Assembly: GCF_024494575.1 (NCBI RefSeq)
Contig: NZ_JANHDO010000004.1
Coordinates: forward strand, 1 to 64,000
Length of the DNA stretch: 64,000 nucleotides
Direction: 5' to 3'
Source of the DNA: Halorubrum salinum
GTDB lineage: Archaea > Halobacteriota > Halobacteria > Halobacteriales > Haloferacaceae
Shown here piece after piece: positions 1 to 64,000 of the stretch. The stretch's first letter is position 1; each line of letters starts with the position of its first letter. The position numbers and the translations under genes are program-made. The notes under the pieces were generated by a model, which was not told the origin of the DNA, did not search any database, and saw only the letters and a list, made by a program, of their open reading frames with translations.

Positions 1-590
1 TCCTCGATTACGTGCCCAACCTGCCGATCGGGAAGGCGTTCTCGGTGATGGACCAGATCATCGCCGAGACCGTGAAGGGGATCTCGGAGACGATCACCCA
101 GCCCTCGCTCATCAACCTCGACTACGCTGATGTATCTACGATCATGAACCAGGGTGGCATCGCCGTGATGTTAGTCGGCGAGACACAGGGCAAAAACAAG
201 ACCCAAGAGGTGGTCAACGACGCGATGAACCACCCGCTCTTGGACGTCGACTACCGCGGCGCGAGCGGCGGGCTCATCCACATCACGGGCGGCCCAGACC
301 TGACGCTGAAGGAGACAGAGGGAATCGCGAATAATATCACCGAGCGGCTAGAGGCGGACGCCAACGTCATCTGGGGCGCGCGTATCCGGGACGAGTATAA
401 GGGGAAGGTCCGTGTCATGGCGATCATGACGGGCGTTCAGAGCGCGCAGGTGCTCGGCCCCTCCACGCAGAAGCAGGCCGACAAATCACGAGCAGCAACA
501 AAGAGAGAAACAGATGTTGAAACTCGGATGGATACAGCGGTAGATGGCGGAGAAGACGATGATAGTGATGACGGAGTTGACGTAGTTTGA
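1..590 (+). CDS. ftsZ2: Cell division protein FtsZ2, C-terminal part (5' truncated by window edge)
   Basis: The frame is open from the left edge and ends at the TGA at 588-590. The visible 195 residues cover the end of the GTPase domain and the C-terminal domain of FtsZ; the run [18 protein letters not shown] and the later [12 protein letters not shown] are typical of the haloarchaeal FtsZ2 paralogue, the tubulin-like protein that acts with FtsZ1 at the division ring. The last 40 or so residues form a charged linker that is more AT-rich than the rest, with an acidic run and a terminal GVDVV. The usual FtsZ2 tail peptide, as I remember it, is close to GLDVI, so the partner-binding (SepF) tail may be kept in altered form. 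Nothing in the visible part looks broken. The gene marks the left border of the AT-rich island. Confidence 0.93.
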
Positions 591-738
591 TAAGCTATTC
601 AGGATACTATTTATCAAACCAAATCACATACATAATTAAAACCACATAATTATTTGGTTGAGAGTGAAAAAACAAGTAATTATTTAGACTAATTAAACTG
701 AATCTCAGGGATATATCAGAGGACAACTGTTTTGTAAC

Positions 739-2793
739 GTGTCAAGAAAGACATTGAGTATGGGTGAGGATGCGGCTGAGGATCCGGATGTTCATTTTGG
801 CGCGACTGATGATCATCCAGCTGAGGTTGACCAACTTGGATTTCAGCCATATGTGACTGCGGTCAAATATTTCCTCACAAATGATGAAACGGAACCACCA
901 CTTACACTTTCTGTAGAGGGCGAATGGGGGAGTGGAAAATCATCTTTCATGAGTCAACTTCGACGAGAGTTGGAAGAAGAGGGAGAAACAACTATTGAAT
1001 TCAACCCATGGAAGCATGAGCAGCAAGAGGCACTATGGGCATCTTTTGCACTAACATTTGTAGAGTCTCTCAAAAGTAGTGTTCCATGGTACAAGAGACC
1101 AGGGAAGTTTGCGATGATCAGTTGGCGCCGGCTTCTCTCTGAAACTAGCAACGGAGCACTAGCGAAGTTCGCAGCCATTCTTGCAATTTCAGTCGTTGTG
1201 GTTCTGAGTGGGCTTTGGTTTTGGTTAAACATCGGTATCGAATGGGTTAGCGCGAGTTCGGCAACGACAGGGTTAAACCTGCGATTCTGGCTAGGAACTA
1301 GTGGCGTTGTCGTCAGTATTCTTGCAACTGTAGATCTCAGCCGACGTGCGTACGGGGTATGGGCAACGTCTATAAATAGATCTTTTAAAAAACATTTAAA
1401 CGACCCTTCCTATCGGGAACGGACGGAGTTTCTACAAGCGTTTCAGTCCGATCTTGAACGCATACTGGACACATATGCTGGTAATGATCCAGTTTACGTT
1501 TTTATGGACGATGTAGATCGATGTACCGTTCCAAAGGCAGCTGATTTGATGCGATCGATTAATCTAATGGTATCAAGCAATTCAGATCTCATCTTTATTA
1601 TTGGATTAGATCGAGAGCGTGTTGCCGCCGGAATTGCTGCAAAGCACGAAACATTACTTAATCATATTAATGATGAGACAGAAGATGAGGCGATCGATTT
1701 CGGGTATCAGTATCTTGAAAAATTTATCCAAATACCATTTGTAGTCCCGGAGCCAAAAAAAGAAGACATCCAGAAACTTGTGCGGAGAGATGTGCTTAAT
1801 AAGGAAATAACAAAGCACAATACAGGTGGAGATAATATCGAGTCAATCTGGCAAACAGAACTCTCACCGAGGTTTAAATCATCACTTGATGACGTGGTAA
1901 AGATGGCGGCACCGGCTCTTGAAAATAATCCGCGACAAATAAAAAGATTCATTAATTTATATCGTCTTAGGGCGGTTCTTGCGGAATCAGAGGGACTACT
2001 TGCAGGAAAAAATGAAGAACCAGCAGGGGATATGATAACACTCTTTCAACTTGCGAAGTTTGTCGTAATAAGTATTCAATATCCTACGTTTGTAACCGTC
2101 GTGGCAAACGATCAAACTGCTCTTAAACGGATGTCTAAGTTTGCTAATGACAACGAAGGAGATGTTTCTGAACATGAAGTACTGCAAGATTGGGGGAGTG
2201 TAGACCCACTTCTTGACCTACTGACGTACGGGGAAGGTGATCAATATCGAATGGATCAAGTTTCAGTTGTAGATCTCCAAAAGATCTCACCACGTGTTGA
2301 TCGACCAATAGATACTGATCAGGAAGAGTCAGAGAAAACTGTCCAGATTGCATTCTTTGATAGCGCAGAATATGATCCTGATAAAATTCAATCGCAATTG
2401 CGGTCCGTCTCAGAAACGTTAGAGTTGGATCTACAACTAACTGTTTTTGAAAATGCGAAAGAGAAGCCGATTGCAGAGGTTGACGAGCTCTATTATTGTT
2501 TTATATGGATTGTTGATCCATCGCTTCTTGCAAAAACTTGGTTCCAGCGTCTTCGTGAAAATGCGCCAGAACAACTACAGGTTATCTCTCTAAGCCCTAA
2601 CACGGAATTTATTGATTCACCGACCCCTCAAGATTTCTGGTCTGTTGATGGGCTTGACGAATTAACAGATGTTCTCAAACAGCGATTACAAACAATTGAC
2701 GCTACTGATATGAGTGGGGGTTCCCGTTGGGAAGAATGGCAACGTTCCCTTTCGGGTCTTCAGAGTACTGACGACACTGAAATTATCGAATAA
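739..2793 (+). CDS. KAP-family P-loop NTPase with two membrane helices
   Basis: A 684-residue protein. Walker A is GEWGSGKS at about residues 61-68 and Walker B is VYVFMDDVDRC at about 252-262. Two hydrophobic helices at about 141-165 and 183-200 sit between Walker A and Walker B, the hallmark of KAP NTPases, where membrane helices are inserted in the ATPase fold. After the ATPase core a 'NNPRQIKRFINLYRL' helix is also typical of the family. The last 200 residues are of unknown fold. KAP proteins are membrane-bound ATPases of mostly unknown role, recurrent in mobile and defence islands. The start is GTG at 739, with ATG at 760 as alternative. The gene is clearly AT-rich, unlike the core genes of this genome, and is preceded by 148 bp of very AT-rich non-coding DNA. 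It is followed by a membrane protein that may work with it. Confidence 0.85.
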   Translation: MSRKTLSMGEDAAEDPDVHFGATDDHPAEVDQLGFQPYVTAVKYFLTNDETEPPLTLSVEGEWGSGKSSFMSQLRRELEEEGETTIEFNPWKHEQQEALWASFALTFVESLKSSVPWYKRPGKFAMISWRRLLSETSNGALAKFAAILAISVVVVLSGLWFWLNIGIEWVSASSATTGLNLRFWLGTSGVVVSILATVDLSRRAYGVWATSINRSFKKHLNDPSYRERTEFLQAFQSDLERILDTYAGNDPVYVFMDDVDRCTVPKAADLMRSINLMVSSNSDLIFIIGLDRERVAAGIAAKHETLLNHINDETEDEAIDFGYQYLEKFIQIPFVVPEPKKEDIQKLVRRDVLNKEITKHNTGGDNIESIWQTELSPRFKSSLDDVVKMAAPALENNPRQIKRFINLYRLRAVLAESEGLLAGKNEEPAGDMITLFQLAKFVVISIQYPTFVTVVANDQTALKRMSKFANDNEGDVSEHEVLQDWGSVDPLLDLLTYGEGDQYRMDQVSVVDLQKISPRVDRPIDTDQEESEKTVQIAFFDSAEYDPDKIQSQLRSVSETLELDLQLTVFENAKEKPIAEVDELYYCFIWIVDPSLLAKTWFQRLRENAPEQLQVISLSPNTEFIDSPTPQDFWSVDGLDELTDVLKQRLQTIDATDMSGGSRWEEWQRSLSGLQSTDDTEIIE

Positions 2794-2871
2794 AAACCTC
2801 TATTGAGTTACTCGGAGAATTACAAATCGGGCTTTCGATCTAACATCTTGACAGGAAGACGTAATAGCACG

Positions 2872-2886
2872 ATGGCGAGAAGCAGG
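2872..2886 (+). repeat. 15-bp direct repeat, copy 1
   Basis: The 15 bases atggcgagaagcagg occur here and again, identical, at 4701-4715. Both copies are followed within 7-12 bases by a ccgccc/tcgccc-like run. Both lie in intergenic DNA of the AT-rich island, upstream of a small gene. No function is known. Confidence 0.5.
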
Positions 2887-2897
2887 CCCTTCTCGCC
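2874..2897 (+). repeat. Perfect hairpin (9-bp stem, 6-nt loop)
   Basis: ggcgagaag at 2874-2882 pairs perfectly with cttctcgcc at 2889-2897. It lies about 80 bases after the KAP gene and could form in its 3' UTR as a processing signal or terminator-like structure, or be a palindromic protein-binding site. There is no T-run directly after it, so a classical terminator is not proven. Confidence 0.45.
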
Positions 2898-3037
2898 CCA
2901 CTGGCGAGTAGACCTCATTTTTAATAGAACTAGGTGTGCCGGCGTCGATATGGGAAGCTCAACTGCCACCAATAGTATCGGACAGGACACTTTACGGCGG
3001 TAGCCTTTTCTCTCTTGTTTGTTCAGTCGTATAACAA

Positions 3038-3835
3038 ATGAGCGGAGATAATCAACAAGAGAATGATGATCGTGAGAAGGGCTCAGTATCTGAAGAGGCG
3101 CTAAGACTAGAGTACGAAAACGCCAAACAGCGCCTAAGTACTCAGAAAGAGAGTATCAAGTCCTTTTCTAAGGAGGGAACGCGCTATTTTCAACTCGTTT
3201 TGATTCTTGTTGGAGTACCTGTTACATTACTGAGCGCCTTTGAGCCGACATCTCTTACCAGACTTGGAAGTTTGGTTCTGTCAGACAGATGTATATTTGA
3301 TAGCGGGGGTTGTATTCCAATAAGATACCTTACAATAAGTGGATTCACATGCTTACTGATAACTGGTCTCGTTAATATAGGAGCAGGCGGGTATGAGGCA
3401 TACAATACGCGTAGTATTTCCAACCCAAGCGACATACATGACCTAACTTCATTTGAAGATTCAACTCAAGAATATCTAAAGTCTCGACTTGAGGATTATA
3501 GAGATCGAATCGAACACAACGATCGACTAATCTTCTCTCTGGATCGGTGGCTAATGATTGGCAAGTTAGGACTTACTCTTTCAATGATGATCCTATCGGT
3601 GGTGGCATATACTCTCGCAGCAGGAGATACGGCCTCACCAATTGAGTTATTGGGTATCTTCTTTGGCATTGGAATGGTGTACCGGTTGTTGCTTCTTATT
3701 TTGCCTGAGAGCGTTTCTAACAGGGGCTCTATGCTAAGATTTGATCCGCCATACAGCCTTGAGTACATGAAAGAAATAGAGAAAAGAGATAAGGACACAT
3801 CCAACAGTTCAGCAGTAGACGAAGAGGGTGAGTAG
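3038..3835 (+). CDS. Membrane protein with coiled coil and four TM helices (SLATT-like layout)
   Basis: 265 residues. An acidic N-terminus is followed by a charged, probably coiled-coil helix at about 22-47, then TM helices at about 50-68 and 98-117, a second soluble helical stretch at about 140-170, and TM helices at about 172-194 and 202-222, ending in a hydrophilic tail. Two helix pairs separated by a coiled coil recall SLATT-type membrane effector proteins found with defence NTPases, but I see no diagnostic motif, so that is only a comparison. AT-rich like the KAP gene, same strand, 244 bases downstream of it. The two may form a module. Function unknown. Confidence 0.7.
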   Translation: MSGDNQQENDDREKGSVSEEALRLEYENAKQRLSTQKESIKSFSKEGTRYFQLVLILVGVPVTLLSAFEPTSLTRLGSLVLSDRCIFDSGGCIPIRYLTISGFTCLLITGLVNIGAGGYEAYNTRSISNPSDIHDLTSFEDSTQEYLKSRLEDYRDRIEHNDRLIFSLDRWLMIGKLGLTLSMMILSVVAYTLAAGDTASPIELLGIFFGIGMVYRLLLLILPESVSNRGSMLRFDPPYSLEYMKEIEKRDKDTSNSSAVDEEGE

Positions 3836-3903
3836 ATATATCGCAACAACGCGATCCAATAGAATAATATTGGTTATCCATCATCAAGCACTAACTCCTA
3901 CAA

Positions 3904-4269
3904 ATGGCCGAGGTAACATCCGCGGGAAAGATTTTACTCATCACCGCTTTTGCGGCGGGGGCGAGCATCGTACCGGCCTTCGCGATTATGAACCGCTTCA
4001 TACGCGAAAAAGAATCCAACTGGAGTACAAACCGTGGAATCGGTGTCATGATCATTGCCGGTCTACTATTCTCTGGAATGCTCACGGTCAATGGAATTGC
4101 TAATACATCGTACGCTCTTCTATCAACTGAAGCATTAGTTAGCCTCCTGATGATGCTCGTCGGCTCGTTCATCGGAATGGTAGTGATCGGAGCGTTCCTT
4201 GCGTACCCGCTCCATTGGTTCTTACAGTGGCAGGAACCGCCCGATGTGGTCAAAGAGTTTCAGCCATAA
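3904..4269 (+). CDS. Small hypothetical membrane protein
   Basis: 121 residues with three or four hydrophobic helices (about 7-28, 44-66, 78-105) and a short soluble tail rich in P and E. It starts 68 bases after the preceding membrane protein on the same strand. The GC content is slightly higher than in the two genes before it. I recognise no family. The reverse strand is also open here, but the plus frame gives the coherent membrane topology. Confidence 0.6.
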   Translation: MAEVTSAGKILLITAFAAGASIVPAFAIMNRFIREKESNWSTNRGIGVMIIAGLLFSGMLTVNGIANTSYALLSTEALVSLLMMLVGSFIGMVVIGAFLAYPLHWFLQWQEPPDVVKEFQP

Positions 4270-4385
4270 TCACGCTGTATTCAAGAGAAGTGCTGAATCG
4301 CGCCGACAGGTGAGTGGTTCATCAGTACCTGTCCGGGAACTGGGAGAAGATCGGACGGCGTAGTTCGACATCAGGTGCGGATGAA

Positions 4386-4631
4386 CTACTCTTTCAAATC
4401 CTCTGCCCAAAGCTCACTCAGACTAGCCTTCGGTGCTTCCTCGATGAGTCTCCGTTTCGCATCAACTGCGTTCGATATTGCGTTCAGCCGGTCAACATCA
4501 AGTTGTTCGTGCTCCTCATCGAATTCACCAGTCGCTATTCTCGCAGCCATCTCATTTATCGCTTTGTCGAGTGACTGGATCGTCTCTTCAATATTCAGAT
4601 CATCTTTCACCGCTATGTCTGGATCTGCCAT
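4386..4631 (-). CDS. Small acidic helical protein, unknown
   Basis: 81 residues, very acidic and almost entirely helical in composition, with no cysteines and no hydrophobic segment. The phase of E, L and R residues fits a helical bundle. The ATG is at 4629-4631. It stands alone on the minus strand between two plus-strand genes. Coding status is inferred from a coherent, haloarchaeal-type acidic composition; no family recognised. Confidence 0.55.
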   Translation of the reverse strand: MADPDIAVKDDLNIEETIQSLDKAINEMAARIATGEFDEEHEQLDVDRLNAISNAVDAKRRLIEEAPKASLSELWAEDLKE

Positions 4632-4700
4632 ATTCTCTCAGATCATATCAAACGAATTAATATTTTGTGGCACGTCGATCATCAACAGCTGGACTCAGAC

Positions 4701-4715
4701 ATGGCGAGAAGCAGG
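4701..4715 (+). repeat. 15-bp direct repeat, copy 2
   Basis: Identical to 2872-2886, 62 bases upstream of the zinc-ribbon microprotein start. In this copy the downstream half of the copy-1 hairpin is not preserved (ttcctaccgccc instead of cccttctcgccc), so only the sequence, not the stem, is shared. Confidence 0.5.
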
Positions 4716-4776
4716 TTCCTACCGCCCAAACAGCTCCCCCAAAATATTATACTGATAGTGAGGCAAACAAACAGCT

Positions 4777-4929
4777 ATGAACGTCTCACTGACCGGTGCC
4801 AACTGCGGCTCCTGCGATGAACAGGGAACACTAGTTCCTGTGAATATTAGTGATCTAAGTAATGATGCGAACAGTGAAGACTGGGTTATTTCATGGAAAT
4901 GTTCTTCCTGTGGTTCTGAAACCTCGTAG
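4777..4929 (+). CDS. 50-residue zinc-ribbon microprotein
   Basis: A short open frame that is easily overlooked. It encodes 50 residues with CGSC at 10-13 and CSSC at 42-45, i.e. a four-cysteine zinc ribbon with a 28-residue spacer. Haloarchaea have many two-CxxC zinc microproteins of this size, several known to act as regulators, so a regulatory or adaptor role is possible but unproven here. An A/T-rich stretch with ATATTATACTG at about 4744-4754 lies about 25-30 bases before the ATG, a good position for a TATA box and a leaderless transcript. It lies between the AT-rich island genes and the convergent chimera gene at 5125-8190. Confidence 0.6.
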   Translation: MNVSLTGANCGSCDEQGTLVPVNISDLSNDANSEDWVISWKCSSCGSETS

Positions 4930-5124
4930 AGTTTTATGCGAAGTGTCTGAGCTTGATGTCCGACAATACGGAGAGAGTCGGACAGTTACAGGTCTGATAC
5001 GGAACAACACCTCCGGATATTTTCAGACAGCAAGGGGGCTCAAGAGAGCTGTCGAATCAAGATCATCATCTGCTCAACTGTTTTGAGACATGTGGTGTGG
5101 AGTGTATCTGAGACTGATATGCCA

Positions 5125-8100
5125 CTACAGGAGGGTTTCATACGCCTGCTGGACCTCCTCAAATTCTTCTCGTGTCCCACCTTGATCTGGGTGTACATCT
5201 GTCATGAGACTGCGATAGGCATCTTTAATTTCCGCATCGGACGCTCCAGGCGACAGGTCAAGTACATCTAATGCGTCTGCGCGGTCATATTCATTCACGC
5301 CAGTCGCTTCGTTGATGAGCTGCTTACACCGTGGACAACACTGAACTGTCTCTCCAGTAGGTGTTTCGACGGTCTCTAACTCAACTTGGAAGTACTGTTC
5401 ACACACCATGCAGTAGGAGCCCGTGTGGTGGTTGTGAGAAGACGAACTGGTTCCGTTTGATTGCGAGTGAGACCTTCCACGCTGAGTTCGCTGGTTCCGC
5501 TGGCTCGAACGCGCACCAGTCTGGGACTGAATTGGAGGCGCTAGCCGAGAGTGAGAGAGCATTTCACGAAGCGTCTGGCCGTCGATCAACTCCATCTGAT
5601 CGCCGTAATCCTGACTTGCATCGCGAGCGGTCCCAGTGAAGTTACTCGAAGTAACAACGACAGCTTTGTCAGCACCGAATTGGTCTCGGACTCCTGCTGT
5701 CTGCTGAATTGTCGGGCGTCCGATCTTGTTACCTGGAGAGTACTGCTTGACCTGAATGATGAGTTTCTCGCCATCATCAGTAGCAACGACGTCGATCCCA
5801 CCGTCGCTTCCTTCCTCTGTCACCTCCGTCGAGTAGCCTAGATCCGAATACAGATCAGCAATCAAATGCTCAAACTCGTACGGAGAGTACGCGTGTAGGT
5901 GTTCGGCTTTCCACACGCCGCGTTTGAGATTTTGAAGATTCGTTGCGATTGCCTGCATCTCATTGACATCGATAGTCGCGAGAGCCTGCCTGATTGAGGC
6001 AGTGACCTCATCTGCAGTAAATCCGGTGTGAGAATAGTCGATATCGGTACGCGCCTGCTCTGCCTCCGTGGCTGCCGTGAGGAGTGAATCGAGCGTTTCG
6101 AATAATGGGACTCCAGAATCTGTCTTCATCGGGTCTGACTGAAGTGCTTGATTCAGTTGATCTCGGATTGGCGAGAGGTCATATGTCTCTAAGTGACGGC
6201 GTGAATTCGCATAGGTGGTTAGAGACTCCAGCCCAGCCTGCACATAGGCATCGACAGTGGCCGGCGTTTCAGCCGTCGATTGAACAGTAGTTATTGAAGA
6301 GTCGAAGCGGCTGAGATCGATTTTGCCCATTGGAAGTGCATCTTTGACCTCTGTGTACTGTTGTGTTCTTGAAATGGCCTGTCGACAGCGCGTAAGTGTA
6401 TTCTCTTCGACTGTACCATCGGTAGTCAGTTGTTCTTCAAACTCTTTCCGCCACTGTTGTGTGTTGAGTTCGCCGGCAACCGACTCGAGTTCCGACGAGA
6501 TCGTCTTCAAGTCAGTATGGACGTTATGAAGGCTTTCAAGCGTCTGTATGAGCGAACTATAGTCATCCTGCTGTGTTGCAAGCATTCGGAGTGCAGGGCC
6601 GAAGCGTGACTGCTGGATACTCTCCTCGGCAACCTGTGCCTGATCGAGAACTGCGTTCGGTGAAAGGCCTGCAAGCGCGCCTGATTCAATGGGATACTCA
6701 TCTTGGAGCTGATCGAGTGCTGACTCTAATCGGCGGGCTTGCACTCTCTTGCCAGTTGTCCGAGCGCCACCGTACACGGCACCACCCGTTAGGAGTGTTG
6801 CTGTGGCTTCAACAGCCCCCTTGCGTTGATTCGCACTGTCAACGGCTGTCATCGCCTCCTGATAACGATTGTTCTCAATAGCGGTCTCTGCCCGCGAAAG
6901 GGCATTTTTTCTCCCGAGTAGGTTTGCGACTGCTGCTGTAGCAGTTCCTAGGCCATCGGTGTCTCGGGCGCGTCCTAATGCTGTCAGTGCCTTCCCTCGT
7001 TGTCCGGTATATCTAGAGACCCAATTATGAGAGAACAAATACAGATCTTCGTCGCTATATCGGATGAAACCATCACCATGCGGATGAGAATCTTCCCAGA
7101 CAATCTCACCTGTTCCCGGATCGAGCGCGTAAAAATTTCCACCGTACGCGCCGATGAACACGAGGCCACCTGTATGTGATATATCGTATGGTCGGATGGT
7201 GGTATTCGTCCACGCTACCTCGCCAGTGGCGTACTCGATCGCTTGGATCTGGTCACCCGTTCCTACGAAAAGATGTGTCGGTCCAGCGTCATAATCTTCT
7301 ACCTTCGGACCGACGTTTACCGTCCATTCTTCCTCTCCAGTATTCGCGTTGATCCCTCGGATTGCGTCGTCTCGAGTGTGCGCTACAACGAGATCGAACG
7401 GTGTTGAACGGATATTCCACACCTTGATATCTGGTGTTTTCCATTCGACATTTCCAGTCTCGATATCTCGAGATACTACCCGTCCGCTGGTGACAGTATA
7501 GTCACCTCCCTCACGGTACTCACTCCCCGCAATGTGGATGATTGAATCACCTTCCACATACGGTGATCGAAAGGATTCACCATTGACAGCCCACTGCTGG
7601 TTCCCGTCTGAGTCTAATAGTGTGAGCCGTCCATCCTCATAGGTATAGTCGCTCGGTCCGCTATCTCGGGAGGTCGCATTATATTCGTGGATTAAGAACC
7701 CATCTCGAGCCCATGCTGGGTCGCCAACGATATCCATGTCTGTGGTGTACTCCCACAGTGTCTCTGTCGCCATTTCAGCTGCTGGGTAGGCCTTGATATC
7801 AGAGAGTACTGAGACAACGAGTGTATCGTCAGTGACGACTGGTGGGGAAACGTAATTCCTTGCTGTCAACTCCCAGCGCTTAGAGCGGTCTTTTATATCA
7901 TACGCGACAATCTTCGCTGGGTCAAACTCGGTTTCTTCCAACTTGAGGTAGTACGTATCACCGACTTGTGATCCGGGGGAAACTCTCGGACCACCAACCG
8001 CCTGAGAATCAGCGAACCCAAAGGTCCACTGCTGTTCTAGTGGGAGTCCGATCTCGTATTCTGAAGCGGAGTCGTCAGACTGCGCGGTAGCTGTCGTCAC

Positions 8101-8190
8101 ATTACCGCCTGTAGCTGTGAGCGCAGCGGTAGCAGTCAATACGTCCCGGCGAGTTGGAGAAAAAAAGACAGCACCATCGTCGTCATTCAT
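5125..8190 (-). CDS. Chimeric Tat signal / PQQ propeller / Mrr nuclease / zinc ribbon / J-domain protein
   Basis: One uninterrupted frame of 1021 residues. Order: a twin-arginine-like signal (SPTRRDVL around 11-18, then an A/T-rich apolar stretch to about 37); PQQ-like beta-propeller repeats from about 45 to 395 (recurring ALDPGTGEIVWE-type blades); a long helical region from about 400 to 755; an Mrr-type restriction endonuclease domain at about 768-875 with GSDGGIDVVA and IIQVKQY, matching the D...QxK catalytic pattern; a Ser/His-rich linker; a zinc ribbon (CMVC near 926, CPRC near 953); and a C-terminal J domain with VHPDQGG near 1000. Each domain is a known family, but I know of no described protein with this order. 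A J domain should recruit DnaK; a Tat signal implies export. The two conflict unless the N-terminus is a membrane anchor. AT-rich relative to the core genome, so probably acquired. Possible defence or surface-DNA-processing factor. Confidence 0.85.
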   Translation of the reverse strand: MNDDDGAVFFSPTRRDVLTATAALTATGGNVTTATAQSDDSASEYEIGLPLEQQWTFGFADSQAVGGPRVSPGSQVGDTYYLKLEETEFDPAKIVAYDIKDRSKRWELTARNYVSPPVVTDDTLVVSVLSDIKAYPAAEMATETLWEYTTDMDIVGDPAWARDGFLIHEYNATSRDSGPSDYTYEDGRLTLLDSDGNQQWAVNGESFRSPYVEGDSIIHIAGSEYREGGDYTVTSGRVVSRDIETGNVEWKTPDIKVWNIRSTPFDLVVAHTRDDAIRGINANTGEEEWTVNVGPKVEDYDAGPTHLFVGTGDQIQAIEYATGEVAWTNTTIRPYDISHTGGLVFIGAYGGNFYALDPGTGEIVWEDSHPHGDGFIRYSDEDLYLFSHNWVSRYTGQRGKALTALGRARDTDGLGTATAAVANLLGRKNALSRAETAIENNRYQEAMTAVDSANQRKGAVEATATLLTGGAVYGGARTTGKRVQARRLESALDQLQDEYPIESGALAGLSPNAVLDQAQVAEESIQQSRFGPALRMLATQQDDYSSLIQTLESLHNVHTDLKTISSELESVAGELNTQQWRKEFEEQLTTDGTVEENTLTRCRQAISRTQQYTEVKDALPMGKIDLSRFDSSITTVQSTAETPATVDAYVQAGLESLTTYANSRRHLETYDLSPIRDQLNQALQSDPMKTDSGVPLFETLDSLLTAATEAEQARTDIDYSHTGFTADEVTASIRQALATIDVNEMQAIATNLQNLKRGVWKAEHLHAYSPYEFEHLIADLYSDLGYSTEVTEEGSDGGIDVVATDDGEKLIIQVKQYSPGNKIGRPTIQQTAGVRDQFGADKAVVVTSSNFTGTARDASQDYGDQMELIDGQTLREMLSHSRLAPPIQSQTGARSSQRNQRTQRGRSHSQSNGTSSSSHNHHTGSYCMVCEQYFQVELETVETPTGETVQCCPRCKQLINEATGVNEYDRADALDVLDLSPGASDAEIKDAYRSLMTDVHPDQGGTREEFEEVQQAYETLL

Positions 8191-8346
8191 ATGATATGTA
8201 GCGATTACGAATTGATTTAATCGTAACGTATTTTCTAAGCCATGAACAGCTTTGCTGATTAACTAGTGTCCGAGAGTGAGACGAGAGTCGGACGCGATCG
8301 TGCTCGAACCCGCCCCGATCACGCCGGGAACCCACCTCGACCCGCA

Positions 8347-8354
8347 CCTTTATG
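8347..8354 (+). promoter_or_regulatory. TATA-box candidate for the integrase gene
   Basis: The run acctttatgt is centred about 30 bases before the ATG at 8381, the spacing expected for a leaderless haloarchaeal transcript. This supports 8381 rather than an upstream codon as the start. Confidence 0.4.
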
Positions 8355-8380
8355 TCCGGTTGACGCACCAGCCGGACGCG

Positions 8381-8968
8381 ATGAACCTACGACCTCACGA
8401 CGAGCAGGACGGGAAGAAGGTGTGGCTCTCCGAGAGCGAGGTCTCGAAACTCGAAGCCATCGCGAGCGACACCGAGCAGACGATCGCGTTCGGCCTCGGC
8501 GCGCGCTCCGGCTTGCGCTCGAAGGAAATCCTCGACGTCGCCCCGCAGGATGTCGTCGAGACGGACGCCGGCTGGGTGGTCCGGGTCTGGGAGGGGAAGG
8601 GCGACAAGTTCCGCGAGACGCCGATCCCGAGCGACCTCGCGATGCGGATCGAAACGATCGGCGACATGCGCGACGCCGCAGGCGACGAGCCGGTGCTCTC
8701 GATCTCGTCGACGCGCTCGCTCCGGCGCTGGCTCCAGGACGCCCGCGAGCAGCTCGCCGACCAGGAGGACGAACGCGGATGGCTGTTCCTCAGTACGCAC
8801 GACCTCCGGCGAACGTGGGCGAGTGCGCTCGCGGATGCGGAGGTGGACCCGCTGCTCGTTCTCGACTGGGGCGGCTGGGAGGACCTAGAGACGTTTCTAG
8901 ATCACTACAACGGGACCTATAGCCCGGCGGCACAGCGCCGAGCGCGGGAGAAGGTGGAATGGCTCTGA
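8381..8968 (+). CDS. Short tyrosine recombinase (site-specific integrase)
   Basis: 195 residues starting at MNLRPHDEQDGKKVWL, the usual N-terminus of a compact haloarchaeal integrase class that lacks a separate core-binding domain. Catalytic pattern: Arg46 in ARSGLRSKEI, Lys in GKGDKFRETP (73/76), HDLRR at 140-144 giving HxxR, a Trp-rich GGW motif near 164-166 and the nucleophile candidate Tyr176 or Tyr180 in HYNGTY. It would recombine attP with a chromosomal site, here probably the tRNA-Ala gene at the far end of the element. A longer reading from 8276 exists, but the TATA box and the conserved N-terminus favour 8381. GC-rich, in sharp contrast to the AT-rich DNA ending about 8265, so the gene marks the left end of a different replicon. 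The length looks normal for this class, not truncated. Confidence 0.85.
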   Translation: MNLRPHDEQDGKKVWLSESEVSKLEAIASDTEQTIAFGLGARSGLRSKEILDVAPQDVVETDAGWVVRVWEGKGDKFRETPIPSDLAMRIETIGDMRDAAGDEPVLSISSTRSLRRWLQDAREQLADQEDERGWLFLSTHDLRRTWASALADAEVDPLLVLDWGGWEDLETFLDHYNGTYSPAAQRRAREKVEWL

Positions 8969-9011
8969 TGGTGGCAAATTCTTTAATACGATACCGGTTC
9001 TATTCAGAATC

Positions 9012-9032
9012 GCCTACGGGTGGAGACGCCGG
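9012..9032 (+). repeat. 21-bp direct repeat, copy 1
   Basis: Identical over 21 bases to 9223-9243 (core tacgggtggagacgccgg). The two copies flank the 46-residue gene on the minus strand, 17 bases after its stop and 34 bases before its start. No similarity extends beyond the 21 bases. Confidence 0.6.
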
Positions 9033-9048
9033 TTAAGGGCGTACTCCA

Positions 9049-9189
9049 CTACCTCAACATCTCGACCAGCTTTGCTGCTGTTCTCATCGTTTCCAGCACG
9101 AGTTTTGCTTCTCGTACTCGGTCGAGATGGGTTTGTTCCTCGTCGTCTTTATCGGAGTCTTCCTCCGATTCGTTAGCGTTGTCACTCAT
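9049..9189 (-). CDS. 46-residue acidic small protein
   Basis: The ATG at 9187-9189 opens a 46-residue frame: a strongly acidic first half (SEEDSDKDDEE) followed by a basic amphipathic helix rich in V, L, R, K. The frame stays open upstream to 9276, but the upstream part crosses the 21-bp repeat and reads as low-complexity. Small proteins of this design are common next to integrases in haloarchaeal plasmids, possibly excision or copy-control factors; this is an inference. It is flanked by two direct repeats. Confidence 0.45.
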   Translation of the reverse strand: MSDNANESEEDSDKDDEEQTHLDRVREAKLVLETMRTAAKLVEMLR

Positions 9190-9222
9190 TGGGAGCGAAC
9201 GCGCAAAACCCGCCGATACCCT

Positions 9223-9243
9223 GCCTACGGGTGGAGACGCCGG
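9223..9243 (+). repeat. 21-bp direct repeat, copy 2
   Basis: Second copy of the repeat at 9012-9032, just upstream of the divergently read small gene. Its position in the promoter region would allow it to be an operator; the pair could also be the footprint of a small inserted cassette. Confidence 0.6.
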
Positions 9244-9317
9244 GTTTCTACGCATCAACGCCTTCGACGCTATCACCTAAAAAGGCTCGTGCAAGGGGTG
9301 CAAAGGCAAAGTCTTGC

Positions 9318-9584
9318 TCAGTCCGCCTGCGGTACGAACCGCCTCGCATCGAGATCGAGGGCGCGCTGCGCGGCCAGCCGTTCGACGAAGTCACACCGGG
9401 TCAGCTCGGGAAGCGTGCCGTCATCTTCAGGGATACGAACCACGTATGTCCGGCGACCCATCCGTTCGACATCGAGGTGCTGTTCGTCCGGAATCTCGCC
9501 GTCGTCGAGAACGTCGTCTTTCTGGAGTTCGTCGCGCGGGAGGGTGACAACACCCGATCCACCGTGGTCTTGGAGCTTCTGCAT
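9318..9584 (-). CDS. AbrB/SpoVT-type DNA-binding protein
   Basis: 88 residues. The segment SGVVTLPRDEL followed by DDGEIPDEQHLDVERMGRRTYVVRI is the swapped-hairpin beta fold of haloarchaeal AbrB-type regulators, normally dimers that bind the DNA backbone around operators. A TATA-like tttaagta (reading minus strand, about 9608-9615) lies about 27 bases before the ATG at 9582-9584, fitting a leaderless transcript. It is divergent from the structural operon that begins at 9721, with about 135 bases between, and is a good candidate for its repressor. The hairpin at 9691-9715 may be its target. Confidence 0.7.
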   Translation of the reverse strand: MQKLQDHGGSGVVTLPRDELQKDDVLDDGEIPDEQHLDVERMGRRTYVVRIPEDDGTLPELTRCDFVERLAAQRALDLDARRFVPQAD

Positions 9585-9690
9585 GGGCTGGCCGACCTGT
9601 CTGGGTTACTTAAATCTATGCCTGACATGGCTTCGAGGTTACTCTGTTCCATTTCAGCGGTGGGTTAAACACGGGGGGACAGGTCGCGCG

Positions 9691-9715
9691 TCTATCGGCC
9701 GCTCCGGCCGATAGA
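9691..9715 (+). promoter_or_regulatory. Perfect 10-bp inverted repeat ahead of the structural operon
   Basis: tctatcggcc at 9691-9700 and ggccgataga at 9706-9715 are exact inverse copies with a 5-base centre. The second arm ends 5 bases before the ATG at 9721, so the element could be a dyad operator for the divergent AbrB-like regulator or, if transcribed, a stable hairpin that hides the first start codon. Confidence 0.6.
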
Positions 9716-9720
9716 CAGAG

Positions 9721-9837
9721 ATGACCGACAGAGACCGGGTGAAAGAGACCCCCGATCCCTCCGGTAACGCGGAGGCCGACCGCAGCGAAGTACAGCACTT
9801 CCGAGACTGGCGACACGTCAACACCACCGATGCCTGA
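9721..9837 (+). CDS. 38-residue microprotein, first gene of the structural operon
   Basis: Encodes 38 charged residues, no hydrophobic segment, no cysteine. Its stop codon overlaps the next start (ATGCCTGA at 9830-9837), the same kind of coupling used throughout this operon, which is the main argument that it is translated. It might mainly serve as a leader to couple translation. Function unknown. Confidence 0.45.
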   Translation: MTDRDRVKETPDPSGNAEADRSEVQHFRDWRHVNTTDA

Positions 9838-10213
9838 CGGCGAGGTCGCCGTCCGGCAGAACGGCCACGAACACGCAGTCGACGCGCCGGACCTCGACGG
9901 TCAGGTGCTCGTCTGCCTCGACCACGGCCACGTCGAGGTTCCGGCAGGGCTCGACGTTCGGTACCAGGAGGACGCCGATGACGATCTCGAAACGGATGGC
10001 GGGGTGACCGCCGACAGAACGTCCGTCGAGATGCGCGGTGCTGGTATCGGTGGCGAACTGGCGATGTGGGCGCTCGTCGCGTCTGGGCTTCTGCTTATTT
10101 CGTCTGGTTACCTCTTCGGTGTCGACTCCACTGGGTCCGGACTGATCGCTGGAGCCGGCGGGATACTGCTCGCGTTCATCGCGGGTCCGGGATACTGGAG
10201 TGATCTCTCGTGA
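9830..10213 (+). CDS. Small membrane protein with acidic N-terminal domain
   Basis: 127 residues. About 80 hydrophilic residues rich in D, V and H are followed by two hydrophobic helices (about 77-95 and 100-117) and a short tail. It overlaps the previous frame by 8 bases and shares GTGA with the next one at 10210. Its place directly before the spike-like gene resembles the small virion membrane protein that precedes the spike gene in pleolipoviruses, though no sequence motif proves this. Confidence 0.6.
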   Translation: MPDGEVAVRQNGHEHAVDAPDLDGQVLVCLDHGHVEVPAGLDVRYQEDADDDLETDGGVTADRTSVEMRGAGIGGELAMWALVASGLLLISSGYLFGVDSTGSGLIAGAGGILLAFIAGPGYWSDLS

Positions 10214-11994
10214 GCCCGCGAGCCGACCCGGACGGCATCCACCTGAGCGACGCCGCTCTCGATTACCTGACCGCGTTTCGGCTTCGGTTCCCACGAGATA
10301 ACGCTGAAAACCACGGACTGGCCGCCGGAAACGGCCGTTTTCAACCGACGATGACAGACACGATCGACACTGACAGCGACGCACAGACCTATCAAGACGC
10401 GCACCTCGAAGCCGCCTCCTATGCAGCACCAGACGCGTTCCAGTGGCAATACGAGGCAAGCGATGCCACCGTCCCCCGGAACGTCGGTCGGCGGGCGTTC
10501 ATGGCTGGTGTCGGTGCCGCGGCAGTGGCCAGTGTGGCCGGCACCGCGGCCGCCCAGAGCGGCGGCGGTCAGCTCAACTTCGGCTACGACCTCGTCCACG
10601 ACCCGTGGATCACCGCGGACGTGACCGTCGAGACGCACGAGCCGGACTTCGACCAGTTCAACTACATCGCTGACGACGAGTCGGTGCAGTCGCTCCCGGG
10701 CGCGACGCTCGCCGACCGCGAAGACGACACGACTCCGCACAACCCCGTCCGTATCCGGGGGGACCTGATCGACATCGACGACTACCGCCGGTTCCCCGCG
10801 GAACTGACCACGACGAACGCGGACGGCGATGACGTCGACGCGTCCGCGCTCGACTCGGAGTTCTGGACGACAGACGCGTCCGGGAGTACGGGCTCGATCT
10901 CCGTCACCGAGGAGGACGACGCGCTCAACATCGCCGCAACCGGGCAGGCGGCCGGCGACGTGGTGACCGCGTCGTTCACCGACTTCACGATCGACGACGG
11001 TGAGCAGCGGCGTGTCCTGCAGTTGGTCGCTGACGTGAACACGCTGGCGGCCGACGCGGTCGTCACCGTCAAAGTCGTCGACGCAGCGAGCAACACGGTC
11101 TCGGCCGTCATCGACGCGTCGGCCGACGGTGCCGCGGACAGCACCATCGCGACGACGCAGGGTTCGGGGATCATCTACCAGCAGCAGCTCGGTGAGCTGA
11201 CCGGGGGCGAGAACCTCGATACGATCGAGGAGGTCGTCGTCGAGGTCACCGAGGCCGACGCGGACGTGACGCTGCACGGCCTGAACCTCGAAAGCGCCTC
11301 TCGGTGGCAGTTCGGACAGCGCGAGCAGACGAACACCGACGACGAACTCGTCACCAAAACGGTGTACGAACAGACTGGCTGGTTCGGCATCACCTCGTTG
11401 GAGACGCTGTACGACAGCGACCGGATGTCGAACGCCGTGCTCGAACAGGTCAAGTACGACGCGGCGTTCCGCGTCTCCGAGCTGCCGAGCGACTACGTGG
11501 AGTATACGTTCGAGGACTCCGGTCGGTCGGACTTCGACCGCCGGATGCGGTTCGTCTACAACTACGAGTTCCCGACCGCGTACGCGCTGGATATCACGCT
11601 CAACACGTGGTACGACGAGGTGGTGTTCCAGTACCCGGGCGACCGCTACATGGCGATGGAGATCGCGACCGGCCTCGACGAACAGGTCACCCTCGAAGAG
11701 GCTCGGGACGACGAGAGCACCATCTCGTGGACCTCACGCACGTCGACGTACACGAGCGCGAGCGAGGGTGACGAAATCGAACTGTCGGGCACGCCGACGT
11801 CGGACGCGGTGCTCGCGCTCCAAGGCGACGTGCTCTACCGGAGCGGCGAAGAGAACGAGGCGACGGCGGTGGCCGCAATGGGGCCGACCGGACGCGCCGG
11901 CGGCGGCATCCTCTCGACGCTCTCCGGGAAGATCGGTGCGATCCTCTCGGCGGTCGGGCTCGCTGGCGTCGCCAACTACATCTGGGGGTCGTAG
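10210..11994 (+). CDS. Tat-exported, C-terminally anchored spike-like protein
   Basis: 594 residues from the GTG at 10210, or 547 from an ATG at 10351. A twin-arginine signal (VGRRAFMAGVGAAAVAS followed by AAAQ) sits about 45 residues into the shorter form; a long hydrophilic n-region is therefore present with either start. The mature part is about 430 residues of acidic, beta-rich sequence with very few cysteines, and the end (GKIGAILSAVGLAGVANYIWG) is a single hydrophobic anchor. Tat-export, beta-rich ectodomain and C-terminal anchor match the spike proteins of haloarchaeal pleomorphic viruses. I chose 10210 because GTGA overlaps the stop of the previous gene, as happens repeatedly downstream; the lower GC3 between about 10300 and 10350 argues for 10351. 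Likely exposed on virus-like or vesicle particles. Confidence 0.7.
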   Translation: MSPRADPDGIHLSDAALDYLTAFRLRFPRDNAENHGLAAGNGRFQPTMTDTIDTDSDAQTYQDAHLEAASYAAPDAFQWQYEASDATVPRNVGRRAFMAGVGAAAVASVAGTAAAQSGGGQLNFGYDLVHDPWITADVTVETHEPDFDQFNYIADDESVQSLPGATLADREDDTTPHNPVRIRGDLIDIDDYRRFPAELTTTNADGDDVDASALDSEFWTTDASGSTGSISVTEEDDALNIAATGQAAGDVVTASFTDFTIDDGEQRRVLQLVADVNTLAADAVVTVKVVDAASNTVSAVIDASADGAADSTIATTQGSGIIYQQQLGELTGGENLDTIEEVVVEVTEADADVTLHGLNLESASRWQFGQREQTNTDDELVTKTVYEQTGWFGITSLETLYDSDRMSNAVLEQVKYDAAFRVSELPSDYVEYTFEDSGRSDFDRRMRFVYNYEFPTAYALDITLNTWYDEVVFQYPGDRYMAMEIATGLDEQVTLEEARDDESTISWTSRTSTYTSASEGDEIELSGTPTSDAVLALQGDVLYRSGEENEATAVAAMGPTGRAGGGILSTLSGKIGAILSAVGLAGVANYIWGS

Positions 11995-12366
11995 ATGTCC
12001 AGTTCAGGCAGCGACTGGGTCGGACGCGCAAAGGGAACCAGTATCGACGAGGGACTGATGCGGGCGATCGTCGCGCCGATCCTCGCGCTCGGCTCCGGCG
12101 TCGCCCTCCTGATCGAGAACGGGCTCGCGTCCCTGTCGGGACTGTTCGCCGTCTTCGGCGACGTCCGCCGGTTCATCGGTGCGCTGTTCACCGAACCGAT
12201 CACGGCGCTCGAACTCGCCTCGCAAGCGACCGGCGTCTCCTCACAGCAGTTTGGCGTTCTCGCAGCACCGGTCGTGATGGCCTCCATCGCGCTCGGGCTG
12301 GTCTTGGTCGACCTGATCTGGGGCGGCGAGATTCCGATCGTGAGCGCGCTCAACCCGTTCAGCTAA
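11995..12366 (+). CDS. Small multi-helix membrane protein
   Basis: 123 residues with hydrophobic helices at about 22-42, 46-66 and 85-112. It begins directly after the spike-like stop codon (TAGATG), so it is translated from the same message. No family recognised. Probably an integral membrane component of the particle or of its assembly machinery. Confidence 0.6.
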   Translation: MSSSGSDWVGRAKGTSIDEGLMRAIVAPILALGSGVALLIENGLASLSGLFAVFGDVRRFIGALFTEPITALELASQATGVSSQQFGVLAAPVVMASIALGLVLVDLIWGGEIPIVSALNPFS

Positions 12367-12368
12367 CC

Positions 12369-12449
12369 ATGACGGGAACGCCGCAGACCGTCGCGTCGGC
12401 GGCGGACGCGAGTGACGACGCTCTGAGACTCGCCGGGGGTAACCGATGA
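12369..12449 (+). CDS. 26-residue coupled microprotein (tentative)
   Basis: ATG at 12369 opens a frame of 26 residues rich in A, D, T and S that ends in ATGA shared with the next start at 12446. It fills the only gap between two membrane-protein genes of the operon. The exact fit suggests a translated coupling leader; the composition offers no function. Confidence 0.3.
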   Translation: MTGTPQTVASAADASDDALRLAGGNR

Positions 12450-12814
12450 GCGGGACGAGAGCGACGACAGACGATTTCATCGGCGAGAATGGCGTCCAGT
12501 GGCGAACGCTCGCCCGTACGCTGGTCGTGAGCTTCTGGCTTCGACTCGGCGCGCTGGTGGCCGGGGTCCTAGAACTGACGTTCGGTCTGCTCGGATCTGC
12601 TGTTGACGCGGTCTACAGCGCATACGCGGCGTTCCTCGGTCTCCCGTTCAACGGGTGGCCCGAACTGCTCGACGCGGCGTGGCTGGCAGCCGGTCGGTCA
12701 CTCGCCGAGAGCTTCGGACTCACCGCGTGGGTCGTCGGGATCGCTGTCGTCGCGGCGTTCTTCTGGGTACTCCGGCGAGCGCTGCGAACGCTCATTGAGG
12801 GGGTGACGCCGTGA
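12446..12814 (+). CDS. Small membrane protein
   Basis: 122 residues. Hydrophobic helices lie at about 27-57 and 92-112, separated by an amphipathic segment containing FLGLPFNGWPELLDAAWL. The gene shares ATGA with the upstream microprotein and GTGA with the next gene at 12811. No family recognised; part of the membrane-protein array of the element. Confidence 0.6.
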   Translation: MSGTRATTDDFIGENGVQWRTLARTLVVSFWLRLGALVAGVLELTFGLLGSAVDAVYSAYAAFLGLPFNGWPELLDAAWLAAGRSLAESFGLTAWVVGIAVVAAFFWVLRRALRTLIEGVTP

Positions 12815-13293
12815 GTTTCGTTCTCCCTGACTGGGTGAGCGATCTTCGTCCGCTCGCGGATTTCGCCCACACGCTCACCAACTTCGCCAGAGACCCGAGT
12901 GGGTTCGTCATCTCGATCATCGAGGAGTACCTCGTTTCGGGAATCCTCGCCGGCTGGCGGTGGTTCCTCGCGAACGTGGTAACCGCGGTGTTCGAGGCGA
13001 TAGAACTCGGGCTCGTCGACGGTATCGCGATTCCGCTCCGAGACGGCTTCACCATGGCGGGTGGGTCGCTCTACGACGCGCTCGTACAGCTCCGGCTGTG
13101 GGCCGAGAGCGGCCTGGTGGAGTTCGGCGTCGCCGCACCGTTCGCGCTCGCCGTCTCGTGGCTATTCCTCGCCGTGATCGTCGCGGGTATCACCCAGTTG
13201 CTCTGGGGGTTCATCGAGACGTACCTCCCGGTCAGTTCGGTCACGGGCGCCGTGGATGCGATCCGAACCGCACTCGCGGGTGATGAGTCGTGA
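12811..13293 (+). CDS. Membrane protein, unknown
   Basis: 160 residues with amphipathic helices in the first half and a clear hydrophobic helix at about 108-135 (AAPFALAVSWLFLAVIVAGI); a second weaker one lies near 40-60. The GTG start overlaps the preceding stop in GTGA, and its own stop overlaps the next GTG at 13290 in the same way. Confidence 0.6.
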   Translation: MSFVLPDWVSDLRPLADFAHTLTNFARDPSGFVISIIEEYLVSGILAGWRWFLANVVTAVFEAIELGLVDGIAIPLRDGFTMAGGSLYDALVQLRLWAESGLVEFGVAAPFALAVSWLFLAVIVAGITQLLWGFIETYLPVSSVTGAVDAIRTALAGDES

Positions 13294-13556
13294 GCGACCT
13301 GAAAGAGGCGTTCACCGGCGGTGGTGCCGGCGTGGTGTTCCTCGACGCGATGTTCAACAGCGCGGACTTGCTGTTCGCGTTCGCCGACGTGGCCTACGTC
13401 CCGCTGTCGGTCGCGTTCGGGACGCTCGCGCCGAACGTCGAGTGGCTCTCGCAGGACGCGCTCCAGCCAGTGGTAGTGTTCGTCGCGATGCTGTACATCG
13501 CGAACGTAGCGATCCAGCGGATACAGCGGTTCAGAAGCGGTGATTCGGATGAATGA
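13290..13556 (+). CDS. Small membrane-associated protein
   Basis: 88 residues starting with GTG. A moderately hydrophobic N-terminal half and one stronger helix at about 58-74 (LQPVVVFVAMLYIANVAI) are followed by a basic/acidic tail. Coupled to the previous gene by GTGA. Unknown function. Confidence 0.55.
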   Translation: MSDLKEAFTGGGAGVVFLDAMFNSADLLFAFADVAYVPLSVAFGTLAPNVEWLSQDALQPVVVFVAMLYIANVAIQRIQRFRSGDSDE

Positions 13557-13603
13557 GACACGTATACAGAGACGATACTGGAGTATAGACGACGGACAAG
13601 GGG

Positions 13604-14371
13604 GTGAGACGCGTGTTCGCTAGTCGCAACCTCTCGCTGTGGGCTCCCCAAGTGCTCCTCGGGGCGCTACTGCTCGCGTACGGGCAGGACTACGTCGCGA
13701 TCGACGTGCTCGGCATGGTGCCGGGACTCGATCGGAGCCTGACGATCGCCGGCTACACGATCGGGGCTGCCACGCTGCTCGGGCTCTTCGCGATCGCGTT
13801 CGCGGTGGTCGTGGTCGCGAGCGAGTCGGGGTCGGACGAGGAGGGCGGCGGCGAGGCGCTGTTGAGCGTCGCGGCCGCGATTCGCGCGGGTGCGTTCGCC
13901 GGCATCGTCGGCATTGGCGTGTACTTCTACCGGCAGACGTACGCGTCGCCGCGCGAACTAGTCTTCAGCCTCTGGTGGGTGCCGCTGTTGCTCCTCGTCG
14001 GGTGGTTCATGTTCGTCTACCTCCAGAACCGCCGGAAGGTGGCGTCGGGGACGACCGCGCTCAACCGCTCGCAGCGTGACGTGCGACGAGCGATCGAGAG
14101 CTGGTCAGAACTCGGGACGGCCGCGATCGCGTTGGCCGTCACTGCGGTGTTCGCCGCGATTAGCGGGTTCTTCACGGGTGCTGCGACTCTCGCCGAGCCG
14201 CTTCTCGAATTCGCCGGCCACGGCGTGTACCTGCTGACGGTCGTGATCGGATACACGAATCTGGGCGGTGAGTGGCGCTACGGGTGGGTTATCCCGGAGT
14301 TGTCACCGCTCCAGTTCGTCGCAATCACGCTGTTTCTCGGAGCGGTCGCAATCGTGGTGCATGACCGATGA
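13604..14371 (+). CDS. Polytopic membrane protein (six to seven helices)
   Basis: 255 residues. Helices at about 10-30, 42-66, 82-103, 112-132, 162-190, 196-214 and 232-252, with a basic loop (NRRKVASGTTALNRSQRDVRR) around 135-160. The start is GTG at 13604, 47 bases after the previous gene, with a second GTG nine bases on. It shares ATGA with the next gene. It is the largest purely integral membrane protein of the array. I recognise no transporter motif, so a structural or assembly role in the element's particle is more likely than transport. Confidence 0.65.
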   Translation: MRRVFASRNLSLWAPQVLLGALLLAYGQDYVAIDVLGMVPGLDRSLTIAGYTIGAATLLGLFAIAFAVVVVASESGSDEEGGGEALLSVAAAIRAGAFAGIVGIGVYFYRQTYASPRELVFSLWWVPLLLLVGWFMFVYLQNRRKVASGTTALNRSQRDVRRAIESWSELGTAAIALAVTAVFAAISGFFTGAATLAEPLLEFAGHGVYLLTVVIGYTNLGGEWRYGWVIPELSPLQFVAITLFLGAVAIVVHDR

Positions 14372-14646
14372 TCGGGAATCCTCTTTCACTTCCGGACTCT
14401 GAGCGCGACGCGTCGGGACTCACAGATCGAGCGTATCTTGATGTGCTAGGGTTGTGCGTCTCGACGGCGCTCGTCACGTGGCTGCTCTACGAACTCACGC
14501 TGGCGCTTGACCCGGAGTCCACGGCTGCACTCATCGCGCTGGTCGCGACGCTCGGGTCGCTGTTCTACCTCGTGTCGTGGCTCGAAGAACTGGGTCGCCA
14601 GACGCTGATCTACGTCGGCACGTGGCGCTACGGAGGGCCGATCTGA
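14368..14646 (+). CDS. Small two-helix membrane protein
   Basis: 92 residues with hydrophobic helices at about 26-46 and 52-72 followed by a short soluble tail. It is joined to its neighbours by ATGA (14368) and TGATG (14644-14648), so it is part of the same translation-coupled set. Unknown function. Confidence 0.6.
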   Translation: MIGNPLSLPDSERDASGLTDRAYLDVLGLCVSTALVTWLLYELTLALDPESTAALIALVATLGSLFYLVSWLEELGRQTLIYVGTWRYGGPI

Positions 14647-14813
14647 TGTTCGTGAAGATCGACGGCCCGGTCGTCGCGCTCGGCGTGGTTCTCGTGCTGG
14701 TCGCGCTTGCACTGCTGTTCCCGAGCCGAGCGGGTGAACTCGTCGAGAGCGCACGACTCACGCTCGTTCGGCTGCTGACGCCGGGCGTCCTCGTTCCGGG
14801 GGTGAGCGGGTAG
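14646..14813 (+). CDS. 55-residue single-helix membrane microprotein
   Basis: 55 residues: a long hydrophobic helix (VVALGVVLVLVALALLF, about residues 9-25) and a short amphipathic tail. The start overlaps the previous stop by one base (TGATG), and its stop abuts the ATG of the next gene at 14814. The perfect tiling makes it a convincing gene despite its size. Confidence 0.6.
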   Translation: MFVKIDGPVVALGVVLVLVALALLFPSRAGELVESARLTLVRLLTPGVLVPGVSG

Positions 14814-16508
14814 ATGGTCCGGCGATGGGTACTCGCCGTGGTCGTCGCGCTCGCCGTCGTCGCGAGCGCCGGGGTCGCAGTGACCGCGCAGCAGTCCTCG
14901 GGAGAGCAGAGTGCGGACTACACACTCTCGGAGCTGCGGCAAGACGGCACGTCCTACTCGAACTCGCCGGACTCGGTGCGGCTGTCGGGCAGCGAGATGT
15001 ACTGGATGGTTCACTGGCCGGCGGGCCTGTCTGGTAATCCGGGAGACCCGAGCGACCAGTATTGGGAGTACCTGTCGCCCGACACCGTCGTCGACCGGAA
15101 CTCGGTGTATATCCGGTCGATCAACACCGAGTCCGCCAAGGAGCTGACCGTGACCGTCGCGACGTACGACGTTGCAACGCGAGAGGTCACGAACCGCCGG
15201 ACGAACACGACGACGATCGAGCAGTACGCGACCAACGTCACGACGCAACAGCGTGAGGTGGCTATCTCGCGCGGCTGGGCGATAGCAGAGATCCCGCTTG
15301 GCCAGTCCGACGGTCGCGAGCATGTGACCGTCTGGGTCAACGAGAACGGCCAGCCGAGCGACGAACTTCGATGGACGTTCGAGCACGAGTCGGTCGCGAC
15401 GACCCAAGAACTCCCGTTCAGATCGTGGGGCGGCGCGCTCCAGTGGCTGATGCTCATCTTCGTCGTCCCGACCGGCGTCGGCGGCGTGATCTCGCTCGCC
15501 GGCTCGAAGAAGTTGATCAACAAGGCCGGGAAGGGAATCGGCTGGGGTTACGGTGTCTGGACAGCTATCTTTGGCCTCATCGGAACGATGCTCGTCGTGA
15601 TGTTCTGGGGGAACATCACCGGATTGCTGGTTCAGTACCCGTGGGTGATGGTCCTGTATGTCATCGCGTTCCTGTTCGTGCTGATGATCGAAACGTTCGA
15701 GCAGCATACGAAGACGGTCCGGTTCGAGCAGGACGAACTCGCGACCTCAACCACGCCCGCCGACGATGTTGGCGTCGACGTGCTCGGCTCTCGCGAAAAG
15801 ACATTGACCGTGATCGACCGGCCGGACGAACCGATGATGGTCGCCTCTGACGGCCTCATGGCGTTCCTCTCACGGCTCGCGACCGGGAGCGCTGCAAAGC
15901 TCCGCACGGTCGACCCCGGTCACGACGACGCCGACATGCACGGCGAGACGGACACGTGGAAAGACCCGCTCCGCTGTCAGGCGGAGGTCAAGGAGGGCGA
16001 CGTGGATATGCGCGCGTACGTCCATCCGCTTTCCTCGAATATCGTGGACTACCAGCCGGAGGGTTGGAAGTTCTCGTTGCCTGCCCTCACCGATCGCGAC
16101 GACTACACCAACCTCGTGATCCGGATCGGCGTCACACTCGTCGGAGCGTTCCTCGCCCATCAGATACTGCCTGCTGTCGGCGCAGCGGTCGTGTTCGCTC
16201 TCGGCGTCGGTTGGATAGGGTTGCGTCCGAAAGAGGCGTACGCCCGCGTGTGGCCGGCTCCTGCACACTACAGGAGCGCACGCGCCACCGCGCTCCATCT
16301 CGCAGAGGAGACGGACAACGCCGAGACGATCGAACAGGAGCGCGAGAAGCGCATCCTCTCGGAAGTCTCGACCGAGCAGGAGATCATGGATGCGGTCGAC
16401 AACCGCGACCGCACGCTCATCGACGGGATGTTCGGCATCGGCGAGGATGAAGACGACCTCGACGGGACCGGCTCTGATACTGGAGGTGTTGCCAGTGGCG
16501 ACGACTGA
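14814..16508 (+). CDS. Large secreted-domain membrane protein of the element
   Basis: 564 residues. A Sec-type signal (VRRWVLAVVVALAVVASAGVAVTA) is followed by an extracellular beta-rich region to about 200, three TM helices between about 209 and 296, a soluble domain of about 140 residues, a close pair of helices at about 434-470 (GVTLVGAFLAHQILPAVGAA) and an acidic tail. The layout, one outer domain, a membrane core and an inner domain next to an ATPase gene, suggests an assembly or budding component. No known family. Its gene overlaps the next one by 14 bases. Confidence 0.65.
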   Translation: MVRRWVLAVVVALAVVASAGVAVTAQQSSGEQSADYTLSELRQDGTSYSNSPDSVRLSGSEMYWMVHWPAGLSGNPGDPSDQYWEYLSPDTVVDRNSVYIRSINTESAKELTVTVATYDVATREVTNRRTNTTTIEQYATNVTTQQREVAISRGWAIAEIPLGQSDGREHVTVWVNENGQPSDELRWTFEHESVATTQELPFRSWGGALQWLMLIFVVPTGVGGVISLAGSKKLINKAGKGIGWGYGVWTAIFGLIGTMLVVMFWGNITGLLVQYPWVMVLYVIAFLFVLMIETFEQHTKTVRFEQDELATSTTPADDVGVDVLGSREKTLTVIDRPDEPMMVASDGLMAFLSRLATGSAAKLRTVDPGHDDADMHGETDTWKDPLRCQAEVKEGDVDMRAYVHPLSSNIVDYQPEGWKFSLPALTDRDDYTNLVIRIGVTLVGAFLAHQILPAVGAAVVFALGVGWIGLRPKEAYARVWPAPAHYRSARATALHLAEETDNAETIEQEREKRILSEVSTEQEIMDAVDNRDRTLIDGMFGIGEDEDDLDGTGSDTGGVASGDD

Positions 16509-17307
16509 CTCACCCGCAGCTAGCCAGTTCGACCCGACAGACGACGATATCCCCGAAGGGTCGTACCGACCGGCGCTGGTGAAGCTCGTCGAGGACGTTC
16601 GCGACAGCGAGCGGCAACTCCTCAACGGGTTCACTTCCCGCCGTGAGATTCTGCTGTGGACGCAGGAACTCGCGGTCAGGACGCTCGGCGAGATGCCGCA
16701 AGACTGGTTCCATCAGATGGCTCGGCAGTTTCGTGGCGTACCTGCGAGCGCTCACGAGCGGACGCTGGTGACTGCGTTACTCCGGCCAAAGTACCGGACG
16801 CGGTCGCTTGCGGAACCACAGGCCCGCGAGTTCCGCCGTCAGATGTCGGCGCAGACGATTCGGCCGGCGGCACACCGCGCGTTCAGAGAACTACGGTCGG
16901 ATGCTGGCGAGTACGTCGATGACGGCGATGACGACCAGCACGCGCCGGGCAAACAGCAGTTCGTGGCGATGCGGCCGGCGGTCGATGAACTGTATCGTAA
17001 ACAGAAGTCGGCGCTGGAGTCGCTTCTCGACGGGTTCGAGAACCGCGAGGCGATTCTCGACTGGGGTCACGACCTCGAACTCGCCACACACGGCGAGATG
17101 GACGAGACGTTCGTCACCCAGTGCTACGGCGAACGTTCGACTCGCCAGCTGCTGACGAGCTCCGACGGGAGTGATCGGCGCGGTCGCGAACTGTTCGCGG
17201 CGCACTACATCATCCCGGTGTACAACCGCGGCGTGCGCGACCTCGCGGGTCGCGCGAAGGAACAGGCCGGAGAAGAGCGGGAAGAATCAGAGGCTGCGAA
17301 ATTATGA
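16495..17307 (+). CDS. Soluble helical protein of the element, unknown
   Basis: 270 residues from a GTG at 16495, preceded by a strong Shine-Dalgarno-like ggaggtg at 16482-16488. The protein is highly charged and helical with no membrane segment or signal. Two related halves may exist: NGFTSRREILLWTQELAVRTLGEMP near 45-67 and DGFENREAILDWGHDLELATHGEM near 177-200 share pattern and spacing, so it looks like an internal duplication. It sits between the large membrane protein and the ATPase (ATGA overlap at 17304) and may be an adaptor for it. Confidence 0.6.
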   Translation: MATTDSPAASQFDPTDDDIPEGSYRPALVKLVEDVRDSERQLLNGFTSRREILLWTQELAVRTLGEMPQDWFHQMARQFRGVPASAHERTLVTALLRPKYRTRSLAEPQAREFRRQMSAQTIRPAAHRAFRELRSDAGEYVDDGDDDQHAPGKQQFVAMRPAVDELYRKQKSALESLLDGFENREAILDWGHDLELATHGEMDETFVTQCYGERSTRQLLTSSDGSDRRGRELFAAHYIIPVYNRGVRDLAGRAKEQAGEEREESEAAKL

Positions 17308-18425
17308 GTTCAAAACATCAGATACGGACAGCAGACAAGACCACGAAGCGGGCGGTTCTCGACGAGTTTCGCGAGCCCATCTCGCTCACTCGCTGGACCG
17401 ATGCGCGGTCGATGCGCGAGGAGTTCGGCATGGGTGCGTGGGACCGCAGTGTGTTCAAATTCGACGGGGTCATCCCGAACTGCATCGAACACAGCTGGGA
17501 CTCGCCGGTCGATGAGAACGACGGCGGCACGGACTGGTTGGCACGTGGCAAACCGGGGACGGGGAAGTCGACGCTCGCGAACTACCTCGTGGTTCGGCTG
17601 CTGGAAGTCAACGACGAGAAGGTCATCTGGCGCGGGTCGAGTAGCCGCTCAGAGTGGCTGCCGCTCGCGCCGTGGACCACGCTGTACCTTCCGAAGGGAG
17701 TGGAGATGTCGGTGCGACTAGAGCCGAAGAACCCGACGAACGAGCCGGTCGACCTCGACGTCGACGAACTGACCGAGATCGTCCGAGAGGTGCGATACTA
17801 CTCGGACCCGCGAGAGTTGAATCGGACGCTCGACGAGGGGAGCCTGCACGTCGTGTATCCGGACCCGCGGATGCGCGGGTGTCAGGAGGTGTACGCGCAA
17901 AGTCCGGAGAAACAGTACGACACGCCGCCGAAGCGCGATTCGCTGTTCTCTCCGGAAGACCCGGCGAGCCACTGGTGGTTCGCGTGGCTGCTCGCTCGGG
18001 TCGAGCACGGTCCGCATCACTGGACCTCGCTCATCTTCGACGAGATCGGCGACGTGTGCCCGCAGTCGGCGAAGAAGGATTCGTACGGGACGTACCAAAA
18101 GGTGGAGCTGCTGAAGGACACGTGGGTCGACATGCGGAAGTTCGGCGTTTCGGTGTTCGCGTTCGCACACTCGGAGACGGACGTTCACCAGATGATTCGC
18201 CGAAAGCTGCGCTGGCGCGTCCAGATGCCGGGCACGGCGAATCCGACGAGAGCGAGCGACGTGGTCGGCTTCGAGAGCATCCGGATGGACCGCGACCGGA
18301 CGTCGAAGTGGGATGTCGGTCACGCGCTGATGTACACCGAGTCGAACTTCGAGGACTTCGAGTGGGACCCGATGCCCAGCCCGAGCTCGTACAAACTCAA
18401 AATCGCTCCGGAGACGCGTCTATGA
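17304..18425 (+). CDS. P-loop ATPase of the structural operon
   Basis: 373 residues. Walker A GKPGTGKST at about 82-90, followed by WRGSSSRSEWLPLAPWT and a Walker B SLIFDEIGD at about 241-248. Such ATPases are encoded beside the spike and membrane genes in haloarchaeal pleolipoviruses and related plasmids and are thought to energise assembly or DNA packaging; the match here is by motif and context. No transmembrane helix. The gene shares ATGA with both neighbours. This is the strongest anchor for calling the surrounding operon virus-like. Confidence 0.8.
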   Translation: MSSKHQIRTADKTTKRAVLDEFREPISLTRWTDARSMREEFGMGAWDRSVFKFDGVIPNCIEHSWDSPVDENDGGTDWLARGKPGTGKSTLANYLVVRLLEVNDEKVIWRGSSSRSEWLPLAPWTTLYLPKGVEMSVRLEPKNPTNEPVDLDVDELTEIVREVRYYSDPRELNRTLDEGSLHVVYPDPRMRGCQEVYAQSPEKQYDTPPKRDSLFSPEDPASHWWFAWLLARVEHGPHHWTSLIFDEIGDVCPQSAKKDSYGTYQKVELLKDTWVDMRKFGVSVFAFAHSETDVHQMIRRKLRWRVQMPGTANPTRASDVVGFESIRMDRDRTSKWDVGHALMYTESNFEDFEWDPMPSPSSYKLKIAPETRL

Positions 18426-18598
18426 TTTTTCAAAAAGAAACCAAGATAACGACGATCGAAGCAGGGGGTCGCGAAGTTCAGACACCGCCTCGCGGCCGGC
18501 TCCGCCGGTCCGGAGTTCGCCAGATACGCGCGCGCGTATCAGATGGGATCGTAGGGGTCCCCCCGGGTGCGCGAGCGCAGACGGAGGTGCACGGATGA
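18422..18598 (+). CDS. 58-residue basic microprotein
   Basis: A short frame of 58 residues, basic (about 10 Arg) and without hydrophobic stretch. It starts in the ATGA shared with the ATPase stop (18422-18425) and ends in the ATGA shared with the start of the 899-residue gene (18595-18598). Precise overlap at both ends in an operon that uses this device throughout is strong evidence for translation. The middle has unusual codon choice and a GC-rich palindromic stretch, so it may be mainly a coupling bridge. Confidence 0.5.
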   Translation: MIFQKETKITTIEAGGREVQTPPRGRLRRSGVRQIRARVSDGIVGVPPGARAQTEVHG

Positions 18599-21294
18599 GA
18601 CGCGCGACTGCACTCGCGATCACGATCGTCGTGGTCGTGTCGACGCTCGCGATGCCGCTCGGCGCAACAGTTGCGACCGCACAGAGCGGACCGAGCGGGA
18701 TGGTCGCACTCGGTCCGGACCAAGTCGATGAGGACCTGCCGGACAACCCGGACGTGCCCATCCGCGCGAGCGACCTCGAAGGCAACGTGTACGCAAGCGA
18801 CCACGCAGGCTCGCTACAGGTGACGATCACGACGCCCGAGCGCGCGAGCGACCACTTGGGGCCGAACGCGAACGTGATCGCGGACGACGACATCGCGATC
18901 GTTCTTCGCGACGATGAGGTCCACGAGGGTCGCGACGTGGCCGTTGACGTCGGCGTCCTCGAAGCGGGCGTCGGCTACGTCCCCGAAGTCGCATACGGTG
19001 TCCACGACAGCGGTGAAGAGTGGCAGTCGCCGGTCGAGCGTGATGGGACGGTCGGCGTCTTCCACGTGCCAGAGTTCTCCTCGAACTCGGTCACGTTCTC
19101 AGGCGGTATCGAACTGTCCGGAAACGCTGCCGGCGACGGGACGAACTACGAGTACGAACTGGGATCGATCGATGGTATTGACCAGTACGCGATCAATTTG
19201 ACGGGTGTCGCGAACAGCGGTCCGGTCACCGAGAGCGGATCGTCGACGGGAACAAAGTCGATCGACGTGATCGGGACACAAGAGCCAACGGGTCCGGCAA
19301 ACGGAGAGCCACAGTTTAGCGCATCGATCCCGGACACCTCTACGACAATGATCGATCCGGATAGTGACTCCTACACGATGCAAAAAACGCCGTCGGGGGA
19401 TACTCAAGTCAAAGTCGATCCTGAGGCGGATAGCGGCGAAGTAACAACGACCGTGTATGTGAACGGTGATCAGGTCGCTCAGGGGACTTACCAATACTAC
19501 ACTATCCCTACTTATGACATTAGTGTCTCTGAGGGAGACACGATCACCGTTAGCTCATCAAATTCCAAGCCTGTCGAGATTTACGAAATTTATTATGACG
19601 AAACATATTCGGGGACGACGACGGTTGAGGTCGGTGGACAATCAAAAACGATTGAGGACTCGGGATCTGTGCCGCTCGATCTGTCGACCGGGGCACAAGA
19701 CCTCTCAATCTCTCACACCGGGGACGGGCTCACATCTTGGTCACTTGACTACGACGCGACCGTCGAAACGACCGATCCCGTCGTGGAAGTTAACGGATAC
19801 GAGACTGAATATAACGGTGTCCTGAGCGAGGGTGAGACGACCTCGCTCGCGACGAACGAGGCGTGGCTCCGGGAAGGGACGAACAACGTGACCATCCGGA
19901 CGAACACGCCCTCGAACGGTCCCGAGTCGCTCGTGGACATGGAGTACAGCCACGATGCTGCCGGGGTGACGAAGAGCGTCGACGTCGAGGCGACCTCGTG
20001 GACCGAGCAGTTCAACGTGAGCCACACGTTCCCGGCGGAGGTGAACGACGCCGACGCCACGCTCACCTTCGATGAGCAGGTCGCCGAAATCGAGAACATC
20101 GAGTACCGCACCGACGGCGGGAGCTGGCAGCCGCCGCCCTCGTACGAGCTGAACGAGACGGACCTCAACGTCCAACTCGGAGACATGCCGGCGGACACGA
20201 CCGTCGACGTGCGTGCGACCGGCCACAAGGTCCGCAGCTACGACGGCGATATCAAGGTAACAGAGCCCACCGTGGAGGGTGACGCGCTCGCGACCGAGGT
20301 AGAGATCACCGACATCAATCCCGACGGCAGGTTCGGTATCCGCGTCGACGACACCGCGACCGGCAACCGCCTCCACTACGCGAGTGAGGAGTCGTGGACC
20401 GGCGAGTCGGCGTTCGTCGACCTCGCTTCGAGCGGGACGCAGATCCTTCGCGCGCCGGACGCGAACGTCGGCTCCACGATGACGATCTCCACCGCCCCCA
20501 TCTCGGTGACGCCGCAGAGCGGAGCGATCGAAGCCGAGGTCGAGGACGCATCGACCCCGACCATCTCGGTCCGGAAGGGCAACACGACCGGCTCGGACCG
20601 GCTAGATGTGACCTACTACGACACGGTGACCGGGAACCGCTACGTCCTCTGGTCCGAGACGCGAGAGGTCGAGGTTGACGCCGACCGCGCCGAGTCGCCC
20701 GTCTCGTTCGTCACAGACGGCGCCACAGAGACTTATTCCATCCTCCAGCGCGACGAAGGGGCCGGCACCGATCCCCCCGGCCCCGGACCGATCGAGACGC
20801 AGGATACGCTACCGCTCATCCTCGTGTTCGGCGGTGTCGGCGGCGTACTCGTGGGCACGAAGCTGTTCGGTCGTCGGTTCGGCATCGGCGGCTGGCTGCT
20901 TCCGGCGACAGCCGCGTCGGTGACGCTCATCGCGATCCACGTGCTCGCGCCGACGTCTCCCGTGACGCGCGTTGCCGAGCTGGCCTACCAGTCCAACATC
21001 GTCACGGTCGGAGCGGTGGGCCTCCTGCTGGTTGGTATGTGGCAACTCGACGAGCGGACGTCGGGTTCGGTCCCGTGGTACGTCCGCGGCGTCGTCGGCC
21101 TGCTCTCGGTGATCTGGGCGCTCGAAACGCTCTCGCCGGGTGTCATCCTCGGTGGACTCCGCTCAGGCGTCGAGTCGATGGGACCGCTCATCGTGATCGT
21201 CATCGTGGGTGGCGGCGCATACCTCATCCGCGAGTGGATTCAAGCGCGGCGAGCCCCGGACACGGTCGTCCGGTTCTCGGGAGGGAACGAGTAG
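18595..21294 (+). CDS. Giant secreted, membrane-anchored surface protein
   Basis: 899 residues. A Sec signal peptide ends near AQSG at about 30; a long ectodomain of about 700 residues rich in T, S, D, G and V follows; then four to five TM helices from about 740 to 890 and a short basic tail. The ectodomain looks like a series of beta-sandwich modules. Codons at about 19300-19740 (residues about 235-380) are visibly more AT-rich than those on either side, pointing to a replaced or recently acquired module in the exposed part. It could be a receptor-binding or adhesion protein of the element's particle. No family recognised. Confidence 0.65.
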   Translation: MRRATALAITIVVVVSTLAMPLGATVATAQSGPSGMVALGPDQVDEDLPDNPDVPIRASDLEGNVYASDHAGSLQVTITTPERASDHLGPNANVIADDDIAIVLRDDEVHEGRDVAVDVGVLEAGVGYVPEVAYGVHDSGEEWQSPVERDGTVGVFHVPEFSSNSVTFSGGIELSGNAAGDGTNYEYELGSIDGIDQYAINLTGVANSGPVTESGSSTGTKSIDVIGTQEPTGPANGEPQFSASIPDTSTTMIDPDSDSYTMQKTPSGDTQVKVDPEADSGEVTTTVYVNGDQVAQGTYQYYTIPTYDISVSEGDTITVSSSNSKPVEIYEIYYDETYSGTTTVEVGGQSKTIEDSGSVPLDLSTGAQDLSISHTGDGLTSWSLDYDATVETTDPVVEVNGYETEYNGVLSEGETTSLATNEAWLREGTNNVTIRTNTPSNGPESLVDMEYSHDAAGVTKSVDVEATSWTEQFNVSHTFPAEVNDADATLTFDEQVAEIENIEYRTDGGSWQPPPSYELNETDLNVQLGDMPADTTVDVRATGHKVRSYDGDIKVTEPTVEGDALATEVEITDINPDGRFGIRVDDTATGNRLHYASEESWTGESAFVDLASSGTQILRAPDANVGSTMTISTAPISVTPQSGAIEAEVEDASTPTISVRKGNTTGSDRLDVTYYDTVTGNRYVLWSETREVEVDADRAESPVSFVTDGATETYSILQRDEGAGTDPPGPGPIETQDTLPLILVFGGVGGVLVGTKLFGRRFGIGGWLLPATAASVTLIAIHVLAPTSPVTRVAELAYQSNIVTVGAVGLLLVGMWQLDERTSGSVPWYVRGVVGLLSVIWALETLSPGVILGGLRSGVESMGPLIVIVIVGGGAYLIREWIQARRAPDTVVRFSGGNE

Positions 21295-21298
21295 ACCG

Positions 21299-21616
21299 AT
21301 GTTCGCCGCCACTGAGTTCTTGGCCTCGCTCGGCTTCGGCTCGCAGATCGTCGTGGCGGCCTCGCTCGTGATGGTCGCGCTGTACGTGTACCGTGCGGTC
21401 GGCGTCGCACGGATCGTTGCCGGCGTCGGCGGGATGATAGCCAGCCACGCGCTCGTGCTTTTGGTCACATTCGCGGCCGTGATCGCACTCGGGTGGGTCG
21501 CCCCTAACGCGGGCACGATGGTCGACCACACGCAGATCGCGTGGCGGTTCGCGACCGATCAGGGCGTCGAACTCGCCCGCAAAGGTTGGAAAATACTTTC
21601 GAGTTTTGGCAGGTAG
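21299..21616 (+). CDS. Small membrane protein closing the structural operon
   Basis: 105 residues with two long hydrophobic helices (about 14-34 and 38-64) and an amphipathic C-terminal helix. The ATG lies four bases after the stop of the 899-residue gene. Last gene of the plus-strand structural set; followed by a 293-base gap. Confidence 0.6.
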   Translation: MFAATEFLASLGFGSQIVVAASLVMVALYVYRAVGVARIVAGVGGMIASHALVLLVTFAAVIALGWVAPNAGTMVDHTQIAWRFATDQGVELARKGWKILSSFGR

Positions 21617-21909
21617 CTAAAATCAGCCTAAAGAACTGCTTTTACGCGTTCTCTCGGTAGCGGTGCGACGCTGGCACGGGTACGGATACGATCGGGCGCA
21701 CACACACGTGTATGGTGCCGGGCGCGTACACTGGCGAGCGCTTCTGCGGACGCGTAGCGCGTACAGCGGCGCGTTTCGCGCTGCGGCGCGAGCCTAGACG
21801 CCCGCCCGCGACAAGTGGCCGCGCGCTCGCTGGCGCTTGATGTAGGTTACGAAGTCTTTCATACTTTGGCAGAAGATTTAAATAGTAACGACCAGTACCT
21901 GAAACTGCG
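21617..21909 (+). other. Intergenic region with GC-rich palindromes and a promoter
   Basis: 293 bases without a convincing frame. It contains a GC-rich stretch with repeated gcgcg/cgcgc motifs (about 21745-21795) that can fold, and near its right end the promoter of the next gene. It separates the structural operon from the regulatory/replication half of the element. Confidence 0.4.
21877..21884 (+). promoter_or_regulatory. TATA box (tttaaata)
   Basis: A near-consensus archaeal TATA box centred 30 bases before the ATG at 21910, implying a leaderless or almost leaderless transcript and a new transcription unit starting here. Confidence 0.6.
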
Positions 21910-22716
21910 ATGGGAGACCTGAACCACTTCGACGATCGCACAATCCAGCGGGTTCGTGACCGCTTCACCGACGGAGAGATCGGTTCGGGAGACGACCCCA
22001 TCGCGACCCACACGAAGATGATCCAAGATCACTACTTGGAGAATCTTGAGAAGCTCGCGAGCCGCGCGGAGAACCGCGCGTATGAGACCGGTGACGGACT
22101 CCAAGGCGAGGTCGACACTCACGCGGAGATCGATCCGACTCTCTCGTACGAGGAAAACGTCGCGCTCCTGAAAGACGACCTCAACGTTGAATTTCGGACG
22201 GAAGCGAAACAATCGGAACGCGACGCGAGAGCCGACGAAACCCACAAACAGCGGCGCTATGCGGCGCAGTCACTTCGAGAGAACTTCGATGCGATCGAAG
22301 CGGGCGAAAAACCGCAGCTCGTCGAGGACATTTCCGCGGAGATCTCTGAAGGGTTCGTGAACGACGTGCTCGCGGTCGAACGAGCCGAGCGGGCGAGTGA
22401 CACCGGCTCGCTGCCAGAACCCGAGCCGGAACCGACGCCAGAACCGGAACCGACCGTCGAGGCGACTCCGGAGTCGGCGACACCCGAACCGACCGCAGAA
22501 CCGACGCCCGAGCCGGCGACAGAACCGACTGTCGAAGCGGAGCCGACCGTCGACGCCGAGCCGGAACTGGCGGTCGAACCGGCGACAGCGGATTACTCGG
22601 GCGTGCTCGGCTCGCTCCGGCTCATTATGAGCTACATCGCCGCGTGTTTCGCGACCGGAACCCAGCCGACCGAATCGGGCGACAACCAGCAGCAGGCGAC
22701 CTTAGACCACTACTAA
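21910..22716 (+). CDS. Acidic protein with Pro-Glu repeats
   Basis: 268 residues. The first 165 are charged and helical. From about 165 to 225 the sequence is a PEPEPTPEPEPT-type low-complexity repeat, a probable extended spacer, and the last 40 residues contain a weakly hydrophobic segment (YSGVLGSLRLIMSYIAACF) and a hydrophilic end. No known family. The next gene starts five bases later and shares the same acidic style, so both probably act together. Confidence 0.6.
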   Translation: MGDLNHFDDRTIQRVRDRFTDGEIGSGDDPIATHTKMIQDHYLENLEKLASRAENRAYETGDGLQGEVDTHAEIDPTLSYEENVALLKDDLNVEFRTEAKQSERDARADETHKQRRYAAQSLRENFDAIEAGEKPQLVEDISAEISEGFVNDVLAVERAERASDTGSLPEPEPEPTPEPEPTVEATPESATPEPTAEPTPEPATEPTVEAEPTVDAEPELAVEPATADYSGVLGSLRLIMSYIAACFATGTQPTESGDNQQQATLDHY

Positions 22717-22720
22717 ACCC

Positions 22721-24196
22721 ATGAGCAGTAACACCAGCGGCCAGGCGACGTTTGGCGACGAGGGAAGTATTGACCAGCCAGAGACGTTCGACAGCGATCT
22801 TACCGCGTTCGGCGTCGAACCCGGCCAAGAGCGCGAAAGCCGTCGCGACGAACCCGAAGCGACCGAGTTCGGCGTCGACGATCGGCCGACCGACGACAGT
22901 ATGCCGGACGCCGGGCGACAGGACCAGCTCGCGACCGACGCGGCACAGACGACGATCGAAGCCGAGACCGACGCCAAACCGAAACTCGGCGACGTGTACG
23001 GTGCGACGAAGCACACGCCGATTCCAGACGCCGAGCGGAACGATGTCGGAACCGGCCGAGTGTCGGTCGATTCACGCGAACTCGCGAGAACCCCGCTCGA
23101 ACCGCACGACTTCGCTCGACGCGGCGTCGAGGTCGAACTCGGCCACGACCGCGCCGATCTCGAATCGCGCCACGATCTCGGCGCGACGCCCGAAGATCAA
23201 GAACACTACGTCGAAACCGACGAGGTGCGTGTCTCTCCCGAAACGGTGGATCCGTCCGAATACCCCGGCGAACAGGAGCAGGACATCCAGACGCAGACGG
23301 CGACCGACGAGTACGACAACGAACACGTGATCCACTACGATCGAAACTCGGAGATGTGCGGAACCGTCCGCAAACACCTCGCAGAAAACGAGGAGCACTG
23401 CCCATACTGCGAGGACGCCGCCGAGGACCTCGTCACGGACGGGGGACAGATCGCGGATGTCGAGGCTGTCGCAGGCGATACTGTCCGGCTCATCACGGGG
23501 ATCACCGGTCTGATGCACTCTCCCGAAGTCATCGAAGGTGAAGCGTCGTCGTCCGGAAAGACGATCGCGGTCGAACACCACGACAAGAGCCACCGATTGG
23601 ACACCGAGACGATACTCGACGGTGACGGCGAATTCCGCGACTCCCGGTACTTCGAAATCTACACGCCCGAGCGGCTTCGGAACAAGCAGCGATCGAATCA
23701 CGCACCCGGTCCGCAGGCAGGAGCGAACGGTATCTCCGACACGAGCGACCTACCCGAACCGACGCATCGACCAGCAGACGAACCAGCAGAGACTCCCGAC
23801 GAGACCTCACCGAATCCGGAGGAAGAGACATCCGAATCAGCGGCGGACAAATGGGATCTCTCGCAGTACGGGCGTGGAAGCGTCCTCATCCTCGAAAAGT
23901 ACGCGGGCGAGTTCCTCGTTGTCGGGGATAAGCGGACGCAGTTCGGCGACGTGCTCGCGCTTCACGTGATCGATTCGGATGGCGAACCCCTCCGACTGAG
24001 AAAGACGGACGTGGGCGGCGACGGCTACATGTTCGACGTTCGAGCCTGCGAGATGCGCGGCGGCCAAATCAAGCCAGTCCGGACGCAGGCATTCCGGAAC
24101 GTCGACGATATCGACGACGTTCGCGAGTTCGAGAAGATAGGCGAAGATACCGAGCGCCTCAGAGAGTGGATCCGGTCGAGGTACCACGGCGAGTGA
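22721..24196 (+). CDS. Large acidic protein with internal zinc-binding motif
   Basis: 491 residues, highly acidic. A candidate zinc site, CGTVRKHLAENEEHCPYC, lies near residues 212-230. The N-terminal 150 residues are low complexity; a folded-looking C-terminal domain from about 380 onward (GSVLILEKYAGEFLVVGDKRTQFGDVLALHVI) is probably beta-rich. No recognised family. The second gene of the unit beginning at 21910. Possibly DNA-associated because of the zinc motif, but this is an inference. Confidence 0.6.
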   Translation: MSSNTSGQATFGDEGSIDQPETFDSDLTAFGVEPGQERESRRDEPEATEFGVDDRPTDDSMPDAGRQDQLATDAAQTTIEAETDAKPKLGDVYGATKHTPIPDAERNDVGTGRVSVDSRELARTPLEPHDFARRGVEVELGHDRADLESRHDLGATPEDQEHYVETDEVRVSPETVDPSEYPGEQEQDIQTQTATDEYDNEHVIHYDRNSEMCGTVRKHLAENEEHCPYCEDAAEDLVTDGGQIADVEAVAGDTVRLITGITGLMHSPEVIEGEASSSGKTIAVEHHDKSHRLDTETILDGDGEFRDSRYFEIYTPERLRNKQRSNHAPGPQAGANGISDTSDLPEPTHRPADEPAETPDETSPNPEEETSESAADKWDLSQYGRGSVLILEKYAGEFLVVGDKRTQFGDVLALHVIDSDGEPLRLRKTDVGGDGYMFDVRACEMRGGQIKPVRTQAFRNVDDIDDVREFEKIGEDTERLREWIRSRYHGE

Positions 24197-24259
24197 GAGG
24201 GACAACAGAAAGAGACGGTCGTCCGAACCGCTTACGAACCTACCACGAGACACGAAACT

Positions 24260-24709
24260 ATGCCAAATACGACAGACGAGACAACAGAGGAGATCGGAAC
24301 GGACCGACTGAACGACCTCGCCGAAGAACACGGGCTCGACGTCGAGGCGGTGCGCGAGCTGGTCGAGACTGCAGACTCAGAGTGTTGGGAGTGCGGGCGG
24401 AGCACGGACGAGATAGAACCGATCGAATCGTATCCAGTCGGAGACGGTGACACAGCGCGGCTGTGCCACGAGTGCTACGGCGAGTACCTCGACAACGTGA
24501 CGACGCTCTCGCCGCTCCAAGCAAACGTGTGGGCGCTGTATGAGACCGGGATGGAACCGGCCGAGATAGACCGAAAGCTCGAGAAGAACTCGGGACAGAG
24601 CCAGACGGCTATTCGTCGCGCACAGTCGAAAGCGCTCGACGCACGAGAGGAAATCAAACAGCTCCGTGCGACGGTCGAGCTAATCGGGGGTGGTGACGAT
24701 GCGGAGTGA
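24260..24709 (+). CDS. Zinc-finger / helix-turn-helix regulator
   Basis: 149 residues. A zinc ribbon with CWEC at about 42-45 and CHEC at about 69-72 is followed by a helix-turn-helix segment (LSPLQANVWALYETGMEPAE then QSQTAIRRAQSKALDAREEI) of the sigma-region-4/LuxR-like type. This looks like a transcription regulator of the element. Its stop overlaps the next gene's start region by 11 bases. Confidence 0.7.
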   Translation: MPNTTDETTEEIGTDRLNDLAEEHGLDVEAVRELVETADSECWECGRSTDEIEPIESYPVGDGDTARLCHECYGEYLDNVTTLSPLQANVWALYETGMEPAEIDRKLEKNSGQSQTAIRRAQSKALDAREEIKQLRATVELIGGGDDAE

Positions 24710-25112
24710 CGACCGAAGCCGCCTCGACAGGGTGTTGGATGGGCTCGAAGAAGCGGCCGAAAAGGCGCGAAAAGACACGCAAAAGCGGCTCAACGACCGA
24801 TATCTAGTCGAATACCGAGACGAACCTGGTGCACCGAATCTGAAAGACTATTCGGAAGACGAGATCGACGAGTACCTGTTCGACCTCCACGAGTGGGCAC
24901 GCGAGCAGTACGCCGAGCGCGTCGACGAACTGCGCGAAGCAGCGGACATCGATGCATCGGAGTACCCGGAACTCGGCGGGGATCGACGTGCAGATCGGAA
25001 CAAGCGGGCCGATCAGAGCAAAGAGATCGTCGGCGTCGGAAAAAAACTGGCTCGCGTCGACGAGGCGCGTGGTTGGCTCGACCAGATCGAAGACGAGTGG
25101 CGCGAGCGGTAG
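24699..25112 (+). CDS. Charged helical protein, unknown
   Basis: 137 residues from the ATG at 24699 (GTG at 24690 is possible). About 45 percent of residues are D, E, K or R; it is predicted to be all-helical, likely coiled coil, with a conserved-looking W near the end (ARGWLDQIEDEW). Overlaps the zinc-finger/HTH gene by 11 bases, so the two are probably co-translated. Unknown function. Confidence 0.55.
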   Translation: MRSDDRSRLDRVLDGLEEAAEKARKDTQKRLNDRYLVEYRDEPGAPNLKDYSEDEIDEYLFDLHEWAREQYAERVDELREAADIDASEYPELGGDRRADRNKRADQSKEIVGVGKKLARVDEARGWLDQIEDEWRER

Positions 25113-25191
25113 CCGCATGTGAGAAGGGTCCCAGACCACTCTCACGCGAATCGAATTACCTACGAGGAGAGTTTTGAGGAAGCTCCGACTC

Positions 25192-25452
25192 CTACTGTAG
25201 ATCAACCTCGATGCCGCCGACAACACCGGCGAGTAGGTTGTAGACGAGGCCGGTAATTGCTATTGAAAGGCCGAACGAGATCGCGGTTCCGAGGATGATC
25301 GCGATTGCGCCGACGAAGCCGAAGCCACTCTCAGCAACGATACTGATGATCGCGACGGGGACGCCAAGAAGTGCACCGTAGATGGCTCCGACGAGGCCAC
25401 CGAGACGAATGAGTGATCCAATTCCGATCGACTTGATCTCTTGTGTAGCCAC
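25192..25452 (-). CDS. Small membrane protein (DUF3566-like)
   Basis: 86 residues from a GTG at 25452. Two strong hydrophobic helices (about 16-38 and 42-78, G/A/I/V rich) with an N-terminal amphipathic stretch IKSIGIGSLIRLGGL. The pattern resembles DUF3566-type small membrane proteins found in many haloarchaea; the assignment is by pattern only. It has its own AT-rich promoter with a palindrome at 25469-25485. Confidence 0.6.
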   Translation of the reverse strand: MATQEIKSIGIGSLIRLGGLVGAIYGALLGVPVAIISIVAESGFGFVGAIAIILGTAISFGLSIAITGLVYNLLAGVVGGIEVDLQ

Positions 25453-25468
25453 GACTTCAACTCAAGAA

Positions 25469-25485
25469 AGATATGTATAATATCT
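25469..25485 (-). promoter_or_regulatory. Palindrome overlapping TATA box
   Basis: agatat at 25469-25474 and atatct at 25480-25485 are inverse copies around gtata. The AT core lies 20-30 bases upstream of the GTG at 25452 and so overlaps the TATA box; a bound regulator would block the promoter. Confidence 0.45.
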
Positions 25486-25612
25486 ACGATTCATAAAAAT
25501 CTGTCTCGCTGTGCAGAATGAGTCCTTTCTCGCGCACATCATACCCCTGTTTCGAGTGCTTCATGTGGAACATTTGCTGTGCGGGTGCGGAGTATTTCCC
25601 CCGTAGGGGGTG

Positions 25613-25635
25613 CCCTTAGGCACACTCCCTAAGGG
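25613..25635. repeat. Perfect 8-bp inverted repeat
   Basis: cccttagg at 25613-25620 and cctaaggg at 25628-25635, seven bases apart. It lies in the intergenic region next to the Rep-like gene and could be an origin element or a bidirectional terminator. Confidence 0.45.
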
Positions 25636-25804
25636 GTCCGTCCCAACCGCTGGGATCGAAACCTGCTCCGCCGCAGCGCTGGCGGCGCACTCGACATCGA
25701 TCGACACCACGATCACGGCGAAAACGAGGTCAGATACCGGCTAAACACTCAGAAGACGAACAAGAAAGAGGTGTCTGGATAGTGTTGCCACTAGACTGTC
25801 GTGT

Positions 25805-27682
25805 TCAGGGTCGGAGCACGCTACCCCGGTGATTGATCGGCCGCTGACCGGTCTTCCGACCGTCACCTCTCTCCGTCCAGGAGAACTCCGCACTGATGAA
25901 TCGGCGGTAGACCATTTTCCCCGACCCACGCGCGGCGTCGACGCCGGCGCGGAGCAGTTTCATCAGTTCGAGGCGAGTGAGTGGCCGCCCGCCGAGATCG
26001 ACGAGCATGCCGTCCGCACTCTCAGTGATAGACACACCGTGGCGGCGAGCCCACCGAGCGAGCGCGGAGTCCTGGTCGAGCATCGTCGTCTCGTCCGAAG
26101 CGAGCTTACGGACACCGCCGACGACCCAGTCCGTGACATCCTCGAACGTGTTCAGCAGGTCCTGGAACTTCTCGCGGATCAGGCCGTCCTCGAACGACAT
26201 CTTCGCGTTCGCGACCTCGACGAGATCGTCGAACTTGTCCGCCGCTCGGTACACGGTCGAGCGGGAGGTATCCGACAGCTCGGCGAGGCGCTCGACGTCT
26301 GCACCATCGCCACCGTCAGTCAGCGCCGCGAGCACGGAGCGCTCGCCCTCCGTCGCGTCTCCTCTCGCGAAGTGCGCGACCGCCTGCTGTTCCTCTCCCT
26401 CTTTGACGCTCGGCATTCGGTTCTCGACGAGGTCGAGATCGCGCTCGGACTCCGTAGCGTCGAAGTAGTGATCCGAGGTGTAGATGCGCGGATCGGCGCG
26501 CGTCGGGAGACCGGCCCACGACAAGACGTTCACGAGTGACTCGTCGAGTTCCTGGAGCAACGAGTCGACATCGAACGCGTCATCGTCATCCCACGGTACC
26601 GACGAGATATCCGAGTAGTCTTTCGACCACTGGAGTTCGAGCTTCGGATCAGAGAGCGGGTCATCATCCGACGAAGTTGACTCTGACCGGGCGAACTCTG
26701 GATGATAATACTTCACGAGCTTCCCGATCCCGTTCGGCTTCTCTGTGAGCTTCTTCCAGGTGGACTTGTCGAGTGCGACCGCGTTCCGATGGCCGATCAC
26801 CTTCTCGTTGTCCCACTTGTACTCACCCCGGCCGCGGTTGTTCGATCCGAACAGCGCGAGCTGGTCGAGGACGCCTCCGCGACCAGCCACGTGCTCCTCT
26901 CCGGCGCTCCGGTCGAGGCGCAGATACATCTCCATCTGGTATGCGCTCGAATGCTCGTGGACGCAGTCGGGAGCGAAGTAGTGACCGCTGATGCCCATCT
27001 CTTCGGCGAGACGGCGAATCAGTGGGATCATCTCGTCAGGGTGGAGGTTGCTGGAGTTCGCCTGGACGCGCAGGCCGTACGGGAGATCTTCCGGCATCGA
27101 ACCGATCCGCTCTCCGTCGGCAGTTCGTGCCTCGGGGATCGACGGGCGGAACTGGAGCGTGGCTTTCCGCTCGCCGAGACCATCCTGCGCTCGCACGGCG
27201 ATCTGGTACTCGTTGAACGTCTCGTACGGTCGCCCTGGAGCCGCGATACCGCCGGACCAGTACCGCGTCTTATCTGGGTTTATTTCCCATAGTTCGCCGT
27301 CGAAGGTGAAGGAGCCGATATCCTCGGCGATCGTCGGCTCGTACTCCGAGACGATCGCGTCGTACGGCGATAACGAGCCCGGATGGCCCTGCTCGCTCAC
27401 GTCGGGCTGAGAGAACAACAGGTGAGCACCGAACGCGTGAACGCGCGGCTGGACACACGGGATCGGTCCCTCTGTGTCGAATGTCTGGTACTCGGTCGCC
27501 TCCGGGCTCTTCGGGTGGACCTGTCGGGACGCCCCGTCGGCAGCGCTGCGAAGTTCGCGCGCTTCGTCGGAGTTGATTGTCGCCTCGATCGAGTCCTCGT
27601 CGCCGCCGGTGACCGGCTGAGCCTCGTCGAGGAGGTCGTCGAGATTTCCCTGCGGTCCGGGTTCGAGGTAGTCGTCGCTCAA
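25805..27682 (-). CDS. Candidate replication initiator of the element
   Basis: 625 residues. No classical helicase or rolling-circle motif is visible. The first 370 residues form a mixed alpha/beta region with an HRNAVALDK segment; a winged helix-turn-helix lies near 445-500 (GERSVLAALTDGG..VERLAELSDTSRSTVYRAADKF), i.e. a DNA-binding module. Large proteins with a C-terminal winged helix are the presumed replication proteins of some betapleolipoviruses and haloarchaeal plasmids, and this is by far the largest candidate in the element. It is the last gene of a minus-strand operon and overlaps the gene before it by four bases. Rep function is inferred from position, size and the HTH. Confidence 0.6.
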   Translation of the reverse strand: MSDDYLEPGPQGNLDDLLDEAQPVTGGDEDSIEATINSDEARELRSAADGASRQVHPKSPEATEYQTFDTEGPIPCVQPRVHAFGAHLLFSQPDVSEQGHPGSLSPYDAIVSEYEPTIAEDIGSFTFDGELWEINPDKTRYWSGGIAAPGRPYETFNEYQIAVRAQDGLGERKATLQFRPSIPEARTADGERIGSMPEDLPYGLRVQANSSNLHPDEMIPLIRRLAEEMGISGHYFAPDCVHEHSSAYQMEMYLRLDRSAGEEHVAGRGGVLDQLALFGSNNRGRGEYKWDNEKVIGHRNAVALDKSTWKKLTEKPNGIGKLVKYYHPEFARSESTSSDDDPLSDPKLELQWSKDYSDISSVPWDDDDAFDVDSLLQELDESLVNVLSWAGLPTRADPRIYTSDHYFDATESERDLDLVENRMPSVKEGEEQQAVAHFARGDATEGERSVLAALTDGGDGADVERLAELSDTSRSTVYRAADKFDDLVEVANAKMSFEDGLIREKFQDLLNTFEDVTDWVVGGVRKLASDETTMLDQDSALARWARRHGVSITESADGMLVDLGGRPLTRLELMKLLRAGVDAARGSGKMVYRRFISAEFSWTERGDGRKTGQRPINHRGSVLRP

Positions 27683-28053
27683 ACCTCCACCTCTCTACAG
27701 GGAACGACGACAGCGCCGCGCTCGCCAACCGTGAAGACGGCGACGAGCGGGACCCACGATTCGGTGACGTCGAGCGGTGGGTCGCCGGGGTCACGACGAC
27801 CGGGATCGAACACATCGACAGAGGCGTGTTCCGGCGCGATCGCGAGGACGTAGCGGCCGTCTTTCCAGCCGCGAACCGGGATGGCCTCAGACTGGACGTC
27901 ATTGATGTGCTTGCCGGCGATGCGCCGACGCGGGATGAGCGCGGTCCCCAGCGGCTCACTGACGGGCTCCTTAGTGAATGGGTTCGCCGGGACACGATCG
28001 CCGTCAACCCACCGGATGATCGGCCGGCAGAGGCGGACACGATCGAGCCGCAT
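27679..28053 (-). CDS. Beta-rich small protein, unknown
   Basis: 124 residues starting MRLDRVRLCRPIIRW (an ATG three bases upstream at 28056 would add one Met). Mostly beta-strand-like, ending in repeated V-rich strands. Its stop overlaps the Rep-like start (ATGA) and its start overlaps the nuclease-like stop. No family recognised. Confidence 0.55.
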   Translation of the reverse strand: MRLDRVRLCRPIIRWVDGDRVPANPFTKEPVSEPLGTALIPRRRIAGKHINDVQSEAIPVRGWKDGRYVLAIAPEHASVDVFDPGRRDPGDPPLDVTESWVPLVAVFTVGERGAVVVPCREVEV

Positions 28054-28529
28054 CACTCCACCTCCGCGGGGTCGAAGACGTTGCTCCAGGTGAGCTGAGC
28101 CTTCCGACCGCGCCCGTCGAGTTCGTCACGCCAGCTCGCGTTCGAGTCGACGAGCCCGCCGGCGCTGCGAGCGGGGATGATCTTCATCGCGATGGACGTC
28201 CGCTCCGGATACGGCTCGCAGACCACGAAGAGGTAGACACCGCTCTTCTCGACCAGTGTCTCGTGTTGGGTTCGACGGAGTTTGAACCGGCCGCGGCGCT
28301 GGTCGGCGGTCTGGACCACCATCGTGCTCTTGATCTCGACGGGGAGACCGGCCTCGACGACGCAGAGCCCGTGGAAGGGCAACTCGTCAGAGGGCCAGAC
28401 GGCGGTCTCGGCGATCGCGTCCCAGTGCTCTTCGCCGGAGGTGGGTTCGAGCGCGTCGACAGCGTCAAGGACGTGGTGCTCGGCGTTGTGGCCGGCCCGC
28501 TTCGCGGCAGCGAGACGCTCGCTGCTCAT
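28053..28529 (-). CDS. PD-(D/E)XK nuclease-like protein
   Basis: 158 residues. Glu17 in GHNAEHHVLDAV, the VEAGLPVEIKST strand (Glu65-x-Lys67), and the downstream GRFKLRRTQHETLV segment match the Holliday-junction-resolvase-like fold of the PD-(D/E)XK superfamily. A resolvase or nickase role in replication of the element is plausible. The longer frame to 28709 is not needed: ATG at 28529 gives the conserved N-terminus, four bases after the previous gene. Confidence 0.65.
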   Translation of the reverse strand: MSSERLAAAKRAGHNAEHHVLDAVDALEPTSGEEHWDAIAETAVWPSDELPFHGLCVVEAGLPVEIKSTMVVQTADQRRGRFKLRRTQHETLVEKSGVYLFVVCEPYPERTSIAMKIIPARSAGGLVDSNASWRDELDGRGRKAQLTWSNVFDPAEVE

Positions 28530-28533
28530 CGGT

Positions 28534-28797
28534 CTAACCTCCGTCGGCGCGGACAGCTGCTCCGACGCGCTGGCCGCGGTTCCGGTTCGGTTGATCTGCG
28601 GGGTCAACAAGATCGACATCGACGCCCGCGGCGCTGCCGCGAGATATCCGTCGGAAGCAGTCACACGCGGGGCAGCGGTGAACGCGGCTGTTCTCGTCTC
28701 CGTGGACACGGGCGAAGTCCTTGGTGACGTGTCCGCCGCAGTTGCGACACTCTCGCTCGGTGTGGGAGCTGCGGTCGAGGCGGATCACGGCCGACAC
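28534..28797 (-). CDS. Zinc-ribbon protein of a haloarchaeal plasmid family (DUF7563-like)
   Basis: 87 residues. CRNCGGHVTKDFARVHGD followed by RCPACDCFRR forms a four-cysteine zinc ribbon. The same arrangement, ending in R-S-R-G-S-A-A-G, recurs in small proteins of haloarchaeal plasmids and viruses, which I recall as DUF7563; the label is from memory. The start overlaps the 39-residue gene by 13 bases. Role unknown, probably nucleic-acid binding. Confidence 0.65.
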   Translation of the reverse strand: MSAVIRLDRSSHTERECRNCGGHVTKDFARVHGDENSRVHRCPACDCFRRISRGSAAGVDVDLVDPADQPNRNRGQRVGAAVRADGG

Positions 28798-28904
28798 CTC
28801 CCGTCATCGAGTGCGGGACACTGCTCGCGCTCTCCCTCATCGATCGGAAGTCCACAGAACTCGCAGCAGACCGGGTCGAGAACCGTTTTCTCGGACGCGG
28901 TCAT
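28785..28904 (-). CDS. 39-residue zinc-finger microprotein
   Basis: A short frame that is easily missed. It encodes MTASEKTVLDPVCCEFCGLP, then an acidic loop and CPALDDGRCRP: cysteines 13, 14 and 17 plus 29 and 37 can make one zinc site. It is the first gene of the minus-strand operon and its 3' end overlaps the DUF7563-like gene by 13 bases, which supports translation. Confidence 0.5.
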   Translation of the reverse strand: MTASEKTVLDPVCCEFCGLPIDEGEREQCPALDDGRCRP

Positions 28905-29017
28905 CGACTCTCACCCCTTAGAGAATCGCACGACCGCGGTGACCCGCCTTCGGACCCCGAAGCAAATCCATTCTCTGGGGGGAGGGTCCCGCATCGGGAT
29001 TTTGCCGTTACTACGAG

Positions 29018-29035
29018 GTAGAAGGATTCTTCTAC
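29018..29035. repeat. Hairpin between the element and tRNA-Ala
   Basis: gtagaag at 29018-29024 and cttctac at 29029-29035 form a perfect 7-bp stem with a 4-base loop, 38 bases from the 3' end of the tRNA gene. Either a tRNA 3'-trailer structure or part of the recombination site. Confidence 0.4.
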
Positions 29036-29072
29036 GCGTTTAGGAACAATCGGTACGGCGGAGGAATCGGAA

Positions 29073-29144
29073 TGGACTCGCGGGGATTTGAACCCCGGGC
29101 CTTCCCCGTGCCAGGGGGATGATCTACCACTGATCTACGAGCCC
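29073..29144 (-). tRNA. tRNA-Ala (anticodon GGC)
   Basis: The minus strand folds into a complete 72-base cloverleaf: acceptor GGGCUCG pairing with CGAGUCC, D-arm, anticodon stem UCCCC/GGGGA with loop CUGGCAC (anticodon GGC), and T-arm CCGGGG/CCCCGC region around GUUCAAAUC. The acceptor has the G3-U70 wobble pair, the universal identity mark of tRNA-Ala, and A as discriminator. CCA is not encoded. The tRNA 3' end faces the mobile element, the usual orientation for an integrase target. Confidence 0.93.
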
Positions 29145-29234
29145 TCGTACGCACTCGTTCGTTCCCCGGTGAATATATTAAGGCCTTCGACTCGGTGTTG
29201 CGGTTCGCAGCCGTCGAGGAAGCGACGCCCCGGA

Positions 29235-29744
29235 TCAGATGCGTTCGGAGTCCACGTACACGTCGAGGTCGACGTCGCGGGTCGATCCCTCCAAGTCCCG
29301 AACGGCGCGCTCGACGACCCGCTCGGCCTCACCGCGGATGAGCGGGATCGCCTTCGTCAGCACCCAGTCGAACGAGACGAGCCGCGGGAGGTCGAGCGCG
29401 TCCGGGCTGGTAGAGTCGGGGTCGAACTCGACTTCGAGGGCGACCTCACAGGAGTCGTCGTGCGGCGTGACCCGCCAGCACCCGCCGGCGTCGATGTCCT
29501 TCGTGATCTGCCAGTCGATCCGCTCCGGCGGATCGACGCCGGTCACCTCCGAGTGGGCGGTGTACGTGAGCTTCCACCACGCGAACGTCAGCGCGTAACG
29601 AGTGCCGGGACCTCCGTCGCCCGCCGCGGTCCGCACGTCGCGGAGATACTCCGTGTAGCGGGCGTACCGCGGGAAGTCGAGCAAGAACTCGTACACCTCT
29701 TCCGGGTCGGCGTACACGGTCGTTCGCACGACGAGTTCGTCCAC
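29235..29744 (-). CDS. SRPBCC/START-like (polyketide-cyclase-type) protein
   Basis: 169 residues. The N-terminus VVRTTVYADPEEVYEFLLDFPRYARY and the central TRYALTFAWWKL..HSEVTGVDPPERIDW, followed by a long C-terminal helix, are the helix-grip fold of the SRPBCC superfamily, which binds hydrophobic ligands. Ligand unknown. First core gene right of the tRNA, transcribed toward it. Confidence 0.75.
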   Translation of the reverse strand: MDELVVRTTVYADPEEVYEFLLDFPRYARYTEYLRDVRTAAGDGGPGTRYALTFAWWKLTYTAHSEVTGVDPPERIDWQITKDIDAGGCWRVTPHDDSCEVALEVEFDPDSTSPDALDLPRLVSFDWVLTKAIPLIRGEAERVVERAVRDLEGSTRDVDLDVYVDSERI

Positions 29745-29813
29745 ACCAGCGGATCGGGTTGCAAGCGGTTAAATCCGCCTGTCACGGGTACCTGAACGGG
29801 GAACCACTAATAG

Positions 29814-29827
29814 TTAGGTGTGCCTAA
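29814..29827 (+). promoter_or_regulatory. DtxR/Idr-type iron box 1
   Basis: ttaggtgtgcctaa is a near-perfect palindrome of the TTAGG-n-CCTAA type bound by DtxR-family metal regulators (Idr in haloarchaea). It lies just upstream of the TATA region of the siderophore transporter operon. Confidence 0.65.
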
Positions 29828-29840
29828 AAATCGACGGTGT

Positions 29841-29850
29841 TTTATCTTTT
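29841..29850 (+). promoter_or_regulatory. TATA box of the iron-uptake operon
   Basis: The AT-run tttatctttt lies 19-28 bases before the ATG at 29869, between the two iron boxes, as expected for a leaderless start. Confidence 0.5.
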
Positions 29851-29864
29851 TAGGGTGGCCTAAA
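29849..29864 (+). promoter_or_regulatory. DtxR/Idr-type iron box 2
   Basis: tttagggtggcctaaa is a second, slightly less symmetrical copy between TATA and the start codon, ending five bases before the ATG. A repressor bound here with metal would block transcription; iron repression is therefore likely. Confidence 0.6.
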
Positions 29865-29868
29865 CAGT

Positions 29869-31014
29869 ATGTCCTCCGATCGCATATCGAGACGCGACGT
29901 ACTGACGACCGGCGCGGGAGCCCTGACGGCGTCGATCGCGGGTTGTGCCACCGGAAGCGGGAACCGCGGCGGGGGCGACGGCGCCGACGGGGGGTCGAGC
30001 GAGGTCACACATGCGGTCTCCATGGAGCCCGTCGGCGAGGTCGCGTTCCGCGGCGTCCCCGAGCGCTGGCTCACCTACTTCCCGGGCTACGCAGATATGG
30101 GCGTCGCGCTCGGTCACGGCGACGGGCTCGTCGCCGTCGGCAACGTTCCGCGGTACCACGTCGACGCGTACGACGAGCTGCCGGGCGTCTCCGTCGACAC
30201 CGACGACCTCACGCAGGTGCTCGGCGAGGGGGGCATCGACACGGAGATCTACTACGAACTGGACGCAGACGTTCACCTCACCGATCCGCAGTGGCTGATC
30301 AACAACTCGGCGTTCGGGCTGGAGGCGGACGCCGTCGACGAGATCGCATCGAACGTGGGGCCCTTCCTCGGCAACACCGTTTTCAGGCGGACCGACGGGT
30401 GGCACAAGTACCGCTACTACACGCTGTACGAGGCCTTCGAGACGGTCGCCGAGGTCTTTCAGGAGCGGGAACGCTACGAGGAATTTCGAGCGTTCCACGA
30501 CGACGTCATCGCCGGCGTACGGGCCGACCTCCCTCCCGCGGATCGACGGCCGAACGCCCTCCTCACGTTCGGTAACGGTGACGAGCCCGAACGGTTCTCT
30601 CCGTACCGCCTCTCCGATGGGGGCACGAACAAAAAGCAGTTCCGCGATCTCGGACTCACAGACGCCCTCGCGGACACCGGAATCAGCGGTCTCTCCACGA
30701 CCGACCGTGGGCGGATAGATTACGAGACCATGCTGGAGGTCAACCCCGACGTGATACTCGTGCGGGGCCACGAGGACAAGACCGCAGACGAGTTCGCCGA
30801 CACCGTCTTCGCGTTTATGCGGGACCACGACGTGGCGAGCGAACTGAGTGCCGTCCGGAACGGCCGGGTGTTCCGCGGTGGCCCCATCTATCAGGGCCCC
30901 GTCCAGCACCTGTTCTCTCTCGAACGCGCCGCCACCGAGATATTCCCCGATACGTTCTCCGGTGAACTGTTCGACCGCGACGAACTGGCGGCGATCGTCA
31001 CGGAGGAGTCGTGA
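29869..31014 (+). CDS. Iron-siderophore ABC transporter substrate-binding lipoprotein
   Basis: 381 residues. Tat motif SRRDVLTTG and lipobox SIAGC give a lipid-anchored Cys26, then a G/D-rich linker and a FepB/TroA-type binding domain (PERWLTYFPGYADMGVALGHGDGLVAVG near the N-terminus and VNPDVILVRG near the end). It would capture ferric siderophore or another iron chelate outside the membrane and hand it to the permease encoded downstream. The promoter carries two iron boxes. Its stop overlaps the next start (GTGA at 31011), and the next gene encodes a second protein of the same family. Confidence 0.85.
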   Translation: MSSDRISRRDVLTTGAGALTASIAGCATGSGNRGGGDGADGGSSEVTHAVSMEPVGEVAFRGVPERWLTYFPGYADMGVALGHGDGLVAVGNVPRYHVDAYDELPGVSVDTDDLTQVLGEGGIDTEIYYELDADVHLTDPQWLINNSAFGLEADAVDEIASNVGPFLGNTVFRRTDGWHKYRYYTLYEAFETVAEVFQERERYEEFRAFHDDVIAGVRADLPPADRRPNALLTFGNGDEPERFSPYRLSDGGTNKKQFRDLGLTDALADTGISGLSTTDRGRIDYETMLEVNPDVILVRGHEDKTADEFADTVFAFMRDHDVASELSAVRNGRVFRGGPIYQGPVQHLFSLERAATEIFPDTFSGELFDRDELAAIVTEES

Positions 31015-32285
31015 GCGACGACCCGTCCGAGCCGACGCCGACGCGCCGACGCCTGCTTGCGACGGGCACGGCCGTGGTCGGCGCGACCGGCCCGATTGCC
31101 GGGTGCGCCGGCGAGACCAGCGACGGTGTGGCGGGCGGCTCACGGGATTCGGCCGACGAGGTCGGCGGCTCGTCCGCCGAGGGTCCGACAGATATCGACG
31201 ACGGAGACGGCAGCGGTGAGGAAGATACCACGTGGACCGCGTCGCTCGCCCCGGTCGGCGAGGTGACCTTCGAGTCGATTCCAGAGCGCGTCGCCGTCTA
31301 CGACCTGCTCTCGGCCGACCTCGCGGTCGCGTACGGCCACGCAGACGCGATCACCTCCCTCGGATTCGACGCCGCGGTCGGCGGCGAGACGCTCTCGGCC
31401 TACTACGAGCGGCTCGACGGCGTCGACCCGGAGTGGGACGGGATCGCACAGCTCAACGCGGGGAACACCGGGGTCAGCGTCGACGCCGAGCTGTTGTACG
31501 AGATCGACTCGGACCTGCACCTGATCGATCCGGCGCTCGTCACCTCCTTCGACGGGTGGACGCGCGACGACGTTGCGGAGATCGCTGACGCCGTCGGGCC
31601 GTGGTTCGGTAACAGTTTCAGCCGTAGACACGGCGACCCGCCGGCCGCGTGGACCGACGCGTACGCCTACTACACCGTCTGGGAGGTCGCGGAACGCGTG
31701 GCTCCGGTCTTCCGCGCCGACGCGCGGTACGAGGCACTCGCCGCCGTCTACGACGAGATGCTGGCGGCGATCGAAGCCGACCTCCCGCCTGCAGAAGACC
31801 GGCCGACGGTCGCAGTGACGCTTCTCGTAGACGGGACGTTCTATCCGACCGCGGCGAACGCTCCGGGGTACGCGACGGCTCACGTCCGGCCGTTCGGCGT
31901 CGTCGACGCCTTCGCGGGCGAGGACGTCTCCTTCGAGACCACCTACGGCTACGAGGCGATGTTGGCGTTCGACCCCGACGTGATCTTGCACCCGTACGGG
32001 CTCGCCTCTCACTACTCGGTCCCGGACGTGCGCGACAGGCTCGCAGAGCACCCGATCGGCTCTGCGATTACGGCGGTCGCCGAGGGTCGCGTCTACGCTT
32101 CCGGCGTCCCGATGCAGGGACCGATAGTGACCCTGTTTCAGACCGAGATGACCGCGAAACAGCTGTTCCCCGAGCGGTTCGGCGAGTGGCCCGACTACGC
32201 GGGCGGACCGTACCCGGAGATACCGGCAGACGAGCGGCTGTTCGACCGCGAGCGCGTCGCGGAGGTGGTCCGCGGTGATGTCTGA
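31011..32285 (+). CDS. Second iron-siderophore substrate-binding lipoprotein
   Basis: 424 residues, a paralogue of the preceding protein: Tat motif TRRRLLATG, lipobox IAGC with Cys32, long acidic linker, then ASLAPVGEVTFESIPERVAVYDLLSADLAVAYGH and FDPDVILHPYG. Shared end motifs (QGPIVTLFQTEMTAKQLFP here, QGPVQHLFSLERAATEIFP there) show tandem duplication. Two binding proteins for one permease could widen the chelate range. Starts at GTG, 4-base overlap with the upstream gene. Confidence 0.85.
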   Translation: MSDDPSEPTPTRRRLLATGTAVVGATGPIAGCAGETSDGVAGGSRDSADEVGGSSAEGPTDIDDGDGSGEEDTTWTASLAPVGEVTFESIPERVAVYDLLSADLAVAYGHADAITSLGFDAAVGGETLSAYYERLDGVDPEWDGIAQLNAGNTGVSVDAELLYEIDSDLHLIDPALVTSFDGWTRDDVAEIADAVGPWFGNSFSRRHGDPPAAWTDAYAYYTVWEVAERVAPVFRADARYEALAAVYDEMLAAIEADLPPAEDRPTVAVTLLVDGTFYPTAANAPGYATAHVRPFGVVDAFAGEDVSFETTYGYEAMLAFDPDVILHPYGLASHYSVPDVRDRLAEHPIGSAITAVAEGRVYASGVPMQGPIVTLFQTEMTAKQLFPERFGEWPDYAGGPYPEIPADERLFDRERVAEVVRGDV

Positions 32286-33516
32286 GTCGCCGTCTGAGGC
32301 GTCCGGAAGTTCGTCCGACGCGTCGGGCGGACCGCGAGCGAGCCCGGACGCGACCGCCCCGACCGATCCGGCCGGAGGCTCGGGGACGGCGGCTCGCGAC
32401 CGGCTGGCATCGCTTACCGCGCGGATCGACGGGACGCTCGCGTCGGTCGTCTTCGCGAGCCTCGCCGTCGTCGGCGTCGGCGGCCTGATCCAGGTGAGCT
32501 TCGGGACGTACTCGATGACCGTCTTCGAGGCGTGGCGCGCTGTCGTCGACCCGGCGGTGTGGAGTCACCCGGGGCTGCTCGGGGAGTTCTTCCTCGGCGA
32601 GACGCTCGGCGGGCTCCTCGCGGCGCAGTTCGGCTGGGCGACCGAGGTGGAGCTCGCGCATCCGACGCTCATCGTCTGGACCGTTCGGCTGCCGCGGGTG
32701 CTCGTCGCGGTTCTCGTCGGGGCCAACCTCGCGATCTCGGGGGCGATCTTCCAAGCGGTGACGCGAAACGAACTCGCGAGCCCGTACATCCTCGGCGTCT
32801 CCTCGGGTGCGGGGCTCGCGATCCTGCTCACGCTCGTGGTCTTTTCGGGCATGAGCGCGTTCCTCCCGATCTTCGCCGCGCTCGGCGGCACCGTCGCGTT
32901 CCTGATCGTGTACGCCATCGCGTGGAAGGGCGGTACCTCGCCCGTGCGGCTGGTCCTCGCCGGCGTCATCGTCGGCACCGTCTTTCAGTCGCTGCAGACG
33001 GGGCTGTTCTTCTTCGCCGACGACCTCGGCGTCGTCCAGTCGGCCATCGCGTGGACGACCGGCTCGCTCACCGGTACCGACTGGGAGCAGGTCCGGCTGG
33101 CGCTCCCGTGGACCGTCATCGCACTCGGGTTCGCGCTCGCCGGATCGCGACAGCTCAACGTGCTCCTGCTCGGCGAGCGCACCGCGCGGTCGCTCGGCAT
33201 GTCGGTCGAGCGCGTCCGCTTCGCGCTCTCGGGCGTCGCCATCCTCGCGGCCGCGGCCGCCATCGCCGTCGCCGGGATCGTCGGGTTCGTCGGGCTCATC
33301 GTCCCGCACGTGGTGCGGACGCTCGTCGGGTCCGACTACCGCCGGCTGGTCGTCGGCTGCGCGTTCGTCGGCCCGGCGCTCCTCGTCGGTGCCGACGTGG
33401 GGGCGCGGCTCGCGATGGATCCGGTCCAGATCCCCGTCGGTATCGTCACCGGACTGGTCGGCGGCCCGTACTTCCTGTACCTGATGCGTCGACAGGACGA
33501 TCTGGGTGACCTGTGA
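32278..33516 (+). CDS. FecCD-type iron-siderophore permease
   Basis: 412 residues from the ATG at 32278. A hydrophilic acidic N-terminus of about 45 residues precedes roughly ten TM helices. TLIVWTVRLPRVLVAVLVGANLAISGAIFQAVTRNELASPYILGVSSGAGLAI is the family signature region, and GIVGFVGLIVPHVVRTLVGSDYRRL is the cytoplasmic coupling loop that contacts the ATPase. Overlaps the binding-protein gene by 8 bases and the ATPase gene by 4. Forms the membrane channel of the transporter. Confidence 0.9.
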   Translation: MSESPSEASGSSSDASGGPRASPDATAPTDPAGGSGTAARDRLASLTARIDGTLASVVFASLAVVGVGGLIQVSFGTYSMTVFEAWRAVVDPAVWSHPGLLGEFFLGETLGGLLAAQFGWATEVELAHPTLIVWTVRLPRVLVAVLVGANLAISGAIFQAVTRNELASPYILGVSSGAGLAILLTLVVFSGMSAFLPIFAALGGTVAFLIVYAIAWKGGTSPVRLVLAGVIVGTVFQSLQTGLFFFADDLGVVQSAIAWTTGSLTGTDWEQVRLALPWTVIALGFALAGSRQLNVLLLGERTARSLGMSVERVRFALSGVAILAAAAAIAVAGIVGFVGLIVPHVVRTLVGSDYRRLVVGCAFVGPALLVGADVGARLAMDPVQIPVGIVTGLVGGPYFLYLMRRQDDLGDL

Positions 33517-34388
33517 ATATGTCCGGAACGCACTCCGACGCAGATACGGACGAGGCGAACGGCGCGTCCGCCGACGCGAACGGCGCGACCGACGGCGACG
33601 CGGACGCCCTCCACGCCGAGGACCTCGCGCTCGGCTACCCCTCGACTGACGAGCCGGTCGTCGAGACCGATCGCGTCGACGTGCCCGCGGGCGAGGTGAC
33701 CGCGCTCGTCGGCCCGAACGGTTCCGGGAAGTCGACGCTGTTGAAGGCGATGGCGAAGCAGTTGGACCCGGACGCGGGGCGAGTGGTCCTCGACGGCGAA
33801 AACGTCGCGAACTACGGGACGAAGGAGTTCGCCCGCGAGGTCGGCCTGCTCTCACAGGAGAACGACGCTCCGGGCTCCGCCACGGTCGAAGACCTGGTCT
33901 ACCACGGGCGGTACCCCCACCGCAGCTTCTTCGGCGCGGTGACCGGGGCCGACGATGCGGCGGTCGATCGGGCGATCGATCTCGCGGGGATCGACCACCT
34001 GCGCGACGCGCCCGTGAGCGACCTCTCGGGCGGACAGAAACAGCTCGCGTGGATCGCGATGACGCTCGCACAGGACACCGACGTGCTCCTCTTGGACGAG
34101 CCGACCACGTACCTCGATTTACACCACCAACTCCGCGTGATGGAGGTCGTTCGCGAACTGAACGAGGAGGCGGACGTGACCGTCGCCGTCGTGCTCCACG
34201 ACATCGCACAGGCCGCTCGCTTCGCGGACAACATCATCGCGATGCGAGACGGCGAGGTGTACGACTGGGGACCGCCGAGAACGGTGGTCACAGAGGCGCT
34301 GCTTGCGGACGTCTTCGACGTGGTCGCGAGCGTCGACGCCGACGCCCCCGACGGACCGACCGTTCACCCGCATCACCCGGTTCGGTGA
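33513..34388 (+). CDS. Siderophore ABC transporter ATPase (FecE/BtuD type)
   Basis: 291 residues. Walker A GPNGSGKST at about 67-75, Q-loop LLSQENDAPG, signature LSGGQKQ at about 172-178, Walker B VLLLDEPT at about 191-198, switch His in VLHDIAQ. A 30-residue acidic, A/D/G-rich N-terminal extension precedes the nucleotide-binding domain. GTGA overlap at 33513; an ATG at 33519 is an alternative start. Last gene of the iron-regulated operon. Confidence 0.9.
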   Translation: MNMSGTHSDADTDEANGASADANGATDGDADALHAEDLALGYPSTDEPVVETDRVDVPAGEVTALVGPNGSGKSTLLKAMAKQLDPDAGRVVLDGENVANYGTKEFAREVGLLSQENDAPGSATVEDLVYHGRYPHRSFFGAVTGADDAAVDRAIDLAGIDHLRDAPVSDLSGGQKQLAWIAMTLAQDTDVLLLDEPTTYLDLHHQLRVMEVVRELNEEADVTVAVVLHDIAQAARFADNIIAMRDGEVYDWGPPRTVVTEALLADVFDVVASVDADAPDGPTVHPHHPVR

Positions 34389-34451
34389 GTGACTTCGCTC
34401 GTCGGACCGTCTTGGCCGGCGAATCGACCGAGCCGGCGCGGAGCCGGCCGA

Positions 34452-37400
34452 TCAGTCGTCGCTCGACGCCTGCCCGGTCGCGTCGGTCGCCGATCCGGGC
34501 ACGGTCTCAGCCGGCTCCGGCGGCTCCTCGCGCACGTCCTCGCCTTTCCCCTCCGCGATGACGTCCGCGTAGGCGTCCGGGAACACGCGAACGAAGTCGT
34601 CGAGAGCCGCGCTCCAGTCGTCGAGCAGCTCGGCCGCGCGGTCGCTTCCGGTGTACGCGCGGTGGTTCTCCACGAGCCGTCGGAGCATCCCCTCGTCCGA
34701 CTCATCGAGCGTCCGCGAGACGGAGATCATGTCCCTGTTCACGCGGTCGGCGAACCGGTCGTCGGGGTCGTACACGTACGCGACGCCGCCGGACATCCCG
34801 GCCGCGAAGTTCCGTCCGGTGTCGCCGAGCACGGCGACGACGCCCCCGGTCATGTACTCGCAGCCGTGGTCACCGACGCCCTCGACGACGGCTTTGACGC
34901 CGGAGTTACGGACGCCGAACCGCTCGCCGGCGACGCCGTTGACGTACACTTCGCCGGAGGTGGCCCCGTACAGACAGACGTTCCCGGCGACGACGTTCTC
35001 GGTCGGGTCGTACCCCGCCTTCTCGGGCGTGTTGATCACGAGACGGCCGCCGGAGAGCCCCTTGCCGACGTAGTCGTTCGCGGCACCGGTCAGCTCCAGC
35101 GTGATGCCCGGCGCGAGGAACGCGCCGAAGCTCTGCCCAGCGTAGCCGTCGAATCGGCAGGAAATCGTGTCGTCCGGGAGGCCGTCACCGCCGTGTGCGG
35201 AGACGACGCGGTTCGAGAGGGTCGCCCCGATCGCCCGGTCGACGTTCTCGACGTCGCGGGTGAGCGCGACGGGCGCGCCGTCCTCGATGGCCGGCGCGGC
35301 CTCGTCGATGAGGTCCCAATCGAGCAGGGCGTCGATCTCGCCGTCGGTCTGTTCGCGGGTCTTCGTGCGCGCGTCGCCCGCGGGATCGGCGATGACCGCA
35401 GACAGATCGAGGTGTTTCGCCTTCTCGTGGTCCGTCTCGCGCTGGGTCAGCAGGTCCGGTCGGCCGATGAACTCCTCAACCTCGGTGTATCCGAGGTCGG
35501 CCATGATCTCGCGGAGCTCCTGTGCGATGAACGTCATGTAGTTGATGACGTGGTCCGGCTGTCCGGGGAATCGCTGCCGGAGGTCCTCACGCTGCGTCGC
35601 GACGCCGACCGGACAGGTGTTCTCGTGACACTGCCGAGCCATCACGCAGCCCGCGGTGACGAGCGAGGCCGTGCCGAACACGTACTCCTCGGCACCGAGC
35701 GCGGCCGCGACGGCGACGTCTCGGCCGGTCTTGAGCCCGCCGTCCGCCGTCACGCGGATGCGGTCTCGGAGCCCGGTGGCGCGGAGCATCTGGTTCGCCT
35801 CGGCGAGCCCGAGCTCCCACGGGAGCCCCGCGTTCTTGATCGACGTCTTCGGCGAGGCACCGGTCCCGCCGTCGTGGCCCGAGATGTGGACCACGTCGGC
35901 GTTCGCCTTCGCGACGCCGGCGGCGATGGTGCCGATTCCCGCCTCCGAAACGAGCTTCACGTTGACGTCGGCCTCGGGATTCGCGGCCTTCAGGTCGAAG
36001 ATGAGCTGCTTGAGGTCCTCGATCGAGTAGATGTCGTGTTGCGGCGGCGGCGAGATGAGCCCGACGCCCGGCGTGGAACACCGGACGTGTGCGATCATCT
36101 CGTTGACCTTCTCGCCCGGGAGGTGACCACCCTCGCCGGGCTTCGACCCCTGTGCCATCTTGATCTGCAACTCGTCGGCGTTCGCGAGATACTCGGAGGT
36201 GACGCCGAAACGGCCCGAGGCGACCTGCTTGACGTTACACTCTTTTTCGGTGCCGAAGCGCTCCGGCGGCTCGCCGCCCTCGCCCGTGTTCGACTTCGCG
36301 CCGAGCCGGTTCATCGCCATGGCGTTGTTCTCGTGCGCCTCCGGCGAGATACTCCCGAGGCTCATCGCGGCCGTCGAGAAACGCTCGACGATCGACTCGA
36401 CCGCCTCGACCTTCTCGACCGGCACCGGATCGCGGTCGGACTCGAACTCGAGGAGCCCGCGGAGCGACTGCAGCTTCTCGCTCTGGTCGTTCACCAGCTC
36501 CGCGAACTCCTGATACTGCTCGTAGTCGCCCCCGCGGACCGCCTGCTGAAGGGTGCCGACCGTCTGCGGGTTCCAGCCGTGTTTCACGCCCGACGAGCGG
36601 TGTTCGTACTCGCCGATGGTCTCCAGTTCCGGGTCGGCACCGAACGCCATCGCGTGACGGGTCCGGAGATCGTCTTCGATCTGTTCGATACCGATGCCCT
36701 CGGTGCGGATCTCGGTCCCCTCGAAGTACTCGGCGACGAACGCCGAGTCGAGCCCGACCGCCTCGAATATCTGGGCACCCTGGTACGACTCCATCGTCGA
36801 GATTCCCATCTTCGCCATCGTCTTCAGGAGGCCGTCTTCCAACGCGCCGCGGTAGGCGGCTAGCGCCTCCTCTTCGTCCGCACCGTCCGGTCCGGCGACG
36901 ACGTCGGCGATGGACTCGTACGCGAGGTACGGGTCGATCGCGTCCGCGCCGTAGCCGACGAGCGTCGCGATGTGGTGGACCTCGTGCGGCTCGCCGGACT
37001 CGACGACGAGGCCGGCCCGGTTCCGAAGGCCCTTCCGGACGAGGTGGTGGTGTACCGCGCCGGTCGCGAGCAGGCTCGGCACCGCGAGTCGGTCGGGGCC
37101 GACGGCGCGGTCGGAGAGGACGACGACGTCTGCGCCCGCGCGGATCGCCGATGCGGCGTCCTCGCGGATCCGACTCACGGCGTCGACGAGGGAGTCTCCG
37201 CGTTCGTACGTCGCGTCGACTACCTCCGAGGTGAACGCGGGACCGTCGCTCTCCACGGGCTCGCCGGAGAGGTTCTTCAGCGCCGCCGTCTCGCCGTCAG
37301 TGAGTATCGGGGAATTGGAGACGATCTGTTGGGCGTGCTCGGGCGTCTCGTCGAGCAGGTTTCGCTGGTTGCCCATCCGCGTCTCCAACGACGTGACGAG

Positions 37401-39122
37401 CTCCTCGCGGATGTAGTCTATCGGCGGGTTCGACACCTGCGCGAACAGCTGTTTGAAGTAGGTAAAAAGCGGCCTATCGACGTCGGTGAGCACCGATAGC
37501 GGCGTGTCGTCTCCCATCGATCCGACGGGGTCTTTCCCCTTCTCCGCCATCGGCTCGACCAAGTGGTTCAGCGAGTCGGTCGTGTAGCCGAACGCCGCCT
37601 GATGGGCGCGGACGGTGGGTTCCGGGTCGGCCTCGCCGCTGCCGTCGTCGGCGTGAGCCACGCCGGATTCTTCGCCGTCCTCGGTGTCGACGGAGACGGC
37701 CACGTCGTCGAGGTCGACCTGTTTCTCGTCGACCCACTCGCCGTACTTCTCGTCTGTGAGTTCGTCGAACACCTCGTCGTCGGGAACGATCCGACCCTCT
37801 TCGGGGTCGGCGACGAAGATCTCGCCGGGCTGAAGCCGTCCGCGTCGGGTCACCTCGGAGGGGTCGGTCGGGAGCGCTCCGACCTCGCTTCCGACGATCA
37901 ACCGCTCGTCGTCGGTGACTTCGTACCGGCAGGGCCGAAGTCCGTTGCGATCGAGGACGCCGGCGACGCGGTCGCCGTCGAACCCGATGACCAGGGCGGG
38001 ACCGTCCCAGGGTTCGACGAGCGAGGCGTGGTAGTCGTAGAAATCCGCGCGGGCGGCGTCCATCAGCTCGTCGTCGCGGAACGCCTCGGGAATGAGCATC
38101 CGGAGGGTATGCGGCAGATCGCGGCCGGCCTGTAAGAGGAGCTCGACCGCGTTGTCGACGCTCGCGGTGTCGGACTGGTTCGGATCGTCGATCACCGGCT
38201 TGATCGTGTCGAGTTCCGCGCCGAACGCCGGGTGGTCGAGGTCGTTCTCGCGGGCGCGCATCCAGTTGACGTTCCCGCGGATCGTGTTGAACTCGCCGTT
38301 GTGGACGATGTTACGGTACGGGTGCGCGAGGTGCCACGCGCCGAGCGTGTTCGTCGAGAACCGCGCGTGGACCAAGGCGACGTGGCTCGCGAAGCGATCG
38401 TCTGTGAGATCGGGATAGTAGTCGGCGAGCTGGGAGCCCTTCAACAGGCCCTTGTAGACGACGCGCTGCCGGTCGAGCGAACAGACGTAGAAGCGTCCGG
38501 CACCGTCCACGTCGTCGACGGCGTTTTCGATCTCCCGACGGGCGGCGTACAACGCGCGGTCGAATCCGAGTATCTCGGGGTTGCCGTCCTGGTCCGATTC
38601 GTCCGTAAATCGCTCCGCGAGCCCCGCGCCTTCAACCGGCGCGGCGAACAGCTGTGCGACCTCCGGCTCGGAGTCGAGCGCCGTCTCACCGAGGTCCGCG
38701 TTGTCGGTCGGGACCGAGCGCCACGCGAGCACCTCCAGCCCGTAGACGGAGAACACTTCGGCGATGACGTCGTGAATTTCCGCCTGTACGCTCGGCTCGG
38801 TCGGCATGAACACGGATCCGACCGCGTACTCGTCGGGGAGATCCGCGTCGACGACGTCACGGAAGAACGCGTCCGGGCGGGCGACCATGATGCCTGCACC
38901 GTCCCCAGTGTTCTCTTCTGCACCGGTCGTTCCGCGGTGTTCGAGGTTCTCCAGCAACTGGACCGCATCGGTGACGGTGCCGTGGCTCGGCGAACCGTCC
39001 AAGTCGACGATGCCGCCGATACCGCAGTTCGATCGCTCGTCTGATACTTCCGCAAGTCCCCCAGCGTGGCCCGAAGAGTCCGCGTCAGATACCCCCCGGG
39101 TGTTACTACGTGGCTCAGTCAT
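34452..39122 (-). CDS. gltB: Glutamate synthase large subunit (GOGAT)
   Basis: 1556 residues, the full length of a bacterial-type large subunit. Domains in order: class-II glutaminase with nucleophile Cys33 (NCGIGGIVD), which must be exposed by removal of a 32-residue propeptide; central linker domain; FMN-binding synthase barrel with GAKSNTGEGGE and KISGHDGGTGASP-type motifs; a 3Fe-4S site in CVMARQCHENTCPVGV near 1155-1167; and the C-terminal GXGXG beta-helix. It turns glutamine plus 2-oxoglutarate into two glutamates with reduced ferredoxin or NAD(P)H as donor; no small subunit is visible nearby, so a ferredoxin-type donor is more likely. A TATA box lies 25 bases upstream. The long open frames on the opposite strand are shadows of its GC3 bias. 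Confidence 0.95.
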   Translation of the reverse strand: MTEPRSNTRGVSDADSSGHAGGLAEVSDERSNCGIGGIVDLDGSPSHGTVTDAVQLLENLEHRGTTGAEENTGDGAGIMVARPDAFFRDVVDADLPDEYAVGSVFMPTEPSVQAEIHDVIAEVFSVYGLEVLAWRSVPTDNADLGETALDSEPEVAQLFAAPVEGAGLAERFTDESDQDGNPEILGFDRALYAARREIENAVDDVDGAGRFYVCSLDRQRVVYKGLLKGSQLADYYPDLTDDRFASHVALVHARFSTNTLGAWHLAHPYRNIVHNGEFNTIRGNVNWMRARENDLDHPAFGAELDTIKPVIDDPNQSDTASVDNAVELLLQAGRDLPHTLRMLIPEAFRDDELMDAARADFYDYHASLVEPWDGPALVIGFDGDRVAGVLDRNGLRPCRYEVTDDERLIVGSEVGALPTDPSEVTRRGRLQPGEIFVADPEEGRIVPDDEVFDELTDEKYGEWVDEKQVDLDDVAVSVDTEDGEESGVAHADDGSGEADPEPTVRAHQAAFGYTTDSLNHLVEPMAEKGKDPVGSMGDDTPLSVLTDVDRPLFTYFKQLFAQVSNPPIDYIREELVTSLETRMGNQRNLLDETPEHAQQIVSNSPILTDGETAALKNLSGEPVESDGPAFTSEVVDATYERGDSLVDAVSRIREDAASAIRAGADVVVLSDRAVGPDRLAVPSLLATGAVHHHLVRKGLRNRAGLVVESGEPHEVHHIATLVGYGADAIDPYLAYESIADVVAGPDGADEEEALAAYRGALEDGLLKTMAKMGISTMESYQGAQIFEAVGLDSAFVAEYFEGTEIRTEGIGIEQIEDDLRTRHAMAFGADPELETIGEYEHRSSGVKHGWNPQTVGTLQQAVRGGDYEQYQEFAELVNDQSEKLQSLRGLLEFESDRDPVPVEKVEAVESIVERFSTAAMSLGSISPEAHENNAMAMNRLGAKSNTGEGGEPPERFGTEKECNVKQVASGRFGVTSEYLANADELQIKMAQGSKPGEGGHLPGEKVNEMIAHVRCSTPGVGLISPPPQHDIYSIEDLKQLIFDLKAANPEADVNVKLVSEAGIGTIAAGVAKANADVVHISGHDGGTGASPKTSIKNAGLPWELGLAEANQMLRATGLRDRIRVTADGGLKTGRDVAVAAALGAEEYVFGTASLVTAGCVMARQCHENTCPVGVATQREDLRQRFPGQPDHVINYMTFIAQELREIMADLGYTEVEEFIGRPDLLTQRETDHEKAKHLDLSAVIADPAGDARTKTREQTDGEIDALLDWDLIDEAAPAIEDGAPVALTRDVENVDRAIGATLSNRVVSAHGGDGLPDDTISCRFDGYAGQSFGAFLAPGITLELTGAANDYVGKGLSGGRLVINTPEKAGYDPTENVVAGNVCLYGATSGEVYVNGVAGERFGVRNSGVKAVVEGVGDHGCEYMTGGVVAVLGDTGRNFAAGMSGGVAYVYDPDDRFADRVNRDMISVSRTLDESDEGMLRRLVENHRAYTGSDRAAELLDDWSAALDDFVRVFPDAYADVIAEGKGEDVREEPPEPAETVPGSATDATGQASSDD

Positions 39123-39434
39123 GCCCCATACTCACAGGGTGGTGTTTAAAGATATGACCCTGATAGGGGTGGTAATCATTGTACACACATTAGGGAATAT
39201 AATGTAATAATCCATCAGGGGTATGTACCCAACGCATTACAAGACGATCGGCGAAAAGCGGCCAGCAGAACTGAACTGTGCCAGTATAACTCACTCACTA
39301 CCGAATAATTCGTCAGGAAACACCGGCGATCGGTTCCGGAACAACATCTGAGTATGTAGACGGGGCGGAACGACTGCGCCGACACCAGTCTATATCTCGG
39401 AGAGTCACTCGCGGCGGGAGTCTACCGACCGCGA
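39123..39434 (-). other. Intergenic region upstream of gltB
   Basis: 312 bases. The right part is unremarkable. Near gltB it holds the TATA box (39145-39150) and an AT-rich stretch with the palindrome gggtatgtaccc at about 39219-39230 and several ggggtgg repeats. No convincing gene. Confidence 0.4.
39145..39150 (-). promoter_or_regulatory. TATA box of gltB
   Basis: tttaaa (identical on both strands) is centred about 25 bases before the ATG whose first base is 39122, giving a leaderless transcript. Confidence 0.55.
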
Positions 39435-39614
39435 TCACAGCGATTCCGACTCTTCGATCGGCGTGAACGATCCGTTGATGTCCCACTCGTGGATGCAATA
39501 CACGTCGCCGGGCTCATCTGCAATCTGCCAGCCGTCGCGATCGTCGTCCCACCGCTCCGTGCGACCGCACAGCTCGCACTCACGCTCTCGCGGCGGCGTG
39601 ATAGTGACGCTCAT
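39435..39614 (-). CDS. Small HEWDING-motif zinc protein, haloarchaeal conserved
   Basis: 59 residues from the ATG at 39614: MSVTITPPRERECELCGRTE, a short acidic stretch, and VYCIHEWDINGSFTPIEE. CELC plus the later Cys and His can bind zinc. Short proteins with an HEWDING block are widespread in haloarchaea and uncharacterised. The frame extends upstream of 39614, but that part is low-complexity Arg/Ser and not protein-like. Confidence 0.65.
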   Translation of the reverse strand: MSVTITPPRERECELCGRTERWDDDRDGWQIADEPGDVYCIHEWDINGSFTPIEESESL

Positions 39615-39678
39615 GGTACGAGAAAGGCACCGATACAGCAAAAGGATACCGCTGTCCGCGCTCGTCTTCCCGAGACAG

Positions 39679-42600
39679 TCACGGTTCGAGCGCCCGTCGA
39701 CGGATCGCGACCCACCCGAAGAGGATGACGGAAAGGAGCGTAGCGAGCGGACCGAAACCCGCGACGTCCTCTGCGGTCGCCCGAATCGGTGCGTTCTCGT
39801 ACGTCGGGGTCGCGACGCGTCTCGTCGGGTCTGTAGTCGTATCCGGGTTCGTAGCGACGTCACGCGCCGTCGCGGTACCACCGTCGATCCCGAGGCCGCG
39901 GCCCGCACCGCTCCCCGCGGCGCGATCGGACACGATCATCGCCGCGACGACCGACATCGATAGAGATCGCGTCTCTGACACGTCTCGAACGTCCGCCGCC
40001 GGTCGAGTGCCGAAGCGCTCCCCGTTCTGGGAGGGTAACTGCCACCTCGCGGTGTCCTCTGACGACCACAGGCGACTGTATCCACCCGAGCGGGTACCAC
40101 CACCGCCACCCGAACCGGATCCCCCTCCGACGCTTCCACCTCCTCCGCTGCCGCCACCACCAGTGACGCTACCGCCACTGCCGCCACCGCCCCCGGCGAC
40201 AGCACCGCCACCGCCACCCGCGGCACCGCCACCACCAGCCGAAGCACCGCCTCCACCGGTGACGCTATCGGGTTCGCCGCTTCCGTCCGCTTCGTCCGGG
40301 TTGCGTACGGTGTCTACCGCCTCGAACGTCACCGTCGTCGAGACGGTGTGATCGGCGTCCGGATCGGACGTAGCGTCCCGCAAAGTGTCGTCCGTGACGC
40401 GGAACGTGGCGGTGAACGACTCGCCGTCGTCCGGCGTGTCGTCCGTCGCCAGTGCTCCGTCACCCTCCGCGACGACAAACAGCCCCTGACCGTCGAGGTA
40501 CACGGACGAGTTGTCGGGCACGCTCCCGACGTCGTCCGTCTGAACCGCCGTACCCATTGACCCGGTCGGGGCGATGCCGAACTGAACGCCGTCGAGTCGA
40601 GCGAGGTCACGACCCGTGGCGAGAGAGACGTTTCTCGCGGCGGGCAGTCCGGTGAGTCCCGACGCGTTCACCGCGTACACGACGGTGTCGTCCGGCCGGA
40701 TCGTCGACGATGACGCAACCGTTCCGACAGCGATCGCATCCCTAACCGCGGCGGCGGAATCGAACTCCGAAGCGTCGACCTGGTCCGTCGTGTACGACGT
40801 CACGCCCTCCGTCGACCGATCTCCGAGAGTTACGAACGTCCTATCGGCCGTCGTGACCGCTCCGTATTCGGATCGAACTGCGATCTCGTAGGTTCCCGGT
40901 GAGAAGGCCCCATCGTCCGTCGATACGGTCACCGATTCAACGGTTGCTCCCGGCCCCGCTGTGACCAGTTCGTCGCTCAGGGAGGCGTTTCTCGCGGCGT
41001 ACGTGTTGAATCGGATCGGCGTTGTGCCTTGAGTAGGAGTCGAAAGTTCGACAGTTGCAACGTTCTGAGTATCCCTCTCTACTTCTACGGTTGATTCGTC
41101 ATATGTCCCAGACAATTCAAGCAAAAAATTTGATCCGATCTCAGTTTTGTTTTGCATATCCGGCACATTAATGGCTAGATCCTGATGTTCAATCACGTCG
41201 AGTCTTTGAGATATAGTTTGATTCGAGTCAACATCGGTTATATTTAACTCATATGTGCCGGGGATAGGTGGTGAGATTACTTGTTTAAGCTGTGTCTTAT
41301 TATTTATATCAAATTCTCTTTTGTGGACAGATGATGAATTTATTTCAGAATACGTCAAAGTGATATGTCTACCTACCGAATCAGAATTGAAGTGTATTAT
41401 TTGCTCTGCAGTTGTCACAGTGCTTGAAGCCTCAGGATCAAAAGAAGTGTTTGTTAAACTAAGTATGTTTTCACCAAAGAGCGAACTACTATTAATTATG
41501 TAATCTCCCTCTCTAGTTTGAGAACTATTAAACACGGAAACATTTTGTGAGGTATATGCCGGAAAAACATGCGCATTACCGCGAACAAGCTCAAGATCTC
41601 CTAGATTATTTGCTTCCGAATAAAATCCGAAATTTATATTATTTGGAACTGATGTATTTTTTGGGATATCAATTAGATGGCTGATTCTGATTGGGACATA
41701 ATTACTTTTGGAAATGAACGGACCTCCTGTATTTGATGTGACATTCTCTATAGAAACAGCGCTAATGTGTGGTTGCTCAGGATCAGAAGTTTCTGCTGTG
41801 TATAAGAACAGCTTTAGCTTATTCTCATATACCTCATACTCACCAAAACTTTCTGATATTTGGATTGTTGAGGGTGGATGATCAAAATACTCTACCGTTA
41901 TATTTCCGTTATTGCCGCTTAGATTTGTATTAAACTCGAATAGTAGTGTATTCTGTGGCTGAGAGTCTTCACTAGGAGCAGTCTGGTAGTATATGGGTTC
42001 TTGTACGAGCTCAATCGGAATTGGCGCTGTTATTGTGGCGGTGGCCATCGCATGTATTGTCTGCTTATCAGGTCCATAGTTATCGGGATGAGCGGTGACT
42101 GCGATCTCTGTTGTCCCTTCAATTAGACTATCATCTATTGTAATCGCCGTTTTTTCACCCTGAACCTGTCCAAGAGGTGTATCCAAGTTCCCTTTAGAAG
42201 ACAAGTTCCACACTAGAATGTAGTCAGATGTTTTGTTAGTTAAATGAACATTTTCTATGGTAACTGATCCATTATTTCGGTCGTATAATCGAGGACCAGT
42301 CGTGATTTCAGCGGAAGAGTGGATTTTGAATGAAATGTCCTCTTTTTGTTCATCCTGCTCAACTACATATCTGATCTCATCATCAATCTCGGTGGTATCA
42401 GCCCTATATTTTGAGATGGATGTGCTATCGATATCAGTTATTACCACGTCAAATTTATCTAGGCTAGTGATTGCAGAGCTTTTGACAATTATTGTAGCAT
42501 CCGAGCTACTCGGATTTTTTATAAATACTTCCTCAGCTTTGGTCGACTCACCATTAATTAACTTATACGATGAAGGGTCTTGAGAAAGTATTGCACCCCG

Positions 42601-42834
42601 TTGAGCTAATTCACCAACATTGATCTTAACGTCGTGGGACGTGCTGTAAATATTAATTCCGCTAATCGTTTGTTCTTCGTTTGATGAGACTGTGATGTCA
42701 TTAACTCCGTCTACGCTCCACAAAAACCCGGATGCAGGTGTAGTAATAATACCAATCAGACCAATAACCACAACCAGAATCAGTGTAACGGTCACGAAGA
42801 TCGGCACGTACCGAGATAAATTTGTCAGGTCCAT
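39679..42834 (-). CDS. Giant surface glycoprotein-like protein with Gly-rich stalk
   Basis: 1051 residues. A single N-terminal TM helix (FVTVTLILVVVIGLIGII, about 14-31) without a clear cleavage site, about 800 residues of T/S/N-rich ectodomain with many N-x-S/T sequons, a Gly-rich stalk (GGGGSGG-type) at about 860-920, and a C-terminal TM helix followed by Arg residues. The overall design matches haloarchaeal adhesin or S-layer-like proteins. Codons for residues 1 to about 578 (41100-42834) are distinctly AT-rich, whereas the rest is GC-rich like the core genome, so the exposed part appears to have been replaced by foreign DNA. Divergent from a polytopic membrane protein at 43096. Confidence 0.7.
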   Translation of the reverse strand: MDLTNLSRYVPIFVTVTLILVVVIGLIGIITTPASGFLWSVDGVNDITVSSNEEQTISGINIYSTSHDVKINVGELAQRGAILSQDPSSYKLINGESTKAEEVFIKNPSSSDATIIVKSSAITSLDKFDVVITDIDSTSISKYRADTTEIDDEIRYVVEQDEQKEDISFKIHSSAEITTGPRLYDRNNGSVTIENVHLTNKTSDYILVWNLSSKGNLDTPLGQVQGEKTAITIDDSLIEGTTEIAVTAHPDNYGPDKQTIHAMATATITAPIPIELVQEPIYYQTAPSEDSQPQNTLLFEFNTNLSGNNGNITVEYFDHPPSTIQISESFGEYEVYENKLKLFLYTAETSDPEQPHISAVSIENVTSNTGGPFISKSNYVPIRISHLIDIPKNTSVPNNINFGFYSEANNLGDLELVRGNAHVFPAYTSQNVSVFNSSQTREGDYIINSSSLFGENILSLTNTSFDPEASSTVTTAEQIIHFNSDSVGRHITLTYSEINSSSVHKREFDINNKTQLKQVISPPIPGTYELNITDVDSNQTISQRLDVIEHQDLAINVPDMQNKTEIGSNFLLELSGTYDESTVEVERDTQNVATVELSTPTQGTTPIRFNTYAARNASLSDELVTAGPGATVESVTVSTDDGAFSPGTYEIAVRSEYGAVTTADRTFVTLGDRSTEGVTSYTTDQVDASEFDSAAAVRDAIAVGTVASSSTIRPDDTVVYAVNASGLTGLPAARNVSLATGRDLARLDGVQFGIAPTGSMGTAVQTDDVGSVPDNSSVYLDGQGLFVVAEGDGALATDDTPDDGESFTATFRVTDDTLRDATSDPDADHTVSTTVTFEAVDTVRNPDEADGSGEPDSVTGGGGASAGGGGAAGGGGGAVAGGGGGSGGSVTGGGGSGGGGSVGGGSGSGGGGGTRSGGYSRLWSSEDTARWQLPSQNGERFGTRPAADVRDVSETRSLSMSVVAAMIVSDRAAGSGAGRGLGIDGGTATARDVATNPDTTTDPTRRVATPTYENAPIRATAEDVAGFGPLATLLSVILFGWVAIRRRALEP

Positions 42835-43095
42835 ATTGTTCGTGTAGTGCGACCGGACCTACAGCTAAGGGACCCTAACGCCGGAATTGTTGCGTCACGA
42901 GTCAATCACGTAACCGAAGTCTCACGTCGCGGATGGTTGAACTCGGTTGGATGATTTATATATCAGTTGCGAATGATGATGTTTCGCTCGTCAAAAACGA
43001 TCGGCAGGATAGGTGTGGGCAGCGTTATCGTATCTAAGTCCTCGAAGCGGCCGAAGGCACAAAGTTCACGGTGTCCCGTGCGCGAGGTGGTGCAA

Positions 43096-43863
43096 ATGGA
43101 ACGCCGAGGACAAACCGGGCTGGTGGAAGCGCTCCTCCTTGACGTGGTCCGGCTCCACGAGACGTGGATGGAGGTCGTCTTCCCGAGGCAACTGGACCCG
43201 AGCACGGTGTTGGGGAAATGGAAACCGGAGACGACCGTACAGACCATCGGGTACAACCTCTGGGCCGTGCTCGGTGCACCGCTCGTGGCCATCGCGTATC
43301 CGCTCCTCCTCGTCGGGTTCGCCACGCGATACTACGCCGCAAAACTCGACTCGGCAGTCGCGCGGTTCGGCGTCGCCGGCGCGGTCCTCGTCGCGACGGT
43401 CGTCTGGGGCTCTCTCACGCTCATCGCGCACCTCCAACTCCCGACCGACGTGATGCTCGGAATTGGGGGTGCCAGCATCGTTGCAGTCGTCTCGGCCGGT
43501 CTCGCAGCCGGGTTCTCGAAAATCGGTGGACGGTACGTGAGCGTCCTCCTCGCGTATCCGTTCGCGATGACCGCGATCTTCCTTCCACCGGTCGTTGCAG
43601 CGCTTCTCACGCCGTCGATTTCGGACATCGTGCTCGATCCGAGCTACGAACTCGCACGGTGGATCCTCGACACGTTCCTCGCGGTAGGCGGAATCAACGA
43701 GACGCTCCGTGGAGCGTTCGATCTGGAGACGTTCGGCGCACAGTGGGGCATCCCCGGACTGGGATACGTTCTGATGTGGGTCGGAATCTCGATCCCGTTG
43801 GGATGGTTCCTCGGGCTTCTCGTCTCGTTCGCGAACCTCATCCGCCCGAAACCAGACGCTTAG
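43096..43863 (+). CDS. Polytopic membrane protein, unknown
   Basis: 255 residues from the ATG at 43096, preceded by gaggtgg at 43084-43090, a good Shine-Dalgarno. About six TM helices between 40 and 250, with a motif-poor N-terminus (ERRGQTGLVEALLLDVVRL). The frame upstream to 42967 is also open but has no likely promoter and an unlikely N-terminus. No family recognised; its place beside the surface protein could mean it helps membrane insertion or anchoring. Confidence 0.65.
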   Translation: MERRGQTGLVEALLLDVVRLHETWMEVVFPRQLDPSTVLGKWKPETTVQTIGYNLWAVLGAPLVAIAYPLLLVGFATRYYAAKLDSAVARFGVAGAVLVATVVWGSLTLIAHLQLPTDVMLGIGGASIVAVVSAGLAAGFSKIGGRYVSVLLAYPFAMTAIFLPPVVAALLTPSISDIVLDPSYELARWILDTFLAVGGINETLRGAFDLETFGAQWGIPGLGYVLMWVGISIPLGWFLGLLVSFANLIRPKPDA

Positions 43864-43919
43864 CGGCGTCTCAGGCCGTCTGACACCTCTGATCTAGGTC
43901 CTGTCCTCCGGGATTCCGT

Positions 43920-44519
43920 TCAGCCGTCCGATTCGTCTCGCCGGTCGGCTCGATCGCGGCGCTGACTCGCCGTCTCGAACGGTGACTCCGAGCGGGTCTT
44001 GCGACGCCGCCCCTCCCGCTCCGCGATCGCCTCGGGGTCAGGGCTCGCGTCGTCGTCGATCCGTGCGAACGAGCGGTGAACTTTCGTGTGACACCAGCGA
44101 CAGAGCGCGACGGTGATCTCGTGAGGGCCGGCGTCGACGTCGCCAGTCTCACCGCTGTCGCCCGCCGATCTGCCCTCCGTGTGTCCGTGCTCGGCCTGCG
44201 TGCGTCCGTACGACAGGTGGTGTTCCTCGACCAGCGGGCGAGCGTCGTCGTGTGCTAACCGGACCTCGGATACTCCGCACCGCAGACATTCGCGCCCGTC
44301 GGTCGTCGATCGGTAGTGCGGACAGGCCTTCCACCTCCGGTCCGATCCGACGTAGCAAGCGTATCCGTTCGCGCGCCTGTCCGCGGCGAACTCGGGATCG
44401 TCTCCGGTCCGCTCCAACGCGAAGCGGCAGCGACCGTCGTCGGTGAGGTGATCGCAGACCCCGGCGGCCGCGTACGGATCGTCGACGCCGACGGGAGTGC
44501 CGTCCGGCGTGTATTCCAT
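43920..44519 (-). CDS. HNH-like zinc protein of haloarchaea (DUF7097-like)
   Basis: 199 residues. ECLRCG, EEHHLSYG and CRWCHTKVHRSF resemble the C..C-HH-C..C-H layout of HNH endonucleases; the N-terminal half has further Cys/His pairs (CDHL, CPHYR). Described in my memory as the DUF7097 family, but this label is unverified. Whether it cuts nucleic acid is unknown; the tail is very basic/acidic. Confidence 0.65.
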   Translation of the reverse strand: MEYTPDGTPVGVDDPYAAAGVCDHLTDDGRCRFALERTGDDPEFAADRRANGYACYVGSDRRWKACPHYRSTTDGRECLRCGVSEVRLAHDDARPLVEEHHLSYGRTQAEHGHTEGRSAGDSGETGDVDAGPHEITVALCRWCHTKVHRSFARIDDDASPDPEAIAEREGRRRKTRSESPFETASQRRDRADRRDESDG

Positions 44520-44610
44520 GTTATCGCAATCGCCCGCGGGTTACTTCAACCCTCGCGGTCGGTGGGGAACGAGTCGTTCGAGCGGGTACACGATGTCCGC
44601 GGCCGGGGAC

Positions 44611-45957
44611 CTAAACGAGGCTCGCGCCGTCGAGGTCGGTCCGACCGTACTCGACGTCGAGGAGCCTGAGGAGGGTGGGTGCGACGTCGAGTAAGTCCGC
44701 GTCTTCGACCTTCGCGTCCGGGTGGTCGACGAACAGTCCGGCGTCTTCGAAAGTGTGCATTCCCGTCCGCGGGCCGTCGGAGTCGAACACGCGGTCGTGC
44801 GGGCGGAAGCCGGACTTGAGGTCGAACCCCTCGTTCGGGATGACGACGAGGTCGGGAGCGATCTCGTCGTGGTCGCCGCGGAACACCGTCTCGCGCTCGA
44901 CGACGCGTTTCGCGACGGGCCTCCCGTTCGGGCCTTCCCACGACCTGAGGTCTTCTTGGAGTTCGGCACGGACGGCTTCGTACTCGGAGGCGGGAACGGC
45001 TCCCGTTGGCTCGCGGTCCTCCAAGTTGAGGTAAAACCGGCCGGGGACGAGCGAGTACGCCCGAGTGTCGTCGTCGATGTCGGAGAGCGTGTCGTGGTCG
45101 TCGTCGCCATACGAGAGCCACCCCTCTCGTTCGAGCCACTCGTTGCAGTACACGTCGTGTCGGAGTCGCGTGAATCCGTGCGTGGACCCGACGACGAGAA
45201 CGACGTCGTCCGGAAGGCGTCCGCGAATCGCTCCGATGTGATCGTCGAGGGCGGCGTAAAACGAGAGGAAGTCGTCGCGGTACGTTCCGTCGTCAGTGTA
45301 GTCTCCCCACAAGAAATGGTTCACCCGATCCGGTGCAGTGAACACGCCGAAAAACAGGTCCCAGTCGTCCTCGGCGAGGTAGTGCGAGAAGGCGTCGTAA
45401 CGGGCGTCGAGCGTTTCCCGGGCGTGCTCGATGAAGTCGGACTTGTCGGGTCTGTGCCCGAGCTTCGCGTTGACCGAGAGTCGATAGTCGCTCTCGGCGA
45501 GGCGTTCGCGAAGCTCGTCGGGGTGGGCGGCCGCGTCGATGTCCGGCGAGAGATAGCCGGAGACCATCCGCTGGACGGTCCGCTGTGGCGGGAAGGTGAC
45601 CGGGACGTTCATCACCGTCGCGTCGAGTCCCGCCTCCGTCGCGCGGTCCCACACGCGGGTCGCTTGCACGTCGCGACCCATCGGAACGTACGTGTCATAG
45701 GATCCGATCTCGCGGTCTTGAAACCCGTATACGCCGGTTTCGCCGGGGTTGACTCCACTCGCGAGCACCGGCCAGCACGCGCTCGAATCCGGCGGGACTG
45801 TGCTGTCGATCTGTCCCCCGTCGCCCTCGTCGGCGATCGCCGACAGCGTCGGGAACGTGTCCGGGTTGTCGACGACGAGACCGTGCGGGAGGCCGTCGAC
45901 CCCGAGGAACGCCACTCGCGGAGTGTCGTTCCCTCGCAGCCGGTCAAAGAGACCCAT
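44611..45957 (-). CDS. Alkaline-phosphatase-superfamily phosphodiesterase
   Basis: 448 residues from ATG at 45957. Metal site: VAFLGVDGLPHGLV with Asp, then the nucleophile region PDSSACWPVLASG where the Ser or Thr of the TxxxxP element sits; later Asp/His in HFLWGDYTD and SDGPRTGMHTFEDAGLF. These are type I phosphodiesterase/nucleotide pyrophosphatase-like features. Substrate unknown, possibly a glycan or lipid phosphate ester. Upstream extension of the frame is non-protein-like. Convergent with the PhzF gene? No, divergent: PhzF starts 121 bases away on the other strand. Confidence 0.75.
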   Translation of the reverse strand: MGLFDRLRGNDTPRVAFLGVDGLPHGLVVDNPDTFPTLSAIADEGDGGQIDSTVPPDSSACWPVLASGVNPGETGVYGFQDREIGSYDTYVPMGRDVQATRVWDRATEAGLDATVMNVPVTFPPQRTVQRMVSGYLSPDIDAAAHPDELRERLAESDYRLSVNAKLGHRPDKSDFIEHARETLDARYDAFSHYLAEDDWDLFFGVFTAPDRVNHFLWGDYTDDGTYRDDFLSFYAALDDHIGAIRGRLPDDVVLVVGSTHGFTRLRHDVYCNEWLEREGWLSYGDDDHDTLSDIDDDTRAYSLVPGRFYLNLEDREPTGAVPASEYEAVRAELQEDLRSWEGPNGRPVAKRVVERETVFRGDHDEIAPDLVVIPNEGFDLKSGFRPHDRVFDSDGPRTGMHTFEDAGLFVDHPDAKVEDADLLDVAPTLLRLLDVEYGRTDLDGASLV

Positions 45958-46077
45958 ACCACCCCATCTGCCGTTGAGGCCAAAAGGGTTCACATCGGAC
46001 GCCGGTACGAGAACGTGCCGGGACGTCGGCGAATCCGTCCTCGGGAGTCTTTTGCGTCCGGCCGCAGAGGTGCACCC

Positions 46078-47055
46078 ATGGAGACGCGACGCGCGCTGCT
46101 CGTCGACGCATTCACTGACGAACCGCTGGAGGGGAACGTCGCCGGGGTCGTCCCCGGCGCAGCGGGGATGAGCGACGACCGGATGGCACGGATCGCCGCA
46201 GAACTCGGTGCGTCCGAGACCGCGTTCCTCGTCGGGTCGGGCGACCGAGGGGGCGATGAAAACGGCCGAAAAGACGACGACAGCGACGCGACCGACACGG
46301 CCAACGAGCGGGTCCGGTATTTCACTCCCACGACGGAGGTGGACCTGTGCGGCCACGCGACCATCGCGAGCTACGGAGCGCTGTACGCGGACGGGGCGAT
46401 CGACGCGGGAGAGCGAACGCTCCGGACGAACGTCGGCGACCTCGAGATCCGGATCGACGACGACGGGACCGTCTGGATGGGCCAAGATTCACCGACCGTC
46501 GACGTGGTCGGGGCAGAGGCGCTCGGCGCGGACCGGCTCGGAGACGCGCTCGGCGTCGACCCGGCGGCGCTCGCCGACATCGGTGCAGACCTCCCGGTCG
46601 CCGTCGCGTCGACCGGGCTCCCGTGGCTCGTCGTGCCCGTGAACTTCCTCCAACGCCTCGGTGAAGCCGATCCGGACTCGGCCGCGATCGAGAGGATATC
46701 GGAGGAGTTCGACGTCGCAGGCGTGTACGCGTTCACGTTCGACACGCTTGAGGCCGAATCGACCGTGCACGGGCGGGCGTTCGCACCGGCCCTCGGAGTC
46801 GAGGAAGACCCCGTCACCGGAACGGCGAGCGGGGCCGTCGCAGGCTACCTCCGCGCCGCGGAGGCCTTCGACGGCGAGTTCCCCGAGGAACTGCGGTTCG
46901 AACAGGGTCACTTCCTCGACCGGCCGGGGCACGTCAGAGCCCGCGTCGACGGCGACGAGGTCCGCGTCGGTGGGACCGCGGTGACTGCCGCGGAGGTCGA
47001 TCTCAGGCTGCCAGCAGACGACGGGGACGGCTCCGACGAGATACTCGAGGCGTGA
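46078..47055 (+). CDS. PhzF-family isomerase
   Basis: 325 residues. Catalytic Glu47 in GASETAFL, VRYFTPTTEVDLCGHATIAS and the EDPVTGTASGAVAGYL motif near 240 are diagnostic of the PhzF/diaminopimelate-epimerase-like fold. An acidic insertion (residues 55-80) is a haloarchaeal adaptation. The substrate of archaeal members is not known. Confidence 0.9.
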   Translation: METRRALLVDAFTDEPLEGNVAGVVPGAAGMSDDRMARIAAELGASETAFLVGSGDRGGDENGRKDDDSDATDTANERVRYFTPTTEVDLCGHATIASYGALYADGAIDAGERTLRTNVGDLEIRIDDDGTVWMGQDSPTVDVVGAEALGADRLGDALGVDPAALADIGADLPVAVASTGLPWLVVPVNFLQRLGEADPDSAAIERISEEFDVAGVYAFTFDTLEAESTVHGRAFAPALGVEEDPVTGTASGAVAGYLRAAEAFDGEFPEELRFEQGHFLDRPGHVRARVDGDEVRVGGTAVTAAEVDLRLPADDGDGSDEILEA

Positions 47056-47111
47056 CCGCCTCGGTCGCTCGTCGGCCGAACTCTTAGGGTCACGGAAGCC
47101 GTATCACGCGT

Positions 47112-47306
47112 ATGGACTTCGACTTGCCACGTGCGGCCGCGTTGCTGCTACTGATCGTCGCGATCGGAGCCGGCGGTCTGATCGGAGCCGGGATGATGCC
47201 GCTCCAGACGACGCTGATGATGGTCGTCCCCTCGATGCTCGTATTCGGAGCCGTGGCGTTCGCCATCGGCGTGAAACACGGGCAGTTCCGCTCGACGCGG
47301 GTCTGA
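47112..47306 (+). CDS. Small two-helix membrane protein, haloarchaeal
   Basis: 64 residues: hydrophobic helices at about 8-28 and 34-54 with a basic end (KHGQFRSTRV). Conserved small proteins of this design are frequent in haloarchaea (DUF7333-like, from memory). Function unknown. Confidence 0.65.
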   Translation: MDFDLPRAAALLLLIVAIGAGGLIGAGMMPLQTTLMMVVPSMLVFGAVAFAIGVKHGQFRSTRV

Positions 47307-47400
47307 GACCGTTCGGTCCCGGTACAACCGCGCCCGAGTCCGGCCGCAGGGTGGAGCCGGAACCGCGACGCTTTTTGAACGTCGTCGAGAACCGGGAGCC

Positions 47401-48351
47401 GTGCCTCTCGGCCCGCCACTAACCGAACTCCTGTTGCTCGCCGGCGGTGCCGCGCTCCTGTACCTCGGCGCCGAGCTGCTCGTTCAGGGTGCGAGCGACC
47501 TGGCGCTTGCGATCGGGCTGAAGGCGTCGACCGTCGGCGTCACCGTCGTCGCGTTCGCGACCACCACGCCCGAGCTGTTCGTCTCGCTTCTGGGCGCGAT
47601 CACGGTGTCGACGGACACCGGGCTGGGCGCGATCGTGGGATCGAACGTCGCGAACATCGGTCTGGTGCTCGGCGTCTCCGCTATGATCCGGCCGCTCGAT
47701 ATCTCAGAGACGGTGTTGCGGCGACACGTCCCGTTCATGGTGCTCGCCGCGCTGCTTCTCGTCGGACTCGGCTGGGACGGACGCATCGGGGCGCTAGACG
47801 GCATCGTCCTCCTCGCCACGCTCGTCGGGTTCACCGTCGTTATCATGCGACGGATCCGACAGACGCAGTCGGCGATCACGGACGCGGAGCGACAGGGGAT
47901 GCCCGACGCGAAGCTGCGAGACGTCGCCGCGGTCGGAGGCGGGCTCGTCGCGTTGGTCCTCGGCTCGCGCTGGCTCATCGACGGCGGACAGTCGCTCCTA
48001 GCGGCCGCCGGGTTCTCCGATTTGTTCATCGGACTCACGGTGCTCGCGCTCGGCACCTCGCTGCCAGAACTGGCCGCCAGCGTCGTCGCCGCCGTTCGCG
48101 GCGAGGCCGAGTTCAGCGTCGGCAACGTCGTCGGGTCCAACATCTACAACGTCCTCGCGGTCATCGGGATCGTCGCGCTCGTCACCCCGATCAGCGTGAG
48201 CCCGGGCGTGCGCGGGTTCGAGTTCCCTGCACTCCTCGCGTTCACCGCGCTGGTCGTCGGGTTGATGTACCGCCACGAGCGCGTCTCTCGGGCGGACGGA
48301 AGTATCCTCACCGGCGGTTATCTCCTCTTCGTCTACCTGCTGTTGCCGTGA
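47401..48351 (+). CDS. Calcium/sodium antiporter (CaCA family)
   Basis: 316 residues from a GTG. Two inverted alpha-repeats carry the ion site: GVTVVAFATTTPELFVSL in the first half and GLTVLALGTSLPELAASV plus GNVVGSNIYNVL in the second. Ten to eleven TM helices fit the YrbG/Ca2+:cation exchanger fold. Convergent with the DRG GTPase gene, only 7 bases between the stops. Confidence 0.9.
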   Translation: MPLGPPLTELLLLAGGAALLYLGAELLVQGASDLALAIGLKASTVGVTVVAFATTTPELFVSLLGAITVSTDTGLGAIVGSNVANIGLVLGVSAMIRPLDISETVLRRHVPFMVLAALLLVGLGWDGRIGALDGIVLLATLVGFTVVIMRRIRQTQSAITDAERQGMPDAKLRDVAAVGGGLVALVLGSRWLIDGGQSLLAAAGFSDLFIGLTVLALGTSLPELAASVVAAVRGEAEFSVGNVVGSNIYNVLAVIGIVALVTPISVSPGVRGFEFPALLAFTALVVGLMYRHERVSRADGSILTGGYLLFVYLLLP

Positions 48352-48358
48352 GGCGAGG

Positions 48359-49468
48359 TCACTTCCGTGCGACGATCCGGAGGACGTCCTCGTCGGCGAG
48401 CTCGTGGCCTTTCCCGACCTGCTGGTCGTCGTGTTTCGCGCTCGGCCCGGAGACGCGGGCGAACTTGAACCGTTCGTCGAACTCGCCGCCGATCTTCTCG
48501 CAGGCGTCGCCGACGGTGTCGCCCTCGAAGAGGACGAGCGGCTCCTCGTAGTCGACGCCGCGGCCGGGCTTGTCCATGTAGATCCGGATGAGCCCGAGCT
48601 CCTCCCAGAGCCGCTCTTTGAGCCCGTCGAGTCCGAGCTCCTCCTCCGCGGAGATGAAGATGACGTCGTCGGGGTCGAGGTCCCGGTCGCGAAGCTCGGA
48701 TTTGACCGTCGGGAGGTACTCCTTGTCGATGAGGTCGGCTTTGTTCACCGTGACCATCGACGGGAGGTACTCCCGGTTGTCCATCACGGCGTCGACGAGC
48801 TCGTCGATCGTGAGGTCGTGGGGGATGGTCACCTTCGCGTTGACGTAGCCGTACTCGCGGAGCACCTGCTTTACCGTGTCCTCGTCGAGGCTCACCTCGT
48901 CGCTCATCGTCACCCCGATGCCGTCCTTGTGCGTCTTCCGGATGTTGATGTTCGGGGGGTCCGTGTCGAGCCGGATGTTCGTGTTGTACAGCTCCTCACT
49001 GAGGCGGTCGTACTGTTCGATCTCGAAGACGGAGAGGACGTACACGACCAGGTCGGCGGTGCGGACGACGGAGAGCACTTCCTTGCCGCCTCCGCGTCCG
49101 CCCGCCGCACCCTCGATCAGTCCGGGCACGTCGAGGATCTGGATGTTGGCACCGCGGTACATCAGCATCCCCGGATTGACGTCGAGCGTCGTGAACTCGT
49201 AGGAGCCGACCTCGCTGTCGGCGTTAGTGAGGGCGTTGATGAGCGTCGACTTGCCCACGCTCGGGAACCCGACGAGCGCGACCGTGGCGTCGCCGTGCTT
49301 CTCGACGGCGTACCCGTGACCGCCGCCGGCGGAGGACTGGTTCTCCAGCTTCTCCTTTTTTTCCGCGAGCTTCGCCTTCAGCCGCCCGATGTGTGCCTCG
49401 GTGGACTTGTTGTAGGGCGTCTCGGCGATCTCCTCGCGGAGGTCCTCGATCTCTTCCTCCAGTCCCAT
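48359..49468 (-). CDS. DRG-type GTP-binding protein (Obg superfamily)
   Basis: 369 residues from ATG at 49468. N-terminal helical hairpin (EIEDLREEIAETPYNKST), G1 GFPSVGKST at about 67-75, G3 DVPGLIEGA, G4 NKAD, and a C-terminal TGS-like domain ending in LADEDVLRIV. Archaeal/eukaryotic DRG proteins bind ribosomes and are linked to translation. The frame extends upstream to 49597, but that part is non-conserved. Confidence 0.93.
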   Translation of the reverse strand: MGLEEEIEDLREEIAETPYNKSTEAHIGRLKAKLAEKKEKLENQSSAGGGHGYAVEKHGDATVALVGFPSVGKSTLINALTNADSEVGSYEFTTLDVNPGMLMYRGANIQILDVPGLIEGAAGGRGGGKEVLSVVRTADLVVYVLSVFEIEQYDRLSEELYNTNIRLDTDPPNINIRKTHKDGIGVTMSDEVSLDEDTVKQVLREYGYVNAKVTIPHDLTIDELVDAVMDNREYLPSMVTVNKADLIDKEYLPTVKSELRDRDLDPDDVIFISAEEELGLDGLKERLWEELGLIRIYMDKPGRGVDYEEPLVLFEGDTVGDACEKIGGEFDERFKFARVSGPSAKHDDQQVGKGHELADEDVLRIVARK

Positions 49469-49634
49469 TGGCGAACAGTCGGCCGTTCGGCTCGTTAAAG
49501 GTGTTCTTTCTGCCCGCCGGATCGGTTCCCGGCTGGCGGTGAGGCTCCCGGCCGACCGCGTCCATCGGTGACGGCCGTCGTGTCGATGTTTCGACACGGT
49601 TATATTCGGCCCGTCGGATCACCCTGCACGCCGA

Positions 49635-49835
49635 ATGCCCGACCCGTCGAGCCTCCGTGACAGCACGCAGATCGTCCTCCCGCGTCGCGCGCTCGACGGT
49701 CTCCGTGACCGGCTCTGCGAGCGGTTCACCGTGACAGTCGTCGAGTCGGACGAGTGCTCCCGCATCATCGGGAGTCCGGTCGAGATCAAAGCGGCGAGCG
49801 ACTACCTCGCGCGAAGGGGCGTGGCCGTCGCGTGA
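49635..49835 (+). CDS. Small conserved haloarchaeal protein
   Basis: 66 residues, alpha/beta, with VTVVESDECSRIIGSPVEIKAASDYL; no cysteine pair or TM. The GC-rich frame and a TATA-like ttatattc about 30-35 bases upstream (49600-49607) support it. Unknown function. Confidence 0.6.
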   Translation: MPDPSSLRDSTQIVLPRRALDGLRDRLCERFTVTVVESDECSRIIGSPVEIKAASDYLARRGVAVA

Positions 49836-49931
49836 GTTGACCACAGAAGAGAGCCGCAGTTGGATGTGTCGCCGTCGGATGCTGCTACGGCCGCGATGCC
49901 TGCAGAATTTCGGTGAGACGGTGGTCCGGCG

Positions 49932-50384
49932 TCAGCCGATGATACCGACGAGGAGCTGGACCACGATGACGACGAGGAACACCAGACCGGTCGCGAACGA
50001 TCCGGCCGCGACGCCGTGGGCGTTTCCGAGCCCGCGTCCACGTGCGGAAAAGTACGCGCCGAGGAAGACGAATCCGACGAGGAGCAGTCCGACGGCCGCA
50101 TAGACGAGCGAGAGGAGCGTCCCGGCGAGCGCCTCGGGAATCCCGAAGCTGCCGACGGCGAGAAGCGTCACCGCGCCCACGCCCACGGTTATCGCGAGGA
50201 ATCCGACCGCCCAGACGATCGGCGTTCCGGCGACCTCTTTCAGCGCTTCGGTGACCGCGGCGTACCGATCCTGTTCGCCCGCGCCGGGAGCCGTTCGTTG
50301 CGCGCCGATCCGCGCCACAGCGAGGAACGTAGCGACGACGAGCAGCCCCATCAGTGCCGTGCTCAAGAGGGTGAGTGAGACCAT
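49932..50384 (-). CDS. Four-helix membrane protein beside the oxidase genes
   Basis: 150 residues: TM helices at about 5-26, 58-78, 85-110 and 125-148. It is divergent from coxB. Position suggests a role in oxidase assembly or membrane energetics, but there is no motif to prove it. Confidence 0.65.
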   Translation of the reverse strand: MVSLTLLSTALMGLLVVATFLAVARIGAQRTAPGAGEQDRYAAVTEALKEVAGTPIVWAVGFLAITVGVGAVTLLAVGSFGIPEALAGTLLSLVYAAVGLLLVGFVFLGAYFSARGRGLGNAHGVAAGSFATGLVFLVVIVVQLLVGIIG

Positions 50385-50531
50385 GGTGAGTTCGTTGTTG
50401 TCCCGTCCGTTCGCGCGTACAAATAGCCTTCGACACGTTCGGTTTCAGGCCGGGGAGCGTCACACACCGACCTGCTACACAAGAGCTAAGTGTGCCATCG
50501 CCAAGGAGGGTACAAGAGCAGACAGACGAAC

Positions 50532-51305
50532 ATGATAGATACAGTGATACTGCAACAGGGAACCGGCTGGCGGGCACAGGCGGAGGTCTTCGATGAGATC
50601 TTCTTCGTCTTCCTCGCGCTGGGCACCCTCATCGGTACGATCGTCGTCTCGTACACGCTGTGGAACGTGTACAAATACCGCGACGACGGCGGAGAGCCGA
50701 AAGACGACTTCGACGCACCGGTCGTCGGCGAGCTCCCGACGGGACAGGGCGGTCCAAAAGCGAAGAAACTCTTCCTCTCGTTCGGGCTGAGCGCCATCGT
50801 CGTCATCAGCCTCGTCGTGTACGCGTACGGGATCCTCCTCTACGTCGAAGAGGGGCCCGACACGGGCGATGAAGGCGACATCGAGATTCTCGTCGAAGGG
50901 TATCAGTTCGGCTGGGAGTACGAGTACCCGAACGGTCACACGGAGACCGGCGAGATGATCGTTCCGGCCGACCAGCGGATCGACATCGAGGTGACGTCGA
51001 GAGACGTGTGGCACAACTTCGGCTCCTCGGAGTTGCGGATAAAATCGGACGCTATCCCCGGAGAGACCAACAGCAACTGGTTCTCTGTGAGTTCCGAGGA
51101 GGTCGAAGCACAGGGCGGCGAAGCGACGTACATGGTCGAGTGCTTCGAGCTCTGCGGCTCGGGGCACTCGGCGATGAAGGGACAGATAACCGTGATTCCA
51201 CAGGATGAATGGGAAGAATGGTACGCCGGGACCGGCGAAGAGAACGCTAACGGCGAGAACGCCACCAGTATCGACGGCACGACTGCCGGGGGTGTTCCCG
51301 CATGA
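50532..51305 (+). CDS. coxB: Cytochrome c oxidase subunit II
   Basis: 257 residues from the ATG at 50532. Two TM helices (about 25-45 and 80-105) and a C-terminal cupredoxin domain. The binuclear CuA site is present: CFELCGSGHSAMKG with Cys204, Cys208, His212 and Met215, and an upstream His in RDVWHNF. It accepts electrons from a periplasmic donor, likely the halocyanin encoded 5 kb downstream. The stop overlaps the next start. Confidence 0.93.
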   Translation: MIDTVILQQGTGWRAQAEVFDEIFFVFLALGTLIGTIVVSYTLWNVYKYRDDGGEPKDDFDAPVVGELPTGQGGPKAKKLFLSFGLSAIVVISLVVYAYGILLYVEEGPDTGDEGDIEILVEGYQFGWEYEYPNGHTETGEMIVPADQRIDIEVTSRDVWHNFGSSELRIKSDAIPGETNSNWFSVSSEEVEAQGGEATYMVECFELCGSGHSAMKGQITVIPQDEWEEWYAGTGEENANGENATSIDGTTAGGVPA

Positions 51306-53800
51306 GTGAGCTTCCGCCGACGACCTCGGTGAAGCGCTGGCTCGTCACGACGAACCACAAGGACATCGGTATCTTGTACACGATCACCGCGTTGTTCTTC
51401 CTGCTTTTCGGCGGGGTCCTCGCGCTGCTCATCCGGGTACAGCTGTGGGACCCGGCGAATCAGGTCCTCTCCGGGCTCGCGTACAACGAGGCCGTCACCG
51501 CTCACGGGCTGATAATGGTGTTCTGGTTCCTCTCGCCGTTCGGGTTCGGGTTCGCGAACTACTTCGTGCCCCTGCAGATCGGTGCTGACGACCTCGCGTT
51601 CCCGCGGCTGAACGCGCTCTCGTACTGGATGTACCTGTTCTCGGGCGTCCTCCTCGGGATCAGCTTCTTCCAGGGCGGCACGCTGAACGCGGGGTGGACG
51701 ATGTACGCGCCCCTCAACGTTCCGATGTACACGCCGAGCATCGGGTCGACGGGGGCAGTGCTCGCGCTCGCGATGTTCGTCATCGGCGTCACCGCGTCGA
51801 CGGTGAACTTCCTCACGTCGATCCACCACTCCCGGGCCGAGGGAATGGGGATCATGGACATGCCGATGTTCACGTGGTCGATGCTCGCGACGGTGTGGAT
51901 GATGCTGTTCGCGTTCGCGGCGCTTCTCGCCGTCGGCCTCATCCTCGCGTCTGACCGCGTGCTCGGGAGCGTCTACTTCTCCGCGACGGAGGGAGGGTCG
52001 CTCCTGTGGGGCCACCTGTTCTGGTTCTTCGGTCACCCGGAAGTGTACATCGTGTTCTTCCCGGCGCTCGGCGCGATGTTGGAGCTGTTCCAGACGTTCT
52101 CCGGACGTCGGCTCGTCGGCCGGAAGTGGGTCATCATCTCCATCTGTCTGATCTCGGTCCAGTCGTTCCTCGTGTGGATGCACCACATGTTCCTGACGAC
52201 GATCAACCTCGAGATCAAGACGCTGATGATGGCGACTACTATCGGGATATCGCTCCCGTTCGACCTGGTCGTCTTCTCGCTCATCTACACGCTGATCAAG
52301 GGGCGGATACAGTTCACGACGCCGTTCCTCTTCGCGTTCGGTGCGCTGCTCCTGTTCATCCTCGGCGGCATCACCGGCGTCTTCCTCGGCGCTATCGTGC
52401 TTGACTACGAGTTCCGCGGCACCTACTGGGTGGTCGCGCACTTCCACTACGTGATGTTCGGGGGCGCGACGGCGCTGTTCGGCGCGGCGTACTACTGGTT
52501 CCCGAAGATGACGGGGAAGATGTACGACGAGCTGCTCGGTAAGATCCACTTCGTCATCTTCTTCATCGGGTTCAACGCGGTGTACTTCTCGATGTTCCTC
52601 GGCTGGGAGACCCCGCGCCGCGTCTTCGAGTACAACCCCGCGTTCCAGATCTACCACCAGATCGGGACGATCGGGGCGTTCATGCTCGGGTTCTCCTTCT
52701 TCATCATGTTCTACAACTTCGCGAAGTCGTACGTCTCCGGCCCGGACGCCGGCGCGAACCCGTGGGACTACTCACGGACCGCGGAGTGGGCGGTGCCGTC
52801 GCCTCCGCCGCTCGAAAACTGGTCGAACCGGCCCTCGTACGCGTCCGGGAAGCTGGAGTTCGTGAAAGACTACGTGCCGGACGGCGGTCCCGCGGTGAAG
52901 ACCGACGATAACGGCGACGTCGCCACCGACGGCGGCGACAGCCACTCGGCGCACATCAAGGAGTACCCGTACTGGGACAAACACCCGAGCCACGCGAGCA
53001 TATGGCCGCTCGCGCTCTCGTTCGCGCTCGGCGTGCTGTTCCTCGGGCTCTCCGGGTTCCACGACAACGTCGTCTTCGAGCTCGGTGAGTCGCTGGCGTC
53101 GACGACCGTGACGATATCGAACCCGGTCTACCCGATCCTCACCGTCGTGGGACTGGTGGGGCTCGTCGCGAGCGGCGTGAAGTGGGGGCTCGAAGACTTC
53201 TACGCGCCGCCGACCGAGTTCGCGGAACGCTGGCCGTTCAACGGCGTCGAGAAGGTCAAGCTGGGAATGTGGTTCTTCCTCGCCTCTGACGTGATCGTCT
53301 TCGGCGCGTTCCTGTCCGCGGCCATCTTCGTCCGTTACAACGCCGGCTGGCGCACGTGGTCGCCGCTGACCGAGTCGCTGCCGGGGCTCATCAACACGTT
53401 CGTGCTCCTCACGTCGTCGTTCACCGTCATCCTCGCGCTCGTGGCCGCCCACCGGAAGAGCCGGCAGGGAGTGCTCGCGTCGCTCGGGGCGACCATCGCG
53501 CTCGGGTTCACGTTCCTCGCGATCAAGCTGTGGGAGTGGCACCACGAGATATACGACGTGGGCGTCACCATCGCACAGAACTCCCACGGTGACCCGATCC
53601 AGGCGTCGATCTACTACGTGACGACGGGGCTCCACGGGATCCACGTCGTCGGCGGTCTCCTGATCGCAATCTTCCTGTTCGTCAGGGCGTATCAGGGACA
53701 CTACATGGAAGACGAGCGCCCGATCGAGTACTTCGGGCTCTACTGGCACTTCGTCGACATCGTCTGGGTGTTCATCTTCCCGCTGTTCTACCTCTTCTGA
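51302..53800 (+). CDS. coxA: Cytochrome c oxidase subunits I and III, fused
   Basis: 832 residues. Residues 1 to about 560 are subunit I: TTNHKDIGILYTITALFF, CuB/haem region GHPEVYIVFFPALG near 244, and HFHYVMFGG. Residues about 630-832 are a subunit III module (NGVEKVKLGMWFFLASDVIVF, LKWEWHHEIYD-like LWEWHHEI, and YWHFVDIVWVFIFPLFYL). The two parts are joined by a long soluble stretch with YPYWDKHP. CoxA-CoxC fusions are known in archaea. It reduces oxygen to water and pumps protons. It overlaps coxB by four bases. Confidence 0.93.
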   Translation: MSELPPTTSVKRWLVTTNHKDIGILYTITALFFLLFGGVLALLIRVQLWDPANQVLSGLAYNEAVTAHGLIMVFWFLSPFGFGFANYFVPLQIGADDLAFPRLNALSYWMYLFSGVLLGISFFQGGTLNAGWTMYAPLNVPMYTPSIGSTGAVLALAMFVIGVTASTVNFLTSIHHSRAEGMGIMDMPMFTWSMLATVWMMLFAFAALLAVGLILASDRVLGSVYFSATEGGSLLWGHLFWFFGHPEVYIVFFPALGAMLELFQTFSGRRLVGRKWVIISICLISVQSFLVWMHHMFLTTINLEIKTLMMATTIGISLPFDLVVFSLIYTLIKGRIQFTTPFLFAFGALLLFILGGITGVFLGAIVLDYEFRGTYWVVAHFHYVMFGGATALFGAAYYWFPKMTGKMYDELLGKIHFVIFFIGFNAVYFSMFLGWETPRRVFEYNPAFQIYHQIGTIGAFMLGFSFFIMFYNFAKSYVSGPDAGANPWDYSRTAEWAVPSPPPLENWSNRPSYASGKLEFVKDYVPDGGPAVKTDDNGDVATDGGDSHSAHIKEYPYWDKHPSHASIWPLALSFALGVLFLGLSGFHDNVVFELGESLASTTVTISNPVYPILTVVGLVGLVASGVKWGLEDFYAPPTEFAERWPFNGVEKVKLGMWFFLASDVIVFGAFLSAAIFVRYNAGWRTWSPLTESLPGLINTFVLLTSSFTVILALVAAHRKSRQGVLASLGATIALGFTFLAIKLWEWHHEIYDVGVTIAQNSHGDPIQASIYYVTTGLHGIHVVGGLLIAIFLFVRAYQGHYMEDERPIEYFGLYWHFVDIVWVFIFPLFYLF

Positions 53801-53921
53801 GGGGATCGCCCCCTCTCGCCGCGCTGCGTCGGGTGTCGGGACGTGACTCGTTGTTTTCGTCGTCGAATACGGTTCCCCGAGTGACTCACACGGCGGGAGG
53901 GCTGTGCCGTGCTCGGTGCGT

Positions 53922-53929
53922 TTATGTGG
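53922..53929 (+). promoter_or_regulatory. TATA-like box of the small membrane protein
   Basis: gtttatgtgg is centred about 27 bases before the ATG at 53950, fitting a leaderless start and supporting this start over the upstream ATG. Confidence 0.4.
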
Positions 53930-53949
53930 CGCAAACGCCGAGAGGGCGT

Positions 53950-54090
53950 ATGTTCGGAGTGCCGACAGGCGAGTTTCTGTGGGGTGCCGCGTTCGCGGTG
54001 CTCGGGGTCGGATCGTGGGGGCTCGGGCTGGCGATCGCGTATCTACTGTACCGCCGGTGGCGCGGAGACGGCCCACGTAGCGACGACTGA
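53950..54090 (+). CDS. 46-residue membrane protein in oxidase cluster
   Basis: 46 residues with one hydrophobic helix (FLWGAAFAVLGVGSWGLGLAIAYLLY) and a basic tail. A longer reading from 53833 is possible but has an implausible N-terminus. Small one-helix subunits are common in terminal oxidases; this may be one, without proof. Confidence 0.55.
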   Translation: MFGVPTGEFLWGAAFAVLGVGSWGLGLAIAYLLYRRWRGDGPRSDD

Positions 54091-54182
54091 GGAACGGACC
54101 GATACTGCGAATCGATGAAGAATTAATGTCACGCAGACAGCACTCTGACGCCCGACAGACGCATCGAACGACGGTGTGACGG

Positions 54183-54932
54183 TCAGTACGCGGCGTCCCA
54201 CCGAGACGGCTTGCGGCGGTTCCCGCAGCCCGCACACTCCATTCGGTCCATGGTGTCGATGGCGATGTTGGTCCCCTCGCAGTTGCCACAGAAGTAGCCG
54301 TATCGTTGGTCCCTGTCGGGGTCGGCGTACGCGACGTAAAACGGTGCGAGCGATCCCCGCTCGCTCTCGTCGAAGGCGACGTAGATGCGCTCGCCGTCGT
54401 CGGTCTCGACGACGCCGTCGGAGATGCCGGTCAGCCGGCTGAGCTGTTTCCTGTACCCTCGCTCGTCGAACGTCTCTTGCCCGATCTCGACCGCGCGCTC
54501 GTCCACCAGTTCGTACCCTTCAGACTCGTAAAACACCGTTCCGGCCTCGTTGGTCGCGAGGACGCGAGCCTCGATGCGGTCGACGTCGGCGTCTTTCAGC
54601 TCCGATTCCACGAGCGCCAACAGCGCGGAGCCGATCCCCGACCCGCGGTGGTCCGGGTGGACGTGAAGCCAGTCGATCTCGCCGACGCGTTCACGGCGGC
54701 CGATCACGTAGCTCTCGGCGAACCCGACGACCTCGTCGTCGACGACGGCGACGGGACACACCGTCTCGTCGTCGTCGATGTCGTCGTCGAGGTCGGCCGG
54801 GTCGTACCACTCGTCCACCGCCTCTTCGAGGAGGGCTCGGTCGACTGCATGTTCGTAAGAAGCGAAGAGCGACTCGCGGGCGACTCGTCGGATCGCGTCG
54901 ATGTCGTCGGTCGTGGCGGCTCGCAGTTCCAT
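54183..54932 (-). CDS. GNAT acetyltransferase with C-terminal zinc ribbon
   Basis: 249 residues from ATG at 54932. GNAT acetyl-CoA motif VHPDHRGSGIGSALL at about 98-112 and a C-terminal zinc ribbon (YFCGNCEGT ... CAGCGNRRKPSRW). Substrate unknown. The extension to 54980 adds a few residues without conservation. Confidence 0.8.
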   Translation of the reverse strand: MELRAATTDDIDAIRRVARESLFASYEHAVDRALLEEAVDEWYDPADLDDDIDDDETVCPVAVVDDEVVGFAESYVIGRRERVGEIDWLHVHPDHRGSGIGSALLALVESELKDADVDRIEARVLATNEAGTVFYESEGYELVDERAVEIGQETFDERGYRKQLSRLTGISDGVVETDDGERIYVAFDESERGSLAPFYVAYADPDRDQRYGYFCGNCEGTNIAIDTMDRMECAGCGNRRKPSRWDAAY

Positions 54933-55028
54933 ACCGCGATGTTCGACCGCGACTACAAAAAACACGCCCGAACGTGTCAAATCTCTCGGTCGAAGCGCCG
55001 GGAGCTCGACGGCGCGAGCGCGCGCCGA

Positions 55029-55304
55029 TTACGAGATGGAGTACGTCGCGGCGGCCATAAGCAGCATGGTGAGCGCGAGCGCGAGCGCCATCACGTAGGT
55101 CAGAGAGCGGTTCTCCCAGCGGAGGTGCTGGAAGTACGCGACGATGAGCAGCGTCTTGACGGTCGCGATCACCAGCGTTCCGCCGAGCGCTTGCGCGTAC
55201 GTGAACGCGAGGAAGTCGGCTTCGAAGAGAACGAAGTTGAGCGCGGCCGCGATCAGGAGCGCGACGTATATCGCCGAGTACAGTTTGAGCGAATCGGACG
55301 ACAT
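55029..55304 (-). CDS. Cytochrome c oxidase subunit IV-like protein
   Basis: 91 residues with three TM helices and the TLVIATVKTLLIVAYFQHLRWE segment characteristic of prokaryotic subunit IV (CyoD/CoxD type). Position next to the other oxidase genes supports it. Confidence 0.8.
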   Translation of the reverse strand: MSSDSLKLYSAIYVALLIAAALNFVLFEADFLAFTYAQALGGTLVIATVKTLLIVAYFQHLRWENRSLTYVMALALALTMLLMAAATYSIS

Positions 55305-55469
55305 TGCTTGCTATCCCCTTCGTTCGTGTGCTTAAAGAATTAACCATCCGGGACCCGGCTCGCGGGCGTTCACCGACACCGAACCGTCAGCCGTCCGACG
55401 GTCCCCGAAACGCATATTGGCGCGACGCACAGACCACACGTCGGTCGCAGACGACGACCGGACCACACC

Positions 55470-55988
55470 GTGGACGCGCTCGAACCGACGGACGATCTGC
55501 TCGAATCGCTGTACGTCGTCAACAAGACCGCAAAGCGGCTCGCCGACGAGGCGACCGACGCGTACGACCGCGGCGACGTCACCGAGAGCAACGTCCGTTC
55601 CGCGCGCAAAGACGCCTTATACCGAACGAAGACGGCCGTCATCGCTCGCGTGGTCGCACACGACTCCTCTCACGTCACCGGGGAGTACCACTCCATTCAC
55701 GGCGACGTCTGGCTCTTCTTGCGGATCGGCGACTGGCGGTTCCACCAGCCGCCACACGCCATCGGGTCCGACCTCGCGGACGAGATCGAGACGGCGAACG
55801 ACCGATCGGAGCCGATCGACGCTCCGTACGTCCGCGATTCGTCGATCGCTCGGTCCGACCGGACGCTTGAGGAAGCTCTCTCACGGTTGGCAGAGGCGGG
55901 TGTCAACGCCAACGACCACCTCGCGCGCCCGACCGTCACGAGCGAGCACGACCGGATCGTCGACGTCCGGTGGTCGCACCTTCCCTGA
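55470..55988 (+). CDS. YkyB-like haloarchaeal protein
   Basis: 172 residues from a GTG. VNKTAKRLADEATDAYDRGD, an ALYRTKTAVIARVV helix and WLFLRIGDWRFHQPP recall the YkyB family of Firmicutes, whose function is unknown. No membrane segment or signal. Moderate confidence in the family label. Confidence 0.6.
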   Translation: MDALEPTDDLLESLYVVNKTAKRLADEATDAYDRGDVTESNVRSARKDALYRTKTAVIARVVAHDSSHVTGEYHSIHGDVWLFLRIGDWRFHQPPHAIGSDLADEIETANDRSEPIDAPYVRDSSIARSDRTLEEALSRLAEAGVNANDHLARPTVTSEHDRIVDVRWSHLP

Positions 55989-56036
55989 CCCCGCCGTCCG
56001 CGCGCCGAGAGGCGTCGTTGCCGACCCGCCGTCGGC

Positions 56037-56564
56037 TCATCCCTCGACGACGTCGATACCGCCGAGCATCCCGCTCGTCTGGTGAGGAAGGCAGTAGTAC
56101 AGTTGGATTCCGGCGCTGTCGAACGTCTGCTCGAAGGTCGTCCCCTCCTCCGTGACCGCGCTGCCGCTGTTGAACTCGGACGCGGAGTCCTCCGCGGACT
56201 GGACGTTGTGTGCGCCGCCCTGTCCGGTCCACTCCCAGACGACGGTCGTCCCCGCGTCGACGCGGATCGCTGGGGGATCGAACGCGAACCCGACGTCGCC
56301 CGCTCCGACGCGGACAGTCACTTCGTCTTCTCCGGTGTAATCGAGGATGGACCCGTCGTAGAGCCGTGCGTCGGAGAGGTACTCGTCGAGGGCGCTCGGA
56401 ACGTCGTCGAGCGCCTCGGCCTCCGAGCCCCCGCCGGAGTCGTCTCCGCCGCCGTTCCCGCCGCTGCCGCCGTCGCCTCCACCCGAGCACCCGGCGAGCG
56501 TGCCGAGCGCGAGTGCGGCTCCGGTTCCGGCGACGTACCGTCGTCTAGATAGTCTCTCGGACAT
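56037..56564 (-). CDS. Halocyanin (blue copper protein)
   Basis: 175 residues. Tat motif SRRRYVAG, lipobox TLAGC with Cys26, a G/S-rich linker, and a plastocyanin-like domain with copper ligands His in GGAHNV, Cys in YYC, His in PHQ and Met in GML. It is a peripheral, lipid-anchored electron carrier, likely donor to the oxidase encoded upstream. Confidence 0.9.
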   Translation of the reverse strand: MSERLSRRRYVAGTGAALALGTLAGCSGGGDGGSGGNGGGDDSGGGSEAEALDDVPSALDEYLSDARLYDGSILDYTGEDEVTVRVGAGDVGFAFDPPAIRVDAGTTVVWEWTGQGGAHNVQSAEDSASEFNSGSAVTEEGTTFEQTFDSAGIQLYYCLPHQTSGMLGGIDVVEG

Positions 56565-56678
56565 CGGTTATCTGTACGGGGCGGACCCATACAAACCCCT
56601 TGACTGTCGCCCGAATTCGGGAGCGCGCCGTCGCGTTACAACGGCGCGTTTATTCACCGTCGGCGCGCTCGTTCGCCC

Positions 56679-57278
56679 ATGCGGGAAGACGAACTGGCGA
56701 CGCGGGTCGTCGATCACTACGCGGCCGTCCACGACGACCCCGTGGTCCGGGTCGAAGAGCCGTACGACGCGGACGGTCGTCGCGGGGTCGTCGACGTGTA
56801 CGTTCGTCTCCGCGCGCCGGAGCGCGTCGACCACGTCCTCGAGCTCAAAAGCGACGCGGCGGTGAGACGCGCGACCGGCGCGAACGAAGTTCTCAGACAG
56901 TACCGGCGGATGGAGCGGTACTTCCACGCGGACGACGCGCACGCGATCAGCCCGAAGCTTCGCCGAACCGGGCCGGGTGCGCGCTTTCTTTTATGTTTCG
57001 CGCCCACGCCGACCTGCGTGTATCACGTCGCCACGCACCGGACGCTGTACGCGTCGGTCGAGGCCACCGACCGCGTCGGCGACGTCCCCGCGGTTCGGAC
57101 CGTCGCGTTCCTCACGGGGCTCGACGGGGACCCGACGGACCTCGGATTCGTCTCGATAAACGCCGACGCGCCGTTCGGGTCCGACGCGTTCTTCGAGGCC
57201 GTCCCTCCCGGCTCGCGGCTCGCAGACAGTCTGGACCGCGTCGACGACGAGGTGGTCGCTCGCGGCGGTCCGGACTGA
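56679..57278 (+). CDS. PD-(D/E)XK-like protein of unknown role
   Basis: 199 residues. GRRGVVDVYVRL (Asp39) and DHVLELKSDAAVRRATGANEVLRQYRRM (Glu55-x-Lys57) follow the D...ExK layout of the nuclease superfamily. The rest shows no further family motif. It may be a nuclease or an inactive relative. Stands alone before the dph6-like gene. Confidence 0.6.
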   Translation: MREDELATRVVDHYAAVHDDPVVRVEEPYDADGRRGVVDVYVRLRAPERVDHVLELKSDAAVRRATGANEVLRQYRRMERYFHADDAHAISPKLRRTGPGARFLLCFAPTPTCVYHVATHRTLYASVEATDRVGDVPAVRTVAFLTGLDGDPTDLGFVSINADAPFGSDAFFEAVPPGSRLADSLDRVDDEVVARGGPD

Positions 57279-57347
57279 ACGGAGTTCGCCGTCTCGGCCT
57301 CGCCGGCCGACCGCTGTCGCTTTATGCCTCTCCCTCCGTGTTCGCCC

Positions 57348-58061
57348 ATGAGCGACTGGGTGAGCCTCTTTTCGGGCGGCAAAGACTCCTCGTGGGCGCT
57401 GTACCGCGCGCTCCAGCAAGACCTCGACGTCTCCCGACTCCTCACGATCCATCCCGCGGGCGACTCGTACATGTATCACACGCCGGCGACCGAACTCGCG
57501 GGCCTCGCGGCCGAGAGCATCGGCATCGACCTCGTCGAGGTCGCGCCGGACGACTTCGGCGCGGACGACGTCGAGGACGCGAGCGCACAGGGTGACGCGG
57601 AGTTGGAACCGATGGAGGCGACGCTCCGGGAGCTTGCAGCTGACGGCGATCTCGACCTCGTCGGCGTCACCGCGGGCGCGGTCGAAAGCGAGTTCCAGAC
57701 GAGCCGGATTCAAGCGATGTGCGACCGGCTCGACATCGACCTGTTCGCGCCGCTGTGGCGAGAAGATCCCGTCGAACTCGCCGAGGCCATGTTCGACGCG
57801 GGGTTCGAGATCCGGATCGTGCAGGTCGCGGCGTACGGGCTCGACGAGTCGTGGCTCGGACGACGATACGACGCGGACGCGCTCGACGAGCTCCTCGACC
57901 TCCGCGCGGAGTACGGCGTTCATCCGCTCGGGGAGGGCGGCGAGTTCGAGACGTACGTCCTTGACGGGCCGCACATGGACCGACGGATAGCGATGGACAC
58001 CGAGGCGGTCTGGGAGGGCGACCGGGGACACCTGTCGGTTCGGAACGCTCGACTGGTCTAG
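57348..58061 (+). CDS. dph6: Diphthine-ammonia ligase (Dph6)
   Basis: 237 residues from the ATG at 57348. PP-loop SLFSGGKDSSWALYRA at about 6-20 and the family-specific VTAGAVESEFQTSRIQAMCDRL and LAEAMFDAGFEIRIVQVAA motifs. It performs the last step in diphthamide formation on elongation factor 2. Single-domain form, as usual in archaea. Confidence 0.88.
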   Translation: MSDWVSLFSGGKDSSWALYRALQQDLDVSRLLTIHPAGDSYMYHTPATELAGLAAESIGIDLVEVAPDDFGADDVEDASAQGDAELEPMEATLRELAADGDLDLVGVTAGAVESEFQTSRIQAMCDRLDIDLFAPLWREDPVELAEAMFDAGFEIRIVQVAAYGLDESWLGRRYDADALDELLDLRAEYGVHPLGEGGEFETYVLDGPHMDRRIAMDTEAVWEGDRGHLSVRNARLV

Positions 58062-58140
58062 CTCCGCGTCTCAGTGAGACCGGCCGGTTCCGCGTGCGAC
58101 CGCCTCCGCCTTTAGGGCCGACTGTCCGCCTAGTCGCGCT

Positions 58141-59394
58141 TCAGGGCCAACTCCCCGCCTGGTCGTACGCGCTCACGATCCGTTCGATGGCGACGATGTA
58201 GGCCGCAGTCCGGAGGTTCGCGACGTCGTTCGACTCGTAGGCGTCGACGAGGTCGTCGAACGCCTCGACTATCACGCGTTCGAGCTCCTCGTTGACGCGC
58301 TCTTCCGTCCAACTGAACCGCTGGCGGTTCTGTACCCACTCGAAGTACGAGACGGTGACGCCGCCGGCGTTCGCGAGGATGTCCGGGATGACGTGGACCC
58401 CGCTGTCGGCGAGCACGTCGTCGGCATCGGGCGTGAGCGGGCCGTTGGCCGCCTCGACGATCAGATCGGCGTCGACCTCGCGAGCGAGGTCCGCATCGAT
58501 CGCGTTCTCCAGGGCCGCAGGGACCAGCACGTCGACGCCGAGCGTGAGTAACTCGTCGTTGGTGATCGCTTCGGTGTCGCCGTATCCGGTGACGGAGCCG
58601 GTGTCGGCCTTGTGCGCTTTCACGTCACGGGGATCGAACCCGTCCGGATCGTAGATGCCGCCGGAGGAATCGGAAACGGCGACGATCCGAGCGCCGAGGT
58701 CGGAGAGCAGCGCCGCGCCGATCGACCCCGCGTTCCCGTAGCCCTGCACGGCGACCGTCGCGCCGTCGAGGTCGCGGTCGAGCCAGTCAAACGCCTCGCG
58801 GGCAGACAGCGCGACCGACCGGCCGGTCGCCTCGACGCGCCCCTCGCTACCGCCGGAATCGAGCGCCTTCCCGGTGATGACTCCGGGCGCCGTGGTGTTC
58901 TCCAGCGTCTCGTAGGTGTCTTTTATCCAGTTCATCTCCCGCTGACCGGTGTTGACGTCCGGCGCGGGGATATCTCGGTCCTCGCCGATGAGCGGACGCA
59001 GCTCGGTCGCGAACGCACGCGTCAGTCGCTCCAGCTCGCTCTCTGAGTAGTCGGCCGGGTCGATCGCGATGCCGCCTTTTCCACCGCCGTACGGGACGCC
59101 GACGATGGCGCACTTGTACGCCATCCACCCGGACAGCGCCTTCACTTCGTCGCGAGTGACGTTCGGGTGATAGCGGATACCGCCCTTGTACGGCCCGCGG
59201 TCCCCGTTGAACTGCGAACGGTACGCGCGGACCGTCTCGAGGGATCCGTCGTCGAGTTCGAACGTCAGGTTCGTCTCCAACACCCGCTCGGGGTTTTTCA
59301 AGCGCTCGATGACGCCCGGTGACGCGTCGACCGATCCAGCGGCGTCGTCTACCTGCTCTTGTAAGCTCTCGAACGGATTCGCTTGGTCAGACAT
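58141..59394 (-). CDS. gdh: Glutamate dehydrogenase
   Basis: 417 residues from ATG at 59394. Catalytic region [12 protein letters not shown] (Lys70), [17 protein letters not shown] (Lys94, Lys106) and a Rossmann domain with [12 protein letters not shown]. Interconverts glutamate and 2-oxoglutarate plus ammonia with NAD(P). A ctaaatc TATA-like run lies about 28 bases upstream. The frame runs on to 59664 but the extra part is not conserved-like. Complements the GOGAT encoded at 34452-39122. Confidence 0.92.
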
Positions 59395-59512
59395 ACGTCC
59401 ACGTCTCCCGGCGGTGGATTTAGTTGTGACGAACGGTCCGGAAATTGTGACCGTCGTATGCAAAGTGAAGTGAACAAACGTCAAGATGCCAACGCGGCGT
59501 CCCTCCGCCGCG

Positions 59513-60094
59513 TCACTCCCCTTCCAGAAGTAGCCCGAGGTACGACGTCCTGATCTGGTCGGTGCCGTCGAGCCCCAGTTCGGAGAGCACGTCGACCGCC
59601 GCGTCGCGGGCCGACGCGACGGCAGGCTCGTCTTCGACTTCGCGTTCGACTTCGACGAACTCACCGAGACCGTCGACGTCGTCGAGCGTGACCGTGTATC
59701 CGTCGTATCGCCAGAACTCGCGGCGTTTCTCGACGGTCGCCGCCGGTTCGAAGCCGAGCCCCCCGAAGACCCCCGAAGCCGCCTCGCCGTCGTCGACGCC
59801 GGTCTCGTGTTCGATCCGCGTCTTCGATCCCTCGTCGACGAGCGGGCCCTTGTAGGTCAGCTTCGTCGTCTCGAAGCCGTCCTCATCACGGGTCGTGCGG
59901 GAGTCCGAGACCGACGCGATCGGCGTCTCGCGCCGCAGCCGGAGCGCTTCGTCGGTCTCGGCGAAATCGCGGTGGGGAGCGTCGTAGTACACGTCTCGCT
60001 GGCGGCGAGCGCCGACCCGCTCGGCGTCGACCCGGCGCAGTCGTTCCCGGACGGCCTCGACGTCTGCCGGTACCTTGATCTCGACCTCGTACAT
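59513..60094 (-). CDS. CYTH-domain protein (class IV adenylate cyclase / triphosphatase-like)
   Basis: 193 residues. N-terminal EVEIK motif, [21 protein letters not shown] and LTYKGP, EFVEVE form the triphosphate-tunnel fold. Archaeal members may act on inorganic triphosphate or thiamine triphosphate; cyclic-AMP formation is not established. Confidence 0.8.
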
Positions 60095-60221
60095 GCCCGT
60101 GGCTCCGGCGGCGGCGGTGTTAAGCGCCGCGGGAGCGGGCTCGGCGGAGAGACGGAGGCAGACGCCGGCGTCGCCGGGGCGAACCGTGCGCCTTAAGGGT
60201 GTAACCGGTGACCTTGCGGGT

Positions 60222-61145
60222 ATGAGCGATCAGGAGCAAGCGGACGCGGCCGAGGACGGAGACGAGGCCGAGACCGAGAGCGCCGGACTGAACGACGGCG
60301 ACTTCGTGCGGGTCGCGTACACGATCCGAACCGCGGACGACGACCGCGTCATCGACACGACCGACGAGGAGGTCGCCGAGGACGCGGAGATCGACACGGA
60401 CGAACACGAGTTCGAACCGCGCGTCATCGCGCTCGGTGCGGGCCACGTGTTCCCGTCCGTCGAGGAGACGTTCATCGGCTCGGAGGTCGGCGACGAAGGG
60501 ACCGTGGACGTCCCCGCTGAGGACGCCTTCGGCGCGTACGACCCCGACGAGGTCGAGACCGTCAAGGCCGACAAGATCCCCGAGGACAGCCGCTACCCCG
60601 GCGCACAGGTCCAGATCGACAACCGGCAGGGCTACCTCGAAACGATCATCGGCGGGCGAGCCCGCGTCGACTTCAACCACCCGCTCGCGGGCGAGGACCT
60701 GGAGTACGAGTACGAGATCCTCGAAGCGATCGACGACCGCGAGCAGCAGGCCGCCGGCATGCTCGGTATGTACCTCCAGGACGCGCCCGAGGTCCGTATC
60801 GAGACGGTCACGGAGGAAGAAGAGACCGTCACCGAAGACGACGACGGCGAGGAGGCCGTCGAGACCGAGGAGGTCGAGAAAGACGTCCTCTACGTGACGG
60901 CGACGCAGGCGATGCAGATGAACCAGCAGTGGATGTTCCAGAAACAGCAGATCGCACAGGACCTGATGAGCCGGCTCGACCTCGACCGCGTCGTCGTCGA
61001 GGAGGTCATCGAGGGCGGCGGCATGGGCGGGCTCGGCGGCATGATGGGCGGCATGGGCGGAGCCGGCGCGGGCGACATCGAAGAGGCGCTCGAAGACGTC
61101 GACGTCGACGCCGACGAGATCGTCGACGAGATCGACGACGCGTAG
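60222..61145 (+). CDS. FKBP-type peptidyl-prolyl isomerase, SlyD-like, with Gly/Met-rich tail
   Basis: 307 residues from ATG at 60222. FKBP/SlyD core: DFVRVAYTIRTADD, PRVIALGAGHVFPSVEETFIGSEVGDEG, and an insert-in-flap domain with VDFNHPLAGEDLEYEYEI. C-terminal part is acidic, followed by a helical module and GGGMGGLGGMMGGMGG near 268-284 and an acidic end. The Gly/Met tail is a haloarchaeal feature of unknown role. Folding catalyst/chaperone in the cytoplasm. Confidence 0.88.
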   Translation: MSDQEQADAAEDGDEAETESAGLNDGDFVRVAYTIRTADDDRVIDTTDEEVAEDAEIDTDEHEFEPRVIALGAGHVFPSVEETFIGSEVGDEGTVDVPAEDAFGAYDPDEVETVKADKIPEDSRYPGAQVQIDNRQGYLETIIGGRARVDFNHPLAGEDLEYEYEILEAIDDREQQAAGMLGMYLQDAPEVRIETVTEEEETVTEDDDGEEAVETEEVEKDVLYVTATQAMQMNQQWMFQKQQIAQDLMSRLDLDRVVVEEVIEGGGMGGLGGMMGGMGGAGAGDIEEALEDVDVDADEIVDEIDDA

Positions 61146-61207
61146 ACTGCGTCTCGCTGCGGCTCAGTATCGGACCCGTTTGAACGCCGACCGTCTCACT
61201 GCGTACC

Positions 61208-61468
61208 ATGGAACTCGAACGCGCCCGCGAAGACGTCCTCGTTGCGGCGAGCGCCGGGGCGACAACCGTCGCGCTCGCGCTGCTTTCGGGCGTCGCCGGC
61301 GTCGTCGACGTCGGAACGCTCCCGACGCTCGCACCGCTCGCCGTCTACGCGGCGTACCTCTTCTCGCGGAAGGGAGGTCCGTACGGCTCGGCCGATCGCC
61401 CGCGAAACTGGGCGATAGCGGCGATCGCGGTCGGAGTCGCAGTTCTCGTCTTCGGCGCGGTCGCGTGA
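61208..61468 (+). CDS. Small three-helix membrane protein
   Basis: 86 residues: hydrophobic helices at about 12-32, 38-52 and 66-85 and a short basic loop (SRKGGPYGSADRPRN). No family recognised; 62 bases after the FKBP gene. Confidence 0.6.
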   Translation: MELERAREDVLVAASAGATTVALALLSGVAGVVDVGTLPTLAPLAVYAAYLFSRKGGPYGSADRPRNWAIAAIAVGVAVLVFGAVA

Positions 61469-61513
61469 GAGCGGCCTCGCAGGCGGAGGCGATATGGGCC
61501 CTGCGCCGTCGGC

Positions 61514-62215
61514 TCAGGCGATGTCCCGGCTCGTGTCCACCGTGACCGTGTCCGTGAGCTTCAGCTTCAGCGGCTCTTCGAGCGCCGCGCCGCCGCGGAA
61601 CTTCGGTACGACGAGACGGTTCGCGATCTCCGTCCCCGTCACCGTGGTCCGGAGGTCGAAGACGACGTCGGCCACCTGCGTCGTCACGGTTCGGTTGGGG
61701 CCGTCCGTCTCCCCTTTCAGCGCGTGCAACACGGCTATCCCGCCCGCGTCGACGACGCGTCGGCGTACCCCGTTGAGGAACGCGCGATAGCCGTCTCGGT
61801 CGCCGGCCTCGAACGGACCGACGGAGTCGACGACGAGCGTTCCTCGCTCCGGGAGGTCGTCTGCGACGGAGAGCGCGTCGTCGATCGGCTCCGCCTCGAC
61901 GCTGCTGACGACGACCCCGTCGCCGTCCGCGGTTCCGCCGCTGTCGCGCTTCAGTCCGTCCTCGACGGCCTCCGGCGAGCGAACGGTCGTGAGGTACCGG
62001 CACTCCCGAACGCGCGCGAGGCGGTCGACGATCAGCTCCGACTGGCTCGCCGGGCTCGCCGTCAGGACCACGACACTACCGCTCGGGAGCCCCCCGCCGA
62101 ACTCCCTGTCCAGCACCGAGATCCCGGTCGGAAGCGTCTCCATACGATCGCTGCCCGCTCCGAGGGTTTGGCTCTGTCGGTGACCCGCAGTCTCAGGCCC
62201 CGTGCCGGTGCTCAC
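61514..62215 (-). CDS. RAD55/KaiC-like ATPase-fold protein with degenerate Walker A
   Basis: 233 residues from GTG at 62215. LPTGISVLDREFGGGLPSGSVVVL is the typical KaiC/RAD55 lead-in, but the P-loop position reads ASPASQSE (53-60) in place of GxxxxGK(S/T), so ATP binding is doubtful. Walker B-like TLVVDSVGPF is present. Coupled to the upstream MinD-like gene by a GTGA overlap. May be a regulatory or scaffold paralogue. Confidence 0.7.
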   Translation of the reverse strand: MSTGTGPETAGHRQSQTLGAGSDRMETLPTGISVLDREFGGGLPSGSVVVLTASPASQSELIVDRLARVRECRYLTTVRSPEAVEDGLKRDSGGTADGDGVVVSSVEAEPIDDALSVADDLPERGTLVVDSVGPFEAGDRDGYRAFLNGVRRRVVDAGGIAVLHALKGETDGPNRTVTTQVADVVFDLRTTVTGTEIANRLVVPKFRGGAALEEPLKLKLTDTVTVDTSRDIA

Positions 62216-62904
62216 GCGACGCGCCAGTCCGAGGCGACGTCACGCCGAACGAGCCGCCGCGCGAGGTCGTCGTACGCCGACCGCACCGTCGGGTCCGAGA
62301 GCGGCTCCGCGTCCGCCTCGGGAACGCGTCCGAGGACCGAACAGCCGAACAGGTCGCGGACGCCGTCGGGGACCGACCCGGTCCGCACCGCGACGACGCC
62401 GATCGGCGGGCAGTCGAGCCGCCGCGCGATCGCCACCGTCTTGACCGCGTCGCGGAGGGCGGGCCGACGCAGCGGCGTCACCAGCAGACACCGGTCGGCC
62501 GCGCGGAGCGGCGCGGCGACGTCGGGCGACGCGCCGGCCGGACAGTCGAGAAGCGTCGGACGCTCCGAGGACGTCGCACCGGCGAGCGACGCGAACACGG
62601 CGTCGGCGTCGACGTCGTCGGACGCCCGAGGCGGCGCGAGCACGAGCGGCAGCGAGCGGCTCGGGCGGACCGTTTCTCCTCCGCGAACCGCCTCCGGGAT
62701 CGTCGGGGGTGCGCCCGTCGACGCGGTGAGCGACGGCGTCGGAGCGGCCACTCCCGCCTCTGTCGCGAGCCCGTTCAGGTTCGGGAGATCCCAGTCGGCG
62801 TCGGCGGCGACGACGGACGCGCCGCGGCGGGACAGCGCGCTCGCGAGCCCGACGGTCGTGGTGGTCTTTCCGCTTCCGCCCTTTCCGCCGGCCACGGCTA
62901 TCAC
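62212..62904 (-). CDS. MinD/ParA-type ATPase
   Basis: 230 residues. Deviant Walker A GGKGGSGKTTTT at residues 6-16, switch I VVAADADWDLPNLNGL, and a later TLLDCPAG motif. No C-terminal membrane-targeting helix is visible. Positioning or partitioning ATPase of unknown cargo; forms an operon with the KaiC-like gene. Confidence 0.82.
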   Translation of the reverse strand: MIAVAGGKGGSGKTTTTVGLASALSRRGASVVAADADWDLPNLNGLATEAGVAAPTPSLTASTGAPPTIPEAVRGGETVRPSRSLPLVLAPPRASDDVDADAVFASLAGATSSERPTLLDCPAGASPDVAAPLRAADRCLLVTPLRRPALRDAVKTVAIARRLDCPPIGVVAVRTGSVPDGVRDLFGCSVLGRVPEADAEPLSDPTVRSAYDDLARRLVRRDVASDWRVA

Positions 62905-62969
62905 TGGCGGACGTGCGTCGGCATCCGATATAAGGAGGTGCGCGCGCGGTCGACCCCGGCCGGCGGCGA

Positions 62970-63362
62970 TCAGTCCTGACAGCAGCCGCCCGCCTCGCCG
63001 CCGAAGTCGACGGCCAGCGGGTCGGAGATGGCCTCGTTGACCGCTTCGAGCGTGTCGGTCAGTTCCTCCTGTGCGTCAAGGAACTCGCTCATGACGGGCA
63101 TCGAGTGGAGCTCGTCTTGCGCCTCCTGAACGCGCTGGAGGTCGCTGTTCGACGCCTGTCCGGTCTGTCGGGCGTGCATGAACTCCGAGCGGATCTGCTC
63201 GAACTCGTCGATCTTCGCTTGGACTGCCTCGTCGCGTTGTACCGCCGCTCGGGCCTCTTCGAAGCGCTCGTACTCGGGCGTCTGTGCGATCCGTTCGCCC
63301 AGTTCGCGACCGAGCTGCTCGACCGAGTCCCCTTCGTCGACAGCCGCCTGTTCGACGCTCAT
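62970..63362 (-). CDS. YlbF-family protein
   Basis: 130 residues, all helical: LGRELGERIAQTPEYERFEEARAAVQRDEAVQAKIDEFEQIRSEF matches the YlbF/YmcA fold. C-terminal GGCCQD carries two adjacent cysteines that could bind a metal or Fe-S cluster. In bacteria such proteins affect mRNA decay; in haloarchaea unknown. Confidence 0.78.
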   Translation of the reverse strand: MSVEQAAVDEGDSVEQLGRELGERIAQTPEYERFEEARAAVQRDEAVQAKIDEFEQIRSEFMHARQTGQASNSDLQRVQEAQDELHSMPVMSEFLDAQEELTDTLEAVNEAISDPLAVDFGGEAGGCCQD

Positions 63363-63494
63363 GTATGGCAGTTGGCGCGGAGCTAGTTCAACCTGCCGGC
63401 GTCGGGAGTCGTCGAGCGACGCCGGTGGCCAGACACCCCGGCCAGAACTGCCGCCCTTCGCGGGTTCAAGTGCCCGGAGGTGTTGTCACCGCCA

Positions 63495-63695
63495 ATGGTA
63501 GATCCGACTTCGGACCTCGGGGAGGACGTCGACGAGGAGTCCGCGCCGCGGTGCGTCTCGTGTGGGGGACCGGCGCTCGGCGTCGGCCGGCGAACCGTGA
63601 CGTGGGTCGACGGCGTCGACGTGACGCACAGACACTTCTGTTCGCAATCGTGTCGCGACGACTGGACGGACGAGCGACCGTCTGCTGTGAGCTGA
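63495..63695 (+). CDS. Small zinc-finger protein
   Basis: 66 residues from ATG 63495. CVSCGGPAL and HRHFCSQSCRDDW give a four-cysteine plus His zinc site (DUF7576-like pattern, from memory). Unknown function. Confidence 0.65.
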   Translation: MVDPTSDLGEDVDEESAPRCVSCGGPALGVGRRTVTWVDGVDVTHRHFCSQSCRDDWTDERPSAVS

Positions 63696-63811
63696 TCGGC
63701 TCGGTCCGCCTTACTGGGTGGCGTCACGCGGCGGCGCGAACCCGATCGCCGTCAGCCGCGGCGTCGGAGCGCCGCGGGAGGATTTTTCACGACGGGGGTG
63801 GTAGTACCGAT

Positions 63812-64000
63812 ATGATATCGCTCGACGAGGCCGTGACGGCTCGACTGGAGTCACACGGTGAACGATTCGAGGTGCTTATCGATCCGGACGCCGCGCTGGC
63901 GATGAAACGCGGCGAGTTCGACGGCGACCTCGAAGACGTCATCGCAGCCGAAGACGTCTTCGAGAACGCTTCTCGCGGCGACCGACCGGCCGAAGAGGAC
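63812..64000 (+). CDS. Ribosome maturation protein SBDS, N-terminal part (3' truncated by window edge)
   Basis: 63 residues to the window edge: MISLDEAVTARLESHGERF, then VLIDPDAALAMKRGEFDGDLEDVIAAEDVFENASRG. This is the FYSH domain of archaeal SBDS, which releases aIF6 from the large ribosomal subunit. A gattttt run 25-31 bases upstream can serve as TATA box. The frame stays open to the end. Confidence 0.9.
   Translation, partial: MISLDEAVTARLESHGERFEVLIDPDAALAMKRGEFDGDLEDVIAAEDVFENASRGDRPAEED

What the first reader, a model, noticed from the sequence alone, without database searches (positions are those of the whole stretch)
5125..8190. A single protein that joins a Tat-like signal, a PQQ-type propeller, an Mrr nuclease domain, a zinc ribbon and a J domain
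Each part can be read directly in the frame. Mrr domains cut DNA, J domains recruit DnaK, propellers bind ligands or partners; the combination with an export-like N-terminus is not one I know. It could be a surface-tethered DNA-degrading factor, or a cytoplasmic sensor whose propeller detects an intruder and whose J domain brings in chaperone. AT-rich codon use shows foreign origin.
Basis: partly seen in the sequence, partly recalled or inferred. Interest (0 to 1): 0.82.

Follow-up and report, generated by a model that had tools for sequence, protein, structure and literature searches.

The report
Haloarchaeal propeller–nuclease with J-domain tail
A salt-loving archaeon carries, on a mobile DNA element, a rare single protein that probably senses something outside the cell with an exported propeller and cuts DNA inside with a tethered nuclease that can also call in a chaperone; relatives show the architecture is real, but its antiviral role is inferred, not shown.

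Summary
Window 5125-8190 (minus strand) is one intact 1021-aa ORF with a twin-arginine signal, a PQQ/BamB-type propeller, an Mrr nuclease with intact catalytic residues, a four-cysteine zinc ribbon and a J domain with its HPD motif. Eight intact homologues (22-46% identity) and one decayed copy in other haloarchaea show it is a family, not a fusion artefact. All nine intact members share Tat motif, propeller, helical linker and Mrr. The J domain is in only four, the zinc ribbon in three, so the tail is an add-on. After the propeller every member has a weakly hydrophobic, charge-poor segment followed by basic residues. Homologous helix-Mrr modules behind two or more unmistakable membrane spans support tethering. 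The gene is low in GC, sporadic and mobile; here it lies in an inferred ~37-kb element at tRNA-Ala. Most likely it is a membrane-tethered surveillance nuclease that works like, but is not related to, Zorya or SNIPE. The membrane span, the trigger and the defence role remain unproven.

The parts
5125..8190 (-). Whole ORF, 1021 aa (ATG start, stop included)
8080..8190 (-). Twin-arginine signal, residues 1-37 (RRDVL at 14-18, h-region 17-35)
   Evidence: RR-x-[VFIL]-L in 9/9 intact members
6991..8070 (-). PQQ/BamB-type beta-propeller, residues about 41-400, probably 7-8 blades by eye; no cysteine in it
   Evidence: Pfam PQQ_2; cysteine list; blade count read by eye, not modelled
6820..6990 (-). 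Stalk, residues 401-457, with invariant A434, Y443, A446
   Evidence: alignment A1
6751..6819 (-). Candidate membrane-spanning segment, residues 458-480, followed by basic residues
   Evidence: weak, see caveats
6121..6750 (-). Helical linker, residues 481-690
   Evidence: profile over all members
5896..6120 (-). Pre-Mrr helical module, residues 691-765, shared with Mrr proteins that have other N-termini
   Evidence: hmmsearch
5551..5895 (-). Mrr-type PD-(D/E)XK nuclease domain, residues 766-880 (E774, D800, Q813, K815)
   Evidence: Pfam 6e-29; invariant columns; motif in 9/9
5416..5550 (-). S/R/Q/H-rich linker, residues 881-925
   Evidence: sequence
5311..5415 (-). Zinc ribbon, residues 926-960 (CxxC ... 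CCxxC)
   Evidence: sequence; conserved in G374 and G229, absent from G169
5128..5280 (-). J domain, residues 971-1021, HPD at 1000-1002
   Evidence: Pfam, AlphaFold and Foldseek
739..2793 (+). Neighbour: KAP-family P-loop NTPase with weak similarity to QatA; not shown to belong to the system
8276..8968 (+). Neighbour: tyrosine recombinase
29073..29144 (-). tRNA-Ala(GGC); its 3' 18 bp recur at G000:C5 18237-18254, giving the inferred right end of the integrated element

Best explanation
It is a single-chain, membrane-tethered surveillance nuclease of haloarchaea. The Tat pathway exports the N-terminal propeller, a weak membrane segment after it anchors the chain, and the helical linker and Mrr nuclease stay in the cytosol. 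The propeller or stalk detects a surface event, most simply a virus or conjugative element at the envelope, and the tethered nuclease then cuts DNA near that site or, if signalling spreads, host DNA. In four of the nine intact members a J-domain tail can recruit DnaK to activate, reset or remove the assembly. Shown: domains, catalytic and HPD residues, conserved Tat motif, the family, mobile and low-GC context. Inferred: membrane span, orientation, ligand, substrate, role of DnaK, defence.
For: Nine intact members with the same order, one ORF each. Tat motif 9/9 and TatC in all eight genomes checked. Family-mean hydropathy has its two highest peaks at 458-476 and 17-35; an insertion-energy scan puts both segments in the top four in all nine members and in the top two in six. 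More net positive charge after than before the segment in eight of nine. The pre-Mrr module also sits behind two (L036) or more (L008) strong membrane spans. Tat-dependent spans can be weakly hydrophobic with basic residues after them (PMC5449189). DnaK in all eight genomes checked. Context: HmaB-like methylases flank G229's copy; a DrmC-like PLD protein lies beside G247's and its counterpart beside G456's. Precedents: Zorya and SNIPE; bNACHT25, a nuclease-effector defence protein, needs DnaJ.
Against: The candidate span is weak: the peak is no higher than in shuffled columns (P 0.38), and insertion energies of 0.4-4.2 kcal/mol are far above the strong spans of L008 and L036. Basic residues lie on both sides of it. 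No structure of propeller or Mrr was obtained. No companion gene is conserved across the family; only G247 and G456 were seen to share neighbours. The window's propeller shows no ligand site I could identify. Nothing tests defence directly.
Confidence: 0.48

Rival explanations
1. Wholly cytoplasmic sensor-nuclease: the N-terminus is not an active signal and segment 458-480 is a buried helix or hinge; the propeller binds an intracellular partner and gates Mrr.
For: Weak hydropathy of the segment. Propeller-bearing kinases beside a stand-alone Mrr protein in Halomicrobium lack a Tat-like start in the sequence. L012 and L014 carry the same Mrr module with no predicted span.
Against: RR-x-[VFIL]-L followed by a hydrophobic stretch in 9/9 diverged members is hard to explain without export.
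Confidence: 0.25
2. Wholly exported or surface-tethered nuclease that degrades extracellular or incoming DNA.
For: Conserved Tat motif; Tat is the main export route in haloarchaea (PMC2910488).
Against: A J domain with intact HPD would lack DnaK and ATP outside; the helix-Mrr module recurs in proteins with no export signal, some fused to HhH domains.
Confidence: 0.12
3. Not a defence protein: an envelope-stress or DNA-uptake regulator, or selfish cargo that protects its own mobile element. (Concerns the role, so it overlaps the topology readings above.)
For: Mobile, low-GC context; defence-type neighbours found at only some loci; Halomarina surroundings are mostly metabolic.
Against: Mrr-type effectors are mainly known from restriction and defence; HmaB-like and DrmC-like neighbours at some loci.
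Confidence: 0.3

Closest known systems
Zorya type I (ZorAB plus ZorD)
   Same: Envelope-sensing membrane part coupled to a cytosolic nuclease; ZorD has an Mrr-like domain and its profile matches the window Mrr region (E 6.6e-16; PMC11890865)
   Different: Zorya is four proteins with a motor; here one chain, no ZorA/ZorB/ZorC found beside it, no helicase
SNIPE
   Same: Single membrane-bound chain with a cytosolic nuclease that cuts DNA during injection (PMC13190303)
   Different: GIY-YIG nuclease and DUF4041, N-terminal span, bacterial; no propeller, J domain or Tat signal described
bNACHT25
   Same: PD-(D/E)XK nuclease effector in a defence protein that needs DnaJ (PMC12169576)
   Different: NACHT module; DnaJ acts in trans, whereas here a J domain is fused
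Type IV / Mrr restriction enzymes (PF04471; PADLOC mREase_IV)
   Same: Mrr catalytic domain with D...[QE]xK
   Different: No DNA-modification reader found; N-terminus is an exported-type propeller
BamB / PQQ_2 propellers
   Same: Propeller family
   Different: Fused to a nuclease in a cell without a bacterial outer membrane (general knowledge)

Membership tests
Mrr_cat nucleases (PF04471) | Profile match over the catalytic domain | tested here: met
   101 bits against a cut-off of 21, residues 766-878
Mrr_cat nucleases (PF04471) | Intact acidic and lysine catalytic residues | tested here: met
   D800 and K815 invariant; motif [GAS][IV]D...[QE]xK in 9/9
Mrr_cat nucleases (PF04471) | DNA cleavage | not testable with these tools
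   needs a biochemical assay
J-domain co-chaperones | J fold with HPD | tested here: met
   Pfam 7e-11, confident model, Foldseek J-domain matches, HPD at 1000
J-domain co-chaperones | Stimulates DnaK | not testable with these tools
   DnaK gene present
Tat substrates | Twin-arginine motif plus h-region | tested here: met
   9/9 members
Tat substrates | Tat-dependent localisation | not testable with these tools
   needs KK mutant and fractionation
Single-span membrane proteins | Clear transmembrane segment | tested here: inconclusive
   family peak at 458-476 but weak; shuffle P 0.38
Zorya | ZorA/ZorB motor genes alongside | tested here: not met
   no PADLOC ZorA or ZorB match among the five neighbouring ORFs scanned
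SNIPE | GIY-YIG nuclease and DUF4041 | tested here: not met
   neither among the Pfam matches of the protein
Type IV restriction with modification reader | DNA-modification-binding domain | tested here: not met
   none among the Pfam or NCBIfam matches

The most novel reading that the evidence does not exclude
A one-protein transmembrane receptor-nuclease: an exported propeller detects invaders at the cell surface and directly gates a cytosolic Mrr nuclease, with a fused J domain that makes DnaK part of the immune response.
Probability: 0.25. Interest if true: 0.8.

Novelty: new variant of a known kind. Interest (0 to 1): 0.58.

Why it matters
If right, archaea have a single-chain counterpart of membrane-localised nuclease defences known from bacteria, with outside sensing and inside cutting in one molecule, and a fused co-chaperone that makes the link between Hsp70 and immunity directly testable. 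The public annotation seen here calls a homologue only 'restriction endonuclease', and starts it 22 residues late so that the Tat signal is missing.

Tried and rejected
Fusion or assembly artefact: rejected, because nine intact members share the core in single ORFs. A second copy on G000:C5: rejected as independent evidence, because C5 1-10210 is the exact reverse complement of window 1-10210 at both contig ends. Column-shuffle test for the membrane segment: not significant, P 0.38. Viral contigs with two queries: no relative; phage records: no full-length relative. Genome-contig scans: no full-length relative. Plasmid records: one other full-length match, Halomarina. Phylum sample of 295 genomes: only the window's own at E <= 1e-60. 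A conserved partner gene: none seen that is common to the family. KAP NTPase as part of a Qat system: only QatA-like similarity, far under the NCBIfam cut-off, and no QatB, QatC or QatD among the five neighbouring ORFs scanned. Literature searches for the combination found no description in the held library.

Full report
The ORF and its domains. Window 5125-8190 on the minus strand is a single 1021-aa frame. Pfam finds PQQ_2 (8e-17), Mrr_cat (6e-29) and DnaJ (7e-11). The Tat-like N-terminus, the four-cysteine zinc ribbon and the HPD motif are visible in the sequence and recovered in relatives.

A real family. A search of 391 haloarchaeal genomes gave relatives with propeller and Mrr in one frame, and two family searches added G456 and G501. 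Counting the window there are nine intact members (window, G374, G229, G169, G501, G377, G247, G456, G132) and one copy in G317 broken over several frames. Identity to the window is 22-46%; the Mrr part (31-52%) is better kept than the propeller (17-51%). In a phylum sample only the window's own copy matched. The handles seen run to about 500 genomes, so the family is rare. No bacterial genome set was searched with the family profile; plasmid records gave only the Halomarina full-length match.

Core and tail. All nine have RR-x-[VFIL]-L, propeller, linker and Mrr with D...[QE]xK. HPD is present in the window, G374, G229 and G169 only; the ribbon in the first three. G501, the closest relative at 46%, stops just after Mrr. 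The tail is therefore optional.

Topology. Family-mean hydropathy has its top two peaks at 458-476 and at the Tat h-region 17-35. An insertion-energy scan, with parameters I wrote from memory and use for ranking only, puts both segments in the top four in all nine members, with the post-propeller segment at 0.4-4.2 kcal/mol, comparable to the Tat h-regions but far from the strong spans of L008 and L036. Shuffling columns reproduces such a peak often, P 0.38. So the span is plausible, not proven. Net charge is more positive after it than before in eight of nine; G169 is the exception. Support from outside comes from the pre-Mrr module (residues 691-770), found by profile with the same Mrr behind multiple spans in L008 and two in L036, behind HhH in L014, and with other N-termini. 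TatC and DnaK are present in all eight genomes tested, which did not include G456 and G501.

Context. The gene region is 0.51-0.53 GC in a window mostly at 0.62-0.70. If C4 and C5 are joined through their identical 10,210-bp ends, an 18-bp copy of the tRNA-Ala 3' end lies at C5 18237, about 180 bp beyond a tyrosine recombinase gene, so the gene sits in an integrated element of about 37 kb with an Orc1/Cdc6-type gene. This rests on the join and was not confirmed by an empty site. Elsewhere: Halomarina plasmid beside an HNH gene; G229 between two HmaB-like methylases; G247 with a DrmC-like PLD protein and a 604-aa ORF, and G456 with counterparts that look alike at their starts; G169 near relaxase and coupling-protein genes.

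Mechanism. Proposed: outside sensing, tethered cutting inside, with DnaK as an optional regulator. Zorya and SNIPE show that membrane placement can direct nucleases to injected DNA, and bNACHT25 shows a nuclease-bearing defence protein that depends on DnaJ. These are analogies, not membership: defining features of Zorya and SNIPE were not found in what was scanned.

Limits. No activity, localisation or infection experiment; no model of propeller or Mrr; neighbour scans covered only a few ORFs per locus; the literature search was limited to the held library.

Noticed in passing
window 1-10210 and G000:C5 1-10210: Exact reverse-complement identity of two contig ends; probably one sequence split by assembly rather than two gene copies.
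   Followed up: partly
G000:C5 18237-18254 and window 29073-29090: 18-bp copies of the tRNA-Ala 3' end, the former beside a tyrosine recombinase gene: likely ends of a ~37-kb integrated element. A further 15-bp copy at C5 18110.
   Followed up: partly
G000:C5 9621-10781 (window 1-590 is its 3' part): FtsZ-type gene inside that element, 95% identical in DNA over most of its length to a copy on G000:C2.
   Followed up: partly
L037-L043: A second haloarchaeal protein of about 660-760 aa, found in seven genomes, that reads as Mrr, then membrane segments, then propeller- and TPR-like sequence; only Mrr and the spans were tested, on L037.
   Followed up: partly
L008, L036, L012, L014, L052, L010: The helix-Mrr module occurs behind interchangeable N-termini (membrane spans, HhH, other helical sequence, or almost alone).
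   Followed up: partly
L032, L033, L034: Haloarchaeal proteins with several zinc-ribbon-like motifs by eye plus a J domain, a possible source of the tail.
   Followed up: no
L090-L092, L095 (Halomicrobium pHmuk01): Cluster of kinase and PQQ-propeller genes around a stand-alone Mrr protein, seen in three related genomes.
   Followed up: partly
NZ_CP100449.1 351624-354698: Annotated start of the Halomarina homologue is 22 residues downstream of the ORF start and drops the Tat signal.
   Followed up: yes
window 41001-43000: Low-GC stretch (0.38-0.42) over a 1051-aa ORF at 39679-42834.
   Followed up: no
window 739-4269: KAP NTPase, a 265-aa ORF and a 121-aa hydrophobic ORF next to the gene; partnership untested.
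   Followed up: no
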